DNA of 52,241 nucleotides from Sulfurovum sp. (GTDB taxonomy: Bacteria; Campylobacterota; Campylobacteria; Campylobacterales; Sulfurovaceae), in the NCBI GenBank assembly GCA_027062365.1, contig JAMOTK010000060.1:1-52241 (forward strand), written 5' to 3'. Positions 1 through 52,241 of the stretch are shown in pieces. The stretch's first letter is position 1; every line of letters begins with the position of its first letter. The translations under genes and the position numbers were made by a program. The notes beneath the pieces are model-generated. The model did not search any database. It was not told the DNA's origin and saw nothing but the letters and a program-made list of their open reading frames with translations.

Positions 1-3000
1 TACTCCTGTTCTTACTCCTGTATCATCAAGAAGATAAACAGCTACTCCTGATATTACTGGCTCACCTACATCTTGTACACCATTTGCATTTAGGTCTTCC
101 CATACATAGTCACCTAGACTTACTGGTAAATAAAACCCTGCGTCTAATCTAAGGTCTTTATCTCCTGAGTTGAGTACTGTTATGTTTGTTTGTCCTGCTA
201 CTGTACCTGTGCCATTTGCATCTGAATCATTTGTATCAGAGCTACTATTATCTTGAAGTGTAATGACATAGTCGGTTCCTGTAGGTGCTATAAATTTGAC
301 ATAATAGCTATCAGGTCGTAAATTTTCAAAGAGATACCCTCCTGTAGCATTGGTTTCTGTCATTAATGCTAGACCATTGAGGTCTTGTGTCACTTGTCCA
401 CTAGCATTCCAAAGTTCAACTTTGACTTTTTCTAGTGCTAGTTCGCTTGTATCTTGTTGTCCATTTCCATTGGTATCAATCCAAGTATAGTCACCAATAC
501 TCACAGGTGTATAGATACCTGCATCGGTCTCATTGTTGTCTTCATTGGAGATAAGTGTGACTGTATCTGAACGACCTGTGATTGCATTGGCATCTGAATC
601 TAAATCCTCTGTAGTGCTTGATACATTTTGATCTGTCAAGACATACCCTGTGCCTAAAGTAGTGGTATCAAATACAACATAATATGATCCTGGTCTTAGA
701 TTGTCAAAGTGATAGTGTCCATTGGCATCGGTAGTATTGGTATCTACTACACTACCATTACCATCATAATGAAGCGTTACTCCTACACCTGAAACATTGC
801 CTTCTCCTATATCTTGTATACCATTGGCATTGTCATCATACCATACTCTGTTTCCTAAAGACGCTGGACGATAAAACCCTGCATCTAGTGTCTGATTATC
901 TTCACCTGAATACATTGTCGGGGTACTTTGTATTGCTGTTCCTATGCTTACAATATCCGAATCCAATGCATCATCATTTCCTGCATCAGTTTTTGTCACC
1001 AAATAAGGTCGTCCACCCGTAGGTAAATTTGAAAATTGTACAGAATAGTTATGGTCTGGTTTCAAATCGTAACTGACATTAAAATCATAAAAACCATTAC
1101 TATCTGTTGTATCTGTAATTCCCATCACAGTACCATCTTTGACCAAAGTAACAAGTACATTTTCAATTCCAGGTTCTCCACTCTCTTGAATACCATTGGC
1201 ATTCGTATCTTCCCATACGAAATTTCCTATGGTTACGGGTTTGTAGATACCTGCATCAAATGTCATATTTTTATCATCTGAGGAAACAATTCCTGTTTCT
1301 CCAGAGGCATAGCCTGTGGCATTGACATCAGAATCAAGCTCATCATCTCCACCTTTATCTTGCTGTGTAAACTTAAAATCTGTAGGAAGGTTTGAAAAAT
1401 GTACACTATAGCTATAGCCTGGGGCTAAATGTTCAAAGAGGTATTCACCATATCCATCGGTTATTGTAGTCTTAGAGGGTACTAAGCTTCCATCACGCAC
1501 AAGTGTGACTGTTACACCTGAGACATTACGTTCTCCAGTATCTTGGACACCATTATAGTTTTCATCTTCCCATACTCTGTCACCTATTTTGATTTCCAAA
1601 TAGAAACCTGCATCGACGCTCACATTGTCTTCACCTGAAGTTAATTCATAGTCGGTTGTACGCCCTGTTGCTGTACCTACACCATCTACATCGGAATCAT
1701 TATTATCATTTCCTGCTCCTGTTGTTGTATCTTGCTTTGTAATAACATAACCAGTATTTAGCGTAAATTTAAGATAATAATCATCTGGACGAAGATTATC
1801 AAAGAGATAAGTACCATTAGCATCCGTTAGAGTAGGAAAGACTGTTCCATTTAAATCAGAGAGTACTGGTACATCACCTGAAGTACGGAAAAGCTCTACA
1901 GTAACATTGGCTAACCCTGACTCATTACTGTCTTGTATTCCATCTCCATTTATATCATGCCATGTATAATCACCAATACTTACAGGGATATAAATACCTG
2001 CATCTGTTGAGTTATCATCTTCTCCTGAACTTAGAGTGATATTATTTGATTTACCTGTAACTAAATTAACATCACTATCATTATTATTCCCTACAGCATC
2101 TTTTTTAGTAAATACATAGTCAATAGGTAGAGAAGCCTTATCAAAAATAGCATAGTATCTTGATGGTTTTAGATTGGTAAAGTGATATAGACCATCTGCA
2201 TCTGTAGTGATAACTCCATTTGCATCACCATTAGTAAACAAGTTACCATAAACATCTTTTTTGATTTGTGTATTATTAATATCATATAGTCTTACATTGA
2301 CATCTACTTGTCCTACTTCTCCACCATCTTGTTTACCGTCACCATCATTATCTATCCATACACGGTTACCAAATGATGCTGGTTTATATAGTCCTAAATC
2401 TAGGGTATGATTACTATCAGCTGAGTACATTGTAGGAGTAGAGGCTACACCCTGACCTGTAATATTGGCATCAGAATCCAATAAATCTGTTGTACTACTA
2501 CTATTTTGTGTGGTTACAACATATCCTACTGGTACAGCAAACTCTACACTATAAGTATGATTTGGTTTGAGGTCGTAGCTAGTATTAAACTCATAGTAAC
2601 CGTTAGTATCTGTTGTGGCTGTTGTACTAGTTTGTACTATAGTATCCATTATTAGAGTTACTACTACACCTGCGATACCTTTGTTTGTCTCATCTTGAAT
2701 ACCATCTGCATCCATATCTTCCCAAACGAAATTACCTATAACCACAGGAGTATAGACCCCTGCATCAAAGCTAAGATTAGAATCAGAAGAGAAAGTAAGT
2801 GGTGTTTGTTCTAGTACTACTCCTGAACTATCAGCATCTGAATCATCTTCATCATTAGAAGAAGCATTTTGTAAAGTAAAGTTATATCCTACTAAAGGTG
2901 TAAATTTCACAGAATATCGAGGACCTGGAGGTAAATCTGTGAAGAGATAGCCATTGCTATCTGTGATTTCAAATTTTCCAGTAGGTGAACCATTTTCAAT

Positions 3001-4300
3001 CAGTTCTACAGTCATACCCGTTACATTTATCTCTCCATTGTCTTGAATACCATTATAGTTTTTATCTTCCCATACTCTATCACCTATAGTAAGAGGGATA
3101 TAAAATCCTGCATCTACACTTCTATTGTCATCTCCTGAGTTTAAAGTATAGTCACTTGTATTCCCTGTGATTGTACCTAGACCATTGGCATCAGAATCAT
3201 TGGTATCAAAACCTTGATTGGCTTGTGTAAGGACATATTGTGTACCATTAGGAGCTGTAAACCGTACACAATAGGTATCAGGCTTAAGGTTCTCAAAAAG
3301 GTATAATCCAAAAGAGTCGCTAATGAGGGTATTTGAAAAAGCAGCACTAGAATTTTGGTCATTGGTGATTAATGCACTACATCCACTGTTCATCAGTTCC
3401 ACTTTTACATTAGGCAGTACATTTTCTATAGCATCTTGTATGCCATCTCCATTGGCATCATGCCAAACATAATCTCCAATAGTGACAGGCTCATAAATCC
3501 CTGCATCTAACTTTAAATAGGTAAGATAGTCTCCTAGCGTTGTACTTGAATCTACTGTTCTCGTTTCAGATTTTCCTGTGATACGGTCTGCATCAGAATC
3601 TCCAGTATTGTTTCCCACATTTATTGTCGTAAAGACATGATTAGGAGGAAGGGTTGTTTTATCAAATTTCACATAATACTTATCAGGTTTTAAATTATTG
3701 AAAATATACTTACCAAAACCATTGGTAAGGATTGCTCCTCCTGCTCCAAAAGACGTGCCATTGGCATCTACTAAGACTTGTGTATCATTCCCATCATACC
3801 AAAGGGTTACTTTTACATTAGGAACGCCTGGTTCTCCACCATCTTGTCTCCCATTGGCATTCTTATCTAACCATACTTTATCTCCTAGACCCACGAGCAT
3901 ATAGAGTCCTGCATCAATGCTTTGATTATTATCACCATAATTGACCCTAAAAATATCAGTACGCCCCGTTGGGTTAACATTAGAATCTTCATTAGTATCT
4001 GGTAAGTTTGTAGCATATTTAGGGGATACATGTAATTTTCCTGTCATATCTACACCCTTAACATTGGTAAGATTAAACTCTACAAAATAATCTCCTGCAT
4101 GATTGATATCAAAACTATACAAACCAAGAGCATTGGTTATCTTGGTTTGTAAGCGTGTACCATTTTCATCAAGTAAATAGACACTTACTCCTTCAATCCC
4201 AGGTTCATTGGATGTTGGTAATCTTTGCTTACCATCTGCATTTTTATCTAGCCATACTCTGTCTCCAATGAGTGCAGGTTTATAAACTAAAACACTGACA
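1..4300 (-). repeat. Twelve tandem SdrD-B-like modules in a four-module higher-order repeat
   Basis: The conserved Trp codon (cca on the plus strand) of each module starts at 4252, 3871, 3463, 3070, 2722, 2356, 1960, 1570, 1213, 841, 481 and 100. Spacing between modules is 348-408 bp (116-136 residues). The module types recur every fourth unit: one with VWxDxxxxGxQDGGE (3871, 2356, related 841), one with YxWHDxNGDGIQD (3463, 1960, related 481), one with DRVWEDxNYNGxQD (3070, 1570, related 100) and one with NFVWEDxxAxGIQ (2722, 1213). Fourth-neighbour distances are 1515, 1503, 1500, 1509, 1515, 1479 and 1470 bp, so the unit of amplification appears to have been a block of about 1.5 kb. The array continues past the left edge. 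Confidence 0.85.
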
Positions 4301-7300
4301 TTGTCTTCATTGTTTGTTTTATTGGTGTCTGGTCCATTTGTAGATACATTTGCTTCATTGATACTGGTATAACTAGAAGATGCTCCACCCTCATAGGTAA
4401 TAAATTTTACAGGTACAGTAATATTTACTTCCCAAATTCCAGTAGGGTCACCATCTTGACTATGCAAAGTACCATCTGAACTATCTACATTACAAGTAAA
4501 ACTTGTAGCACCTAAACTTCCTGTACAAATACCTAATGACCCATCATTGTTTACTTTTGTTGTCGTAGGTGTATCTGTAAGTATCATACCAATAGGAAGA
4601 TAATCTGTTACATTGGTATCAGGACTAAAGCCTGGTCCATTATTGATGATTTGTAGTGTATAGGTAAAGTCTTCATTTATCTCAACCTGTGTTTTTGAGA
4701 CCGTTTTTATGATTTGTGGATCGGTTTTTATTCGTACGGTTGTTCTTTCATCTTCGGTATTATTATTGTATTCTAATTCTGTCTCTTTTGTAGTGACATT
4801 AACATCTACATGATACACATCTCCAGAGACTAGGTGAGGGGCATTTTCTATATGATAGACAAGATATCTTTTATATTCACCATTGACTGCCAAATCAGGA
4901 GGGGTACAATAAATCTTTGGAGCTGAGGCATTGACTTCAAATGTAATAGGACTAGGGTCGCTACAAATATTACCATTGCCATCATCTGTACCATTTTCAT
5001 CGCTTGTATCTCGTAAAAATGTTAGATCTTGATTATTATTAGGAAAAACATTATTGACATGTACACTAAAATTTATATCTGTAGCAAGTGAGGGTCCTAA
5101 ATTTTGCACAACAACTTCATAAACAATAATATTAGCAGAAGTGTTAGCAATATCAAAAGGAACAGGCTCTTGAAAAGTAGGTGATTCGTTAATCTCTATA
5201 GAAATATCTAATTCACCTAAATTGACACGAAGTGTCTGATTTTTATCATTATTTGATGTATTTGAATCAGGTGATGATGTCACTACACTAGCGATATTGC
5301 TAATATTCCAATCTCCAGACACTGTTGCATTATGGTCAGGACGAATGACAACAGTAATGGTCTCTGTTGTACTATACGCCATATCACCGATTTGACAATC
5401 AACGGTTTTATTGTTGGTATCATAGGCACAACTACCTTTGGTAGAGGAAGAGGAGATATAGGTATAACTTTCTTCTCCTATCCCAAAGACATCAGAGACA
5501 TTTACATCTTTTGCAATGGAAGGACCATTGTTGCGTACTTGTATCGTATAAGTAGCCTCTGTACCTGCCAAAATAGGGTCAGGATCTCCTACATACGTAA
5601 GCAATTTTTCTACTAGCTCTATATCTGCTATCTCTTCGACTATTACATCTACACTGTCTTCATTGTTGGTTCTATTGGTATCCCCTGTAAGCTCTGAATA
5701 CGCAAAAGCTGTGTTGGTTCGATTACCATCTTTCATTGGTCTAGTGACAGTGATACCGATTGTAATGCTGTCATTTACATCCATATTACCCAAATCACAA
5801 TCGACTGTACCAGCAGTATGTGTACAAGAACCTGCCGTGGTACTGACAGAGATTCCTGTTGCAGATCTTGTTCCATGAGCTTCTATATATTGAGGGATAA
5901 TATCTGTAAATTTAACTGATTTACCTGTATCCTTACCAATATTTTCTACTACTATTGTGTAAGTAAAGCTAGTTTCATTTACATCGATAAGAGCATCATC
6001 TGTTGTTTTACTCACTTTTATATCTGTAATATTAAGATCACCGATACCTGTGGCAACGACACCTACACCTTTACAGTCATTATCTGTAAATTCATCTATT
6101 GCAGTAGGCTCAAGACTTCCTCCTGAACCTCCTGTACAAGCTCTATTGCTTAGGTTTGCATCTTGAGTATTTGGAACAGTGATAATAGTTAATATAGGTG
6201 TTTCATCACCATTATTTAAAGTTAAGTCATAATCACAAGTCACATTATGCTCTACAGCATTATAAACACAGCTCCAATCTGTACCAGAATCACTAATATA
6301 CGTTTCATTCTCATCCAATACATCTACGACCTGTACATCGTCCGTGTTTCTAGGACCTCTATTCTCTACGGTAATATTGGATTCTACTTCAGAACCAACG
6401 GCTACAGGATTGGGTGATTTAATTTTAGAGATTTGTAAATCTGCTTGGTCTGCCCATATAATATAGCTAATCGTATCACTATCATTGCTAGGGATAGGGT
6501 CTACTGTTGTGGTATTGACATCAGCCGTATTGGTATGTGTATCTGCTGCACCTACTACACTAGGGGCTGTAGCAGTAATAGTAATGGTTTCTTGTATATT
6601 GGGAATCATAGCAGTATCATCTCTCGTACAAATGACATTTTGTCCTATAATGTTACAAGTCCATCCAGCAGCACTAGCAGAGATGCTTGTATATCCATTG
6701 GGTAAGGTATCTGAAATGATGACATTATCCGCTACCATAGGACCTTCATTTTTAACCACTAAGTCAAAATGAACAACTGTATTTTCTATTGCAGGATTTT
6801 CTTGTATGGATTTGGAAATACTTACATCTGTACCTGTGATAATACTAAGGTCATCTGTCCCACTGTTATCATCAGGGTTTACTTCTAATTCATTGGCAGA
6901 AGCAATGGCTACATTGGTGAGTGTACCTACTGTATTTGACGTGACCTTTACATCAAAAGTAAATGTACTCGTATTGCTCACATTCAAATCAGGACCCGTA
7001 CAGCTAACATCTTGTCCTACAGCAGTACAAGACCATCCTGCACCCGTTGTATTGTCATTAAATGTCAATCCTGTAGGTAAAGTGTCTTTTACAGTTATAC
7101 CTGAGGCGAGGTAAGGTCCTTGGTTTCCTACTACAAAGCTATAGGTCTCTATCCCTCCTGCTGGGATAGGATTTGTAAGGCTTGTTTTACTAAGATTAAG
7201 ATCAGCACTTTTTTTAATGGTAGTCTTTACTAGCTCACCATCATTTGCATGATTGGCATCTGCATCAGAGCTGACATTGGCATCTGATTGAAATACCCCT

Positions 7301-7692
7301 GTATTTGTACCTGCTAAAACATCTATAACCAATAATCTATTGGTATTTCCTGCAAAAGTAGCAAAGGTACACTGAAGCACATCCGACACATCAGCAATAC
7401 TTGGTGTCACACCAAGGTAATTACAGTCAGATGAGAGATTGTTACCTACATAGCTAAATCCAATAGGCATTGTTACATTTAGTTCGACATTTGTAGCAGC
7501 ATCGTTACCATTATTACTAAGTATCAAGCGATATTCAAAGGCTCCTTTGGCAGGAGCAGGATCGATACTATCTGTAAAGACAGCAGGTTGCATATCTGCC
7601 TCGGCCATAAGCTGTCCAGTACTCAACCACACAAAGGCTGTCATAGCCCATATAAATTTTTTTATATCGTACATATTGGTATTATTTAACAT
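1..7692 (-). CDS. Giant exported DUF11 / SdrD-B-like repeat protein (3' end outside window)
   Basis: The frame is open from an ATG at 7692 to the left edge (2564 codons). I checked the triplets by eye for the first 4.4 kb and spot-checked the rest, and found no stop. An AGGG Shine-Dalgarno lies 7 nt before the ATG. Residues 1-31 look like a Sec signal peptide: basic start, hydrophobic core, then LMA-EAD. Residues about 32-1110 hold about eight DUF11-type domains, recognised by repeats of the kind ISKS..NP....T.Y...V.N.GP..A..V...D.LP.G. From about residue 1110 onward there are twelve SdrD-B/Cna-B-like modules built on G(D/N)xVWxDxNxNGxQDxGE, with Asp-rich loops (DSDAN) and DAGxYxP linkers. 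Such proteins are surface-exposed or secreted, and the Asp/Asn loops suggest calcium binding (inference). The C-terminus and any anchor or secretion signal lie outside the window. It is divergent from an outer-membrane protein gene. An adhesin or matrix role is likely but unproven. Confidence 0.9.
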   Translation of the reverse strand, partial: MLNNTNMYDIKKFIWAMTAFVWLSTGQLMAEADMQPAVFTDSIDPAPAKGAFEYRLILSNNGNDAATNVELNVTMPIGFSYVGNNLSSDCNYLGVTPSIADVSDVLQCTFATFAGNTNRLLVIDVLAGTNTGVFQSDANVSSDADANHANDGELVKTTIKKSADLNLSKTSLTNPIPAGGIETYSFVVGNQGPYLASGITVKDTLPTGLTFNDNTTGAGWSCTAVGQDVSCTGPDLNVSNTSTFTFDVKVTSNTVGTLTNVAIASANELEVNPDDNSGTDDLSIITGTDVSISKSIQENPAIENTVVHFDLVVKNEGPMVADNVIISDTLPNGYTSISASAAGWTCNIIGQNVICTRDDTAMIPNIQETITITATAPSVVGAADTHTNTADVNTTTVDPIPSNDSDTISYIIWADQADLQISKIKSPNPVAVGSEVESNITVENRGPRNTDDVQVVDVLDENETYISDSGTDWSCVYNAVEHNVTCDYDLTLNNGDETPILTIITVPNTQDANLSNRACTGGSGGSLEPTAIDEFTDNDCKGVGVVATGIGDLNITDIKVSKTTDDALIDVNETSFTYTIVVENIGKDTGKSVKFTDIIPQYIEAHGTRSATGISVSTTAGSCTHTAGTVDCDLGNMDVNDSITIGITVTRPMKDGNRTNTAFAYSELTGDTNRTNNEDSVDVIVEEIADIELVEKLLTYVGDPDPILAGTEATYTIQVRNNGPSIAKDVNVSDVFGIGEESYTYISSSSTKGSCAYDTNNKTVDCQIGDMAYSTTETITVVIRPDHNATVSGDWNISNIASVVTSSPDSNTSNNDKNQTLRVNLGELDISIEINESPTFQEPVPFDIANTSANIIVYEVVVQNLGPSLATDINFSVHVNNVFPNNNQDLTFLRDTSDENGTDDGNGNICSDPSPITFEVNASAPKIYCTPPDLAVNGEYKRYLVYHIENAPHLVSGDVYHVDVNVTTKETELEYNNNTEDERTTVRIKTDPQIIKTVSKTQVEINEDFTYTLQIINNGPGFSPDTNVTDYLPIGMILTDTPTTTKVNNDGSLGICTGSLGATSFTCNVDSSDGTLHSQDGDPTGIWEVNITVPVKFITYEGGASSSYTSINEANVSTNGPDTNKTNNEDNVSVLVYKPALIGDRVWLDKNADGKQRLPTSNEPGIEGVSVYLLDENGTRLQTKITNALGLYSFDINHAGDYFVEFNLTNVKGVDMTGKLHVSPKYATNLPDTNEDSNVNPTGRTDIFRVNYGDNNQSIDAGLYMLVGLGDKVWLDKNANGRQDGGEPGVPNVKVTLWYDGNDTQVLVDANGTSFGAGGAILTNGFGKYIFNNLKPDKYYVKFDKTTLPPNHVFTTINVGNNTGDSDADRITGKSETRTVDSSTTLGDYLTYLKLDAGIYEPVTIGDYVWHDANGDGIQDAIENVLPNVKVELMNSGCSALITNDQNSSAAFSNTLISDSFGLYLFENLKPDTYCVRFTAPNGTQYVLTQANQGFDTNDSDANGLGTITGNTSDYTLNSGDDNRSVDAGFYIPLTIGDRVWEDKNYNGIQDNGEINVTGMTVELIENGSPTGKFEITDSNGYLFTDLPPGPRYSVKFTPLVGYNFTLQNASSNDEDDSDADSSGVVLEQTPLTFSSDSNLSFDAGVYTPVVIGNFVWEDMDADGIQDETNKGIAGVVVTLIMDTIVQTSTTATTDTNGYYEFNTSYDLKPNHTYSVEFAVPVGYVVTTQNSSSTTDLLDSDANITGQGVASTPTMYSADSNHTLDLGLYKPASFGNRVWIDNDGDGKQDGGEVGQVDVNVRLYDINNTQIKKDVYGNLFTNGDANGVITTDADGLYHFTNLKPSRYYAIFDKASLPIDYVFTKKDAVGNNNDSDVNLVTGKSNNITLSSGEDDNSTDAGIYIPVSIGDYTWHDINGDGIQDSNESGLANVTVELFRTSGDVPVLSDLNGTVFPTLTDANGTYLFDNLRPDDYYLKFTLNTGYVITKQDTTTGAGNDNNDSDVDGVGTATGRTTDYELTSGEDNVSVDAGFYLEIKIGDRVWEDENYNGVQDTGERNVSGVTVTLVRDGSLVPSKTTITDGYGEYLFEHLAPGYSYSVHFSNLPTDFKFTQQDKGGDDELDSDVNATGYASGETGIVSSDDKNMTFDAGIYKPVTIGNFVWEDTNANGIQESGEPGIENVLVTLVKDGTVMGITDTTDSNGFYDFNVSYDLKPDHNYSVQFSNLPTGGRPYLVTKTDAGNDDALDSDIVSIGTAIQSTPTMYSGEDNQTLDAGFYRPASLGNRVWYDDNANGIQDIGEGNVSGVGVTLHYDGNGSVVDTNTTDANGHYHFDNLRPGSYYVVFDTTTLGTGYVLTDQNVSSTTEDLDSDANAITGRSDTVTLISNEDNNETDAGIYTPVSIGDYTWIDTNGNGQQDTSELALEKVKVELWNASGQVTQDLNGLALMTETNATGGYLFENLRPDSYYVKFIAPTGTDYVITLQDNSSSDTNDSDANGTGTVAGQTNITVLNSGDKDLRLDAGFYLPVSLGDYVWEDLNANGVQDVGEPVISGVAVYLLDDTGVRTGV

Positions 7693-7870
7693 TTTATTTC
7701 CCTAAAAATATATTTAATTACTAAGATTATAACATGATTTTGTCATATAAATGTTGAATGAAATAAAAAAAAGGGGGGTGATTTTAAGACTATAGTTTTA
7801 TTCATATCACTTAATATTAAGTATCTAAAGTATATAATTAAGTATAAATTTATTATATTAAGGAAATAAC
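7693..7870. promoter_or_regulatory. Divergent promoter region of the giant repeat protein and an OMP gene
   Basis: On the minus strand an extended -10 (TGTTATAAT) covers 7726-7734 and would place a start site about 27 nt before the giant gene's ATG; I see no good -35. On the plus strand the A+T-rich stretch 7815-7860 holds two ATTAAGTAT direct repeats and several -10-like hexamers before an AAGGAAATAAC ribosome binding site for the gene at 7871. An A8 run (7765-7772) directly joined to a G6 run (7773-7778) lies between the two promoters. Confidence 0.5.
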
Positions 7871-8422
7871 ATGAAAAAATTTAATCTTTCCCTCATTGTT
7901 CTATTGGCTATGGGGACTTCAAGTATGCTTAATGCTGAGACGGGAGCTAATAATAGTGGGGTCTATGTAGGTTTGGGGTATGGTGCTACCAATGTAGGAA
8001 CAGACTTCTTTAGTAGTGAGATTGAGCTAAGTGGAGACAATGATTCTGATGCTTTGTTAATGCAAGGAGGGTATATCTATAACGAGTATATCGCATTAGA
8101 AGGGCGATATTGGAATGGAGACAACAATCTCAACGCATGGGGCGTGTATGTGAAGCCTATGTATCCTGTGACTGAAAAGTTTAGTGTTTATGCATTGTTA
8201 GGATATGGTGAGACTAAGTTAACCATAGTAGATACAACAGCTGATTTAAATAACGAAGGTAGTTTTCAGTGGGGTATAGGTGCAGGATTTAAGATTACAG
8301 ATAATTTCTCTGTTTTTGCTGACTATGTAGATATGTATAATACAGATACACATAATACAGATACTTCATTGAGAGAATGGTCTATAGATAGTATTAGTAT
8401 TGGTGCAAATTACCAATTTTAG
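7871..8422 (+). CDS. Outer-membrane beta-barrel protein (porin-like, OmpA-barrel type)
   Basis: This 183-residue protein begins with a signal peptide (about residues 1-22, ending SMLNA). Alternating polar/hydrophobic strands rich in Gly and aromatics follow (YVGLGYGATN, WGIGAGFKI, FSVFADYVDMYN), and it ends in Phe. All of these are typical of a small eight-stranded outer-membrane barrel. An AAGGAAATAAC ribosome binding site sets the start. It is a clear paralogue of the convergent gene at 8464-9138: both begin MKK(F/L)NLSL and share the W-G-I-G...F(V/I)..DYV pattern near the C-terminus. No ligand can be read from the sequence. A structural or membrane-integrity role is the usual interpretation for such barrels. 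Confidence 0.8.
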   Translation: MKKFNLSLIVLLAMGTSSMLNAETGANNSGVYVGLGYGATNVGTDFFSSEIELSGDNDSDALLMQGGYIYNEYIALEGRYWNGDNNLNAWGVYVKPMYPVTEKFSVYALLGYGETKLTIVDTTADLNNEGSFQWGIGAGFKITDNFSVFADYVDMYNTDTHNTDTSLREWSIDSISIGANYQF

Positions 8423-8427
8423 AAGAG

Positions 8428-8451
8428 ATACTAAGCCAAAAGGCTTAGTAT
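8428..8451. terminator. Stem-loop between convergent OMP genes
   Basis: A perfect 10-bp stem (ATACTAAGCC with GGCTTAGTAT) with an AAAA loop lies between the two convergent stop codons. No T-run of five or more follows on either strand, so it is a probable but non-canonical bidirectional terminator. Confidence 0.55.
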
Positions 8452-8463
8452 ATAGGAAATAAT

Positions 8464-9138
8464 TTAGAAAATAAAATTCATACCTATATTGAGTGAACCA
8501 ATAATAATCTTTGCGTCATTGCCACGGTAGTTTGTGTAAAAATCATTGTACAATCCTACATAATCTACATAGATAGACATATTGTCTCCTACATCAAAAT
8601 TGGTACCAATACCCCAAGAGAAACCATCAAATACATTGTCATCATCTCCAAAATTTTCTCCTTCTATACTATAGGTAGCTTCTGCGTACCCAAGAAGTGC
8701 ATAGATGTCAAACGAATCTCCAATAGGTAAAAAGAATTTGGTATACACACCCCATGTATCTACTTGTGCTGTGAGTCCACCATCAAATGTGTTTTCCCAA
8801 CTTTGGTCACTCATACCTATCCAGTATCTACCTTCAAATCCAAAATAAGGATTGATTTTATATCCTACTTGAAGCATCGCTTGTGAATAATCTTCATCAG
8901 AAGAGATGCTATTGGTATTTCCATTGACATCTTCTTGATACTCAGCACCCAAAAGTCCATACGCACCACCTATGTAAAATTCATTAACAAGACCATTTGT
9001 GAGTGTAGTGTTAGAAGAGACAGGGTCTATAGGCTCGACAGGAGCTACGACAGGTGCTGGTATCACGATGGGTGAGTTGGCTGTGGCGAAGGTAGTCATT
9101 GCTAAAATTGTCACAAGTGAAAGGTTGAGCTTTTTCAT
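8464..9138 (-). CDS. Outer-membrane beta-barrel protein, paralogue of the gene at 7871
   Basis: This 224-residue protein has a signal peptide (residues 1-20, ending FATA) and a Pro/Val-rich spacer of about 25 residues (IVIPAPVVAPVEPIDPV). An eight-stranded-type barrel follows, with patterns such as FYIGGAYGLLG, YFGFEGRYWIG and FSWGIGTNF, and it ends in Phe. The barrel aligns by eye with the protein at 7871-8422, so this is an old duplication now in convergent orientation. The proline-rich spacer is the main difference and might reach toward peptidoglycan or the cell surface (inference). An AAGGAAATAAA ribosome binding site precedes the ATG. Confidence 0.8.
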   Translation of the reverse strand: MKKLNLSLVTILAMTTFATANSPIVIPAPVVAPVEPIDPVSSNTTLTNGLVNEFYIGGAYGLLGAEYQEDVNGNTNSISSDEDYSQAMLQVGYKINPYFGFEGRYWIGMSDQSWENTFDGGLTAQVDTWGVYTKFFLPIGDSFDIYALLGYAEATYSIEGENFGDDDNVFDGFSWGIGTNFDVGDNMSIYVDYVGLYNDFYTNYRGNDAKIIIGSLNIGMNFIF

Positions 9139-9199
9139 TTTATTTCCTTAAAAGTTTTTATAAATGTCATCATAACATTATATTTATTAATATATCTGA

Positions 9200-9985
9200 T
9201 TAGAAGTGAAAGACTGCACCAATTTTAGGACCATAAAGGTCAAAGTCTTCGATAAGTCTTAGACCCTCTTTTTCGTAGTGAATATAACGGTATGTAGCAA
9301 TAATATCTCCCCATGAAAAATGATACCCCAAACTCGCTTCTGCTTGCCATGTAAGGTCTGAATCTCCTATACCTATATCTACAAGATAAGGGATATACCA
9401 GTTTTGGTTAAGTTTTATATTACCTTTGATACCGATAACAGCATCATAAATGTCTACAGATGGAGAAAGAGACACCGTAGGAAGTAGATTAGGAAGATTG
9501 ATGTCAGCATCTACATCCATAGAAAAAGAACGTAATCCAGCAATTACATCAAGTGAATATCTATCTGTTTTGATAGCATTGTACCCACCATAGAGTGAGA
9601 GTATAGAGATGCTAAGTTCTTGATCAAAGGAAGTTTCTAGTATCGTACCTTGCTTGATAGTCTCTTCTCCAGAGACACCCACGTAGATAAAATCAGCCAA
9701 AAAAGACCATTTGCCTTTTGTAGCTTCGTAGCTACCCATCAAAACAAAATCTAATGCATCAAATACAGCAAAGTCACTTTGCGTATCAGAACCATCTGGT
9801 AATTGGTAGGTTAATGTACCATCAAAACTAGGTACCCATCCATAGACAGTAAGTTTGTGTTGCACTGCATCGCTAGTTTGGGGTACTTGTGTTTGCACAT
9901 CAGGCACTACTACGGTACTATTTGCATTAAGTGTACTCATGAGTAAAAGTGTACCCATTATTGTACTTGTTATGATTCTTTTCAT
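9200..9985 (-). CDS. Outer-membrane beta-barrel protein of unknown substrate
   Basis: The 261-residue product starts with a signal peptide (residues 1-21, ending TLNA). Amphipathic strand patterns follow, such as KLTVYGWVPSFDGTL, WSFLADFIYVGVSGE, SILSLYGGYNAI and IIATYRYIHYEKEG, and it ends in Phe (GAVFHF) as outer-membrane barrels do. It resembles proteins annotated only as outer-membrane beta-barrel or hypothetical. It lies 40 bp downstream of bioD on the same strand, so the two could share a transcript. I cannot assign a ligand. Confidence 0.7.
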   Translation of the reverse strand: MKRIITSTIMGTLLLMSTLNANSTVVVPDVQTQVPQTSDAVQHKLTVYGWVPSFDGTLTYQLPDGSDTQSDFAVFDALDFVLMGSYEATKGKWSFLADFIYVGVSGEETIKQGTILETSFDQELSISILSLYGGYNAIKTDRYSLDVIAGLRSFSMDVDADINLPNLLPTVSLSPSVDIYDAVIGIKGNIKLNQNWYIPYLVDIGIGDSDLTWQAEASLGYHFSWGDIIATYRYIHYEKEGLRLIEDFDLYGPKIGAVFHF

Positions 9986-10025
9986 TCAATATTCCTTGTA
10001 AAATTATCAATAATTATAACGGATT

Positions 10026-10670
10026 TTATATTGAAACAAAATTATTTTCTACATATACATCTAAGCTACTTCCCACCTGCCACCAATGTTTGTGCATGGC
10101 ATCATAATACGGTTTGCTTACTTTAGCGAATGTTTCACGGTCTTCATAGAGATTGACACACCAATCAAAGTCAATATGATGAGACTTAAGGGCTTCTAAG
10201 CAGAGTAGGGTGTCATTGATACACCCTAGACGGCTAGGCGTAACGAGTAAGGTTTTTATAGTGAGCTTTTTTATAAGGTCTATCATCATAAAATCTTTGA
10301 GAATAGGCACAAAAAGCCCTCCTGCTCCTTCTACAAGTAAAATATCACAAAGTCTACAGAGGGTATGATATTTGTCGATAATATGTTCTATTTTGATAGA
10401 CTTTTGTGTGTCTGCACAAAAAGGAGCAGCAGGGAGGGCAAAGGTATAGGCTGTAATATCTTTGGGCAGTAGATGTCTAAAGTGAGGATTGGTTTTTTGA
10501 CACGCAGATAGAAGTAACGAGGCATCGAGGGGTTCATCTGTTACGCCCGTTTCTATGGGTTTGAAGACACCTACACGGAATCCTTTAGAAGCTAGGGCTT
10601 CTATGAGCTTGATGGTGGTGTGTGTTTTACCTACATTTGTACCTGTGGCAGTAATGAAAAGTGACTGCAT
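10026..10670 (-). CDS. bioD: Dethiobiotin synthetase
   Basis: BioD closes the ureido ring of dethiobiotin from 7,8-diaminopelargonate, CO2 and ATP, the penultimate step of biotin synthesis, in the cytosol. The 214-residue protein shows the family's P-loop GTNVGKT at residues 10-16, the KPIETGV substrate motif at 37-43 and VEGAGGLFVP near residue 115, all diagnostic. The length is slightly under the usual 220-230. The start is supported by AGGA 8 nt upstream. No other bio gene is in the window. It is divergent from clpS with about 60 bp between the starts. Confidence 0.93.
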   Translation of the reverse strand: MQSLFITATGTNVGKTHTTIKLIEALASKGFRVGVFKPIETGVTDEPLDASLLLSACQKTNPHFRHLLPKDITAYTFALPAAPFCADTQKSIKIEHIIDKYHTLCRLCDILLVEGAGGLFVPILKDFMMIDLIKKLTIKTLLVTPSRLGCINDTLLCLEALKSHHIDFDWCVNLYEDRETFAKVSKPYYDAMHKHWWQVGSSLDVYVENNFVSI

Positions 10671-10731
10671 ACGTCATTCCTATATCTTTTTTGATACAAT
10701 TATACTATAAATTATGACATAAGGATTATCT

Positions 10732-11031
10732 TTGCCAAAGATAGAAGAAGAGTTAGACCTAGAAATAGACTTAGAAGAACCTAAAATGTTTAAAGTGTTG
10801 TTGCACAATGATGACTATACAAGTATGGAATTTGTGGTAGATGTACTGATACATATTTTTCATAAATCGCATTTGGAATCGGAACAAATTACGTTACAGA
10901 TACATGCAAAAGGTAAAGCCATTTGTGGTGTTTATACTTTTGAGATAGCACACACCAAAGCACAACAGGTCAAGCAACAAGCCAAAGAAAATGAGTTTCC
11001 ATTACTCGCTACCGTTGAAGAAGACGCATAA
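10732..11031 (+). CDS. clpS: ATP-dependent Clp protease adaptor ClpS (TTG start)
   Basis: ClpS binds proteins with bulky hydrophobic N-terminal residues and hands them to ClpA (N-degron recognition). The 99-residue protein has an acidic N-terminal tail and then the ClpS core: VLLHNDDYTSMEFV, with the Asn-Asp-Asp of the N-degron pocket, and the IHAKGKAICGVYTFEIA segment with the pocket His and ClpA-contact residues. The start is TTG at 10732, since AAGG sits at 10721 and no ATG gives the full domain. The -10-like TATACT at 10701 gives a short leader. clpA follows after 13 bp. Confidence 0.93.
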   Translation: MPKIEEELDLEIDLEEPKMFKVLLHNDDYTSMEFVVDVLIHIFHKSHLESEQITLQIHAKGKAICGVYTFEIAHTKAQQVKQQAKENEFPLLATVEEDA

Positions 11032-11044
11032 AAGGATATGAAAT

Positions 11045-13228
11045 ATGATTAGTATAGCATTGAACGATGTATTTAAAGACGCTGTCAATTATGCAAAAGA
11101 GAACAGACACGAATACTTAACTGTAGAGCATCTCTTTTTGGCTATTGTTAAATCTGAGGCAGGACAAGAGATATTTTCTATCCTTGATGCCAATTTAGGC
11201 AGACTAGAAGAGGGTATTCGTACACATATTCACAAGACTATCCCCTCACTCAAAGAAGCTGTAGAGCCTTTTGAAACGGTGGCTTTGTCTCGTGCTATCA
11301 ATGATATGATGACACATATTCATAGCTCAGGACGTAGTGAAGCGACAATTGGAGACATGATAGCTTCTATCTTTATGCAAGAACATGCGTATGCCGTGTA
11401 TCTGATGAAAAAAGAGAAGATAGTCCGTGTAGATATACTAGAAGTCATCTCTCATCGCTATGATAAACCAGTATCAGAAGATGAAACCTCAAAAAAAGAA
11501 GAGAGTTTGTTAGCGCAGTTTAGCATAGAACTAGTAGCCCTCGCCCAAACAGGAAGGATAGACCCAGTGATAGGGCGTGTCGATGAGATAGAACGAGTGA
11601 TGCAAACCTTATGCCGTCGTAAAAAGAACAATATTCTACTCGTAGGAGAACCTGGTGTTGGTAAAACAGCCATTGCTGAGGGCTTGGCACTGCGTATCAG
11701 TGAAGATGAGGTACCCTCTGTATTAAAAAACGCAAAAATCTATGGTTTAGACATGGGTGCATTGGTCGCAGGGACAAAATATAGAGGGGATTTTGAGAAG
11801 CGTCTCAAAGGGATTATCTCAGAGCTTTCGATGCAAGATGATGCAATTTTATTTATAGATGAAATTCATACAATGGTAGGAGCAGGGGCTACAGGAGGAA
11901 GCATGGACGCGTCTAATCTTCTCAAACCTGCCTTAGCTCGTGGAGAATTGAAGTGTATAGGAGCGACTACCTATCAAGAGTATCGTAACTTTTTTGACAA
12001 AGACAAAGCCCTTAGTCGAAGATTTGCCAAGATAGATGTAGAAGAGCCTAGTAAAGAAGATACTTTTACTATCCTCAAAGGGGTACAGCATAAGTATGAA
12101 GACTATCATCAGATTAAATTTACAGATAAAGCCTTAATTACGGCTATTGATTTGTCTGTAAAATACTTGCATGATAGATTTTTGCCAGATAAAGCGATGG
12201 ATATTATCGATGAAGTCGGTGCGCACTTCATGTTCAGAGGGCAAAGTAATGCCACGATAGTAAGCAAAGATATAGAAGAGAGTGTTGCTAAAATGATGAA
12301 ACTTCCTTCTACTGTGATAGGCACAGATGACACACAAAAGCTTCAATTAATAGAAAAAGATTTAGCTTCTCATATCATAGGACAAGACGAAGCCATCAAA
12401 GCACTAAGTACAGCGATAAAACGCTCTTACGCAGGACTCAATGGGGAAGATAGACCTATAGGAAGCTTTTTGTTTGTAGGCCCAACAGGCGTAGGTAAAA
12501 CAGCACTTGCTACCCAATTGGCCCAGACGATGCACGTCCATTTTGAACGCCTAGACATGAGTGAATATATGGAACTCCATACCATTAGCCGACTTGTAGG
12601 TGCTCCCCCTGGTTATGTAGGATACGAACAAGGTGGACTGCTCACAGAAATGATAAAAAAGCATCCTCATACGGTCTTACTCCTCGATGAAGTAGAAAAA
12701 GCCCATCCTGATATTATGAATATCTTACTACAAGTAATGGACGGAGCAAAACTCACAGACAATAATGGTGTAGTGAGTGATTTTAAAAATGTTATTTTAA
12801 TTATGACATCAAATATAGGTACAAAAGAGGCAAATGTTATGGGCTTTTATAAAGACAGCTCAATAAAAACAGACAAGGCCTTAACTGCATTCTTTAGCCC
12901 AGAATTTAGAAACCGTTTGTCTGCTACCATAGAATTTAACACCCTTTCACTAGAGGTCTTGGTCTCTATCGTGGATACAGAAATAGAAAAATTAAACAGT
13001 CTATTGAAGCCTAAGCATATCAAAGTAAAAGCCAACAAAAAAGCCAGAGAATACCTAGCCAAAGAAGGCTACAACGAAAAATACGGAGCAAGACATATTG
13101 CAAGAATCATAGACAGCAAAATCAAAGAAGCCCTCACTGATGAAATTCTTTTTGGTAAGCTTCAAAACGGTGGTAGTGTTAAAGTGCGTTATGAGGATAA
13201 AAAGTTGGTTTTTGAGTTTGGGAAATGA
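11045..13228 (+). CDS. clpA: ATP-dependent Clp protease ATP-binding subunit ClpA
   Basis: ClpA is the AAA+ unfoldase that feeds ClpP, and it receives N-degron substrates from ClpS. The 727-residue protein shows Clp-N repeats (about 1-140), a first AAA+ module with Walker A GEPGVGKT at 201-208 and Walker B ILFIDE at 268-273, and a second module with GPTGVGKT at 479-486, LLLDE at 545-549 and the pore loop GYVGYE at 523-528. No ClpB-type middle coiled coil is present, which separates it from ClpB/ClpC. The ClpP-docking loop near 598-601 reads VMGF rather than a classical IGL/IGF. Its stop codon overlaps the next gene's ATG in ATGA (13225-13228). Confidence 0.95.
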
Positions 13229-14421
13229 TACATCAATTTAAAACGACACAATCAAATCTTGGATTTGATTTTGATGTAGAATTTGATAAAAATCAAAAGA
13301 TATATTGTATTATTGGTAAAAATGGCATAGGAAAAACACAGCTTTTGGAGAATATGGCAAAGGCTTTGCTTTTTCAACATAGTATGTTTTCTAGAAAAGA
13401 TAACTTTTTAGTATTTGGTGGTTTCTTTAGTAATAAAACGATAGAAGAAAAATTAAAGAAATTTGATTTATCTTTACCCATAGAAATAATGCTTAATCAA
13501 ATAAAAATCAAAGATAAATATCAACACCCTTGGGGACATACAACATTTAGTAAATTGAAAAATTATTCTAATGGAAATTTTATCTGTGATAAGCCTATAC
13601 TTTTCATTGGAGCAAAAAATAGAGGCTTTAGTAAAAATATAGACCCTGATAATATTAAGATATTAGGGAATAAAGAAAATAGATTTGTGGAGAGTATAAC
13701 ACGGACTATGGCATATATTAACGGTGAAGGCTTAGAGCAGGAAGAAGTAGCGAATTGGTTTGTCTCACGTTTAATTATAAATCCAAAATTTGTGATAGCT
13801 GAACAAAATAAATCTAATGAAGTTATTACTGTATTAAAATTGATAGAAAAGTTAGAACCGAGTTATAAATTAGTAATTCCCAATGAAAATGGGGGCAATA
13901 GTATTGATATGCTTTACCACGAAGGAGAGTTACTAATTAATAATATCCCTCTTGATAAACTCTCTACAGGGTTTATCTCTATTATCAAAATTTTTCAAGA
14001 GATAGTAGCAGGGTATGGTGGTTGGGTAAATGAAGATGATTTGAGTCAAGTAGATGGCATTGTTTTTATTGATGAGATAGAACCCCATTTACATCTCTCT
14101 TGGCAGACAAAAATTATCAGTATTTTAAGAGAATTTTTCCCTCAAACGACTTTTTATATCTCTACACATTCCCCTTTGGTTCTAGCAGGACTCAAAGAGG
14201 GCGAAGCGTATGAGCTTTATAAAGATGAAGAAGCAAATATTGTCAAGACAAAGAAAATAGAAAAGATAGAAAATTATTTTTTGAATGATATTGTGAGTGA
14301 ATTTTTTGGTGTGGATTTGAATAAAGAAAAAATAGCTTTATTAAATAATGATAAAGAAGCAGAGAAGAGAGCAAAAATAGGAAAAGATTTTTTAAGTTTT
14401 TTAGAAAGTGTAGAGGATTAA
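13225..14421 (+). CDS. ABC-type/OLD-like AAA ATPase, partner of the PIN nuclease downstream
   Basis: A 398-residue single-domain ATPase of the AAA_15/AAA_21 (SMC/ABC-like) type. Walker A is GKNGIGKT at 31-38, a degenerate signature LSTGF lies at 246-250, Walker B is GIVFIDEIEPH at 279-289 and the H-loop is STHSP at 313-317. There is no coiled-coil arm and no TOPRIM domain, so it is not a full OLD protein. Related ATPases act as sensors in two-gene immune systems such as PARIS and Septu (family knowledge). Here the partner is a PIN-domain gene starting 1 bp after its stop. Its ATG overlaps the clpA stop, so translation is coupled. Its DNA is more A+T-rich than clpA in most stretches. A defence or regulated-RNase function is inference. 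Confidence 0.8.
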   Translation: MIHQFKTTQSNLGFDFDVEFDKNQKIYCIIGKNGIGKTQLLENMAKALLFQHSMFSRKDNFLVFGGFFSNKTIEEKLKKFDLSLPIEIMLNQIKIKDKYQHPWGHTTFSKLKNYSNGNFICDKPILFIGAKNRGFSKNIDPDNIKILGNKENRFVESITRTMAYINGEGLEQEEVANWFVSRLIINPKFVIAEQNKSNEVITVLKLIEKLEPSYKLVIPNENGGNSIDMLYHEGELLINNIPLDKLSTGFISIIKIFQEIVAGYGGWVNEDDLSQVDGIVFIDEIEPHLHLSWQTKIISILREFFPQTTFYISTHSPLVLAGLKEGEAYELYKDEEANIVKTKKIEKIENYFLNDIVSEFFGVDLNKEKIALLNNDKEAEKRAKIGKDFLSFLESVED

Positions 14422-14422
14422 A

Positions 14423-14851
14423 ATGACTGTTTTTTTAGATTCTTCAATTATTTTTTATAAAAAACAAGATACTGCTAAATACAAAGAATTTGAGGATTTA
14501 ATCAAGAGCGATAATATTTTAATTATTAATAGTCTTGTGAGGTTAGAAGTTTTGCAAGGTATTAATTATAAAGATGCTAATTTACATAAAAAATTTATAA
14601 AATTATTTGGAGATAGATTTGAAATTAAAGAAATAAATAGGGATATTTATGAAATGGCTATTCGTATAGATAGAGTTTTGAAATCTAAAGGAATCACTTT
14701 AAAAAAAGGAAAAACCAAAGATGTTGCTGGAGTTATTGATATAATAAATTTTTGTACCTCTAAATACTATCAATGTGAAATGGCACACAATGATAAAGAT
14801 TTTGATAAATTAGACAAATGTTACCAAGACTTTAAGGCATCCCATGGATGA
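14423..14851 (+). CDS. PIN-domain endoribonuclease-like protein
   Basis: The 142-residue product fits a complete PIN domain. Acidic residues are at the expected places: Asp6 in VFLDSS, Glu42 in RLEVLQG, Asp100/Asp106 in KDVAGVIDIINF and Asp124/Asp126 in HNDKDFDKL. PIN domains are metal-dependent RNases and include VapC toxins. No VapB-like antitoxin gene is next to it; instead the gene is coupled to the ATPase gene 1 bp upstream. The last 8 bp overlap aat. Base composition is extreme: 14581-14640 contains 8 G+C in 60, against about 40% in neighbouring tal. That suggests acquired DNA. The target is unknown. Confidence 0.82.
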   Translation: MTVFLDSSIIFYKKQDTAKYKEFEDLIKSDNILIINSLVRLEVLQGINYKDANLHKKFIKLFGDRFEIKEINRDIYEMAIRIDRVLKSKGITLKKGKTKDVAGVIDIINFCTSKYYQCEMAHNDKDFDKLDKCYQDFKASHG

Positions 14852-15560
14852 AGATTACTATGTACCACCATTAAGTACGTACTCTTCTACTTTTCCTAAT
14901 CCTCGTTTAGCACCTGATGAAGGGCTTTTGGCTTATGGGGGGGATTTGTCTTCGCATCGTCTTTTGTTTGGGTATAAAAAGGGGATATTTCCTTGGTATT
15001 CTGAGGGTGACCCTATTCTTTGGTGGTCGCCTAATCCTCGTCTTTTACTCTATCCTCATAAGTTTCATTTGCGTAAATCTTTTAAAAGAGTGTTACGTTC
15101 TGGCAAGTTTAGCGTTACTTTTGATAAAAATTTTTCGCAAGTGATTGCCCATTGTGCTACGATACCTAGAGAAGGACAAGAATCATCTTGGATAGTCTCT
15201 GATATTATTGAAGCCTATACAAGACTGCATGAAGAGGGCTTTGGGCATAGTGTAGAGGTGCATTGTGAGGGGAAACTTGTGGGAGGACTCTATGGTATTG
15301 CTTTTGGCAAGGCTTTTTTTGGAGAGTCTATGTTCTCTTTGGTCTCGGATGCTTCTAAAGTAGCGTTCAAAGCACTAAGTGATGTTTTAGGCAGTAGAGG
15401 ATATGATTTTATAGATTGTCAAATGAAAACAGATCATATGATAGGATTAGGTGCTGAGGTAGTAGAAAGAGATGTCTTTTTGGATGCTTTAGAAATTGCG
15501 ATAGAAAAGCCAACAGATTTTGGAAAATGGCACGATTTTTCATGGAATTATAAGGAATAA
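14844..15560 (+). CDS. aat: Leucyl/phenylalanyl-tRNA--protein transferase
   Basis: Aat transfers Leu or Phe from aminoacyl-tRNA onto N-terminal Lys or Arg of proteins, creating N-degrons for ClpS/ClpAP. The 238-residue length is normal. Conserved blocks are FPNPRLAPDEGLLAYGGDL, GIFPWYSEGDPILWWSPNPR, GLYGIAFGKAFFGESMFS and IDCQMKTDHMIGLGA. It starts inside the last codons of the PIN gene (ATGGATGA). A G7 run (14937-14943) encodes the Gly-Gly of AYGGDL. Its place behind clpS-clpA makes this an N-degron operon interrupted by the ATPase/PIN pair. Confidence 0.95.
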   Translation: MDEDYYVPPLSTYSSTFPNPRLAPDEGLLAYGGDLSSHRLLFGYKKGIFPWYSEGDPILWWSPNPRLLLYPHKFHLRKSFKRVLRSGKFSVTFDKNFSQVIAHCATIPREGQESSWIVSDIIEAYTRLHEEGFGHSVEVHCEGKLVGGLYGIAFGKAFFGESMFSLVSDASKVAFKALSDVLGSRGYDFIDCQMKTDHMIGLGAEVVERDVFLDALEIAIEKPTDFGKWHDFSWNYKE

Positions 15561-15563
15561 AAA

Positions 15564-16559
15564 ATGGTAAATAGAGACATAAATTTCTCTTTGTGGTTAG
15601 ATTTTGTAGAGAGAAACTTTTTAAAAAATGAGTTTTCTGCTTTGATAGAAAAAGGTATTATTAATGGGGCAACAAGTAATCCTTCTATTTTTGCTTCAGC
15701 GATTACAACGTCTTCGGCGTATACTTCACAGTTAGAGAGTCTTACAGGATTGAGTCCTAAAGAGAAATATGAAGCCTTAGCTGTAGAAGATATTCGTACC
15801 GCAGCACAGGCATTACGTGCATCGTATGATAGTGCGAATGATGGCTATATTTCTATAGAGGTTGATCCATTTTTATCCAATGATACAGCAGGGACTATCG
15901 CAGAGGGTAAAAGGCTTTTTGAAATGATTGGCGAACCCAATGTCATGATAAAAGTACCTGCTACAGAAGCAGGATATGATGCGATGACAGAACTTTTGTG
16001 TAATGGTATTTCGGTCAATGCAACACTTGTGTTTTCACCCAAACAAGCCCAAAAATGTCTTAAAGCTATGAAAAAAGGCATGGATGGATTTGAAGCATCT
16101 GGTGGAGGACGATGTGAAGGCGTTATCTCTGTATTTGTGAGCCGTTTTGATAGACTTCTTGATACTGATTTTGCATCTGAGGCGATGGATGTATCTAAAA
16201 CAGGTATCTATAATGCAGCAAAAATTTACAATCTTATCGAGACCAATCATACCCCTGCTATCCGTACACTTTTTGCAAGTACTGGGGTCAAGTGCAATGA
16301 TTTGGCACCTGATTATTATATGAGAGAGCTTTTGGCTAGACACTCAGTCAATACAGCACCCTTAGAAACGATAGAATCTTATATTGAAAGAGAAGCATCT
16401 CTGCCTAAACTACCTATAGAAAATGATATTATTAATGGATACTTTACAAAGCTTTCAGATAATGGTTTTGATATAGATGCTATTTATACAGAGCTTCTTA
16501 ACAATGGATTAGTAGCTTTTGAAGAATCTTTTGAAGCCATGTTGTCACAATTAAAATAA
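15564..16559 (+). CDS. tal: Transaldolase
   Basis: Transaldolase moves a dihydroxyacetone unit between sugar phosphates in the non-oxidative pentose phosphate pathway. The 331-residue protein has the TSNPSIF block near residue 38, the Schiff-base lysine in NVMIKVPATEAG (Lys130) and the ISVNATLVFSPKQA block, all typical of the Campylobacterota/actinobacterial-length enzyme. It follows aat by 3 bp and pilT follows after 21 bp, so it belongs to the same transcription unit. Nothing unusual is visible. Confidence 0.93.
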   Translation: MVNRDINFSLWLDFVERNFLKNEFSALIEKGIINGATSNPSIFASAITTSSAYTSQLESLTGLSPKEKYEALAVEDIRTAAQALRASYDSANDGYISIEVDPFLSNDTAGTIAEGKRLFEMIGEPNVMIKVPATEAGYDAMTELLCNGISVNATLVFSPKQAQKCLKAMKKGMDGFEASGGGRCEGVISVFVSRFDRLLDTDFASEAMDVSKTGIYNAAKIYNLIETNHTPAIRTLFASTGVKCNDLAPDYYMRELLARHSVNTAPLETIESYIEREASLPKLPIENDIINGYFTKLSDNGFDIDAIYTELLNNGLVAFEESFEAMLSQLK

Positions 16560-16580
16560 GCAAATAAAAAAGGAGACGAT

Positions 16581-17729
16581 ATGGGAGAAATGGAAGCTAA
16601 ATTACAAATGTATCTGAAAGCAATGATGAAAAATGAAGGTTCTGACCTTCATCTTAAAGCGACAGCTGTACCAAGAATACGTCTTCATGGTGTATTGAAA
16701 ACATTGGGAAAAGAACTATTTAGTGCGACAATGATGGAAAATTTAGCCAAAGAGATTTTGACTCCTGATCAATATAAAAAACTTGTAGCAGATAAACAAT
16801 TAGATTTTTCTTATGTCATTGGAACAGAAGGGCGTTTTAGAGCAAACTTCTTTTATCAGATGAATGGACTTTCGTCTGTTATGCGTATTATTCCTGTAGA
16901 TATTTTACCTTTAGAAAAGCTCAAACTTCCTCCTATCGTAGATAGCTTCGCTGAAATTTCTAGGGGTATGATATTGGTTACAGGTGTGACTGGGTCGGGT
17001 AAATCTACGACACTAGCGGCCATTATTGACCGTATCAATGATACACAAGAAAAGCATATTATCACAGTAGAAGATCCTGTAGAGTTTGTACATCCTGATA
17101 AAAAATGTTTGATTAATCAAAGAGGTGTAGGAGAAGATACTCTCTCTTTTGCAGCAGCACTTAAAGCTGCGTTGAGAGAAGACCCTGATATTATTTTGGT
17201 TGGGGAGATGAGGGATATGGAGACGATTGAGATAGGACTTCATGCAGCGAACACAGGTCACCTTGTCTTTTCTACACTACATACTATGGATGCAAAAGAG
17301 ACGATTGATAGAATTATTGGTACATTTGGTGCAGAAGAACAACCTCGTATTCGTCTGGCTTTGGCTTCGGTGATTGAAGGTATTTTATGTCAAAGACTGA
17401 TTCCTACGATTGATGGTGGACGTGTTGCTGCGATTGAAATTTTAAAAAAGACAGCAAGGATAGAACAGCTTATTATGGAAGATAGAGATGCTGAAATACC
17501 TGATGCCCTAGCAGAGGGTAAAGAAATTTATGGGACACAAACTTTTGACCAAGCGTTGCTTGATATTTATGACCAAAAGAAGATTACCAAAGAGATGGCA
17601 CTAGAAAATGCTACCAATCCCTCTGATATGCTTCTAAAAATGCAAGGGGTAGGAAAAGGGGCTATTGTAAAAGATATAGACCCAAATGCTGAAGTAGATG
17701 TCTTTGGATTTAAAGATGAGGAAGAATAA
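16581..17729 (+). CDS. pilT: Type IV pilus retraction ATPase, PilT/PilU family
   Basis: PilT is the hexameric cytoplasmic motor that depolymerises type IV pili for twitching and DNA uptake. The 382 residues contain the N-terminal PAS-like region (SDLHLKATAVPRIRLHG), Walker A GVTGSGKS at 135-142, the Asp box ITVEDPVE at 161-168, Walker B IILVGEMRD at 204-212 and the His box STLHT at 231-235. The C-terminal tail is acidic (KDEEE). PilT and PilU cannot be told apart with certainty without an alignment, and no other pilus gene is nearby. GGAGACGAT precedes the start. It is the last gene of the clpS run, as a strong promoter follows. Confidence 0.88.
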   Translation: MGEMEAKLQMYLKAMMKNEGSDLHLKATAVPRIRLHGVLKTLGKELFSATMMENLAKEILTPDQYKKLVADKQLDFSYVIGTEGRFRANFFYQMNGLSSVMRIIPVDILPLEKLKLPPIVDSFAEISRGMILVTGVTGSGKSTTLAAIIDRINDTQEKHIITVEDPVEFVHPDKKCLINQRGVGEDTLSFAAALKAALREDPDIILVGEMRDMETIEIGLHAANTGHLVFSTLHTMDAKETIDRIIGTFGAEEQPRIRLALASVIEGILCQRLIPTIDGGRVAAIEILKKTARIEQLIMEDRDAEIPDALAEGKEIYGTQTFDQALLDIYDQKKITKEMALENATNPSDMLLKMQGVGKGAIVKDIDPNAEVDVFGFKDEEE

Positions 17730-17754
17730 GAAGCATAATTTTATCTTACTTAGA

Positions 17755-17760
17755 TATAAT
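17755..17760 (+). promoter_or_regulatory. -10 element of the rplY promoter
   Basis: A perfect TATAAT within TTAGATATAATTCGCG lies 31 bp before the rplY ATG. It fits the Campylobacterota sigma-70 pattern, where the -10 is strong and no clear -35 is seen. AAAGGACAG is the ribosome binding site. Confidence 0.65.
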
Positions 17761-17790
17761 TCGCGTCTATTTTAATTTAAAAGGACAGAA

Positions 17791-18327
17791 ATGTTAGAAG
17801 GTATCATTAGAGAGAGTATCGGTAAGCGTACAGCGAAATTGCTTAGAAGAGATGGTTATCTAACTGCGAATCTTTATGCCAATGGTGTAGAAAATATTCA
17901 AGTAGCGTTTAAACGTGGTGAATTTATCAGAACAGTTAGAAATAAAGAGACCCTTGCATTTGCAGTAAAAGTAGGTGACACAGAATTGAATGTTGTCATT
18001 CAAGAGTATCAACTACACCCAGTCAATGGTGATGTAAGACATGTTGACCTTAGAATTACAGTACCAGGACAAGTAACTAACTTCCTTGTTCCTGTTATTA
18101 CAAATGGTACACCTGTAGGTCTTAAAAATAAAGGTGTTCTTATCATTTCTAAAAAAAGATTAAAAGTAAGAGGGACTATCGAAAATATGCCTGCAAACTT
18201 TGATATCAATGTTGAAGCACTTGATAGAGATGATTCTCTTTTAGTAAGAGACCTTGAAGTACCAGCTGAGTGTACATTGATGGATAGAGCTAATGTTGCT
18301 GTCTGTGGTGTAATCAAAGCGAAGTAG
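17791..18327 (+). CDS. rplY: 50S ribosomal protein L25 (Ctc/TL5 form)
   Basis: L25 binds 5S rRNA in the large subunit. The 178-residue protein is the long two-domain form: the N-terminal 5S-binding barrel (RESIGKRTAKLLRRDGYLTANLYANG, VIQEYQLHPVNGDVRHVDL) and the C-terminal TL5 domain (VPVITNGTPVGLKNKGVL onward). It lies directly before pth, the common Campylobacterota arrangement, with its own promoter at 17755. Confidence 0.93.
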   Translation: MLEGIIRESIGKRTAKLLRRDGYLTANLYANGVENIQVAFKRGEFIRTVRNKETLAFAVKVGDTELNVVIQEYQLHPVNGDVRHVDLRITVPGQVTNFLVPVITNGTPVGLKNKGVLIISKKRLKVRGTIENMPANFDINVEALDRDDSLLVRDLEVPAECTLMDRANVAVCGVIKAK

Positions 18328-18335
18328 TACACACC

Positions 18336-18908
18336 ATGACACTCTTCATAGGTCTAGGAAATCCAGGCGAACGCTATGAAGAGACACGTCATAATATTGG
18401 TTTTAAAGTTATCGATACACTTATAGATAACTTTGGGGCTAGAGATATTTCTAAAAATACTTTTTATGGACAACTTTCTCGCTCCACACATTCACTTTTT
18501 TTAAAACCTACTACCTATATGAACCTTTCTGGGAAATCAGCTTTACCCGTCAAACAATTTTTCAAAATAGAATTGGAAGATGTGATTGTAATTCATGATG
18601 ATATAGATTTACCTTTTGGTGCAGTACGTTTTAAAAGAGGTGGTGGACATGGTGGACACAATGGTCTAAAATCTTTAGATGAGACTTTAACTAAAGAGTA
18701 TATTCGTGTACGTATTGGTGTGGGAAAACCTGAACATAGGTCACAAGTGGCTGATTATGTGTTACATGATTTTCTACAGGAAGAACAAGCTGATATACCT
18801 CTACTTATTACACATGTAGCCAAAGCTTGTACTATGCTTAAAGAAGAAGCACTGACAAAAGTAAAATCACTGTATAGTATAAAGTCTATCGAGGGATTAA
18901 AAGGATGA
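18336..18908 (+). CDS. pth: Peptidyl-tRNA hydrolase
   Basis: Pth releases tRNA from prematurely dropped peptidyl-tRNA. The 190-residue protein has the GLGNPGERYEETRHNIGF block with the catalytic His at residue 20, FLKPTTYMNLSG, VIHDDIDLPFG with the catalytic Asp, and the GGGHGGHNGLKS loop. The gene starts 8 bp after rplY, and its last 4 bp overlap the permease gene that follows (ATGA at 18905). Confidence 0.95.
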   Translation: MTLFIGLGNPGERYEETRHNIGFKVIDTLIDNFGARDISKNTFYGQLSRSTHSLFLKPTTYMNLSGKSALPVKQFFKIELEDVIVIHDDIDLPFGAVRFKRGGGHGGHNGLKSLDETLTKEYIRVRIGVGKPEHRSQVADYVLHDFLQEEQADIPLLITHVAKACTMLKEEALTKVKSLYSIKSIEGLKG

Positions 18909-19975
18909 GCCTTTTAAGACCCAAACTATATTTTGTTTATCTCTCTAAACATTATATCAAAAATCTATTGGCAATTCTTTTTGGTCTTTCTTTTGCCTTT
19001 GCTTCGATAGATTATTTTCAACATGCCCAAAAACTATCTATTTCAGGCAGTTATAAAATCCTTTATATTTATTATATGTGGCAACAAGCATTAGGGCTAC
19101 TCTATCCCTTGGCTATTGTATTTGCATTGATTATGACAAAAATGTCATTTATTAGAAACAATACTATGGGTGCTTTACACGCTTTTGGGTTTAATAAAAG
19201 AGTGTTACTTATGCCATTATTGCTTATCTCTTTTGTGGTATATGCTGTCTTTACCTATCTACATACGACATCATTTTCCTATGCTAAAGATAAAGCCACT
19301 TTGATACTAAACAATCAAGTAGGTGCTTATGATGTTAGCAATTTGTTTTTTAAATATAATGATACTTTTGTCTATATTCGTAAATTAGACCCTATTGCCC
19401 AAGAGATATTTGATATTACTATTTTTAAGATAGAGGGCTATCAGGTACGGTATACGATTAAAACAGCACTTGCCAAATTTAACGGTTATGATTGGGATGC
19501 TACAAATGCTACGGTAAAAACACATATCTATGAAAAGGGTAAACTGATAAGATATAAGGAAGAAGTGAAAAAAAATATCAAGACATTAGAGGGGTACAAA
19601 CCAAAAATTATAGAATCCTTATATGAAGGTAAGGCACTCAATATCGTAGATGCCTATAGTACATGGAGTCTTTTAAAAAAACAAAACCTAAGTACAGAAA
19701 AAATAAGGGCTGCTTTTTATGATAAAGTAGTTATACCACTTTTTTCTATAGCATTGCTTATTATACTCTTTTTTAAACTACCATTTCATGCTAGAATGAT
19801 GAATACAGGAAAAATTATTGCCTTGTCTCTAGGGGTGACATTTGTTATTTGGGGTATCTTATTTGGACTCAACCAAATTGGTACAAATGGGGTTTTGATA
19901 CCAGAAGTAACAGCTATTTTCCCTATCGGGTTACTTTGGATTTATGCAGGATATGTCTACATAAAAGATGCATAA
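18905..19975 (+). CDS. LptF/LptG-family (YjgP/YjgQ) lipopolysaccharide export permease
   Basis: LptF and LptG form the inner-membrane part of the LptB2FG transporter, which lifts lipopolysaccharide into the periplasmic bridge. The 356-residue protein has three hydrophobic segments near the N-terminus (about 17-37, 60-85, 98-118), a periplasmic beta-rich domain (about 125-255) and three C-terminal segments (about 272-292, 300-322, 328-350). This is the six-helix LptF/G topology. Basic residues after TM2 (MSFIRNNTMGALHAFGFNKR) fit the coupling helix that contacts LptB. I cannot decide between F and G. It is translationally coupled to pth. Confidence 0.82.
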   Translation: MSLLRPKLYFVYLSKHYIKNLLAILFGLSFAFASIDYFQHAQKLSISGSYKILYIYYMWQQALGLLYPLAIVFALIMTKMSFIRNNTMGALHAFGFNKRVLLMPLLLISFVVYAVFTYLHTTSFSYAKDKATLILNNQVGAYDVSNLFFKYNDTFVYIRKLDPIAQEIFDITIFKIEGYQVRYTIKTALAKFNGYDWDATNATVKTHIYEKGKLIRYKEEVKKNIKTLEGYKPKIIESLYEGKALNIVDAYSTWSLLKKQNLSTEKIRAAFYDKVVIPLFSIALLIILFFKLPFHARMMNTGKIIALSLGVTFVIWGILFGLNQIGTNGVLIPEVTAIFPIGLLWIYAGYVYIKDA

Positions 19976-20061
19976 AAATAGACAATTGTAACAACTTTTT
20001 AATAAATGATATGATATAGATAAAAAATAGATGATTTCAATTAAATCTAAAATTTATAAGT

Positions 20062-20160
20062 TATAATTTTTACCTATAGGGTTGATGTTACCTCTTTTTG
20101 TTGCAAGGCATTATTGATAATAACAAATATGAGTTATGTTTTGCTTTGAGGTTCCCCCTA
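20062..20160 (+). promoter_or_regulatory. mdh promoter and possible structured 5' leader
   Basis: A TATAAT at 20062-20067 would start a leader of about 110 nt before mdh. Within it TAGGG (20077-20081) can pair with CCCTA (20156-20160), ACCTC (20090-20094) with GAGGT (20148-20152), and GCAA (about 20103) with TTGC (about 20141). Inside that, TTATT and AATAA near 20111-20123 pair. The nested order is consistent with a single long-range fold. No known riboswitch class was recognised. Confidence 0.35.
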
Positions 20161-20186
20161 CACTTTCATTTTAAAAGGAATTATAT

Positions 20187-21137
20187 ATGAGTAAAGGTAA
20201 AAAAGTATCTATTATTGGTGCTGGAAATGTTGGGGCTACGGTAGCATATTCTTTGGCAATGAATGGAACGTGTCACGAAATTATGTTAAGAGATAGAAAT
20301 ATTGAGATTGCTAAAGGTAAAGCACTAGATATGTCACAAGCAGCCAATGCAGCAAGAATGCATACGATTGTCTCCGTAGCAGAAGAAGCCAAAGATATGG
20401 CTGGGTCTGATGTGGTGGTGATTACGGCAGGAAGTCCAAGACTACCAGGTATGAGCAGAGATGATTTATTGATGATTAATGCTGAGATTACACGGCAAGT
20501 GGTGGCTGATGTGAAAGAACATTGTCCAAATTCGATTATTATTATGGTTTCTAATCCTCTTGATGTGATGACGTATGTGGCTCTTAAAGCTTCTGGCTTT
20601 CCAAAAGAAAGAGTCATTGGTATGGCAGGGATTTTAGATTCTGCAAGAATGGCACACTTTATTCATGAAAAGATTGGATATGGAGCAGGGCAAATTAGAG
20701 CATCTGTTATGGGTGGTCATGGCGATGATATGGTACCTTTACCTAAATTTTCTACCGTTGCAGGTGTGCCACTTACTGATGTACTTGATGAAGAAGAAAT
20801 TATAGAAATAGTTGAACGTACTAAGGGTGGTGGAGCAGAAATTGTAGGCTATCTTAAAACAGGTTCAGCTTATTATGCTCCTGCAAAATCTACGGCGATT
20901 ATGGTTGAAGCAATTTTAAGAGATACGAAGCAAATTCATCCTTGTGCTGTATTGTTAGATGGTCACTATGGTCACTCAGATGTCGTGTCTGGTGTGCCTG
21001 TGGCATTGGGTGCAAATGGGGTTGAAAAGCTTTTTGAAATGACACTGAGTGACAATCAAAAGAGAAAATTTGCAGCGAGTGTAGACTCTGTGAGAGGTAT
21101 GATTAACGTACTTAAAGAAAAAAACTTTTTTGACTAA
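20187..21137 (+). CDS. mdh: Malate dehydrogenase (LDH-like type)
   Basis: Interconverts malate and oxaloacetate with NAD(H). The 316 residues contain GAGNVGATVA at 11-20, Asp36 at the end of beta-2 (NAD preference), the substrate loop SPRLPGMSRDD with Arg85 and Arg91 (Arg at the selectivity position indicates malate, not lactate), Arg154 in DSARM and the catalytic His178 in GGHGDD. AAAAGGAATTATAT precedes the ATG. It is the first gene of the TCA block; fumarase alpha starts 3 bp after it. Confidence 0.93.
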   Translation: MSKGKKVSIIGAGNVGATVAYSLAMNGTCHEIMLRDRNIEIAKGKALDMSQAANAARMHTIVSVAEEAKDMAGSDVVVITAGSPRLPGMSRDDLLMINAEITRQVVADVKEHCPNSIIIMVSNPLDVMTYVALKASGFPKERVIGMAGILDSARMAHFIHEKIGYGAGQIRASVMGGHGDDMVPLPKFSTVAGVPLTDVLDEEEIIEIVERTKGGGAEIVGYLKTGSAYYAPAKSTAIMVEAILRDTKQIHPCAVLLDGHYGHSDVVSGVPVALGANGVEKLFEMTLSDNQKRKFAASVDSVRGMINVLKEKNFFD

Positions 21138-21140
21138 GGA

Positions 21141-21998
21141 ATGAATATGAGAGAAATAGAATTTGATGTGGTGGTAAAAGCTGTCAAAAATATGATTATG
21201 CACTGTGGTACAGATTTACCACAAGATACCTATATGGCATTAGAAGAGGCTATGGAGGCTGAAAAGTCACCCGTGAGTAAAGAAGTTATTCGTCAAATTC
21301 TTGAAAATGCCGATATTGCAAAAGATGAAAAAAGACCTTTATGTCAAGACACTGGATTGGCTGTATTTTTTGTGAATGTGGGTGAAGAAGTACGTATTAA
21401 TGGTGGTCTTTTACGTGATGCTATCAACAAAGGAACAGAAGAAGGCTATACAGAGGGTTATTTAAGAGCCTCTACTTGTGAGCCTTTTTCTCGTGCAAAC
21501 CTCAAAGATACGCTAGGGTATAACCTTCCTGCGATTATCCATTTTGATATTGTATTGGGTGATAAAATCGATATAGAGTATGCTGCCAAAGGTGGAGGAA
21601 GTGAAAATGTTTCTCGTGCAAGAGTGTTCCCTCCTGCTGCTGGAAAAGATGGTATTGTAGAATATGTGAAAGAAGTTATCTCTGATGCAGGGGGAAACCC
21701 TTGTCCTCCAATTACCGTAGGTGTGGGTATTGGTGGAACATTTGAAAAAGCATGTATTTCATCAAAACATGCTCTCTTTCGTGATTTAGAAACCACAAAT
21801 GAAGACCCTGAGATGGCAGAACTTGAAGCTAGAATGCTCCATGAGATTAATAATCTAGGTATTGGTGCAATGGGAATGGGTGGTACAAAGACAGCTTTGG
21901 CTGTGCATATTGAGTCAAACCCTTGTCATATTGCTTCTTTGCCAGTGTCTGTGAATGTGCAGTGTCACTCTTCAAGACATACACATATTACGATATAA
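21141..21998 (+). CDS. Fumarate hydratase class I, alpha subunit
   Basis: Catalytic [4Fe-4S] half of the two-subunit class I fumarase (fumarate + H2O to malate). The 285-residue protein has the three expected cluster cysteines: Cys68 in PLCQDTG, Cys188 in NPCPPITVG and Cys275 in VNVQCHSSR. It also has the GGGSEN substrate block. Class I fumarases are oxygen-sensitive, which fits a microaerobic or anaerobic lifestyle. L-tartrate dehydratase alpha subunits are homologous, but the position between mdh and the beta gene with sucCD downstream favours fumarase. The two-codon start (MNM) has AAGGA upstream. Confidence 0.92.
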   Translation: MNMREIEFDVVVKAVKNMIMHCGTDLPQDTYMALEEAMEAEKSPVSKEVIRQILENADIAKDEKRPLCQDTGLAVFFVNVGEEVRINGGLLRDAINKGTEEGYTEGYLRASTCEPFSRANLKDTLGYNLPAIIHFDIVLGDKIDIEYAAKGGGSENVSRARVFPPAAGKDGIVEYVKEVISDAGGNPCPPITVGVGIGGTFEKACISSKHALFRDLETTNEDPEMAELEARMLHEINNLGIGAMGMGGTKTALAVHIESNPCHIASLPVSVNVQCHSSRHTHITI

Positions 21999-22007
21999 GG
22001 AAAAAGC

Positions 22008-22565
22008 ATGGCAACATATACACTTACAACACCACTCACAGCAGAAGATACCAAACAACTTGTAGCAGGGGATACTGTACTTTTAAATGGTACTATTTTT
22101 ACAGCTAGAGATGCAGCACATAGCCGTTTGGTCGCACTGATTGAAGCAGGAGAAGAATTGCCTTTTGATTTGGAAGGTTCGATTATCTACTTTGTAGGCC
22201 CTACACCTCCCAAACCAGGTGACCCTATCGGTTCAGCAGGTCCTACAACTTCGTATAGAATGGATTCTTTTTCGCCTACAATGCTCAAAAATGGGAGCAA
22301 AGGAATGATAGGAAAAGGAAAGCGTAACCAAGCTGTCAAAGATGCCTGTGTCGAGTATGATGGTATTTATTTTGGAGCAACGGGTGGAGCAGGGGCGTTA
22401 CTTGGTAAACAAATTCGCTCAGCCGAAGTGATTGCCTATCCTGAATTAGGCCCTGAAGCTGTACGTAAGATTACGGTAGAAGACTTCCCCGTTACTGTAG
22501 TGAATGATACAAAAGGTAACGATATTTACCAAATCGGTAGAGCCAAATATGAGGTAAAAGCTTAA
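22008..22565 (+). CDS. Fumarate hydratase class I, beta subunit
   Basis: The 185-residue C-terminal half of class I fumarase, corresponding to the FumA beta domain. Conserved blocks are LTAEDTKQLVAGDTVLLNG, ARDAAHSRL, IIYFVGPTPPKPGDPIGSAGPTTSYRMD and VNDTKGNDIYQ. It sits 9 bp after the alpha subunit, with AAGGAAAAAGC as ribosome binding site. A stem-loop follows the stop codon and sucC has its own promoter, so mdh-fum may end here. Confidence 0.92.
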   Translation: MATYTLTTPLTAEDTKQLVAGDTVLLNGTIFTARDAAHSRLVALIEAGEELPFDLEGSIIYFVGPTPPKPGDPIGSAGPTTSYRMDSFSPTMLKNGSKGMIGKGKRNQAVKDACVEYDGIYFGATGGAGALLGKQIRSAEVIAYPELGPEAVRKITVEDFPVTVVNDTKGNDIYQIGRAKYEVKA

Positions 22566-22583
22566 AGTTTTCAGACTTCAATG

Positions 22584-22606
22584 AATAAGAGTAAATAACT
22601 CTTATT
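22584..22606 (+). terminator. Stem-loop after the fumarase genes
   Basis: A perfect 9-bp stem (AATAAGAGT with ACTCTTATT) with an AAATA loop, extendable by a G-T and a T-A pair. It is followed by TATTGTG without a long T-run, so it is a probable weak terminator or 3' end stabiliser. Confidence 0.5.
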
Positions 22607-22685
22607 TATTGTGTAGATATTCAACACATCATCAAAAATATTCCCAACTCTTATAAAATTAATCAACCCTTATTCTGTTTAGTCG

Positions 22686-22691
22686 TATAAT
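22686..22691 (+). promoter_or_regulatory. -10 element of the sucC promoter
   Basis: TATAAT within AGTCGTATAATATTG, 28 bp before the GTG start of sucC. The typical Campylobacterota layout lacks a clear -35. Confidence 0.6.
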
Positions 22692-22718
22692 ATTGTCATT
22701 ATATAAAAAGGAGTACAC

Positions 22719-23888
22719 GTGAATATTCATGAGTATCAAGCGAAACAAATATTCCAAAAGTATGGTGTTCCAACACCTAGAGGTATTATTGCCAATACAC
22801 CAGCTCAAGCAGTAACCAATGCACAAGAGTTAGGTGGTAGTGTTTGGGTTGTAAAAGCCCAAATTCATGCAGGGGGTAGAGGACTTGGTGGTGGTGTAAA
22901 ACTAGCAAAGTCTATCGATGAAGTAAGAGAATTGGCTACAGAAATCCTAGGTATGACACTTGTCACACACCAAACAGGATCAGAGGGTAAATTGGTTCAA
23001 AAAGTGTATATTGAAGAGGGTGCAGCTATCGTTGATGAGCTTTATCTTTCTGTGGTACTTGACCGTGCTGCTGAGATGCCAATCATCATGGCTTCAACTG
23101 AAGGTGGTATGGATATTGAAACCGTAGCACACGATACACCAGAAAAAATCATCAAAATTGCTGTAGACCCTGCTTATGGTTTCCAAGGGTATCATGGTAG
23201 AGAATTGGTCTTTGGTCTTGGTATTACAGACAAAGCTGAGCAAAAAAAGATGATTGCTTTTGCCTCTAAAGTTTATAAGCTTTATATGGAAAATGATGCA
23301 GAAATGATTGAAATTAATCCTCTTATCAAAACAGAAAGTGGCGATTTTATGGCACTTGATGGTAAAATGGGCTTTGATGATTCTGCTCTAGGTAGACACC
23401 CAGATATTGAAGATATGAGAGATATTTCAGAAGAAGATTCAGATGAAAGAGAAGCTTCACAATATGGTCTTTCTTACATCGCTCTTGATGGTGAGATTGG
23501 TTGTATGGTCAATGGTGCTGGACTTGCCATGGGTACAATGGATACGATTAATTATATGGGTGGAACACCTGCGAACTTCCTCGATGTGGGTGGTTCAGCA
23601 AATGCTGAAACTGTGGCAAAAGGATTTGAAATTATCCTTAAAAATCCAAAAGTTAAAGCTATCTTCGTAAATATCTTTGGTGGAATTGTAAGATGTGATA
23701 GAATTGCCAATGGTATCATTGAAGCGACTAAAATTACAGATGTAAACGTACCAGTTATCGTAAGACTTGATGGTACAAATGCACCAGAAGCTGCAGAAAT
23801 TTTGAAAAATGCAAACATTGCTAACTTAATTGTAGGTGATGATTTGGGTGATGGTGCAGCTAAAGCCGTAGCAGCAGCAAAAGGTTAA
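22719..23888 (+). CDS. sucC: Succinyl-CoA synthetase, beta subunit (GTG start)
   Basis: The ATP-grasp subunit of succinyl-CoA synthetase, which makes or cleaves succinyl-CoA. The 389-residue protein begins MNIHEYQAKQIFQKYGVPTP, with the ATP-grasp features WVVKAQIHAGGRG, EINPL, ALDGKMGFDDSA and the IFGGIVRCD loop. The GTG start is supported by AAAGGAG 7 nt upstream. The partner sucD is not adjacent as usual: it begins 1053 bp downstream, after two inserted genes. Confidence 0.95.
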   Translation: MNIHEYQAKQIFQKYGVPTPRGIIANTPAQAVTNAQELGGSVWVVKAQIHAGGRGLGGGVKLAKSIDEVRELATEILGMTLVTHQTGSEGKLVQKVYIEEGAAIVDELYLSVVLDRAAEMPIIMASTEGGMDIETVAHDTPEKIIKIAVDPAYGFQGYHGRELVFGLGITDKAEQKKMIAFASKVYKLYMENDAEMIEINPLIKTESGDFMALDGKMGFDDSALGRHPDIEDMRDISEEDSDEREASQYGLSYIALDGEIGCMVNGAGLAMGTMDTINYMGGTPANFLDVGGSANAETVAKGFEIILKNPKVKAIFVNIFGGIVRCDRIANGIIEATKITDVNVPVIVRLDGTNAPEAAEILKNANIANLIVGDDLGDGAAKAVAAAKG

Positions 23889-23894
23889 TAGATA

Positions 23895-24524
23895 GTGGAA
23901 AACCTATCATTTGGAACTATTACACCTCAAGAATTGTTGAAACATTTTGAGATTATACAAGAGAATAAAAAATTTAATTTAGATACTGAAGAGATTAAAA
24001 TCTCTTCAGAACTTAAAAATAGATTTTTAGCTCTTATTTCAGAGCATGAATTTGAATTAGATAGGTATCTTGAAGAAGAGTTAAAAATGCTATTTATAGC
24101 ACCTATCATCAATTCTATCTCTTTTTCGTGTAATGGAGTCAAACCTTGGTTTGAAAGAGCTTTGCGTTTTGACTTTGAGAATATCTCTTTATCGGGTAAA
24201 ACAGATTTTATGTTAGCCAAAGGTCAGATAGAGCCTAAAAACCCTTTTTTCTTTATTCAAGAGTATAAAAAGAGTATTCCAAATGGAGACCCCAAATGGC
24301 AAGTTGTCTCAGAAATGATAGTGGCTATTGAATCGTCTGATAGTAAAGAAATGATAGGTTCATATATATTTGGTCAATATTGGCATTTTGTAATGCTTAA
24401 AAAAGACCCTAATAGTAAATATACTTTAGCTATTTCACAAAGTTATGATAGCTTAAAGATTGATGACTTAGTGTTAATTTATAAAAACCTACAGGCTGTA
24501 AAAAGTTTGTACTGTAAAGGATAA
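23895..24524 (+). CDS. PD-(D/E)XK nuclease-like protein inserted between sucC and sucD (GTG start)
   Basis: I do not recognise a named family for this 209-residue protein. Its middle fits a PD-(D/E)XK core: Asp104 in GKTDFMLAKG, then a hydrophobic strand FFFIQEYKK with Glu123-x-Lys125, then Gln136 in PKWQVVSEMI at the start of the following helix. This is the D / E-x-K / Q arrangement of HsdR-like and related nucleases. The N-terminal part (residues 5-70) is predicted helical and charged. The start is GTG at 23895, with AAAGG 11 nt upstream; the first in-frame ATG would remove much of the protein. It is 6 bp after sucC and 3 bp before the EVE-like gene. Nuclease activity is inferred from the motif only. 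Confidence 0.55.
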   Translation: MENLSFGTITPQELLKHFEIIQENKKFNLDTEEIKISSELKNRFLALISEHEFELDRYLEEELKMLFIAPIINSISFSCNGVKPWFERALRFDFENISLSGKTDFMLAKGQIEPKNPFFFIQEYKKSIPNGDPKWQVVSEMIVAIESSDSKEMIGSYIFGQYWHFVMLKKDPNSKYTLAISQSYDSLKIDDLVLIYKNLQAVKSLYCKG

Positions 24525-24527
24525 TAT

Positions 24528-24932
24528 ATGAAAATATGGAGTGTAAATACTAATATTAGTAATTTTAACAATAATGAACTGGGTGCTACAATTGTAATAA
24601 AACAGAATAGAATAGTCACTTGGTATAGGAATGATTTAAATCAAATTAATAAAGGTGATTTAATTTTATCATACAACAATAATAAGACAATTATTGCTGT
24701 GGGGTATGCTTTATCAGATGTTCAAAATTATGATAATGAACCCCATCAACAAAAGACAGATGAACAATGGATTTATGTAGATTGGATATTGAAATGTCAA
24801 GATAATCCTATTAAGTTAAATGATATTGAAAATGACTTTAAGGTAGCAATGTTCAATGGTATAGTATTTAGTTGGGCAGATCATATTGATACATTTAAAT
24901 TATTAGCTGAAATAGGCAAAAGAAAAATATAA
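24528..24932 (+). CDS. EVE/PUA-like domain protein inserted between sucC and sucD
   Basis: The 134-residue protein starts KIWSVNTNIS and has INKGDLILSYNNNKTIIAVGYAL (39-61) followed by DEQWIYVDW (78-86). This matches the layout of EVE/YTH-PUA folds, where a GDLVxxY strand is followed by a VVGI strand and a WxxV(D) strand. EVE domains bind modified nucleobases and are often joined to nucleases in modification-dependent restriction (family knowledge). The partner gene 3 bp upstream is nuclease-like. G+C is very low: 29 of 120 bases at 24541-24660, against 28 of 60 in sucD at 25201-25260, pointing to acquired DNA. AAAGGATAATAT precedes the ATG. Modified-base binding is inference. Confidence 0.55.
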   Translation: MKIWSVNTNISNFNNNELGATIVIKQNRIVTWYRNDLNQINKGDLILSYNNNKTIIAVGYALSDVQNYDNEPHQQKTDEQWIYVDWILKCQDNPIKLNDIENDFKVAMFNGIVFSWADHIDTFKLLAEIGKRKI

Positions 24933-24941
24933 GGAAAATAA

Positions 24942-25811
24942 ATGAGTATTTTAGTAAATAAAGATACAAAAGTAATCGTTCAAGGATTTACAGGTAAAGA
25001 GGGTTCTTTTCATGCTGAACAATGTATGGATTATGGAACACAAATCGTAGGTGGAGTAACTCCTGGTAAAGGGGGGCAAACGCATCTTGGTAAGCCTGTA
25101 TTTAATACAGTAAAAGATGCTGTAGCTATGACAGATGCTACGGTTTCTATGATTTTTGTACCACCAGCATTTGTGGCTGATGCCGTAATGGAAGCAGCTA
25201 CTGCAGGGATTGAACTTGCTGTGATTATCACAGAAGGTGCACCTGTTAGAGACATGCAAGCTGCTAAAGCTTGTGCGACTAAAAATGGTATGAAAACCAT
25301 CGGACCAAACTGTCCAGGTGTGATTACTGCTGATGAGTGTAAAATCGGTATTATGCCAGGTATGATTTTCAAAAAAGGAAATGTTGGACTTATTTCTAAA
25401 TCTGGAACATTGACGTATGAAGGTGCAAACCAAGTATGTAATGAAGGATTTGGTATTACAACAGCTGTAGGGATTGGTGGAGACCCAATTATTGGTCTTT
25501 CTTATATAGAACTACTTCAAATGTTCCAAGAAGACCCTGAAACGGAAGCAATTGTCATGATTGGTGAAATCGGTGGAGACCTCGAAATCCAAGCAGCAAG
25601 ATATATCAAAGAAAATATAACCAAGCCAGTAGTAGCCTTTATCGCAGGTCAAACAGCACCAGAAGGAAAGAGAATGGGTCACGCAGGGGCAATTATCTCT
25701 GGAAGTGCAGGTACAGCCAAAGAAAAAATGGATGCACTTGAAGCAGTCGGCGTAAAAGTTGTTATTTCTCCAGCTGAAATTGGAAAAGCAGTAAAAGAAG
25801 TACTTTCGTAA
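24942..25811 (+). CDS. sucD: Succinyl-CoA synthetase, alpha subunit
   Basis: The CoA-binding, phosphohistidine-bearing subunit. In the 289 residues the Rossmann CoA-binding region is [17 protein letters not shown], followed by [20 protein letters not shown] and the phosphorylated His247 in RMGHAGAI. Length and motifs are normal, so the separation from sucC has not damaged it. The gene is 9 bp after the EVE-like gene with AAGGAAAATAA as ribosome binding site. I see no separate promoter in the 9-bp gap, so it probably depends on transcription through the inserted pair. Confidence 0.95.
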
Positions 25812-25825
25812 TCTTCGTATTTTTC

Positions 25826-25855
25826 TAGTATATGAGAAGTGATTCTCATATACTA
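25826..25855 (+). terminator. Stem-loop after sucD
   Basis: A perfect 13-bp stem (TAGTATATGAGAA with TTCTCATATACTA) closed by a GTGA loop. The downstream sequence CACACTTCATTCTTTCG has no uninterrupted T-run, so intrinsic termination is uncertain. It is the longest perfect stem in the intergenic DNA. Confidence 0.5.
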
Positions 25856-26052
25856 CACACTTCATTCTTTCGTTTTAATATAGACCTATTTTGTCTGATT
25901 TAATAGGGCAATATCTTGCTTCAAAAAGTAACAAAATTTCTTATAGAAACAATAATTATATCTTATTCCTACCCACATTAATTAAAGTAAGCTATTCTAA
26001 CATTAGTGAATAGTAAATCTCACGTAATATATATTAAATAAAAGGGGAACCT
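25856..26052 (+). promoter_or_regulatory. Upstream region of oorDABC with a near-palindrome
   Basis: There is no gene in this 197-bp A+T-rich stretch. CTATTC...GAATAG with an inner CTAA/TTAG (25992-26013) forms a near-palindrome about 40 bp before oorD, close to the -10-like TAATAT at 26026. It is a plausible operator, but no regulator is identifiable. Confidence 0.35.
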
Positions 26053-26394
26053 ATGTCAATGTCAACACAAATGACAGCTCCAGAAAATACTCCTGTATGG
26101 GTAGATAGTGCTAGATGTAAAGCATGTGATATCTGTGTGGATGCTTGTCCAGCAGGTGTACTTTCTATGAAGGCAGATCCATATTCAACACTCGGTGCAA
26201 ACATCGAGATTGTAGCAATGGATGCCTGTATTGGATGTAACGAGTGTGAACTCTCTTGTCCAGATTTTGCTATCTACGTAGCAACAAAACAAGAATTTAA
26301 ATTTGCAAAATTAACAGACTCTTCAAAAGCAAGACAAGAAGCAATTAACGAAAACGGGTATAGATTACCTACAGATTATAAGGAGGCAAACTAA
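26053..26394 (+). CDS. oorD: 2-oxoglutarate:acceptor oxidoreductase, delta (ferredoxin-like) subunit
   Basis: A small electron-transfer subunit of 113 residues with two [4Fe-4S] motifs: Cys22, 25, 28, 32 (CKACDICVDACP) and Cys59, 62, 65, 69 (CIGCNECELSCP). In Campylobacter and Helicobacter the OorDABC complex interconverts 2-oxoglutarate and succinyl-CoA with a low-potential electron carrier. Its TAA overlaps the oorA ATG by one base. AAAGGGGAACCT precedes the start. Confidence 0.93.
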   Translation: MSMSTQMTAPENTPVWVDSARCKACDICVDACPAGVLSMKADPYSTLGANIEIVAMDACIGCNECELSCPDFAIYVATKQEFKFAKLTDSSKARQEAINENGYRLPTDYKEAN

Positions 26395-27569
26395 TGGCAT
26401 CAGATGCAAATAGTCAAGGGAAAATTAACGCAGACGGTAAACGTGAAGTCGTTATGGTTGGAAATCACTTAGCAGCTTTAGCAGCTGTTGATTCTGGTTG
26501 TATGTTCTTTGGTGGGTATCCTATTACTCCTTCAACAGAAGTTATGGAAGCAATTTCAGATTTCCTTCCTAGAGTGGGTGGAACATGTATCCAAATGGAA
26601 GATGAAATTGCTGGTATCGCCGTTGCGATGGGTGCTTCTATGTCAGGTGTTAAGTCTATGACTGCAACATCAGGACCTGGTATCTCTTTAAAAGCTGAGA
26701 ACCTTGGACTTTGTCAGATGGCAGAAGTACCGTTGGTTGTTGTAGATGTCATGAGAGGAGGACCTTCTACAGGTCTTCCAACACGTGTATCACAAGGTGA
26801 TATTTCTCAATCTAAAACACCATCACATGGTGATTATAAGTCAATTGCACTTTGTGCAGGTACATTGGCTGAATGTTATACTGAAACAGTAAGAGCATTT
26901 AATCTAGCAGATAGATTTATGCAACCAGTTATTGTATTGTTAGATGCTACACTTGGTCTTATGCATGCAAAAGCTGTACTTCCAACTGTTGAAGAAGTTG
27001 AAGCAGGAATCGTACCTAGAAAAACATTTGATGGTGCTCCAGAAGACTATAGACCTTATGGTGTTGGTGAAGATGAAGCAGCAGTGCTTAATCCAATGTT
27101 CCAAGGGTATAGATACCACTTTACAGGTCTTCATCATGATGCAAAAGGTTTCCCAACTGAAGAGATTGAAACTTGTAGAAAACTTATCAAGAGACTTTTT
27201 GATAAAGTAGACAATCATTTAGATGAGATTGAACTCAATGAAGAGTATATGTTAGATGATGCAGATATCCTTCTTATCGGTTATGGTTCTGCTGCACTTG
27301 GTATTAAAGAAGCAGTCAATAGACTTAGAGCAGAAGGTATCAAAGTAGGTATGTTTAGACCTATTACAATATGGCCAAGTCCTGAAAAAAGAATGTATGA
27401 CCTTGGACAAAAGTTTGACAAAGTACTTTCAATAGAATTGAACATGGGTCAATACCTAGAAGAAATTCAAAGATGTATGGGTAGATTGGACATTGAAAAA
27501 CTTGTAAAAGTAAATGGTCGTCCATTCTCTCCAAAAGATATTACAGATAAAGTTAAGGAGGTATTTTAG
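26394..27569 (+). CDS. oorA: 2-oxoglutarate:acceptor oxidoreductase, alpha subunit
   Basis: A 391-residue pyruvate/2-oxoglutarate:ferredoxin oxidoreductase alpha-type subunit. It has the GGYPITPSTEVMEA motif near residue 40, QMEDEIAGIAVAMGASMSGVKSMTATSGPG (domain I) and the DILLIGYGSAALGIKEAV domain II strand with VGMFRPITIWPSP. The YPITP block and the gene neighbours place it with OorA rather than pyruvate oxidoreductase. It is coupled to oorD and oorB by 1-2 bp. Confidence 0.93.
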   Translation: MASDANSQGKINADGKREVVMVGNHLAALAAVDSGCMFFGGYPITPSTEVMEAISDFLPRVGGTCIQMEDEIAGIAVAMGASMSGVKSMTATSGPGISLKAENLGLCQMAEVPLVVVDVMRGGPSTGLPTRVSQGDISQSKTPSHGDYKSIALCAGTLAECYTETVRAFNLADRFMQPVIVLLDATLGLMHAKAVLPTVEEVEAGIVPRKTFDGAPEDYRPYGVGEDEAAVLNPMFQGYRYHFTGLHHDAKGFPTEEIETCRKLIKRLFDKVDNHLDEIELNEEYMLDDADILLIGYGSAALGIKEAVNRLRAEGIKVGMFRPITIWPSPEKRMYDLGQKFDKVLSIELNMGQYLEEIQRCMGRLDIEKLVKVNGRPFSPKDITDKVKEVF

Positions 27570-27571
27570 TC

Positions 27572-28429
27572 ATGGCATTTAATTATGATGGATATTTAAG
27601 AATGGAAAAAATGCCAACACTATGGTGTTGGGGTTGTGGAGACGGTATCGTCTTAAAAGCATTTGTTAGAGCAGTAGATTCACTAGGGTATGCAAAAGAT
27701 GATGTTTGTGTTGTCTCTGGTATTGGTTGTTCAGGAAGATTCTCTTCTTATGTTGACTTCAATACAGTGCATACTACACATGGTAGAACTATAGCATTTG
27801 CTACAGGTGTTAAATTGGCTAACCCAACTAAAAAAGTAGTTGTTGTTACTGGTGATGGTGATGCATTTGCTATTGGTGGTAACCATACTATTCATGGTGC
27901 TAGAAGAAATATTGATATAACAATGATTGTTATTCAAAACTTTATTTATGGTTTGACTAACTCTCAAACTTCTCCTACTACACCTCAAGGTATGTGGACA
28001 GTAACACAAAAGATTGGTAACATTGACCCAACTTTTGATGCTTGTAAATTGGTTGAAGCATCAGGGGCTACTTTTGTAGCACGTGAAGCAGTAACGAAAC
28101 CTAAAAAACTTGAAAAAATATTTAAACAAGCCCTTGAGCATAAAGGTTTTTCTTATGTTGATGCCTTGACAAACTGTCATATTAACCTAGGTCGTAAAAA
28201 CAAAATGGTTGCAGCTATGGATACACTTGATTGGATTGATAGTATTACAACGACTAAGAAAAAATGGGATACGCTTCCAAAAGAAGAGCAGATGAACCTA
28301 TTACCTACAGGTGTTTTACACGAAGATACAACCAAAAGAGAATACTGTGATGCCTACCAAATGGTAATAGATGCACATCAAGGTAGAAGAAGCAAAATCA
28401 CTCAAGATGATTTTGAGAAAAAAATATAA
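27572..28429 (+). CDS. oorB: 2-oxoglutarate:acceptor oxidoreductase, beta (TPP) subunit
   Basis: The thiamine-diphosphate subunit, 285 residues. The TPP motif runs from GDGDAFAIGGNH to the Asn and YGLTN about 30 residues on. Cluster cysteines are Cys19 and Cys22 in LWCWGCGDG, one in SGIGCSGR and one in TNCHINLGRKN. It decarboxylates or carboxylates at the C2 carbanion of TPP. AAGGAGG precedes the start. Confidence 0.93.
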   Translation: MAFNYDGYLRMEKMPTLWCWGCGDGIVLKAFVRAVDSLGYAKDDVCVVSGIGCSGRFSSYVDFNTVHTTHGRTIAFATGVKLANPTKKVVVVTGDGDAFAIGGNHTIHGARRNIDITMIVIQNFIYGLTNSQTSPTTPQGMWTVTQKIGNIDPTFDACKLVEASGATFVAREAVTKPKKLEKIFKQALEHKGFSYVDALTNCHINLGRKNKMVAAMDTLDWIDSITTTKKKWDTLPKEEQMNLLPTGVLHEDTTKREYCDAYQMVIDAHQGRRSKITQDDFEKKI

Positions 28430-28438
28430 GGAGACACA

Positions 28439-29014
28439 ATGGCTAACAAAACGAGAGACGTATTAAGATTTACGGGTGTTGGTGGACAAGGTGTTCTTCT
28501 TGCAGGTGAGATTTTTGCTTCAGCAAAAATTGCTTTAGGTGGTTTTGGTGTTAAAACTGCTACCTATACATCACAAGTACGTGGTGGACCAACCGTTGTT
28601 GATATCCAACTAGATACGGAAGAAATTTGGTACCCACATGCAGTAGAAGGAGAAGTTGATTTTATGCTCTCTGTTGCAGATATGTCATACCAACTTTTCA
28701 AAACAGGGGTACGTGAGGGAGCTACAATTGTTATTGAGCCAAACCTTGTACATCCAACTGAAGAAGATAGAAAAAAATGGAATATCGTTGAAATACCTAT
28801 TATTACTATCGCAAAAGAAGAAGTAAAACTTGTTCTTACACAATCAGTTGTAGCATTAGCAATTGCTAACACTTATCAAAATGCAATTGATGATGAGACA
28901 TTAAAAGCTACTATGCTTTCAGCTGTACCTGAAAGATTTCATAAACCAAATTTATTGGCGTATGATTTAGGTAAAAAATATGCAGAAGAAGCTATCGCTA
29001 AAGCGAATGCATAA
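28439..29014 (+). CDS. oorC: 2-oxoglutarate:acceptor oxidoreductase, gamma subunit
   Basis: A 191-residue gamma-type subunit with RFTGVGGQGVLLAGEI at residues 10-25, TYTSQVRGGPTVVDIQL and a Rossmann-like core, as in all 2-oxoacid:ferredoxin oxidoreductase gamma chains. It is 9 bp after oorB with AAGGAGACACA before the ATG, and is the last gene of the operon, followed by a hairpin terminator. Confidence 0.93.
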   Translation: MANKTRDVLRFTGVGGQGVLLAGEIFASAKIALGGFGVKTATYTSQVRGGPTVVDIQLDTEEIWYPHAVEGEVDFMLSVADMSYQLFKTGVREGATIVIEPNLVHPTEEDRKKWNIVEIPIITIAKEEVKLVLTQSVVALAIANTYQNAIDDETLKATMLSAVPERFHKPNLLAYDLGKKYAEEAIAKANA

Positions 29015-29044
29015 ATAGTTACTTTTCAAAACTAAGGCGATAAA

Positions 29045-29072
29045 GTAAGTCATTTTATGACTTACACTTTTT
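29045..29072 (+). terminator. Rho-independent terminator of oorDABC
   Basis: A perfect 9-bp stem (GTAAGTCAT with ATGACTTAC), TTT loop, then ACTTTTT. It lies 30 bp after the oorC stop. Confidence 0.75.
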
Positions 29073-29309
29073 CGTCTAAGTATCCTTCGTATAAAATCAT
29101 TTTAACCCACTTAATAGCACTTTTATCTCTTCCACACGTAATCGATATTTGTGATTTTGACTCTTTAAGTTGTTCTTCTATATAGACATTGGTTCTTGTC
29201 TATGAAACAAGTAAAAAACTCCAAACACATCAACCATTTACAATGGATTAAACTTTAGATTTTTGTTGTAGGTAAATAAGGTTTAAACCCACCCTAACAG
29301 ATGTTTGGA
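29073..29309. other. Intergenic stretch without a recognisable gene
   Basis: No open frame with a ribosome binding site or tRNA cloverleaf was found. Two short inverted repeats are present: ATAGAC with GTCTAT near 29180-29201, and CCATT with AATGG near 29231-29245. I see nothing else. Confidence 0.5.
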
Positions 29310-29315
29310 TATAAT
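29310..29315 (+). promoter_or_regulatory. -10 element of the pyrH promoter
   Basis: TATAAT in TTTGGATATAATCGCG, 27 bp before the GTG start of pyrH. It is the only strong -10 before the pyrH-to-amidase run. Confidence 0.6.
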
Positions 29316-29333
29316 CGCGTTATTATAAAATAA

Positions 29334-30050
<717 letters not shown>

Positions 30051-30081
30051 TTAACCACATCTCCAATTAAAAGGATAAAAA

Positions 30082-30288
30082 ATGAGAACAGAACAATTAA
30101 CAGCTATTGCACTAGAAAAAGTAGACTTTGACAAATATCTTTTAGCGAATGCTGTAGGAAAACGAGCAGCAGAGATTACCAATGGTGCACCATCGGTTTT
30201 AGATATAGACACTTCAGAGATGAAATATGCTGATATAGCACTCCAAGAGATAGCTGAAGGTAAAATCCTCGTAAGTTTAGAGGACTAA
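30082..30288 (+). CDS. rpoZ: RNA polymerase omega subunit
   Basis: The 68-residue omega chain supports folding of beta-prime. MRTEQLTAIALEKVDFDKYLLANAVGKRAAEITNGAP corresponds to the family's (N)RY.L...A..RA..I..G motif. It is short but normal for this phylum. Location between pyrH and spoT supports the call. AAAAGGATAAAAA precedes the ATG. Confidence 0.9.
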   Translation: MRTEQLTAIALEKVDFDKYLLANAVGKRAAEITNGAPSVLDIDTSEMKYADIALQEIAEGKILVSLED

Positions 30289-30293
30289 TTCCT

Positions 30294-32450
30294 GTGGAAG
30301 CTTTTTTTGATAAAGCTAAGCATATACATACGGTAGAAGCAGCAGAAGCTCTTCTGTGGGAAGTTCTCCCTTCTCCACAAGACAATACACTCAAAGCATT
30401 TCATCTTTCGGTAGATGCCCATGCAGGACAAGTACGTAAAAGTGGTGAACCTTATATTGTGCATCCTATACTTGTGGCTGTTATTACTGCCAAAATATCT
30501 AATGATGAAATGATGGTTCAAGCAGCCCTCTTGCATGATGTAGTAGAAGATACAGAGTACACCATAGAAGACTTGATAGACTCTTTTGGTGAGGATGTAG
30601 CACACATGGTAGAGGGACTTACCAAAATCATTGCCTTACGTGATGAAGAGCTTGTCTCTTCTTCTTCTGATGATAGACTGATGAATTCAGCACTTACATT
30701 TAGAAAAATGCTTATTGCTTCTATCAAAGATGTCCGTGTATTGGTTATCAAACTTTGTGATAGAGTACATAATATGCTTACCCTTGATTCTCTCAATAGT
30801 GAAAAACAAAAACGTATCTCTGAAGAGACGTTGGTTGTCTATGCTCCTATTGCACATAGGTTAGGTATCTCACAACTTAAAAACCAATTAGAAGATTTGA
30901 GTTTTTATTATATTTATCCTCATGATTATCATAACATAGATAGCTATATCCAAAGTAATTCCCAAAATTTGCATCTTCAACTCAACTCTTTTATCTCTAA
31001 AGTCAAAATCTTTATGATGCAAAATGGTTTTGATGAAGATGAATTTCAAGTCTTTGGTAGGGTAAAGCATTATTACTCTATTCACATGAAAATGCAACGT
31101 AAAGGGATAAGTATAGAAGAAGTGCTTGACCTTTTGGCTGTACGTATTATCGTAAGAGAGCCTTTAGAGTGTTATAAAGTACTAGGGTTAATGCATTTGA
31201 GTTTTACCCCTTTGGTCTCTAGGTTCAAAGATTATGTGGCTGTACCTAAAGAGAATGGATATAAGACCATACATACAACACTTTTTAGTGATGAAGGGAT
31301 TTTAGAAGCCCAAATACGTACAGAAGAGATGCACCAACTTGCAGAATATGGTATCGCAGCACATTGGAAATATAAAAGTAATGGTAGCAATGAAGTGAAG
31401 ATAGAGTGGCTAAAAAGCTTACCCCATCAACATGAATCGGTAAAAGAATTTTATGAATTGGCTAAATGTGACCTTTTTTCTGAAGATATTGTAGTCTTTT
31501 CTCCTGATATGGATACCTATACGTTGCCCAAAGAATCTACGGCATTAGATTTTGCTTATGCTGTGCATTCTGAAGTAGGAAGCATGGCTATTGATGTCGT
31601 GATTAACAATAAAAACACTTCTTTATTAACGGTATTAAAAAATGGGGATATAGTCAAAATTGTTACAGATGATACGGCACATTTACATTGCTCATGGATA
31701 GATACAGTCCAAACATCTAAAGCTCGTGAGGGTATTCGTTTGGCATGTAATCAACGTATCAAAGAGGTAGATACATTAAGTGCTTATAATATTTTAAAAA
31801 CACTTTTTTCAGAAAAAGATGAAGTGATAGAGTCTTTAATTAAAGATTTGGCATTAGAAGATAATATCTATAAAGTACCTGTAAAAGAAAGTTGTTATCA
31901 AGATGTAATCTATAAAATATCAGAATATAGAGGGACAAAAGGTGGAGGTTTTTGGAGTTTATTGACCAAAGGATATAAAAAGCCAAAAGCCAAAGAGTTA
32001 GAGCATTGTCATTTTTTTAGTAATAAAAGTTTAGATGCTGTAGAGTTTGATTATTGTTGTCACCCTAAAGTAGGTGACCAAATTGTCGCTTTTCATAAGG
32101 GGACAAAGGCTATTATACATCATAAATTGTGTAAAAATGCCTACAGTAAAATCGTAGCAAAAGAAGCGATGCTTTATGTTGATTGGAATGTGACGAAACA
32201 TGCACACTATAAACTGATAGTAAGTTTACAAAATCAAAAAGGGGTTTTGGCTGATTTATTGGCAACCCTTTCTCAATTAAATCTCAATGTATTGAGTATT
32301 CAATTGGGTATTAGGCATTCCGAAGAGGCAGAATGGTGTCAAATAGAAATAGAAAGTCGTGATACTCCTAAGGAAGTATTAATCAATAAAATAAAGAAAA
32401 AGTTTAAACTCATAGACCTTATAAGTTTAGATGATGCGTATAACAAATAA
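30294..32450 (+). CDS. spoT: Bifunctional (p)ppGpp synthetase/hydrolase, Rel/SpoT (GTG start)
   Basis: Controls the stringent response by making and degrading (p)ppGpp. In the 718 residues the HD hydrolase domain is intact (HPIL near 57; HDVVEDT at 81-87, with both the His-Asp and Glu-Asp pairs). The synthetase domain spans about 235-355 (VKHYYSIHMKM, YKTIHTTLF). A TGS domain (about 395-455, VFSPDMDTYTLPKESTALDFAY) and a C-terminal ACT domain (about 640-718) follow. Both activities look competent, as expected where it is the only long Rel protein. GTG at 30294 follows AGAGGAC; rpoZ ends 5 bp before. Confidence 0.94.
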   Translation: MEAFFDKAKHIHTVEAAEALLWEVLPSPQDNTLKAFHLSVDAHAGQVRKSGEPYIVHPILVAVITAKISNDEMMVQAALLHDVVEDTEYTIEDLIDSFGEDVAHMVEGLTKIIALRDEELVSSSSDDRLMNSALTFRKMLIASIKDVRVLVIKLCDRVHNMLTLDSLNSEKQKRISEETLVVYAPIAHRLGISQLKNQLEDLSFYYIYPHDYHNIDSYIQSNSQNLHLQLNSFISKVKIFMMQNGFDEDEFQVFGRVKHYYSIHMKMQRKGISIEEVLDLLAVRIIVREPLECYKVLGLMHLSFTPLVSRFKDYVAVPKENGYKTIHTTLFSDEGILEAQIRTEEMHQLAEYGIAAHWKYKSNGSNEVKIEWLKSLPHQHESVKEFYELAKCDLFSEDIVVFSPDMDTYTLPKESTALDFAYAVHSEVGSMAIDVVINNKNTSLLTVLKNGDIVKIVTDDTAHLHCSWIDTVQTSKAREGIRLACNQRIKEVDTLSAYNILKTLFSEKDEVIESLIKDLALEDNIYKVPVKESCYQDVIYKISEYRGTKGGGFWSLLTKGYKKPKAKELEHCHFFSNKSLDAVEFDYCCHPKVGDQIVAFHKGTKAIIHHKLCKNAYSKIVAKEAMLYVDWNVTKHAHYKLIVSLQNQKGVLADLLATLSQLNLNVLSIQLGIRHSEEAEWCQIEIESRDTPKEVLINKIKKKFKLIDLISLDDAYNK

Positions 32451-32468
32451 ATAGAGGAAAATAACGTA

Positions 32469-33668
32469 ATGATACAAGAAGCATTAGAAGAAATCGCCAG
32501 AGGTACAGCAGAAATTATAGATAGTGAACGCATAGAAAAACTTGTGACAAAATATTATAATGATGGGACTACATATACCGTCAAGGCAGGTTTTGACCCT
32601 ACAGCACCAGATTTACACTTAGGGCATACGGTGCTTCTTCAAAAATTGGCAACTTTTCAAAAGTTTGGTGGACGTGTACAATTTTTGATTGGTGATTTTA
32701 CAGCTATGATTGGTGACCCTACAGGGAAGAGTGCTACTAGAAAAGTATTGACAAAAGAGGATATTATCAAAAATATTACCTCATATACGCAACAGGCTTT
32801 TAAAATCTTAGATGAGAGCAAAACAGATATTGTCTATAACAACGATTGGCTAGAAGCATTGGGGTCAGCAGGTATGCTTCAACTCGCATCTAACCTTACT
32901 GTAGCTAGGATGCTAGAGCGTGATGACTTTTCTAAACGTTATCGCTCCAATACCCCTATTGCCGTGAGTGAATTTATGTATCCTTTGCTTCAAGGGTATG
33001 ATTCTGTACACCTCAAAAGTGATATAGAGATAGGTGGGACGGATCAAAAGTTTAATTTACTCATGGGAAGACAACTGCAAAAAGCCTATGAGATTAAAAA
33101 ACAACAAGCTGTCCTTATGATGCCTATCTTAGAAGGACTTGATGGGGTGCAAAAGATGAGCAAGTCTTTAGGCAATTATATTGGTGTAATAGATGCACCC
33201 AAAGATATTTATGGAAAAATCCTTTCTATTTCAGATGAACTTATGTGGCGTTATTATGAACTTTTGAGTGAAATGTCCTTATCGGATATAACAAAGCTTC
33301 AAAAGGATGTTTCATCTCGTACAATTCATCCTAAAACAGCCAAAGAAAACCTTGCATTTGAGATAACAAAAAGGTTTTATAATGAAGAGTTAGCTACACT
33401 AGCTAAAGAAGAGTTTAACTCTGTATTTAAAGCAAAAAAATTGCCGACTGAAATGTTAGAATTTGAGATGTCAAACGGTATTTGGGTCTGTCAAGCATTG
33501 GTAGATGCTAAACTTGAATCGTCTACTTCCCAAGCGAGACGTGACATCAAGCAAAATGCTGTAAGTATTGACCAAGTGAAGATAAGTGATGAAAAACTTA
33601 ATCTTGAAACGGGTGAATACATCTTACAAGTAGGTAAAAAAAGATTTGCGAAAATAAAGGTAAAGTAA
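32469..33668 (+). CDS. tyrS: Tyrosyl-tRNA synthetase
   Basis: Charges tRNA-Tyr. The 399-residue class I synthetase has HLGH (50-53) as the HIGH motif and KMSKS at 229-233. It also has the GGTDQKFNLLMGR tyrosine/ATP site at 189-201 and a C-terminal S4 RNA-binding domain (SQARRDIKQNAVSIDQVKI). The stop overlaps the next gene's ATG by one base. Confidence 0.95.
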   Translation: MIQEALEEIARGTAEIIDSERIEKLVTKYYNDGTTYTVKAGFDPTAPDLHLGHTVLLQKLATFQKFGGRVQFLIGDFTAMIGDPTGKSATRKVLTKEDIIKNITSYTQQAFKILDESKTDIVYNNDWLEALGSAGMLQLASNLTVARMLERDDFSKRYRSNTPIAVSEFMYPLLQGYDSVHLKSDIEIGGTDQKFNLLMGRQLQKAYEIKKQQAVLMMPILEGLDGVQKMSKSLGNYIGVIDAPKDIYGKILSISDELMWRYYELLSEMSLSDITKLQKDVSSRTIHPKTAKENLAFEITKRFYNEELATLAKEEFNSVFKAKKLPTEMLEFEMSNGIWVCQALVDAKLESSTSQARRDIKQNAVSIDQVKISDEKLNLETGEYILQVGKKRFAKIKVK

Positions 33669-34774
33669 TGAAATTTAAGTCTTTTAAAATTGGAAAATAT
33701 ACGATTGAAAAACCTATCGTACAAGGTGGTATGGGTGTAGGTGTCTCATGGGACCAACTCGCAGGTACTGTGTCTAAAGAGGGTGGATTGGGTGTTATTT
33801 CTGCTGTGGGTACAGGGGTGTATAAAAAAAGAGCCTATGTCGAAAAAACAGTAGGTAAAGAAGAAAGACCTTTGGATGCTATCAATTTTTACTCCTATCC
33901 TGCCTTACAAAAAATCTTTGATAATGCAAGAGAACTTTGTGGAGATGCTCCTTTGGCTGCAAATGTATTGTATGCACAAAGTGAGTACAATCGTGTTGTA
34001 GAAGATGCCTGTAAAGCTGGAGCAGATATTATTATCACAGGGGCAGGACTGCCTTTGACGATGCCAGAAGCAACCAAAGCATACCCTGATGTAGCCTTAG
34101 TACCTATTGTCTCTACAGCAAAAGCACTACGTATCTTATGTAAACGTTGGAAAAAAACACACAATAGACTCCCTGATGCTGTGATTGTTGAAGGACCTTT
34201 GAGTGGTGGACACCAAGGGTTTAAGTATGATGAGTGTTTTTTAGAAGAGAATAAACTTGAAAATATATTAGCTCCCGTGATAGAAGAAGCCAAAAATTGG
34301 GGTTCTATGCCTGTGATTGCAGCAGGTGGTGTATGGGACCATGATGATATTATCAAAATGATGGAAATTGGTGCTGATGCTGTACAGATGGGTACACGTT
34401 TTATTGGTACGGTAGAGTGTGATGCTAGTCAAGTAATGAAAGACATTATCATCGGCTCTAAAGCTGAAGATATTAAGCTCTTTAAATCTCCTGTAGGGTA
34501 TCCTGCTCGTGGGGTAAGAACACAACTCCATAAAGATATAGAAAAAGGCATCGCACCTAAAGTGGCATGTATTTCTAACTGTGTTGCCCCATGTAAGCGT
34601 GGTGAAGAAGCGAAAATTGTCGGATATTGTATCGCAGATAGACTCTCAGATGCCTATGATGGTATCGCAGAGTCTGGACTCTTCTTTACAGGAGCTAATG
34701 GCTACCGTCTTCAAGAGATTATTAGCGTTAAAACATTGATGAATAAACTTATGCACGGAGAAGATAGTCTATAA
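33668..34774 (+). CDS. Nitronate monooxygenase family flavoprotein (NMO / 2-nitropropane dioxygenase-like)
   Basis: A 368-residue FMN-binding TIM-barrel protein: PIVQGGMGVGVSWDQLAGTVSKEGGLGVISA at the N-terminus, ADIIITGAGLP, VEGPLSGGHQGF, and VIAAGGVWDHDDIIKMMEIGADAVQMGTRF with the FMN phosphate site. The SGGHQG loop carries the His typical of nitronate monooxygenases. FabK (enoyl-ACP reductase) is a related alternative. A Cys-containing C-terminal stretch (CISNCVAPCKRGEEAKIVGYC) is a notable extension, but no cluster function can be claimed. It is coupled to tyrS and the amidase gene. Confidence 0.82.
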   Translation: MKFKSFKIGKYTIEKPIVQGGMGVGVSWDQLAGTVSKEGGLGVISAVGTGVYKKRAYVEKTVGKEERPLDAINFYSYPALQKIFDNARELCGDAPLAANVLYAQSEYNRVVEDACKAGADIIITGAGLPLTMPEATKAYPDVALVPIVSTAKALRILCKRWKKTHNRLPDAVIVEGPLSGGHQGFKYDECFLEENKLENILAPVIEEAKNWGSMPVIAAGGVWDHDDIIKMMEIGADAVQMGTRFIGTVECDASQVMKDIIIGSKAEDIKLFKSPVGYPARGVRTQLHKDIEKGIAPKVACISNCVAPCKRGEEAKIVGYCIADRLSDAYDGIAESGLFFTGANGYRLQEIISVKTLMNKLMHGEDSL

Positions 34775-35950
34775 ATGCTAAGACTACAGAGGATTCTATT
34801 AGTCGTATTATTGCTGAATACTATACTATTTTCTAGTATCAATATCTTACAAAAAACCTTGATAAAGCAAAATAAAATACATTTTACTTTTACCAAGCGT
34901 TTTGATGCTAAGAATGTAAGGCATTTTGTACTTAACAATCCTCCTCGCCATGTATATGATTTTCATAACACAGCATTACGCAATAAACATACGCCTTTAA
35001 ACCATAGTAAGAATGTACGTATGGCACAATATAAAAAAGATATAGTTCGTGTGGTTATTACAGCCAATCATCACAAAAATGTTGCCTATCAGCCACTCTT
35101 TTTGGACAATGAGTATTGTATCGTTTTACCTAGTCATAGTACAAAAAAGCCACCTAAAAAACCCAAAAACGATAAAAAAGTCAAAAAATCAAAAGGATTT
35201 TCTCTTTCATTTTTTGATGATACGCCAACTATTAGAATGCCTCATTCACATAAATCTGAACTCATCGTCATAGACGCAGGACATGGAGGACATGACTCAG
35301 GTGCAATAGGTGGAAAAAAAAGAGAAAAAGATTTAGTCTTACAAATAGCCAAAAGGGTGGCAAGGTTACTTAAAAAACGTGGACATCCTGTCTATATGAC
35401 CCGTACTTCAGACCGTTTTTTGAAACTCTCTGAACGTACTAAGTTTGCAGACAAAAAGAAAGCTGTGGCATTTATCTCTATCCATGCTAACTCTGTCCCT
35501 AAAAAGAAGCGTCATCGTATCCATGGGATAGAGACATTTTTCTTACAAAATACAAGAGATGCAAAGTCTCAGCGTATTGCAGCGAGGGAAAACAAGTCTG
35601 TCCTCAAAGGGACAACCAAACTAAGTCAAAATGTGATTATAGACTCAGTGCTTACTGGCCCAAAGATAGTACAGTCCAATAAACTAGCCATTGATGTACA
35701 GTCTAGTATTATGAAAAATTTACGAACCAAATATACAGGTATCGTGGATAAAGGCGTAAAACATGCTCCTTTTTATGTACTTGTGGGTGCTAGTCGACCT
35801 TCTATTTTGGTAGAAGTAGGGTATATCTCTCATGCATGGGAGAGAAAACGTCTTTTTACCTCAAAGTATCAAGAGCTTATTGCCAAAGGGATTGCTGATG
35901 GTATAGATAATTATTTACGAAATAGAAAGAAAGAGATAGATTTTAACTAA
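34775..35950 (+). CDS. amiC: N-acetylmuramoyl-L-alanine amidase, AmiC-like
   Basis: Cleaves the lactyl-Ala bond of peptidoglycan during cell separation. The 391-residue protein has an N-terminal signal/anchor (about 5-25), an AMIN-like domain (about 35-118), a Lys-rich linker (about 123-141) and an Amidase_3 domain from 162. Zinc ligands are visible: His170 in VIDAGHGGHDSG, Glu184 in KREKDL and the His in FISIHANS. Its ATG directly abuts the preceding stop codon, and it is the last gene of the pyrH run. Confidence 0.88.
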   Translation: MLRLQRILLVVLLLNTILFSSINILQKTLIKQNKIHFTFTKRFDAKNVRHFVLNNPPRHVYDFHNTALRNKHTPLNHSKNVRMAQYKKDIVRVVITANHHKNVAYQPLFLDNEYCIVLPSHSTKKPPKKPKNDKKVKKSKGFSLSFFDDTPTIRMPHSHKSELIVIDAGHGGHDSGAIGGKKREKDLVLQIAKRVARLLKKRGHPVYMTRTSDRFLKLSERTKFADKKKAVAFISIHANSVPKKKRHRIHGIETFFLQNTRDAKSQRIAARENKSVLKGTTKLSQNVIIDSVLTGPKIVQSNKLAIDVQSSIMKNLRTKYTGIVDKGVKHAPFYVLVGASRPSILVEVGYISHAWERKRLFTSKYQELIAKGIADGIDNYLRNRKKEIDFN

Positions 35951-35969
35951 GAGAGAATTTCTTCTCTCT
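35950..35969. terminator. Bidirectional stem-loop between the amidase gene and ppa
   Basis: AGAGAGAA pairs with TTCTCTCT around a TTTC loop, immediately after the amidase stop and 15 bp from the convergent ppa stop. T-runs are short on both strands. Confidence 0.5.
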
Positions 35970-35984
35970 AGGGTATAAAAGATT

Positions 35985-36503
35985 TTATTTATAGTTTTTA
36001 ATTGCTTTTTCGAGTATTTCAGTAGCCGCTGCTTTATCTTTGAATCCAGATACTTTTACCCATTTGTTAGGCTCTAGCATTTTGTAGGTTTCAAAGAAGT
36101 TTTTGATACGGTTTAGTGTATGTTCTGGGACATCACCCAAATCATTTATCTTTGCATACGTTGGGTCTATCTTCACAGTAGGTACAGCGATAAGTTTTTC
36201 ATCTCCACCAGACTCATCTTCGGTCATAAGTACACCCACAAGTCTACACTTGATATATGAACCTGCTTGTAAAGGATAGTCACACAGTACAAGAATATCA
36301 GCTGGGTCACCATCATCTGAAAGTGTATTGGCTACGAATCCATAGTTGGCTGGGTAGTGCATCGCAGAGTAAAGTACTCTATCTACTTCAACAGCTCCTG
36401 ACTCTTTGTCTATCTCATATTTGATTGCTGAATTAAGTGGTACTTCAATAATCGCTTTCACGGCATCAGGGTTCTGACCATATCCAATTTTACTAATATC
36501 CAT
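35985..36503 (-). CDS. ppa: Inorganic pyrophosphatase (family I)
   Basis: Hydrolyses pyrophosphate to drive biosynthesis. The 172-residue protein has EVPLNSAIKYEIDKESGAVEVDR, YPANYGFV and DDGDPADILVL with the metal-binding Asp set, plus KIDPTYAKINDLGDVP. Length matches soluble bacterial family I enzymes. ATGGAT is preceded by a weak AGGGT-type site. Confidence 0.95.
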   Translation of the reverse strand: MDISKIGYGQNPDAVKAIIEVPLNSAIKYEIDKESGAVEVDRVLYSAMHYPANYGFVANTLSDDGDPADILVLCDYPLQAGSYIKCRLVGVLMTEDESGGDEKLIAVPTVKIDPTYAKINDLGDVPEHTLNRIKNFFETYKMLEPNKWVKVSGFKDKAAATEILEKAIKNYK

Positions 36504-36577
36504 AAGGGTATCTCCATATAGGTTAAATTTTCAAAATAGTATCATAAATTTGATTAATGGCTCATCAAATTTAAGTA

Positions 36578-37768
36578 TTATCTTACGATATACTTTTTTT
36601 TGAACCAAAGATAGTATCCAGCAAAGAAGAAAAAGCCTATACCTAAGCTCAAAGTAATACCCTCTAGTGATAGACCCCATTTAGAAGCATAGCCGATAAA
36701 GAGTGCTGTTGCAACATTAGAGAGCATAAAGAACATATCATTATAAGAGATAACCCTCCCCATATAGTGTGGGTCGGTCTCTTCTTGTATGAGTAGATAG
36801 GTGTATGACCATAACGTAGTGATAAAAAATCCTGTGATAAAAAGCCCTATGAGTGCGAAGTAAAAATTGTACTGTAAAAACGACCAAAGGATGATAGCTA
36901 GACCTTGTAAGACAAAGAAATAGTGTAAATTATTTTTGGAGATAATACGTGAAATGAAAAAAGGACCTATCATCAGTCCCAAAGCTCTTGTGGCATTCAT
37001 CCACCCAATAGCCAAGGGTACAGCGATAAACTCTTTGTAACTAAAGTCTGAAAGTAGTGTGATGAGTGCATCAAAACTTGTGAGTCCAATGGCCGCATGA
37101 AGGAGTATAAGATGGAGTATCTTTTTGTGTGATTTTAGATATAAAAATCCATTTTTTAACATTTCTAAGTTCGATTCTGTATGGGTCACTTTTTCTATAG
37201 ATATTTGTAGTCCTATCAGTAAAATTATCGCCGTACTATAGAGTATGGCATCGACTGTAAATGCCATATCAAAGCCTATATAGTACGTAGCCAATCCTCC
37301 TACAGCCATCCCTAACGCATAGCATAAAGACCAAATGATAGAGTGTATCTCATTGGTATTTTTGAGCATTTCGCCTGAGACTAGCTTGGGAAATAGTGCC
37401 ATCTCAGCAGAAAAGAGCATCGAAGCAGCAGAGGAGCGAATAAAGATAAGTATCATCAATACCCATACATACTCTAGTGAATCTACAAAGATAAAGCCCA
37501 AAGTCATACTAAGTTCTACTATCAGTAAAATACCCATCAATTGTTTAAACTCTATACGGTCGATGATAAGTCCAATAATAGGTGCTAAGACTACAGCAGG
37601 AAGCATTGCCATGGTGGCAGTAAGAGCGATAGTAATCTCATCAGCCCCAAAAGAGACTATCATCGAAAAGATAGCCACTTGAGAGAACCATGTACCAAAA
37701 TAAGAGATAAACTGTATGAGTGAAAGCCGTCTAATGGTAGGGTGTTTAAGCGTCTCTAAATATGTCAA
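36578..37768 (-). CDS. MFS transporter, unknown substrate
   Basis: A 396-residue integral membrane protein with about twelve hydrophobic segments and a major-facilitator loop 2-3 signature region (PIIGLIIDRIEFKQLMG, matching the GxxxDRxxxRxxx pattern). It resembles the MFS_3/enterobactin-exporter-like group often annotated as a general transporter. It follows the CinA-like gene by 2 bp on the same strand, so the two are co-transcribed. The substrate cannot be inferred. Confidence 0.8.
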   Translation of the reverse strand: MTYLETLKHPTIRRLSLIQFISYFGTWFSQVAIFSMIVSFGADEITIALTATMAMLPAVVLAPIIGLIIDRIEFKQLMGILLIVELSMTLGFIFVDSLEYVWVLMILIFIRSSAASMLFSAEMALFPKLVSGEMLKNTNEIHSIIWSLCYALGMAVGGLATYYIGFDMAFTVDAILYSTAIILLIGLQISIEKVTHTESNLEMLKNGFLYLKSHKKILHLILLHAAIGLTSFDALITLLSDFSYKEFIAVPLAIGWMNATRALGLMIGPFFISRIISKNNLHYFFVLQGLAIILWSFLQYNFYFALIGLFITGFFITTLWSYTYLLIQEETDPHYMGRVISYNDMFFMLSNVATALFIGYASKWGLSLEGITLSLGIGFFFFAGYYLWFKKKYIVR

Positions 37769-37770
37769 AA

Positions 37771-38523
37771 TTATGCTTCATCTTCTAGGCTATAGACTAT
37801 ACCTTTGGCTTTTAAAACCTCTTCATACATCTGAAAAGACTCTAATGCTAATGCTTTATCATCAGAAGCTACAGAGATACTCACACGCCACCCCTCATCA
37901 TGAAGTTTAGGAAGCGAAGAAAACTCTACCTCTTTGGGCATCTTTTCCATCACCTCTATGAGGAGGCTCTCTTTACAAAGAGCCGTGAGTGTATGTCTAT
38001 AATAGACTTTGCTCTGAGGGAGTAGTTTTTCTAGTATTGTATCTACCATAGGGTGGCTCATTTCAGGAAAGCCAGGCATAAAGAAATAACGCTCTTCTAG
38101 CGAAAATGCAGGCATATTATTGATTATATTATCAAGCAACATCGCGTCTTTAGGTAATTCTGCCATCTTAATAGCATGAGGATAGGCACGGTCGCCTAAA
38201 GTTTCTTCTATGATAGCCTTGGCTTCTTGATGTACTAAAAGTTGTCCATCTTTGAGTGCAATAGACGCACACTTACGCGTATAGTCATCAGGTGTAGACC
38301 CAATCCCTCCAAAAGAAAACAGCACAGGATTGGGATGAGAGACGATAAATCGAATCGTCTGCACAATCAACGCAGGGTCATCTTCTATCACAAAAGACCC
38401 AGAAAGTTTATAGCCCTTTGAAGCTAAAGCCTTACTCACAAAGTCAAAATGAGCATCTTGACGACGACGATTGAGAATTTCTGTACCGATAATAAGAGTA
38501 AAAAAGTGTGGTGTATTTTTCAT
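37771..38523 (-). CDS. CinA/MoCF-like (molybdopterin-binding domain) protein
   Basis: The 250-residue protein has the MoCF_biosynth fold markers seen in the CinA N-terminal domain: LIIGTEILNRRRQDAHFDFVSKAL, SFGGIGSTPDDYTRKCAS (the GGxGxTxDD loop) and FFMPGFPEMSHPM (PGxPxE-like). The C-terminal nicotinamide-mononucleotide deamidase domain of full CinA is absent. The role is probably nucleotide- or cofactor-related but unproven. A TATAAT lies only 6 nt before the ATG and no Shine-Dalgarno is present, so the mRNA may be leaderless. Confidence 0.8.
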   Translation of the reverse strand: MKNTPHFFTLIIGTEILNRRRQDAHFDFVSKALASKGYKLSGSFVIEDDPALIVQTIRFIVSHPNPVLFSFGGIGSTPDDYTRKCASIALKDGQLLVHQEAKAIIEETLGDRAYPHAIKMAELPKDAMLLDNIINNMPAFSLEERYFFMPGFPEMSHPMVDTILEKLLPQSKVYYRHTLTALCKESLLIEVMEKMPKEVEFSSLPKLHDEGWRVSISVASDDKALALESFQMYEEVLKAKGIVYSLEDEA

Positions 38524-38529
38524 GTAAAG

Positions 38530-38535
38530 ATTATA
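38530..38535 (-). promoter_or_regulatory. -10 element at leaderless distance from the CinA-like gene
   Basis: On the minus strand the extended -10 TGCTATAAT ends 6 nt before the ATG. A start site 6-8 nt downstream would fall on or beside the A of the ATG. Confidence 0.45.
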
Positions 38536-38631
38536 GCATAAATATTGCTAATCGTATTAAAATATGCAGGGGGTAGTTTTGTCTTATTTTAAAGTTTATT
38601 GTGTAAAATTATGGAAAGGGTACATAGAAGC

Positions 38632-38654
38632 CTAAGGAATTTGTCCTTCCTTAG
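38632..38654. terminator. Stem-loop downstream of the antitoxin-like gene
   Basis: CTAAGGAA pairs with TTCCTTAG across a 7-nt loop, 7 bp beyond the stop of the gene at 38661. On the minus strand it is followed by GCTTCTATG, a weak T-content tail. Confidence 0.45.
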
Positions 38655-38660
38655 ACCTTT

Positions 38661-38906
38661 TTATTTTTCAAGTTCCAAAAAAAAATCTTCTATCTCTTTT
38701 TCATATTGTTCTTCTGATAACATTTCCATCTTACCACTTTTGACATCAGCTCTTATTTGGTGAAGCTCTTTTTTTCTCTCATAAAAATAAGGGTCTAACT
38801 CTAAATTTGGATCTCTTGAAATAGTTATATTTTCACTATGATTATTAACATACTTCATGAAACCTTGAACATAATTATCTTCAACTTGTACGGCTAAAGT
38901 GTGCAT
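38661..38906 (-). CDS. Small antitoxin-like protein without an adjacent toxin
   Basis: The 81-residue protein MHTLAVQVEDNYVQGFMKYV... has an N-terminal beta strand and helix, and a charged helical C-terminal half rich in Glu and Lys (SEEQYEKEIEDFFLELEK). This layout is common among ParD/RelB-type antitoxins, where the C-terminus wraps the toxin. No specific family was recognised. GGAG lies 8 nt before the ATG. No toxin-sized frame follows before the hairpin at 38632, and the next gene downstream is the CinA-like gene. It may be an orphan antitoxin. Confidence 0.55.
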   Translation of the reverse strand: MHTLAVQVEDNYVQGFMKYVNNHSENITISRDPNLELDPYFYERKKELHQIRADVKSGKMEMLSEEQYEKEIEDFFLELEK

Positions 38907-39073
38907 AATCTACTCCAATCATTGATTTTAATTATTATAGTAATATTTAAGTTTAATTAACTTGAAATTTTTTTGCTAATAAAAATGACTTGATTGTTTT
39001 AGCAAATACTTTTCCTATCATAATACTCTAATTTTGTGTAAGATAACGACTAAAGATAGCTAATAAAATTTCG

Positions 39074-39240
39074 GGTCATGCATCTCAAAATAGTTGAAGC
39101 TATACTCCTCTAGGGTCGTGTTTTAGGGGATTACAGTCATTTTAGAACGTACCGTAAATATAGTAGTTGATAAAGGCACTTCATTTACCTATACAGTGTT
39201 AAGGGAGAAAGAGTTATCAACTACTTTGAGATGCATGACC
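39074..39240. mobile_element. MITE-like element with 24-bp terminal inverted repeats
   Basis: The left end 39074-39097 starts GGTCATGCATCTCAAA. The reverse complement of the right end (39217-39240) matches it over 24 bp with one mismatch. A second, internal inverted repeat of 12 bp (AGTAGTTGATAA at 39162-39173, with its complement at 39214-39225) overlaps the right end. The interior has a plus-strand open frame from 39127 into the right end (ILERTVNIVVDKGTSFTYT...), which reads like a protein C-terminus. The whole may therefore be an internal deletion of a larger IS. No exact target-site duplication was found. The transposase family is not identified. Confidence 0.7.
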
Positions 39241-39486
39241 AATAATTTTAATTTCTTCTTCACCAATATATTTTAATTTTCCGAAACTAATATATTCAAA
39301 TAATTCATATTTACTGCTACCTTTATTTTTTTTATTAAAACAATAATCAGTTGGGATAACACTTGTTTTATTAGTTATTGGATATTTTTTTAAAACTAAA
39401 TCAATAATTTCACTAGTTTTTAAAATTTCATTTTCTTTACCTTTTAGAGCATTAACTATTTTATCTTTTATTGTTTCTTTTGTCAT
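39217..39486 (-). pseudogene. Winged-helix-like small protein with its 3' end supplied by the mobile element
   Basis: The 89-residue reading frame has an N-terminal HTH-like region (KDKIVNALKGKENEILKTSEIIDLVLKKY), then TSVIPTDYCFNKKNKGSSKYELFEYI. This resembles small DNA-binding modules (DUF7225/DUF7669-like) found in front of nuclease or restriction domains. The last residues GHASQSS and the TGA stop are encoded entirely by the right terminal repeat of the element at 39074-39240, so the original protein was probably longer. GAGGAACAT upstream is a plausible ribosome binding site. The family recalled is uncertain; the truncation is seen directly. Confidence 0.6.
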
Positions 39487-39582
39487 TTATGTTCCTCTAG
39501 TCTTATAATGTTGCTTCTCCCACTTGTTGTCTGAATGCGTAGCAACTATTCATTCAACCCAATTTTAGCGTAAATACCCTTG

Positions 39583-39633
39583 AAATAGTCGTTATATGTA
39601 TAGTAAAAGTGTGTTTACTAATAATGACTATTT
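39583..39633. repeat. Large imperfect hairpin between divergent genes
   Basis: AAATAGTC plus TTAT (39583-39595) pairs with ATAA plus GACTATTT (39621-39633) with one mismatch. Inside it AGTAAA (39602-39607) pairs with TTTACT (39614-39619). It lies about 55 bp upstream of the -10 for the AlkD-like gene, and could be an operator, a small-RNA fold or a second mini-element. Confidence 0.45.
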
Positions 39634-39687
39634 AGTTGAAAATATTATAATTTGACATATTTTTGATTGTTTGGGTAGTATTTAGCG

Positions 39688-39693
39688 TATAAT
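39688..39693 (+). promoter_or_regulatory. -10 element upstream of the leader ORF and AlkD-like gene
   Basis: TATAAT in TTTAGCGTATAATACTTT, 55 bp before the leader ORF. Confidence 0.55.
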
Positions 39694-39747
39694 ACTTTTA
39701 TATCCGTTATTGGAACATAGATGAGCTTACAATATAAGGGGGGGTAA

Positions 39748-39780
39748 ATGAAGATGTTTATATGGGTATACAGTAGATGA
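39748..39780 (+). CDS. Ten-codon leader ORF overlapping the AlkD-like gene
   Basis: ATG at 39748 encodes MKMFIWVYSR and stops with a TGA that overlaps the downstream ATG in ATGA (39777-39780). It has by far the better Shine-Dalgarno: AAGGGGGGG (G7 at 39738-39744) 3 nt before its ATG. The downstream gene has only a weak site and an in-frame TAG immediately before its ATG. Translational coupling through this leader is the simplest reading. A sequencing or slippage error in the G7 run would not join the frames, as the run lies upstream of the ATG. Confidence 0.4.
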   Translation: MKMFIWVYSR

Positions 39781-40934
39781 AAGAAAAGTTTTCTTTAAAA
39801 GATAAACTTTATAACCCTACAAAAGTAACACAAATAGCCCAAGAGATAAAAGAGGTTTATCCTCTTTTTGATGTTGAAATGTTTGTAGAGGAAGTGGTAT
39901 TAGAGTTTCCATGTTTAGAACTTAAAGAACGTATCTATCATATACGAAAGATATTGAAAAAATATCTTCCCTCAGATTATATCAGAGCTACACAGATACT
40001 CTTAGAGGCTTTACCTAATGTACTTGATACACATAAATCTGATAATGATTTTGGAGATTTTATCTATGCTCCTTATAGTGATTTTATTGTGAGTTATGGG
40101 TGTACTAAAACGTATTTAGCATTTTCATTGGGTGCTTTGCGTGAGATAACCAAGCGTTTTTCGGTGGAGTTTTCTATACGTGACTTTATCAATATCTTTC
40201 CTACTCAGACGCTAGATATGTTAGAAAAATGTGCTGTATCAGAGAACTACCATGAACGGCGTTTGGCTTCAGAGGGATTGCGACCTAGGTTACCATGGGC
40301 AAAAAAATTGAAGATTAATTATCATATACCTTTGAAACATTTGGAGTTACTCTATACAGATAAGACACGTTATGTAACACGCTCAGTAGCAAACCATCTT
40401 AATGACATCAGTAAGATAGATGCTTCTTTGGTTTTAGAAACGTTAAATCGTTGGAAAAATGCCAATATGCAAGACCCAAAAGAGATGACATTTATCATCA
40501 ATCATGCTTTACGTACACTTGTGAAACAAGGCAATGAAGAAGCTTTGGCAATGTTAGGGTATATAAAAGAACCACCGATAACAGTAGGAGAAGTGAAGCT
40601 CAAAACAACTACGGTATATATAGGCGAAGCATTGGAGTTTGAAGTAGCACTTTTTGCCCAAGATGAAGCAATGCTTATGATTGATTATGTCGTGCATTTT
40701 TGTACCAAAGTGGGTAAACTTAGCCCCAAAGTATATAAACTTAAAAAGGTTACTCTTTCTAAAGATGAAAAAATAGTACTCAAAAAAAGCCATCATTTTA
40801 AAGCCAATATGAGTACACGCACACTTTATACAGGTAAACATTGGTTGGAGATTCAAATAAATGGGTCGATGATACATAGAGAGTACTTTATGTTGGAACA
40901 ATGTAGAAAATTAAACACTTATCCTAAAAAATAA
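39777..40934 (+). CDS. AlkD-like DNA alkylation repair / HEAT-repeat protein
   Basis: The 385-residue protein is helical with HEAT-like repeats. YIRATQILLEAL, ENYHERRLASEGLRPRLPWAKKL and DKTRYVTRSVANHLNDISK match the AlkD/HEAT-like DNA glycosylase group, which removes alkylated bases by a non-flipping mechanism. The last 110 residues (ITVGEVKLKTTTVYIGEALEFEV onward) form an added beta-rich domain seen in the longer members of the family. The catalytic Asp of AlkD cannot be assigned without an alignment. Translation probably depends on the leader ORF overlapping its start. Confidence 0.72.
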   Translation: MKEKFSLKDKLYNPTKVTQIAQEIKEVYPLFDVEMFVEEVVLEFPCLELKERIYHIRKILKKYLPSDYIRATQILLEALPNVLDTHKSDNDFGDFIYAPYSDFIVSYGCTKTYLAFSLGALREITKRFSVEFSIRDFINIFPTQTLDMLEKCAVSENYHERRLASEGLRPRLPWAKKLKINYHIPLKHLELLYTDKTRYVTRSVANHLNDISKIDASLVLETLNRWKNANMQDPKEMTFIINHALRTLVKQGNEEALAMLGYIKEPPITVGEVKLKTTTVYIGEALEFEVALFAQDEAMLMIDYVVHFCTKVGKLSPKVYKLKKVTLSKDEKIVLKKSHHFKANMSTRTLYTGKHWLEIQINGSMIHREYFMLEQCRKLNTYPKK

Positions 40935-40968
40935 GGAATAATAGTATATTATGAAAAAGGATATATAT

Positions 40969-41604
40969 ATGTCAAAAGTTTTTGGTTTTGGAGAAGTTGT
41001 TGAGGGATATACGGTTAAAGTATTGAATGAGAGAGAAGCTAGAGCAGGTGCAGGGATATTGTTTTTATTTGCATTTATCTCTTTTATAAATTGTATGATT
41101 ACAAAAAGTTTAGTGATTACACAAATATTTATAACAGTGTTTTTAATTGAATTTATTATTCGGGTATTAATCAATCCCAAATATGCTCCTAGTTTACTCA
41201 TAGGTCGTTTTATGGTAAATAATCAAGTACCAGAATACGTAGGAGCAAATCAAAAAAGGTTTGCATGGGGGATAGGACTTGGCTTAGCGATATTTTTGTT
41301 TAGCTTAACCATACTTTTTCCTTCTACAACACCGATTGGAGAAAAGAGCTTACATAATGGACTTATAGGATTAAGTTGTATCACTTGTTTGGTTTTATTG
41401 TATTTTGAATCAATATTTGGTATATGTCTAGGATGTAAAATCTATAATAAATTGAATAAGAATGAAGCAAAATATTGCCCAGGTGGGGTATGTGAAAAAC
41501 AAGAAAGACATGAATGTCAAAAATTTACTCTGACACAAGTTACTGTTTTGGGACTATTTTTTGTTGTTTTGATTTTTTCTGTTTTTGTATTGAGGAATAC
41601 TTAA
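40969..41604 (+). CDS. DUF4395 integral membrane protein
   Basis: A membrane protein with a DUF4395-type layout: an N-terminal FGFGEVVEGYTVKVLNEREARAGAG segment, then four hydrophobic segments (about 25-45, 47-68, 98-118 and 125-150, counted from this start). A Cys-containing loop follows (GICLGCKIYNKL, CPGGVCEKQERHEC) and a final hydrophobic helix. The Cys pair after the third helix is a family feature and suggests a redox or sulfur-related role (inference). I prefer ATG 40969 because AAAAAGGATATAT precedes it; an in-frame ATG at 40951 has a more distant site. Confidence 0.72.
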   Translation: MSKVFGFGEVVEGYTVKVLNEREARAGAGILFLFAFISFINCMITKSLVITQIFITVFLIEFIIRVLINPKYAPSLLIGRFMVNNQVPEYVGANQKRFAWGIGLGLAIFLFSLTILFPSTTPIGEKSLHNGLIGLSCITCLVLLYFESIFGICLGCKIYNKLNKNEAKYCPGGVCEKQERHECQKFTLTQVTVLGLFFVVLIFSVFVLRNT

Positions 41605-41730
41605 AAGAATTTAAGAAGCAAAGGCGATACTTTTGTGATGGCATTGATAGAGTTGGGTTAAAATATTTACTTTAGCTACACCCCTTAACGATAGTTTGAG
41701 TATACTATATCTTAAAAAAATTTAAGGTGT

Positions 41731-43143
41731 ATGATGAGTATAAAATCTTATTTGAATCTCTATCAGTTACAAGAACAGGACAAAACGACCAAAGAAGAAA
41801 GACGTAGTTTTGGTTTGTCTTATAGTGGCTTACAAAATAAGCATATAAAACAGCTGACTACATGGATTGAGAGTCGTTATGATACGCTAAGTCATCCTCT
41901 TTTATCTGAGACTTTTGCTACTTATCTGTATGGCTTGACTTTTGTGTTAGTGATTTTGGGCTTTTTGGTGGGCTTTTTTTCGGGTATTGCATTGCTTAGT
42001 TATAATGGTACTTCCCCTGTAAATGTAGTCTATTTTATGGCTATGGTGATTGCATTGCCTTTGTTTACAATGCTTTTGAGTCTTTTTTCTATGCTCAAAG
42101 CACAGCAAACACAAAGTGTTTTGGTACATCTTTCTCCTGCTTATTGGATGGAGAAGATACTTTTATTGCTTCCTCATCGTTTTCAATTTGATATTGAAGG
42201 GTTGCATATCAATCCTTTGTTGAGCAATTGGCTTGTGATAAAGCGATCGCAGTTTATTGCTTTGTTTTTTTCTATAGGTTTGGGCTTGTCACTTTTGATG
42301 ATGGTAGCTACCAAAGATATTGCTTTTGCGTGGAGTACGACCTTGCAGATAACACCTACTGATTTTCATAGTTTTTTGCTGATGGTATCTACCCCATGGA
42401 GTGGATGGCTTCCCTCCGCAGTACCCTCATTGGAGCTGATAGAACAAAGTCACTATTTTAGATTAGGGGATAGGCTAGGGGAAGAGATGATAAAAAACGC
42501 TTCTTCTTTGGGTGAATGGTGGAAGTTTTTGGTCTGTGCGACACTCTTTTATGCGATTTTCTTACGTTTTTTGGTCTATCTACTTGCTAGTTTTGGCTTT
42601 CATAAGGCGTTGGAAAAATCTATGCTTAGTATGGATGGGGTGCGTCAGCTTTTACGTGATATTAATGAACCTATTATCTCTACCAATGCTGAGGTACGTA
42701 CCGAAAAACAAGAGATAGACATATCGGGGCATCTACAAATAGCGTTGGATATGGGAAATACCTATACTATAGTACAAGGCTGGGCAATGCCTGAAATGAC
42801 GATAAAGGTACTCAATGATAGTCTCTGTATCACAGCGTCATTTGTCTATGAAGTAGGGGGGAGCAATAGTCTGAAAGAAGACAGTTTAGTTATCAGTAAA
42901 AGTAAGGGTACAGTACTGCTTTATGTCAAAGCATGGGAGCCTCCTACGATGGACTTTATTGATTATCTTGAAGAGCTTGTTGAAACGGTGGCTAAGGTCA
43001 TCGTTACCCCTATAGGCACAGAAGAAAATCATTATGTTACCACAGAAAAATCAATGAAAGAATGGGAAAGAAAATTGGCTACTTATGACAATGAAAAGAT
43101 ATGGCTTCAACGCATCAATGCTCAAATAATAGAGGAAAAATAG
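41731..43143 (+). CDS. DUF2868 membrane protein
   Basis: The 470-residue protein has at least four hydrophobic segments (about 65-90, 100-125, 172-195 and 262-288) and a soluble C-terminal half. It begins in an ATGATG pair; AAGG is 4 nt before the first and 7 nt before the second, so 41734 is an equally likely start. DUF2868 proteins are typically encoded directly before a DUF3482 GTPase, as here with zero spacing. Their function is not established; a membrane partner of the GTPase is the natural guess. Confidence 0.75.
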   Translation: MMSIKSYLNLYQLQEQDKTTKEERRSFGLSYSGLQNKHIKQLTTWIESRYDTLSHPLLSETFATYLYGLTFVLVILGFLVGFFSGIALLSYNGTSPVNVVYFMAMVIALPLFTMLLSLFSMLKAQQTQSVLVHLSPAYWMEKILLLLPHRFQFDIEGLHINPLLSNWLVIKRSQFIALFFSIGLGLSLLMMVATKDIAFAWSTTLQITPTDFHSFLLMVSTPWSGWLPSAVPSLELIEQSHYFRLGDRLGEEMIKNASSLGEWWKFLVCATLFYAIFLRFLVYLLASFGFHKALEKSMLSMDGVRQLLRDINEPIISTNAEVRTEKQEIDISGHLQIALDMGNTYTIVQGWAMPEMTIKVLNDSLCITASFVYEVGGSNSLKEDSLVISKSKGTVLLYVKAWEPPTMDFIDYLEELVETVAKVIVTPIGTEENHYVTTEKSMKEWERKLATYDNEKIWLQRINAQIIEEK

Positions 43144-44553
43144 ATGTCACTCACGCATGATGAAAGTATGTATCCCAAATTTGCAGTGGTAGGGCATCCT
43201 AATAAAGGTAAAAGCTCTATCGTTTCAGCTTTGGCATTGGATGATTCTGTTCATATCTCAAATGTATCAGGGACTACGACCAAACAGAGGTCTTTTCCTC
43301 TCAAAGTAGATGGTAGGATACTCTATGAACTCCTAGATACCCCAGGGTTTCAGAGGGCTAGACGGGTTTTGGCATGGTTACAAAAGCATGATGTAAGTGC
43401 CGATAAACGCTATGAAGTGGTAGAGAAATTTATCAATGTTCATAAATTTGATGTAAAGTATAATGATGAGATAGAACTCCTCACACCCATCATGGAGGGT
43501 GCAGGTATCATCTATGTAGTCGATGGTTCTAAGCCTTATGGCGAAGAGTATGAAGCCGAGATGGAAATACTACGTTGGACAGGTCAGCCCTCTATGGCAT
43601 TGATTAATCATATCGATGAAGAAGATTACTCAGCAGAATGGAAACGCGCTTTAGGACAATATTTCAAAATGGTACGTACCTTTAATCCTATGAAAACAGA
43701 TAGAGAACAGCATATCTCTATCTTAGAGAGTATGTCTCAGCTCAAAGAGGAGTGGATAACGCCTATCAAAAAATCCATTATGCTTTTTGAACGTTATCAA
43801 GAACAAAAGATTTATAGGAGTGCAGGAAATATAGCCAAGCTAATTCATCAATCTTTAGGATTGATACAAAAACTCTCTTTTGATACAGAAGAAGTGCTTG
43901 ATACGGATAAACAAAAAGTAGAAGAAAAGTATAAAAATACGCTTCGTACATTGGAAAAAAAGACACAAAAGCAGATTGAAATAATTTGGAACCATCAACA
44001 ATTAAAAAAAGAACAAGCATTTCTTACCTTTGATGAATTAGACCTCTTTTCAGAAGAATCAGCTTCTGTTTTTGGTCTTACACATAAAGAGCTTATCTTT
44101 ACAGGTGTAACATCAGGTGCTATCACAGGAGCAGGGATAGATTTACTCTTTGCAGGGCATACACTTCTCCTTGGTGGCATGGTAGGAGCAGTGGTGGGTG
44201 GTACAGGTGCATACTTTGGCTTCAAAGAACTCTCCGACATCAAAGTACTAGGACAAAACTTAGGCAAACGCTACCTACAAATGGGACCGATGAACAATAG
44301 AAATTTCCCATACATTTTATTAGGACGAGCCATCTTTCATGCCTCTCATATCGCCACACGTTCTCATGCCAAACGTAGCATCGAAGACCTATCTATAGAC
44401 AAGCACTTCAAAGACAAATGGTTAGATGACACCCTACGCAAAAACTTAGAAAAGCACCACAAACTATTTCGCTCAGGAAACACAGTAGACATGGAAGCTA
44501 TATCGACGTATGAAGGGTTGATAGAAACAGTATTAAAGAAGTTGGTGGGGTAG
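43144..44553 (+). CDS. GTPase with DUF3482 domain
   Basis: The 469-residue protein has an N-terminal Era/TrmE-like G domain: G1 GHPNKGKSS at 17-25, a GTTTKQ switch region, G3 LLDTPG near 63 and G4-like NHID near 147 (TKxD/NKxD in most GTPases). A coiled-coil-like middle follows (about 210-290), then a hydrophobic Gly-rich stretch (about 318-360, ITGAGIDLLFAGHTLLLGG), suggesting membrane insertion. It pairs with the DUF2868 gene immediately upstream. The role is unknown. Confidence 0.8.
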   Translation: MSLTHDESMYPKFAVVGHPNKGKSSIVSALALDDSVHISNVSGTTTKQRSFPLKVDGRILYELLDTPGFQRARRVLAWLQKHDVSADKRYEVVEKFINVHKFDVKYNDEIELLTPIMEGAGIIYVVDGSKPYGEEYEAEMEILRWTGQPSMALINHIDEEDYSAEWKRALGQYFKMVRTFNPMKTDREQHISILESMSQLKEEWITPIKKSIMLFERYQEQKIYRSAGNIAKLIHQSLGLIQKLSFDTEEVLDTDKQKVEEKYKNTLRTLEKKTQKQIEIIWNHQQLKKEQAFLTFDELDLFSEESASVFGLTHKELIFTGVTSGAITGAGIDLLFAGHTLLLGGMVGAVVGGTGAYFGFKELSDIKVLGQNLGKRYLQMGPMNNRNFPYILLGRAIFHASHIATRSHAKRSIEDLSIDKHFKDKWLDDTLRKNLEKHHKLFRSGNTVDMEAISTYEGLIETVLKKLVG

Positions 44554-44554
44554 A

Positions 44555-44574
44555 AGATAAAAATTATTTTATCT
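44555..44574 (+). terminator. Stem-loop after the DUF3482 GTPase gene
   Basis: AGATAAAA pairs with TTTTATCT around an ATTA loop just after the stop codon. It has low G+C and no T-run after it, so it is a weak terminator at best. Confidence 0.35.
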
Positions 44575-44590
44575 AAGTATTAAATCCACG

Positions 44591-44606
44591 TATAATAGAG
44601 TATAAT
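44591..44606 (+). promoter_or_regulatory. Twin -10 elements before the VWA gene
   Basis: TATAAT occurs at 44591-44596 and again at 44601-44606, one helical turn apart, 54-69 bp before the ATG. GGGGGAGTGGAG provides the ribosome binding site. Confidence 0.5.
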
Positions 44607-44659
44607 TATGTTATATTACTCCTTATAAAATATAGTATGATACTAGGGGGAGTGGAGAT

Positions 44660-46405
44660 ATGAAAAAATGTATTATAAGTATCTTTTTACTACTCTGTAT
44701 GACTCTTGTTGCACAAGATAACCCTCGTATGATGATACTACTAGATGCCTCTAAGGGGATGCAGGGGAAGATTGGGAAAAATTCTAAATTAACAATAGCT
44801 AAAAAATCTTTAAATCATATTTTAGGAAAATCTACTTATAAGATAGATGTGGGATTGACACTTTTTGGACATCGTTCTAAGAATGATTGTGATGATATAG
44901 AACGTGTGATAGATATCTCTCTATTGGATAAAAAGAAATTTAGAACGACACTCAAATCTGTGAAAGCACAAGGGAAAGTACCTATTTTACTCTTGCTTAA
45001 AACTGTGGCGAAAGAGATGAAGTATAAGGAGCAAAAAACTACTATTATTTTAATCTCATCTTCGCAAGACACCTGTCATCCTGACCCTTGTGCAATGGTC
45101 AAAACATTGACAAAAAAGGCGAAAGATTTAAAGATTCATGTACTAGGAATGAAAGTCAAGAAAAGAGCTAAAAAACAGTTGTCTTGTATCGCTGATGTTA
45201 CGGGGGGGCGTTATTTTACTATCAAAAATCAACAAGGATTAGATAGTAGCCTAGAGATGCTTATCAAAGAGATAGCCTATATCAAACCCAAACCTAAAAG
45301 AGTGTATATCCCTGATGTGATGCCTGTGCTAAAACCTATCCCTCTTTTAGAAAAAAAAGAAAATAATGTAGAGATAAATGCTCTTATCGCAGGAAAAAAG
45401 AGGATAATAAAAGCACATCATACTATCTATATGATGGACGAGGTACAAGAAGATAAGTTAGAATCATGTTGGTCACAAAAAGGTAAACCATGTAGAAAAG
45501 AGCTTCCTAGTGGGCATTATTTACTAGAATCTAGCTATAATACTTTTGTTAAAAAAAGAGTTTTTGAGGTTTTAGTTGGGGAAGGGGTAAAGCTTGATAT
45601 TGCTTTTAATCAAATAGAAAATGTACAGATTACTGCGAGTGAGGTAAAAGGGGCTAAAAAGATAGATATTCATGGATATATTTATGCTATAGATAAAGAA
45701 GGGATTGTCAATAGAGGTAAGGTATGGGCGTTAAATCAGCATCATAAAAATAATATCAATAACTATAAATTACCTCTAGGCAAGTACATCATGACCGTAG
45801 AATATAATGCTTTTACTAAAGATATTCCTTTTGAGATAAAAGCAAATAAAAAAAATAAAGTCCATGTCATTATGGGTCAGACGGGTAAGATTGAGATTAG
45901 TGTATTTGATGTTTCAACTGCCAAACCTCTTAGTATTGATGGCTATATCTATCCTATCCATAAAAAGGGTAAAATAGCAAATATGTATATCAAAAAAATA
46001 CATCATGATACGAAGAGAATCTTTAGTGTTCATCGCTTACCTGTTGGTAAGTATATGTTGAAAGTCGAACATAAAGGGTTTAAAAAAGAGATACTGTTTA
46101 TCGTTAAAGCCAATAAATCAAGAAAACTAGATATAGGGTTTAAAAATTTTCTTATTAAGGCAAAATGTAGAAAGAGAGAGAGTCAAGTAAGTTATGAAAT
46201 TTTTAATAAAAAAGGGAAGCTTGTGCATGAAGATATTGTCCCATGTTCTAAGGCTTTAAAAATATTTTTAGATAAGGGTAGATATCATATAGCTGTGAAG
46301 ATAGATACATTTAAAAAAGTAGAATATTTTACTGTCAACAAGAATACCAATAAATTTATTGTAAACCTCAGAGATTTAAAAGCAGAAGAGACTAAGGTGG
46401 AGTAA
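44660..46405 (+). CDS. Exported von Willebrand factor A domain protein with C-terminal PEGA-like repeats
   Basis: The 581-residue product has a signal peptide (about 1-19, ending TLVAQD). A VWA domain (about 22-205) follows, with a MIDAS-like start ILLDASKGM (Asp-x-Ser becomes Asp-Ala-Ser, so metal binding is uncertain) and IILISSSQDTCHPDPC. The rest is built of about four repeats of 85-100 residues with (L)P(L/V)GKY..(K/T)VEY..F.K...F.(I/V)KAN, resembling PEGA or carboxypeptidase-regulatory-like beta modules. A G7 run at 45202-45208 encodes Gly-Gly in VTGGRY. A radical SAM gene follows after 3 bp. Periplasmic or surface location is inferred. Confidence 0.75.
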   Translation: MKKCIISIFLLLCMTLVAQDNPRMMILLDASKGMQGKIGKNSKLTIAKKSLNHILGKSTYKIDVGLTLFGHRSKNDCDDIERVIDISLLDKKKFRTTLKSVKAQGKVPILLLLKTVAKEMKYKEQKTTIILISSSQDTCHPDPCAMVKTLTKKAKDLKIHVLGMKVKKRAKKQLSCIADVTGGRYFTIKNQQGLDSSLEMLIKEIAYIKPKPKRVYIPDVMPVLKPIPLLEKKENNVEINALIAGKKRIIKAHHTIYMMDEVQEDKLESCWSQKGKPCRKELPSGHYLLESSYNTFVKKRVFEVLVGEGVKLDIAFNQIENVQITASEVKGAKKIDIHGYIYAIDKEGIVNRGKVWALNQHHKNNINNYKLPLGKYIMTVEYNAFTKDIPFEIKANKKNKVHVIMGQTGKIEISVFDVSTAKPLSIDGYIYPIHKKGKIANMYIKKIHHDTKRIFSVHRLPVGKYMLKVEHKGFKKEILFIVKANKSRKLDIGFKNFLIKAKCRKRESQVSYEIFNKKGKLVHEDIVPCSKALKIFLDKGRYHIAVKIDTFKKVEYFTVNKNTNKFIVNLRDLKAEETKVE

Positions 46406-46408
46406 GAG

Positions 46409-47275
46409 ATGAAATTTTATCGTATATATATTGAATTAACCAATGTTTGTGGGCTTCAATGTAGTTTTTGTCCCACTAAAGCCCTACCTAATCATCAGAT
46501 GGATTTAGATTTTTTTGAATCGCTTATTGCACAAGCAAAGAACTTTACCAAAGAGATAGCCTGTCATGTGGTAGGTGACCCTTTAACGCAATCAAATTTG
46601 AATGAGTATTTGGATATTATACATAAATATGGACTCAAAGCCATGCTTACAACTAGTGGTTATTTTCTCAAAAAGCATAGCTATGATACACTCTTTCATC
46701 CTTGTGTGAAACAAATTAATATCTCTTTAAATAGTTTTAATAAAAATGACACTTCTCTTACTTTTGAGCAGTATATTACGCCTATTTTGGCACTATGTAA
46801 GGCTAAAGTAGAACGAAAAGAAAATATATTTATCAATCTTCGTGTATGGAATTTAGATGAGATGATGAGTGAAAAAGCATTTAATACAATACTTTTTAAG
46901 AGGATTAGTACAAGTTTTAATATAGATTTGTCTTTAGAAACTATTTACGAAGAGAAGCCAAAATCCATACGAGTAGATACGAAGGTATTACTACATTTTG
47001 ATAACTATTTTGAGTGGCCATCTTTGGATAATCAAAATTATGGTGATGGTAAATGTCAAGGATTACAATCGCATATTGCTATTTTGGCCAGTGGTAAAGT
47101 AGTGCCTTGTTGCTTGGACTGTGATGGGATTATCGAATTGGGTAATTTACATCATCAAACATTAGATAAAATACTGAGTAATGCACGTAGTCAAAGTATG
47201 TTGTCAGGATTTAAAGAGGGTAAAGCTGTAGAAGAATTGTGTCAAAAATGTTCATATAAAGATAGGTTTAATTAA
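46409..47275 (+). CDS. Radical SAM/SPASM-type protein
   Basis: The 288-residue protein has the canonical CxxxCxxC at Cys14, Cys18 and Cys21 (TNVCGLQCSFCPTK), which binds the SAM-cleaving [4Fe-4S] cluster. A barrel region contains HVVGDPLTQSNL. A C-terminal SPASM-like cysteine set follows: CQG near 215, VPCCLDCDG near 233 and LCQKCSYKDR near the end. SPASM enzymes usually modify peptides or proteins (family knowledge). The gene lies 3 bp after the VWA gene with which it must be co-transcribed. Whether the VWA protein is a substrate is unknown. Confidence 0.85.
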   Translation: MKFYRIYIELTNVCGLQCSFCPTKALPNHQMDLDFFESLIAQAKNFTKEIACHVVGDPLTQSNLNEYLDIIHKYGLKAMLTTSGYFLKKHSYDTLFHPCVKQINISLNSFNKNDTSLTFEQYITPILALCKAKVERKENIFINLRVWNLDEMMSEKAFNTILFKRISTSFNIDLSLETIYEEKPKSIRVDTKVLLHFDNYFEWPSLDNQNYGDGKCQGLQSHIAILASGKVVPCCLDCDGIIELGNLHHQTLDKILSNARSQSMLSGFKEGKAVEELCQKCSYKDRFN

Positions 47276-47284
47276 CCTATCTTT
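47258..47284. terminator. Bidirectional terminator between the radical SAM gene and a SYLF gene
   Basis: An 11-bp perfect stem (AAAGATAGGTT with AACCTATCTTT) with a TAATT loop. It contains the stop codon of the radical SAM gene and lies 11 bp from the convergent stop. Both arms end in A/T tracts, as expected for two-way use. Confidence 0.65.
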
Positions 47285-47294
47285 AGTGTAAAGT

Positions 47295-47855
47295 CTAAAG
47301 GTCTGGTGTTATTTTGTCAAATTTTGTACCTTCAAAAGTGAAGTTACCCATCATACCTGTAGAGTCAAAAACAAAACCAACCATGTTTGAACCAAAGTCA
47401 ATATCATCTAATTCTTCATCATTATTCCAATCAGCCATAGCAATATTCATATCCAAATCTGTTTCCCAATCATCATCGGTCATAAATTTTTTGAGTGCAG
47501 CATCCGAAGTAAGTACGATAATCAATGAATACTTTTGCATACCAAGTTGAAAGCCCATAGAGGCTGAAGCGATACTATAATATCCTTTGGTATGACCATT
47601 AACACGTAATGCACCTTCTCCATACTTTCCACCCATGATAAAACCTGCTTCTTTTACATCAGAAAAGACTACATAGCCTTTGGCTTTTTCTAAGTATGCT
47701 TTTGCACCTTTTACTTCACTATAAAACACTGAAAGCGCACCATTGGTATCACTATCAATTTCTCGTGCAGTATCCTCTGCAAAAGTAAGATTCGTAAGTG
47801 CTACAAGCACAAGAAGTAGTTGACTGACATATTTAAATGTTTTCATGATATTCAT
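47295..47855 (-). CDS. SYLF (YSC84-like) lipid-binding periplasmic protein, copy 1
   Basis: The 186-residue protein has a signal peptide (about 1-26, ending TFAED) and one SYLF domain. Key blocks are the AKGYVVFSDVKEAGFIMGGKYGEGALRV core, YYSIASASMGFQLGMQKYSLIIVLTSDAAL and the C-terminal GFVFDSTGMMGNFTFEGTKFDKI. SYLF domains bind phosphoinositides in eukaryotes; bacterial members are periplasmic proteins of unclear role. It is the third of three paralogues in transcription order (48565, 47967, 47295) and has a slightly longer tail (ITPDL). Confidence 0.85.
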   Translation of the reverse strand: MNIMKTFKYVSQLLLVLVALTNLTFAEDTAREIDSDTNGALSVFYSEVKGAKAYLEKAKGYVVFSDVKEAGFIMGGKYGEGALRVNGHTKGYYSIASASMGFQLGMQKYSLIIVLTSDAALKKFMTDDDWETDLDMNIAMADWNNDEELDDIDFGSNMVGFVFDSTGMMGNFTFEGTKFDKITPDL

Positions 47856-47905
47856 CCTTTTATAATATTTGATTAAAGTATAACATAATTTTATGAAGAG
47901 AGAAG

Positions 47906-47938
47906 TATAAAAAAGACAAAGCCAAGAATGACTTTGTC
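47906..47938 (-). terminator. Rho-independent terminator of SYLF copy 2
   Basis: On the minus strand GACAAAG pairs with CTTTGTC (extendable by a T-G and a C-G pair) and is followed by TTTTTTATAC. It lies about 30 bp after the stop of the gene at 47967. Confidence 0.7.
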
Positions 47939-47966
47939 AAAGGGGAGTGTAAGAGTATAACTTTGA

Positions 47967-48509
47967 TTATGGTTTAATACGTTTGAATTGTGTGCCTTCC
48001 ATAGTAAAGCTACCCATCATACCTTTAGAATCAAATACAAATGCTACCATATCGGTATCAAAATCAATATCATCTAACTCTTCTTTTGAATTCCATTCTG
48101 CCATAGCAATTTTACCATCTACATCTGTTTTCCAGTCATCATCTAGTAAAAATTTGTTTAATGCTGTATCGCTTGTAAACGCAATAATCATTGCATATTG
48201 CTGTGCACCCATTTGCATACCTACTGATGCAGATTTGATACTATAGAATGCTTTTGTTTCACGTTGTACACGAAGTACACCCTCACCATATTTACCACCT
48301 ACAAAGAAACCAGCTTCTTTGATGTCAGGAAAGACCAAAAATGCTTTGGCTTTGACCAAAAAGGCATCGCCACCTTTATTTTCAGCGATAAAAGTATTGA
48401 TAGCATCATTTGCATCTTTGTCAATATCATTAGCTGATTTTGCGAAGGTTGTTGATGTAAATGCCATAATGATGACAAGAATAAGTGTGAGTATGTTATG
48501 TTTTTTCAT
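47967..48509 (-). CDS. SYLF (YSC84-like) lipid-binding periplasmic protein, copy 2
   Basis: The 180-residue protein has a signal peptide (1-23, ending TFAKS) and a SYLF domain closely following copy 1: AKAFLVFPDIKEAGFFVGGKYGEGVLRV, FYSIKSASVGMQMGAQQYAMIIAFTSDTAL and FVFDSKGMMGSFTMEGTQFKRIKP. The terminator downstream separates it from copy 1. AAGGACATACA precedes the ATG. Confidence 0.85.
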   Translation of the reverse strand: MKKHNILTLILVIIMAFTSTTFAKSANDIDKDANDAINTFIAENKGGDAFLVKAKAFLVFPDIKEAGFFVGGKYGEGVLRVQRETKAFYSIKSASVGMQMGAQQYAMIIAFTSDTALNKFLLDDDWKTDVDGKIAMAEWNSKEELDDIDFDTDMVAFVFDSKGMMGSFTMEGTQFKRIKP

Positions 48510-48564
48510 TGTATGTCCTTGAATTAATATTTTGTATTATAGCATAAAAGGCTAAGTTAATAGA

Positions 48565-49113
48565 CTAGGGTGCTATTCTTCTAAACTTTGTTCCTGCTAT
48601 GCTAATCGATGCCATAAGTCCTTTTTCCTGATAGATAAAAGCGACAATGGACTTTTCAAAACTTATGGTAGATAAATCAATATTTTCTCCCCAATCTGCT
48701 GCTGTAATAGAACCATCTATCCCCGCTTCCCATCCATTACTTCTTACAAAATTATTGAGTGCTTTTTCTGAAATAAAGGCAATCAGCATGGAATACTCTT
48801 GTGCTCCAGCTTGAAACCCTACAGAAGCAGCAGACATTTCATAATAGTGTTGGGTTTGTCCATTGATACGTAATGCACCTTCTGCATATTTACCACCAAA
48901 GATAATCCCTGCTTTAATCACGCGTGGAAAGACAAGGTATCCTTTGACTCTAGGTAAAAACCCTTCACTACCATCTATATCTTGTTTAAATTTTTCAATG
49001 GCTATATCTACAGCACTATCTATCTCTTTGGCAGTTTTGGCAAAAGAAAATTGAGTGAAAAAAAGTGAAAAAAGTGCGATGACTAAGAGGAGATGTAGTT
49101 TTTTATAATACAT
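48565..49113 (-). CDS. SYLF (YSC84-like) lipid-binding periplasmic protein, copy 3
   Basis: A 182-residue paralogue with a signal peptide (about 1-25, ending SFAKT) and the blocks VKGYLVFPRVIKAGIIFGGKYAEGALRI, YYEMSAASVGFQAGAQEYSMLIAFISEKAL and AFIYQEKGLMASISIAGTKFRRIAP. It is the most divergent of the three: a VI insertion in the Lys-Ala-Gly block and a changed C-terminal strand. It is separated from copy 2 by 55 bp without a hairpin. Confidence 0.85.
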   Translation of the reverse strand: MYYKKLHLLLVIALFSLFFTQFSFAKTAKEIDSAVDIAIEKFKQDIDGSEGFLPRVKGYLVFPRVIKAGIIFGGKYAEGALRINGQTQHYYEMSAASVGFQAGAQEYSMLIAFISEKALNNFVRSNGWEAGIDGSITAADWGENIDLSTISFEKSIVAFIYQEKGLMASISIAGTKFRRIAP

Positions 49114-49168
49114 AAAGAGTCCTTTATATGAATTCTCATATTATATCATATTAAATATTAAGATATTA

Positions 49169-49206
49169 AATTTGATAGCCAAGAAAAGTTCTTGTACTAT
49201 CAAATT
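49169..49206 (-). terminator. Stem-loop downstream of the periplasmic protein gene at 49223
   Basis: AATTTGATAG pairs with CTATCAAATT (10 bp), and the loop contains a second 6-bp helix (CAAGAA with TTCTTG on the minus strand). On the minus strand TTTAATATC follows. It lies 17 bp after the stop codon at 49223. Confidence 0.55.
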
Positions 49207-49222
49207 ATAAAATATTAAAAGT

Positions 49223-50017
49223 TTATTTTAATACTTTTTTAAGGTTTTTTTCTATAACATCAGGGACATCCATAATATCCATAAATCCACCCATAGAAAG
49301 AAGTGGGTAAGAAAGTGCGATATAATATTTAGGGTGTAAGGCATACGCTTTACCACCTTCTATCAAGATAGTATATGGAAGTAAGATAGACTTATCTGTA
49401 CCAATTTTATTGACAAAGCCTTCTGTACTTTTGCCCATATTGACACCAATGAGTTTACTACCATTATTGAGTTTTAGTTCAAAAATTTTATTTTTACTAT
49501 TTACGTTTGTACTCGCTTTGAGTTCAATCATATCTTCATAGTACGGCATTGCTATCATAAAATGATACCCCGAAAGGTCACCTGCATTTAAAACATCTTT
49601 TGTTGCTGTGAGTTTACCTAAAGCTTTTTCTATAGACTTTTTAGCAGCAGTCGCTGTACCTGCTTTGTATGCTTTTTGCATAAATGCTTTAGACCAATAG
49701 ATAGGATTAGTTACACGTACTGTTTTGGCTTTAGAATCTACCAAAACCCTTTGAATAGCTGCAAAGCCACGTGTTTTTGTACTCGCTTGTGATGTGAGTT
49801 GTTTATTTGTAAAAACAATTACTTTTTGACTTGCCTTTGAAGCAGGAGAATAAGTAGCTAGTACTTTAAATCCAGCTTTAGATAGCTTAGACTTTACTGT
49901 TTTTGTTGGGGCATAAGGTGCATCATAATAAGCAGAAATTTTAGAGGCTTGTGCCAAGAGGGTTGTCATTGCAAGGATTGCAAGTATAGTAGATAGTTTT
50001 GATACTGTTTTTAACAT
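49223..50017 (-). CDS. Unrecognised periplasmic protein
   Basis: The 264-residue protein has a clear signal peptide (1-24, ending LLAQA-SK) and then a basic, Ser/Thr/Ala-rich domain. Residues about 30-75 read like a small alpha/beta domain (TVKSKLSKAGFKVLATYSP...KVIVFTNKQL). The GFAAIQRVLVDSKAKTVRVTNP segment and the GYHFMIAMPYYEDMIEL segment are reminiscent of DUF302-type folds, but I cannot confirm a family. No catalytic motif is obvious. AAAGGATAAAA precedes the ATG. It stands alone between two hairpins. Confidence 0.6.
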   Translation of the reverse strand: MLKTVSKLSTILAILAMTTLLAQASKISAYYDAPYAPTKTVKSKLSKAGFKVLATYSPASKASQKVIVFTNKQLTSQASTKTRGFAAIQRVLVDSKAKTVRVTNPIYWSKAFMQKAYKAGTATAAKKSIEKALGKLTATKDVLNAGDLSGYHFMIAMPYYEDMIELKASTNVNSKNKIFELKLNNGSKLIGVNMGKSTEGFVNKIGTDKSILLPYTILIEGGKAYALHPKYYIALSYPLLSMGGFMDIMDVPDVIEKNLKKVLK

Positions 50018-50053
50018 TTTTATCCTTTATAAATTAATGGTGTTTAAAGATTG

Positions 50054-50084
50054 ATAGAAGATGCATTAAAGCCACATCTTCTAT
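50054..50084 (-). terminator. Stem-loop downstream of the FadL-type gene
   Basis: ATAGAAGATG pairs with CATCTTCTAT (10 bp) around an 11-nt loop, 11 bp after the stop codon of the gene at 50095. On the minus strand it is followed by CAATCTTTAAAC. Confidence 0.5.
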
Positions 50085-50094
50085 ATAAATAATC

Positions 50095-51330
50095 CTAAAA
50101 GTTATATACTAGTTGGAAAGTAAGACTTGTTTCTTCATGTAAGGTAGTAAGAGAATTAACACCTGGCATAAGTGGAGCTACATTAAATGTACTACTAGAC
50201 TCTGGTGAATAAACATAAGCTAAATCCATAGAGAATGCTTTAGAGATATTGTACGTCCCACCAAAGGTATAATGGTCTTCAGAATTTGCTGGGAATCCTA
50301 GAAGGTTAAAGAAGTTTAGTCTAGGGTCTCTTACTTCTACTACAGCAGAACTAGCATGATTATAACCAGCTCTTAATGCCCATGCTTCTGTTTCGTATTG
50401 GTAACCTAAAGCATAGACATCTTGATCTTCCCAACCAAATTCACCATAGCCTTTTGCATCTGACCATTGAATCACTTTATAATCCATAGCAAAAGTATGT
50501 TGACCTGATACATAAGAGAAACCGATACCTATTTCAGCAGGTTGTTCTAAAATGTCACTACTTAATACATTTGGGAAAGGAGGTTGATTAAAAGGTCCTG
50601 TTGCTATTGTAAGTTGGTTGGCATAATCCATCTCTATAGCAGACTTATATAAAGCACCTATAGTCAGTCCTTGTACATCATTTTGTGCAAAGTCATACGC
50701 AATACCTAGATTGTATCCAAAACCAAAATCTTGTGCAAGTCCAGCACCTACATTGGCAATACCTGTAGGTGTAGGCATTTGATAATTAATGTCAAGGTTA
50801 CCATATTGTAACAAAGGTGTTACAGCAACACTTAATCCACCTGTTTTATAGGCAATAGGTACACCAAATTGTAAAAGTTGAAGATTGGTTACCATATTGA
50901 GGTTACCTAATTGTCCTTGTAAAGGATTGAATGTTGCTTTAGAATAGTCTACACCCATACCAGCAGTTCCCCACATACCCACACCAATATACCAGTTGTC
51001 ATTGATTTTATGAGCAATAGAAACTTCTGGAATCATGTTTGTATCAGCATCACTTACATGTGATTGTGGAGGCAGTCCAGCACCATTAAAACTTGTCTCA
51101 ATAGTTGGCATAAAGAGTGTACCACCAAATGAAACTTCTGTACCTTCTACACTTGTAATAAGAGCAGGGTTACTTAAACCAGATTCTGAACCTTGGCTCA
51201 TACCAATACTCACTCCACCCATAGCTCTGGCTTTTGCACCTGTAGCGATGAGATTATCCCCATTAGTAGCGTGGAGCATAGTAGCTGTAATAAAAGAGAG
51301 AGTAACGATTTTAGTTGTAATATTTTTCAT
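50095..51330 (-). CDS. FadL/OmpP1/TodX-family outer-membrane channel
   Basis: Fourteen-stranded outer-membrane channels of this family take up long-chain fatty acids or aromatic hydrocarbons by lateral diffusion. From the preferred ATG at 51330 the protein is 411 residues: signal peptide ending MLHA-TNG, then ATGAKARAMGGVSIGMSQGSESGLSNPALI, the N-terminal hatch sequence of the family (NPA motif). Amphipathic strands follow and it ends in Phe (LVYNF). I chose 51330 over an in-frame ATG at 51369 because AAAGGA lies 9 nt upstream and the signal peptide then begins MKNITTK. The substrate is not predictable. No fatty-acid degradation genes are nearby. Confidence 0.87.
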   Translation of the reverse strand: MKNITTKIVTLSFITATMLHATNGDNLIATGAKARAMGGVSIGMSQGSESGLSNPALITSVEGTEVSFGGTLFMPTIETSFNGAGLPPQSHVSDADTNMIPEVSIAHKINDNWYIGVGMWGTAGMGVDYSKATFNPLQGQLGNLNMVTNLQLLQFGVPIAYKTGGLSVAVTPLLQYGNLDINYQMPTPTGIANVGAGLAQDFGFGYNLGIAYDFAQNDVQGLTIGALYKSAIEMDYANQLTIATGPFNQPPFPNVLSSDILEQPAEIGIGFSYVSGQHTFAMDYKVIQWSDAKGYGEFGWEDQDVYALGYQYETEAWALRAGYNHASSAVVEVRDPRLNFFNLLGFPANSEDHYTFGGTYNISKAFSMDLAYVYSPESSSTFNVAPLMPGVNSLTTLHEETSLTFQLVYNF

Positions 51331-51359
51331 TTGACTTGTCCTTTTGTAAATGTAACGGT

Positions 51360-51405
51360 ATCTTATCATATTTATAATCTAATGTCAAGTAAACATATTG
51401 ACATT
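51360..51405 (-). promoter_or_regulatory. FadL-type gene promoter with operator-like palindrome over the -35
   Basis: On the minus strand a TTGACA (51383-51388) and a TAAGAT (51360-51365) are separated by exactly 17 bp. This is the clearest canonical -35/-10 pair in the window. The -35 lies inside AATGTCAA-N9-TTGACATT (51381-51405), an 8-bp inverted repeat typical of a dimeric repressor site. Confidence 0.6.
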
Positions 51406-51552
51406 AATGACTATAATCTATGTTAATAAATATCATAATATTTTATTATGTTTAAATAACAAAATATAAATAAAAGAGAAAAACATGTTTGAGATGCATG
51501 ACACAATTTTTATTCATAACATATTCCTTTTATTCAGAGAGAAGGTACAAAG
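51406..51552. mobile_element. Intergenic stretch with a possible solitary terminus of the 39074 element
   Basis: TTTGAGATGCATGAC at 51488-51502 is identical to 15 bases of the right end of the element at 39074-39240 (39226-39240), lacking only its last bases. No second terminus is within reach in the window, so this is a remnant, a target-like site or chance. The rest of the stretch is A+T-rich and holds no gene. Confidence 0.4.
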
Positions 51553-52101
51553 CTACTCAACCACATACCCCTCATAATAATAAGATTGCTCAATACCCTT
51601 AAAGATAATTTCTCTATTATGAATTTTATCTGTTAAATTCTCACCTAAAAGCACTCTAAGTTCTAAATCATTGATAGGGCTTCGTTCTATTGCTTGAAGA
51701 TAGCGTTCTTTATCTACAAATTGCCAATTAATGAGTTTTTTGAGTTGTTTTTTGAGTATCATATCTAGCCATATTCTCATACTTCTACCGTTACCTTCCA
51801 TAAAAGGATGGGCGATATTCATCTCTACATATTTGGCGATAATATCTTCAAATTTATCTTCACTCATCATTTCAATTTTGACTAAGGCTTCTTTGAGATA
51901 GAGGCTATTTGCAAATCTAAAGTTTCCTTTTGAGATATTTAGCTCTCTAATCTCTCCTGAAAAAGGATAAAGACCCCCCCAAAAAAGATAATGATAAATT
52001 TCTTGTAAACCCTTAGTTGTACCTACCTCAATAACATTTATATCATCTGTATCAAATAAAGCATAGGTATTTTCTAGGCTTTGTTTATCAATATGCTTCA
52101 T
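51553..52101 (-). CDS. fic: Class III Fic-domain AMP transferase (NmFic-like)
   Basis: Fic enzymes transfer AMP to hydroxyl side chains of target proteins. The 182-residue protein has the full active motif [12 protein letters not shown] at 98-109 and the flap region [18 protein letters not shown]-terminal SYYYEG at 173-178 matches the inhibitory (S/T)xxxE(G/N) motif. Its place in the last helix defines class III, as in Neisseria meningitidis NmFic, whose targets are GyrB and ParE (family knowledge). I chose ATG 52101 over 52131 because AAGGGATAAA precedes it and it matches the NmFic-type start. T6G7 in the coding strand (plus-strand C7 at 51974-51980, A6 at 51981-51986) encodes part of FWGGL. 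No separate antitoxin gene is seen or needed. Confidence 0.9.
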
Positions 52102-52222
52102 TTTATCCCTTATACATACCTTTCTACACAACTTAAATCAGGAATAAAACAGTAAAATACTGAAAAAGACTATGCATGAATAAAAGACTAAAAAAAGATA
52201 TGAGAAATTAGTAAGAGGTGAG

Positions 52223-52241
52223 ATGAATACTAAACATAAAA
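52223..52241 (+). CDS. Possible start of a gene running off the right edge
   Basis: ATG at 52223 preceded by AGAGGTG gives MNTKHK before the window ends. The ribosome binding site and spacing are convincing, but six codons cannot identify a product. Confidence 0.35.

Follow-up and report, generated by a model that had tools for sequence, protein, structure and literature searches.

The window analysed here, i.e., the whole stretch of 52,241 nucleotides from Sulfurovum sp. (contig JAMOTK010000060.1), contains sucC and sucD, the genes of the two subunits of succinyl-CoA synthetase, and these are separated by two small genes designated A and B (Table 1). As a preliminary description of this DNA had stated, the four genes follow one another head to tail on one strand in the order sucC-A-B-sucD with gaps of 6, 3, and 9 bp, and the inserted genes are rich in A+T; indeed, the GC content is 29.7% in A and 25.9% in B versus 39.1% in sucC and 40.1% in sucD. 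The identities of sucC and sucD are established by NCBIfam/TIGRFAM scores far over the family cut-offs, and a purine-rich stretch (AAAGG or AAGGA) can be read in the sequence before the start of each gene. Terminator-like sites were looked for in the sense direction, and none was found. Terminal repeats or a transposase bounding A-B were also considered and rejected, as no repeats bracket A-B within positions 23800-25010 of the window. When compared with the empty junction of a near relative (G438), both ends of the insert carry a possible 4-bp AAGG duplication, which is too short to count.

Table 1. Features at the sucC-sucD junction of the window
Feature	Position	Strand	Basis
sucC, succinyl-CoA synthetase beta subunit, upstream host gene	22719..23888	+	NCBIfam NF001913, 558 bits
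Gene A, 209-aa protein with predicted PD-(D/E)XK nuclease fold, GTG start	23895..24524	+	AlphaFold model, structure matches, PADLOC, residue conservation
3' end of gene A (IYKNLQAVKSLYC), signature of the sucCD lineage	24477..24526	+	50 bp, DNA 90% identical to the G046 copy
Gene B, EVE/PUA-like protein (134 aa) that optionally accompanies A	24528..24932	+	weak Pfam EVE match, McrB-domain kinship, L158 remnant
sucD, succinyl-CoA synthetase alpha subunit, downstream host gene	24942..25811	+	NCBIfam NF004230, 447 bits

Gene A gave no match to Pfam and NCBIfam models, and a sequence search of solved structures with either A or B was also without a match. The PADLOC model PD_DExK (PDLC01472) recognized A with an E-value of 9e-8 and, furthermore, all 63 of the 63 aligned members of its family (best, 9.7e-13); this model describes a CRISPR-associated accessory, whereas no CRISPR or cas gene was seen at the sucCD locus. 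We then modelled A with AlphaFold from the 63 sequences (pLDDT 93.4, pTM 0.90), and in a structure comparison (VIA) that covers the chains ranked by Foldseek, the model matched the nucleases BpuSI (Z 10.6 over 147 residues), DrdV (9.8), HsdR (8.5), and TT1808 (7.1), the last of which we take to be Uma2-like. The residues D104, E123-x-K125, and Q136, from which the preliminary description had proposed a PD-(D/E)XK nuclease, are correctly assigned and conserved across the family: among the 63 members, E60 is present in 61, D104 in 61, E123 in 62, K125 in 63, and Q136 in 58. In terms of the modelled fold as well as the catalytic D...(D/E)-x-K motif, therefore, A is shown to belong to the PD-(D/E)XK superfamily and is a predicted nuclease, in agreement with that proposal. 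The dN/dS ratio ranged from 0.08 to 0.43 across ten pairs of related A-family genes, which indicates that the proteins are under purifying selection. Like Rpn (PF12784/PF04754) and Uma2-type genes, A represents a multi-copy and widely dispersed group of PD-(D/E)XK genes, but it differs from them in having no Pfam match to these families, in its N-terminal region, and in its C-terminal IYKNLxxVK signature. Indeed, neither A nor its relatives matched the Rpn / PDDEXK_2 (PF12784) model, which did detect the Rpn genes adjoining some of those relatives.

The top structural matches of A in the same comparison were not nucleases but mL37 and mL65, two proteins of the animal mitochondrial ribosome, with Z scores of 16.1 and 14.0, respectively; the matched entries name these chains 5 and s, which presumably correspond to mL37 and mL65, respectively. 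The alignment to mL37 includes 204 of the 209 residues with an rmsd of 3.3, and the two proteins span 204-205 of the 209 residues, so that both matches are longer and higher than that of every solved nuclease among the matches listed; mL37 and mL65 also cover the N-terminal part of A, which BpuSI and DrdV do not. The sequence identity to A is, however, just 7-9%, and a profile of the 63 A members searched against solved structures at E<=10 retrieved no mitoribosomal chain. Both mL37 and mL65 have been described as repurposed endonucleases (PMC8998825), and the literature that we found states no bacterial source for them. Unlike A, they are structural parts of the mitochondrial ribosome. The A family may thus include the nearest bacterial kin of mL37 and mL65 and could offer a bacterial reference point for their origin; given that no similarity in sequence was found and that the comparison is limited to solved structures, we regard the family as candidate kin and not as a demonstrated ancestor.

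The GDL, VGY, and W..VD strings on which gene B had been called EVE-like are all present in its product. The Pfam EVE model (PF01878) gives B an E-value of 0.011 and 16.1 bits against a cut-off of 23, and B is hence called EVE-like here and not a member of the EVE family. The likeness itself is upheld by sequence kinship: the best matches of B in 397 genomes of the phylum are EVE-like domains inside McrB-like GTPases, one of which (in L246) is followed by McrC, and relatives of this B-like McrB domain also occur in AAA ATPases on plasmids. A model of B from its single sequence reached a pLDDT of just 38.5, too low to define a PUA-like beta-barrel fold. Apart from the window, a free-standing B was found in none of the 397 phylum genomes, phages, plasmids, or viral contigs. 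We noticed, nonetheless, that in the L158 locus A and sucD are separated by a remnant of B with an internal deletion (L158:345-431), a reading frame of 28 codons which starts with MKIWAVNTNI (MKIWSVNTNI in B) and ends like B; none of 5000 shuffles reached its score. The idea that B is unique to the window was accordingly abandoned. The remnant implies that B stood beside A in an ancestor shared by the window and L158 and has since been lost or deleted, and B is an old but dispensable, optional companion of A.

Gene A was found at the sucC-sucD junction in eight loci, namely, those of the window, L155, L156, L157, L158, L162, L175, and L072. The nearest kin of the window's A are those of L155, L156, L157, and L158, which are 53-65% identical to it and all lie at this junction; in L158, the contig ends inside A, and the sucD side alone is visible. 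The remaining copies, namely, those of L162 (from Thiovulum), L175, and L072 (from G046, a genome of another family), likewise occupy the junction. A search across the host's taxonomic family detected A at sucCD in six of 175 genomes and re-found L155-L158 and L175. For comparison, we sampled 109 sucC-sucD loci without A, of which 29 are from the same genus and 80 are junctions drawn from the phylum as a whole; G003 and G438, the nearest relatives, have an empty junction with a gap of 3 bp or less. The interruption of sucCD in the window is therefore not a chance event, since seven other genomes hold A exactly there, as opposed to the 109 loci without it.

When 126 A proteins were placed on a tree, the copies from the eight sucCD loci required two label changes as compared with 7.9 after shuffling, and they may share a single origin. 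Their hosts behave differently on the tree of sucC (115 rows), where the presence of A requires six changes, at least five of which are forced by supported branches, versus 6.8 in the shuffled labels; that is, the A-bearing hosts are not clustered. The copies of L162 and L175, for example, are sisters (100/99) although their hosts are distant. Between the repeated entry of A into the sucCD junction and an ancient presence followed by very many losses, we favour the former. The sucC of L156, a metagenome-derived genome, is split by a frameshift and forms a long branch on the tree. When the flanks of A-bearing genomes were compared for co-conversion, no clear signal emerged: only the first 20 codons of sucD leaned towards other A-bearing genomes, and this tendency was slight (mean +0.017).

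In L155 and L157, one base is common to the stop codon of sucC and the start codon of A (UAAUGA); the A gene of L155, in addition, overlaps sucD by 4 bp. The copy in G046 (L072:2481-3398) has a 100-aa N-terminal extension and has lost the E-x-K motif (LNQYTSS at this place); nevertheless, over its final 50 bp the DNA identity to the 3' end of the window's A is 90%. Two A-less loci, L087 (G278) and L089 (G255), have inserts of 420-440 bp in the same slot, which we considered as decayed copies of A; these inserts are, however, genes for a 23S rRNA intervening-sequence protein (IVP; PF05635, E=1e-37) with inverted-repeat-like ends. Given that unrelated genes have been inserted here, the junction may simply be permissive.

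Beyond the sucCD junction, A is one member of a multi-copy family that is unnamed and widely scattered among bacteria, and the notion of a gene specific to sucCD was hence dismissed. A-like genes are present in six of 60 genomes of relatives, with up to 51 per genome and some of them in tandem. When 85,000 species were scanned, 291 relatives emerged, and the best 80 among them come from Campylobacterota, Methylococcaceae, Bacteroidales, Electrothrix, Chloroflexota, and giant sulfur bacteria (Thiomargarita, Parabeggiatoa, Marithrix, and Achromatium). Many other members have a coiled-coil-like N-terminal extension, which the window's A lacks. No kin of A was found in viral contigs or in plasmids; a phage or plasmid origin was considered and set aside, as kin of A and B were absent from viral contigs, those of B from phage and plasmid records, and those of A from plasmids. 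The largest number, 51 matches, was recorded in G046, where A genes form tandem arrays (L025, L026, and L027), and in G030, 11 A genes are found within 33 kb (L022-L023), several of them with stop codons; the C-terminal half is the more conserved one in the arrays of both genomes, suggesting gene conversion.

Among 41 copies of this family in Campylobacterota with two readable flanks, 36 are flanked on either side by genes of the same strand, 27 have such neighbours within 60 bp on each side, and 21 overlap with a same-strand neighbour; in other phyla, the corresponding numbers are 35, 11, and 5 of 68. When similar copies at different sites are compared, the DNA similarity usually begins about 10-30 bp ahead of the start codon and ends 0-40 bp beyond the stop codon, and the mobile unit thus looks like the gene together with its ribosome-binding site. 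Near-identical copies elsewhere seldom share their flanks, as far as the best 80 of the 291 loci and a few genomes are concerned; one lineage at one site describes the sucCD copies but not most of the other copies sampled. In two genomes, furthermore, an A gene overlaps the start of an Rpn-family (PF12784) nuclease gene (L028:5214-6781 and L023:17608-18862).

Taken together, the most fitting description of the system is that of a mobile gene of the PD-(D/E)XK type, which recurs at one operon junction and is optionally accompanied by an EVE-like gene; A resembles a mobile or homing-type nuclease more closely than it does an integral restriction system. It is quite possible, if a little short of probable, that A is a horizontally moving homing-like nuclease gene lodged in the sucC-sucD junction. 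Homing genes are expected to show occupied and empty alleles of one site among relatives, as observed here at eight versus 109 loci, and a gene tree at odds with that of the hosts, as is also observed, with the same site apparently reached repeatedly. As a homing-like gene, A would be a single-gene mobile element at the junction, living on the transcript and ribosome-binding sites of its host. The predicted nuclease would cut or nick sucC/sucD alleles without A, and repair from an A-bearing copy would then install A; an occupied junction would no longer have an intact target site. The EVE-like B, as a putative base-binding protein, would be an accessory gained in the lineage of the window and L158 and readily lost, and it might aim A at modified nucleic acid or restrain it there. 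With its loss of E-x-K, the degenerate G046 copy could represent the usual end of a homing cycle.

A precedent is mobE of T-even phages, a homing nuclease gene between nrdA and nrdB with a UAAUGA overlap (PMC2988022). Like A, mobE is a nuclease gene inserted between the genes of two subunits of one enzyme, with empty alleles and scattered hosts, and its start overlaps the upstream stop as UAAUGA in the same manner as in L155 and L157. On the other hand, mobE encodes an HNH nuclease of phages, whereas A is a chromosomal gene of the PD-(D/E)XK type with putative site-specific cleavage and homing; also, other members of the A family lack a fixed site and occur in arrays, unlike classical homing genes. 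A literature search for free-standing homing genes of the PD-(D/E)XK type found nothing. The homing-like reading is tempered by the fact that most A-family members are not site-bound and that the junction accepts unrelated inserts. In its most specific form, this reading makes A a homing-type endonuclease with the PD-(D/E)XK fold that resides in cellular chromosomes and is aimed at the conserved sucC/sucD junction, as the chromosomal equivalent of mobE in nrdA/nrdB; an EVE-like base reader would be its optional partner, and A would be part of a large unnamed family of single-gene nuclease elements at operon junctions of bacteria from sulfidic habitats. This form is offered tentatively and is rather doubtful.

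The preliminary description had interpreted A and B as a possible minimal, constitutively expressed modification-sensing system for restriction or RNA surveillance, and this interpretation is partly supported. In a two-protein, modification-dependent (type IV-like) restriction system, B would flip out and read a base that is modified in the DNA or RNA of a phage, whereupon A would cut; the PD-(D/E)XK fold of A, the kinship of B with the domains of McrB GTPases, with McrC following in L246, and the position of B beside A in the common ancestor of the window and L158 are all consistent with this. Stand-alone EVE genes adjoining restriction systems have, furthermore, been described, as have PD-(D/E)XK nucleases with a fused EVE-like domain (DCD, YTH-like) (PMC7641849). 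Such a pair would share the combination of a nuclease and an EVE/PUA-type domain with EVE-McrB/McrC and EVE-HNH (VcaM4I) modification-dependent restriction but would differ in having no GTPase and in the separation of reader and nuclease into two genes, and B is missing from most A loci. Indeed, an EVE-like open reading frame was found at none of the 99 A-bearing loci searched except the window, and six of the eight sucCD copies of A are without a trace of B; homologues of the two genes are thus almost never found together outside this locus, an outcome that the preliminary description itself had named as refuting the pair. The rarity of B speaks against restriction as a general function of A, the fold of B is putative, A and B are not among defence genes at this locus, and the host already has two McrC homologues (G000:C63:1503-2444 and G000:C38:33325-34194). 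We consider this restriction pair unlikely.

Alternatively, A might be a multi-copy PD-(D/E)XK gene with its own role in defence, toxicity, or recombination, as in Rpn or Uma2, that spreads by ordinary horizontal transfer and illegitimate insertion; tight operon junctions would then be harmless spots, and the shared position at sucCD would reflect transfer of a sucC-A-sucD block by homologous recombination in the flanks. The high copy number with tandem arrays, the scarcity of shared sites among most copies, the overlaps with Rpn-family genes in two genomes, and the IVP inserts at the same junction all fit this possibility, and published work on Rpn reports both the promotion of recombination and anti-phage toxin-antitoxin genes (PMC5350276, PMC10327210). 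By itself, however, it leaves the close kinship of the sucCD copies in scattered hosts unexplained, and no clear donor tract for a block transfer was detected in sucC or sucD; as a whole, it appears improbable, albeit not strongly so. It is highly improbable, finally, that the sucCD operon has recruited A as a regulator through translation coupling or mRNA processing between the two subunit genes, perhaps acting on RNA like mL37 and mL65, which bind rRNA. While regulation is favoured by the overlap of start and stop codons seen in L155 and L157, by the fact that the top structural matches are mitoribosomal proteins that bind RNA, and by the persistence of the G046 copy without catalytic residues, A is found in six of the 175 family genomes with very close relatives lacking it, and family members elsewhere adjoin unrelated genes.

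If the homing-like reading of A is true, homing-like nuclease genes, which are well known in phages, also lodge in central-metabolism operons of free-living bacteria, and the same junction has been reached in different genera by precise gene-sized units that are coupled to the translation of host genes. Neither Pfam nor NCBIfam, moreover, has a model that covers this large family with up to 51 copies per genome. We noticed a second copy of A in the genome of the window (G000:C50:66816-67430; L024:8781-9539), which has a coiled-coil-like N terminus and is flanked by a gene for a 1243-aa protein and a gene reading like uppP. Partner genes are again the neighbours at L073:5125-5787 (L198), where an A gene overlaps its surroundings between what appear to be two subunit genes of an efflux pump.
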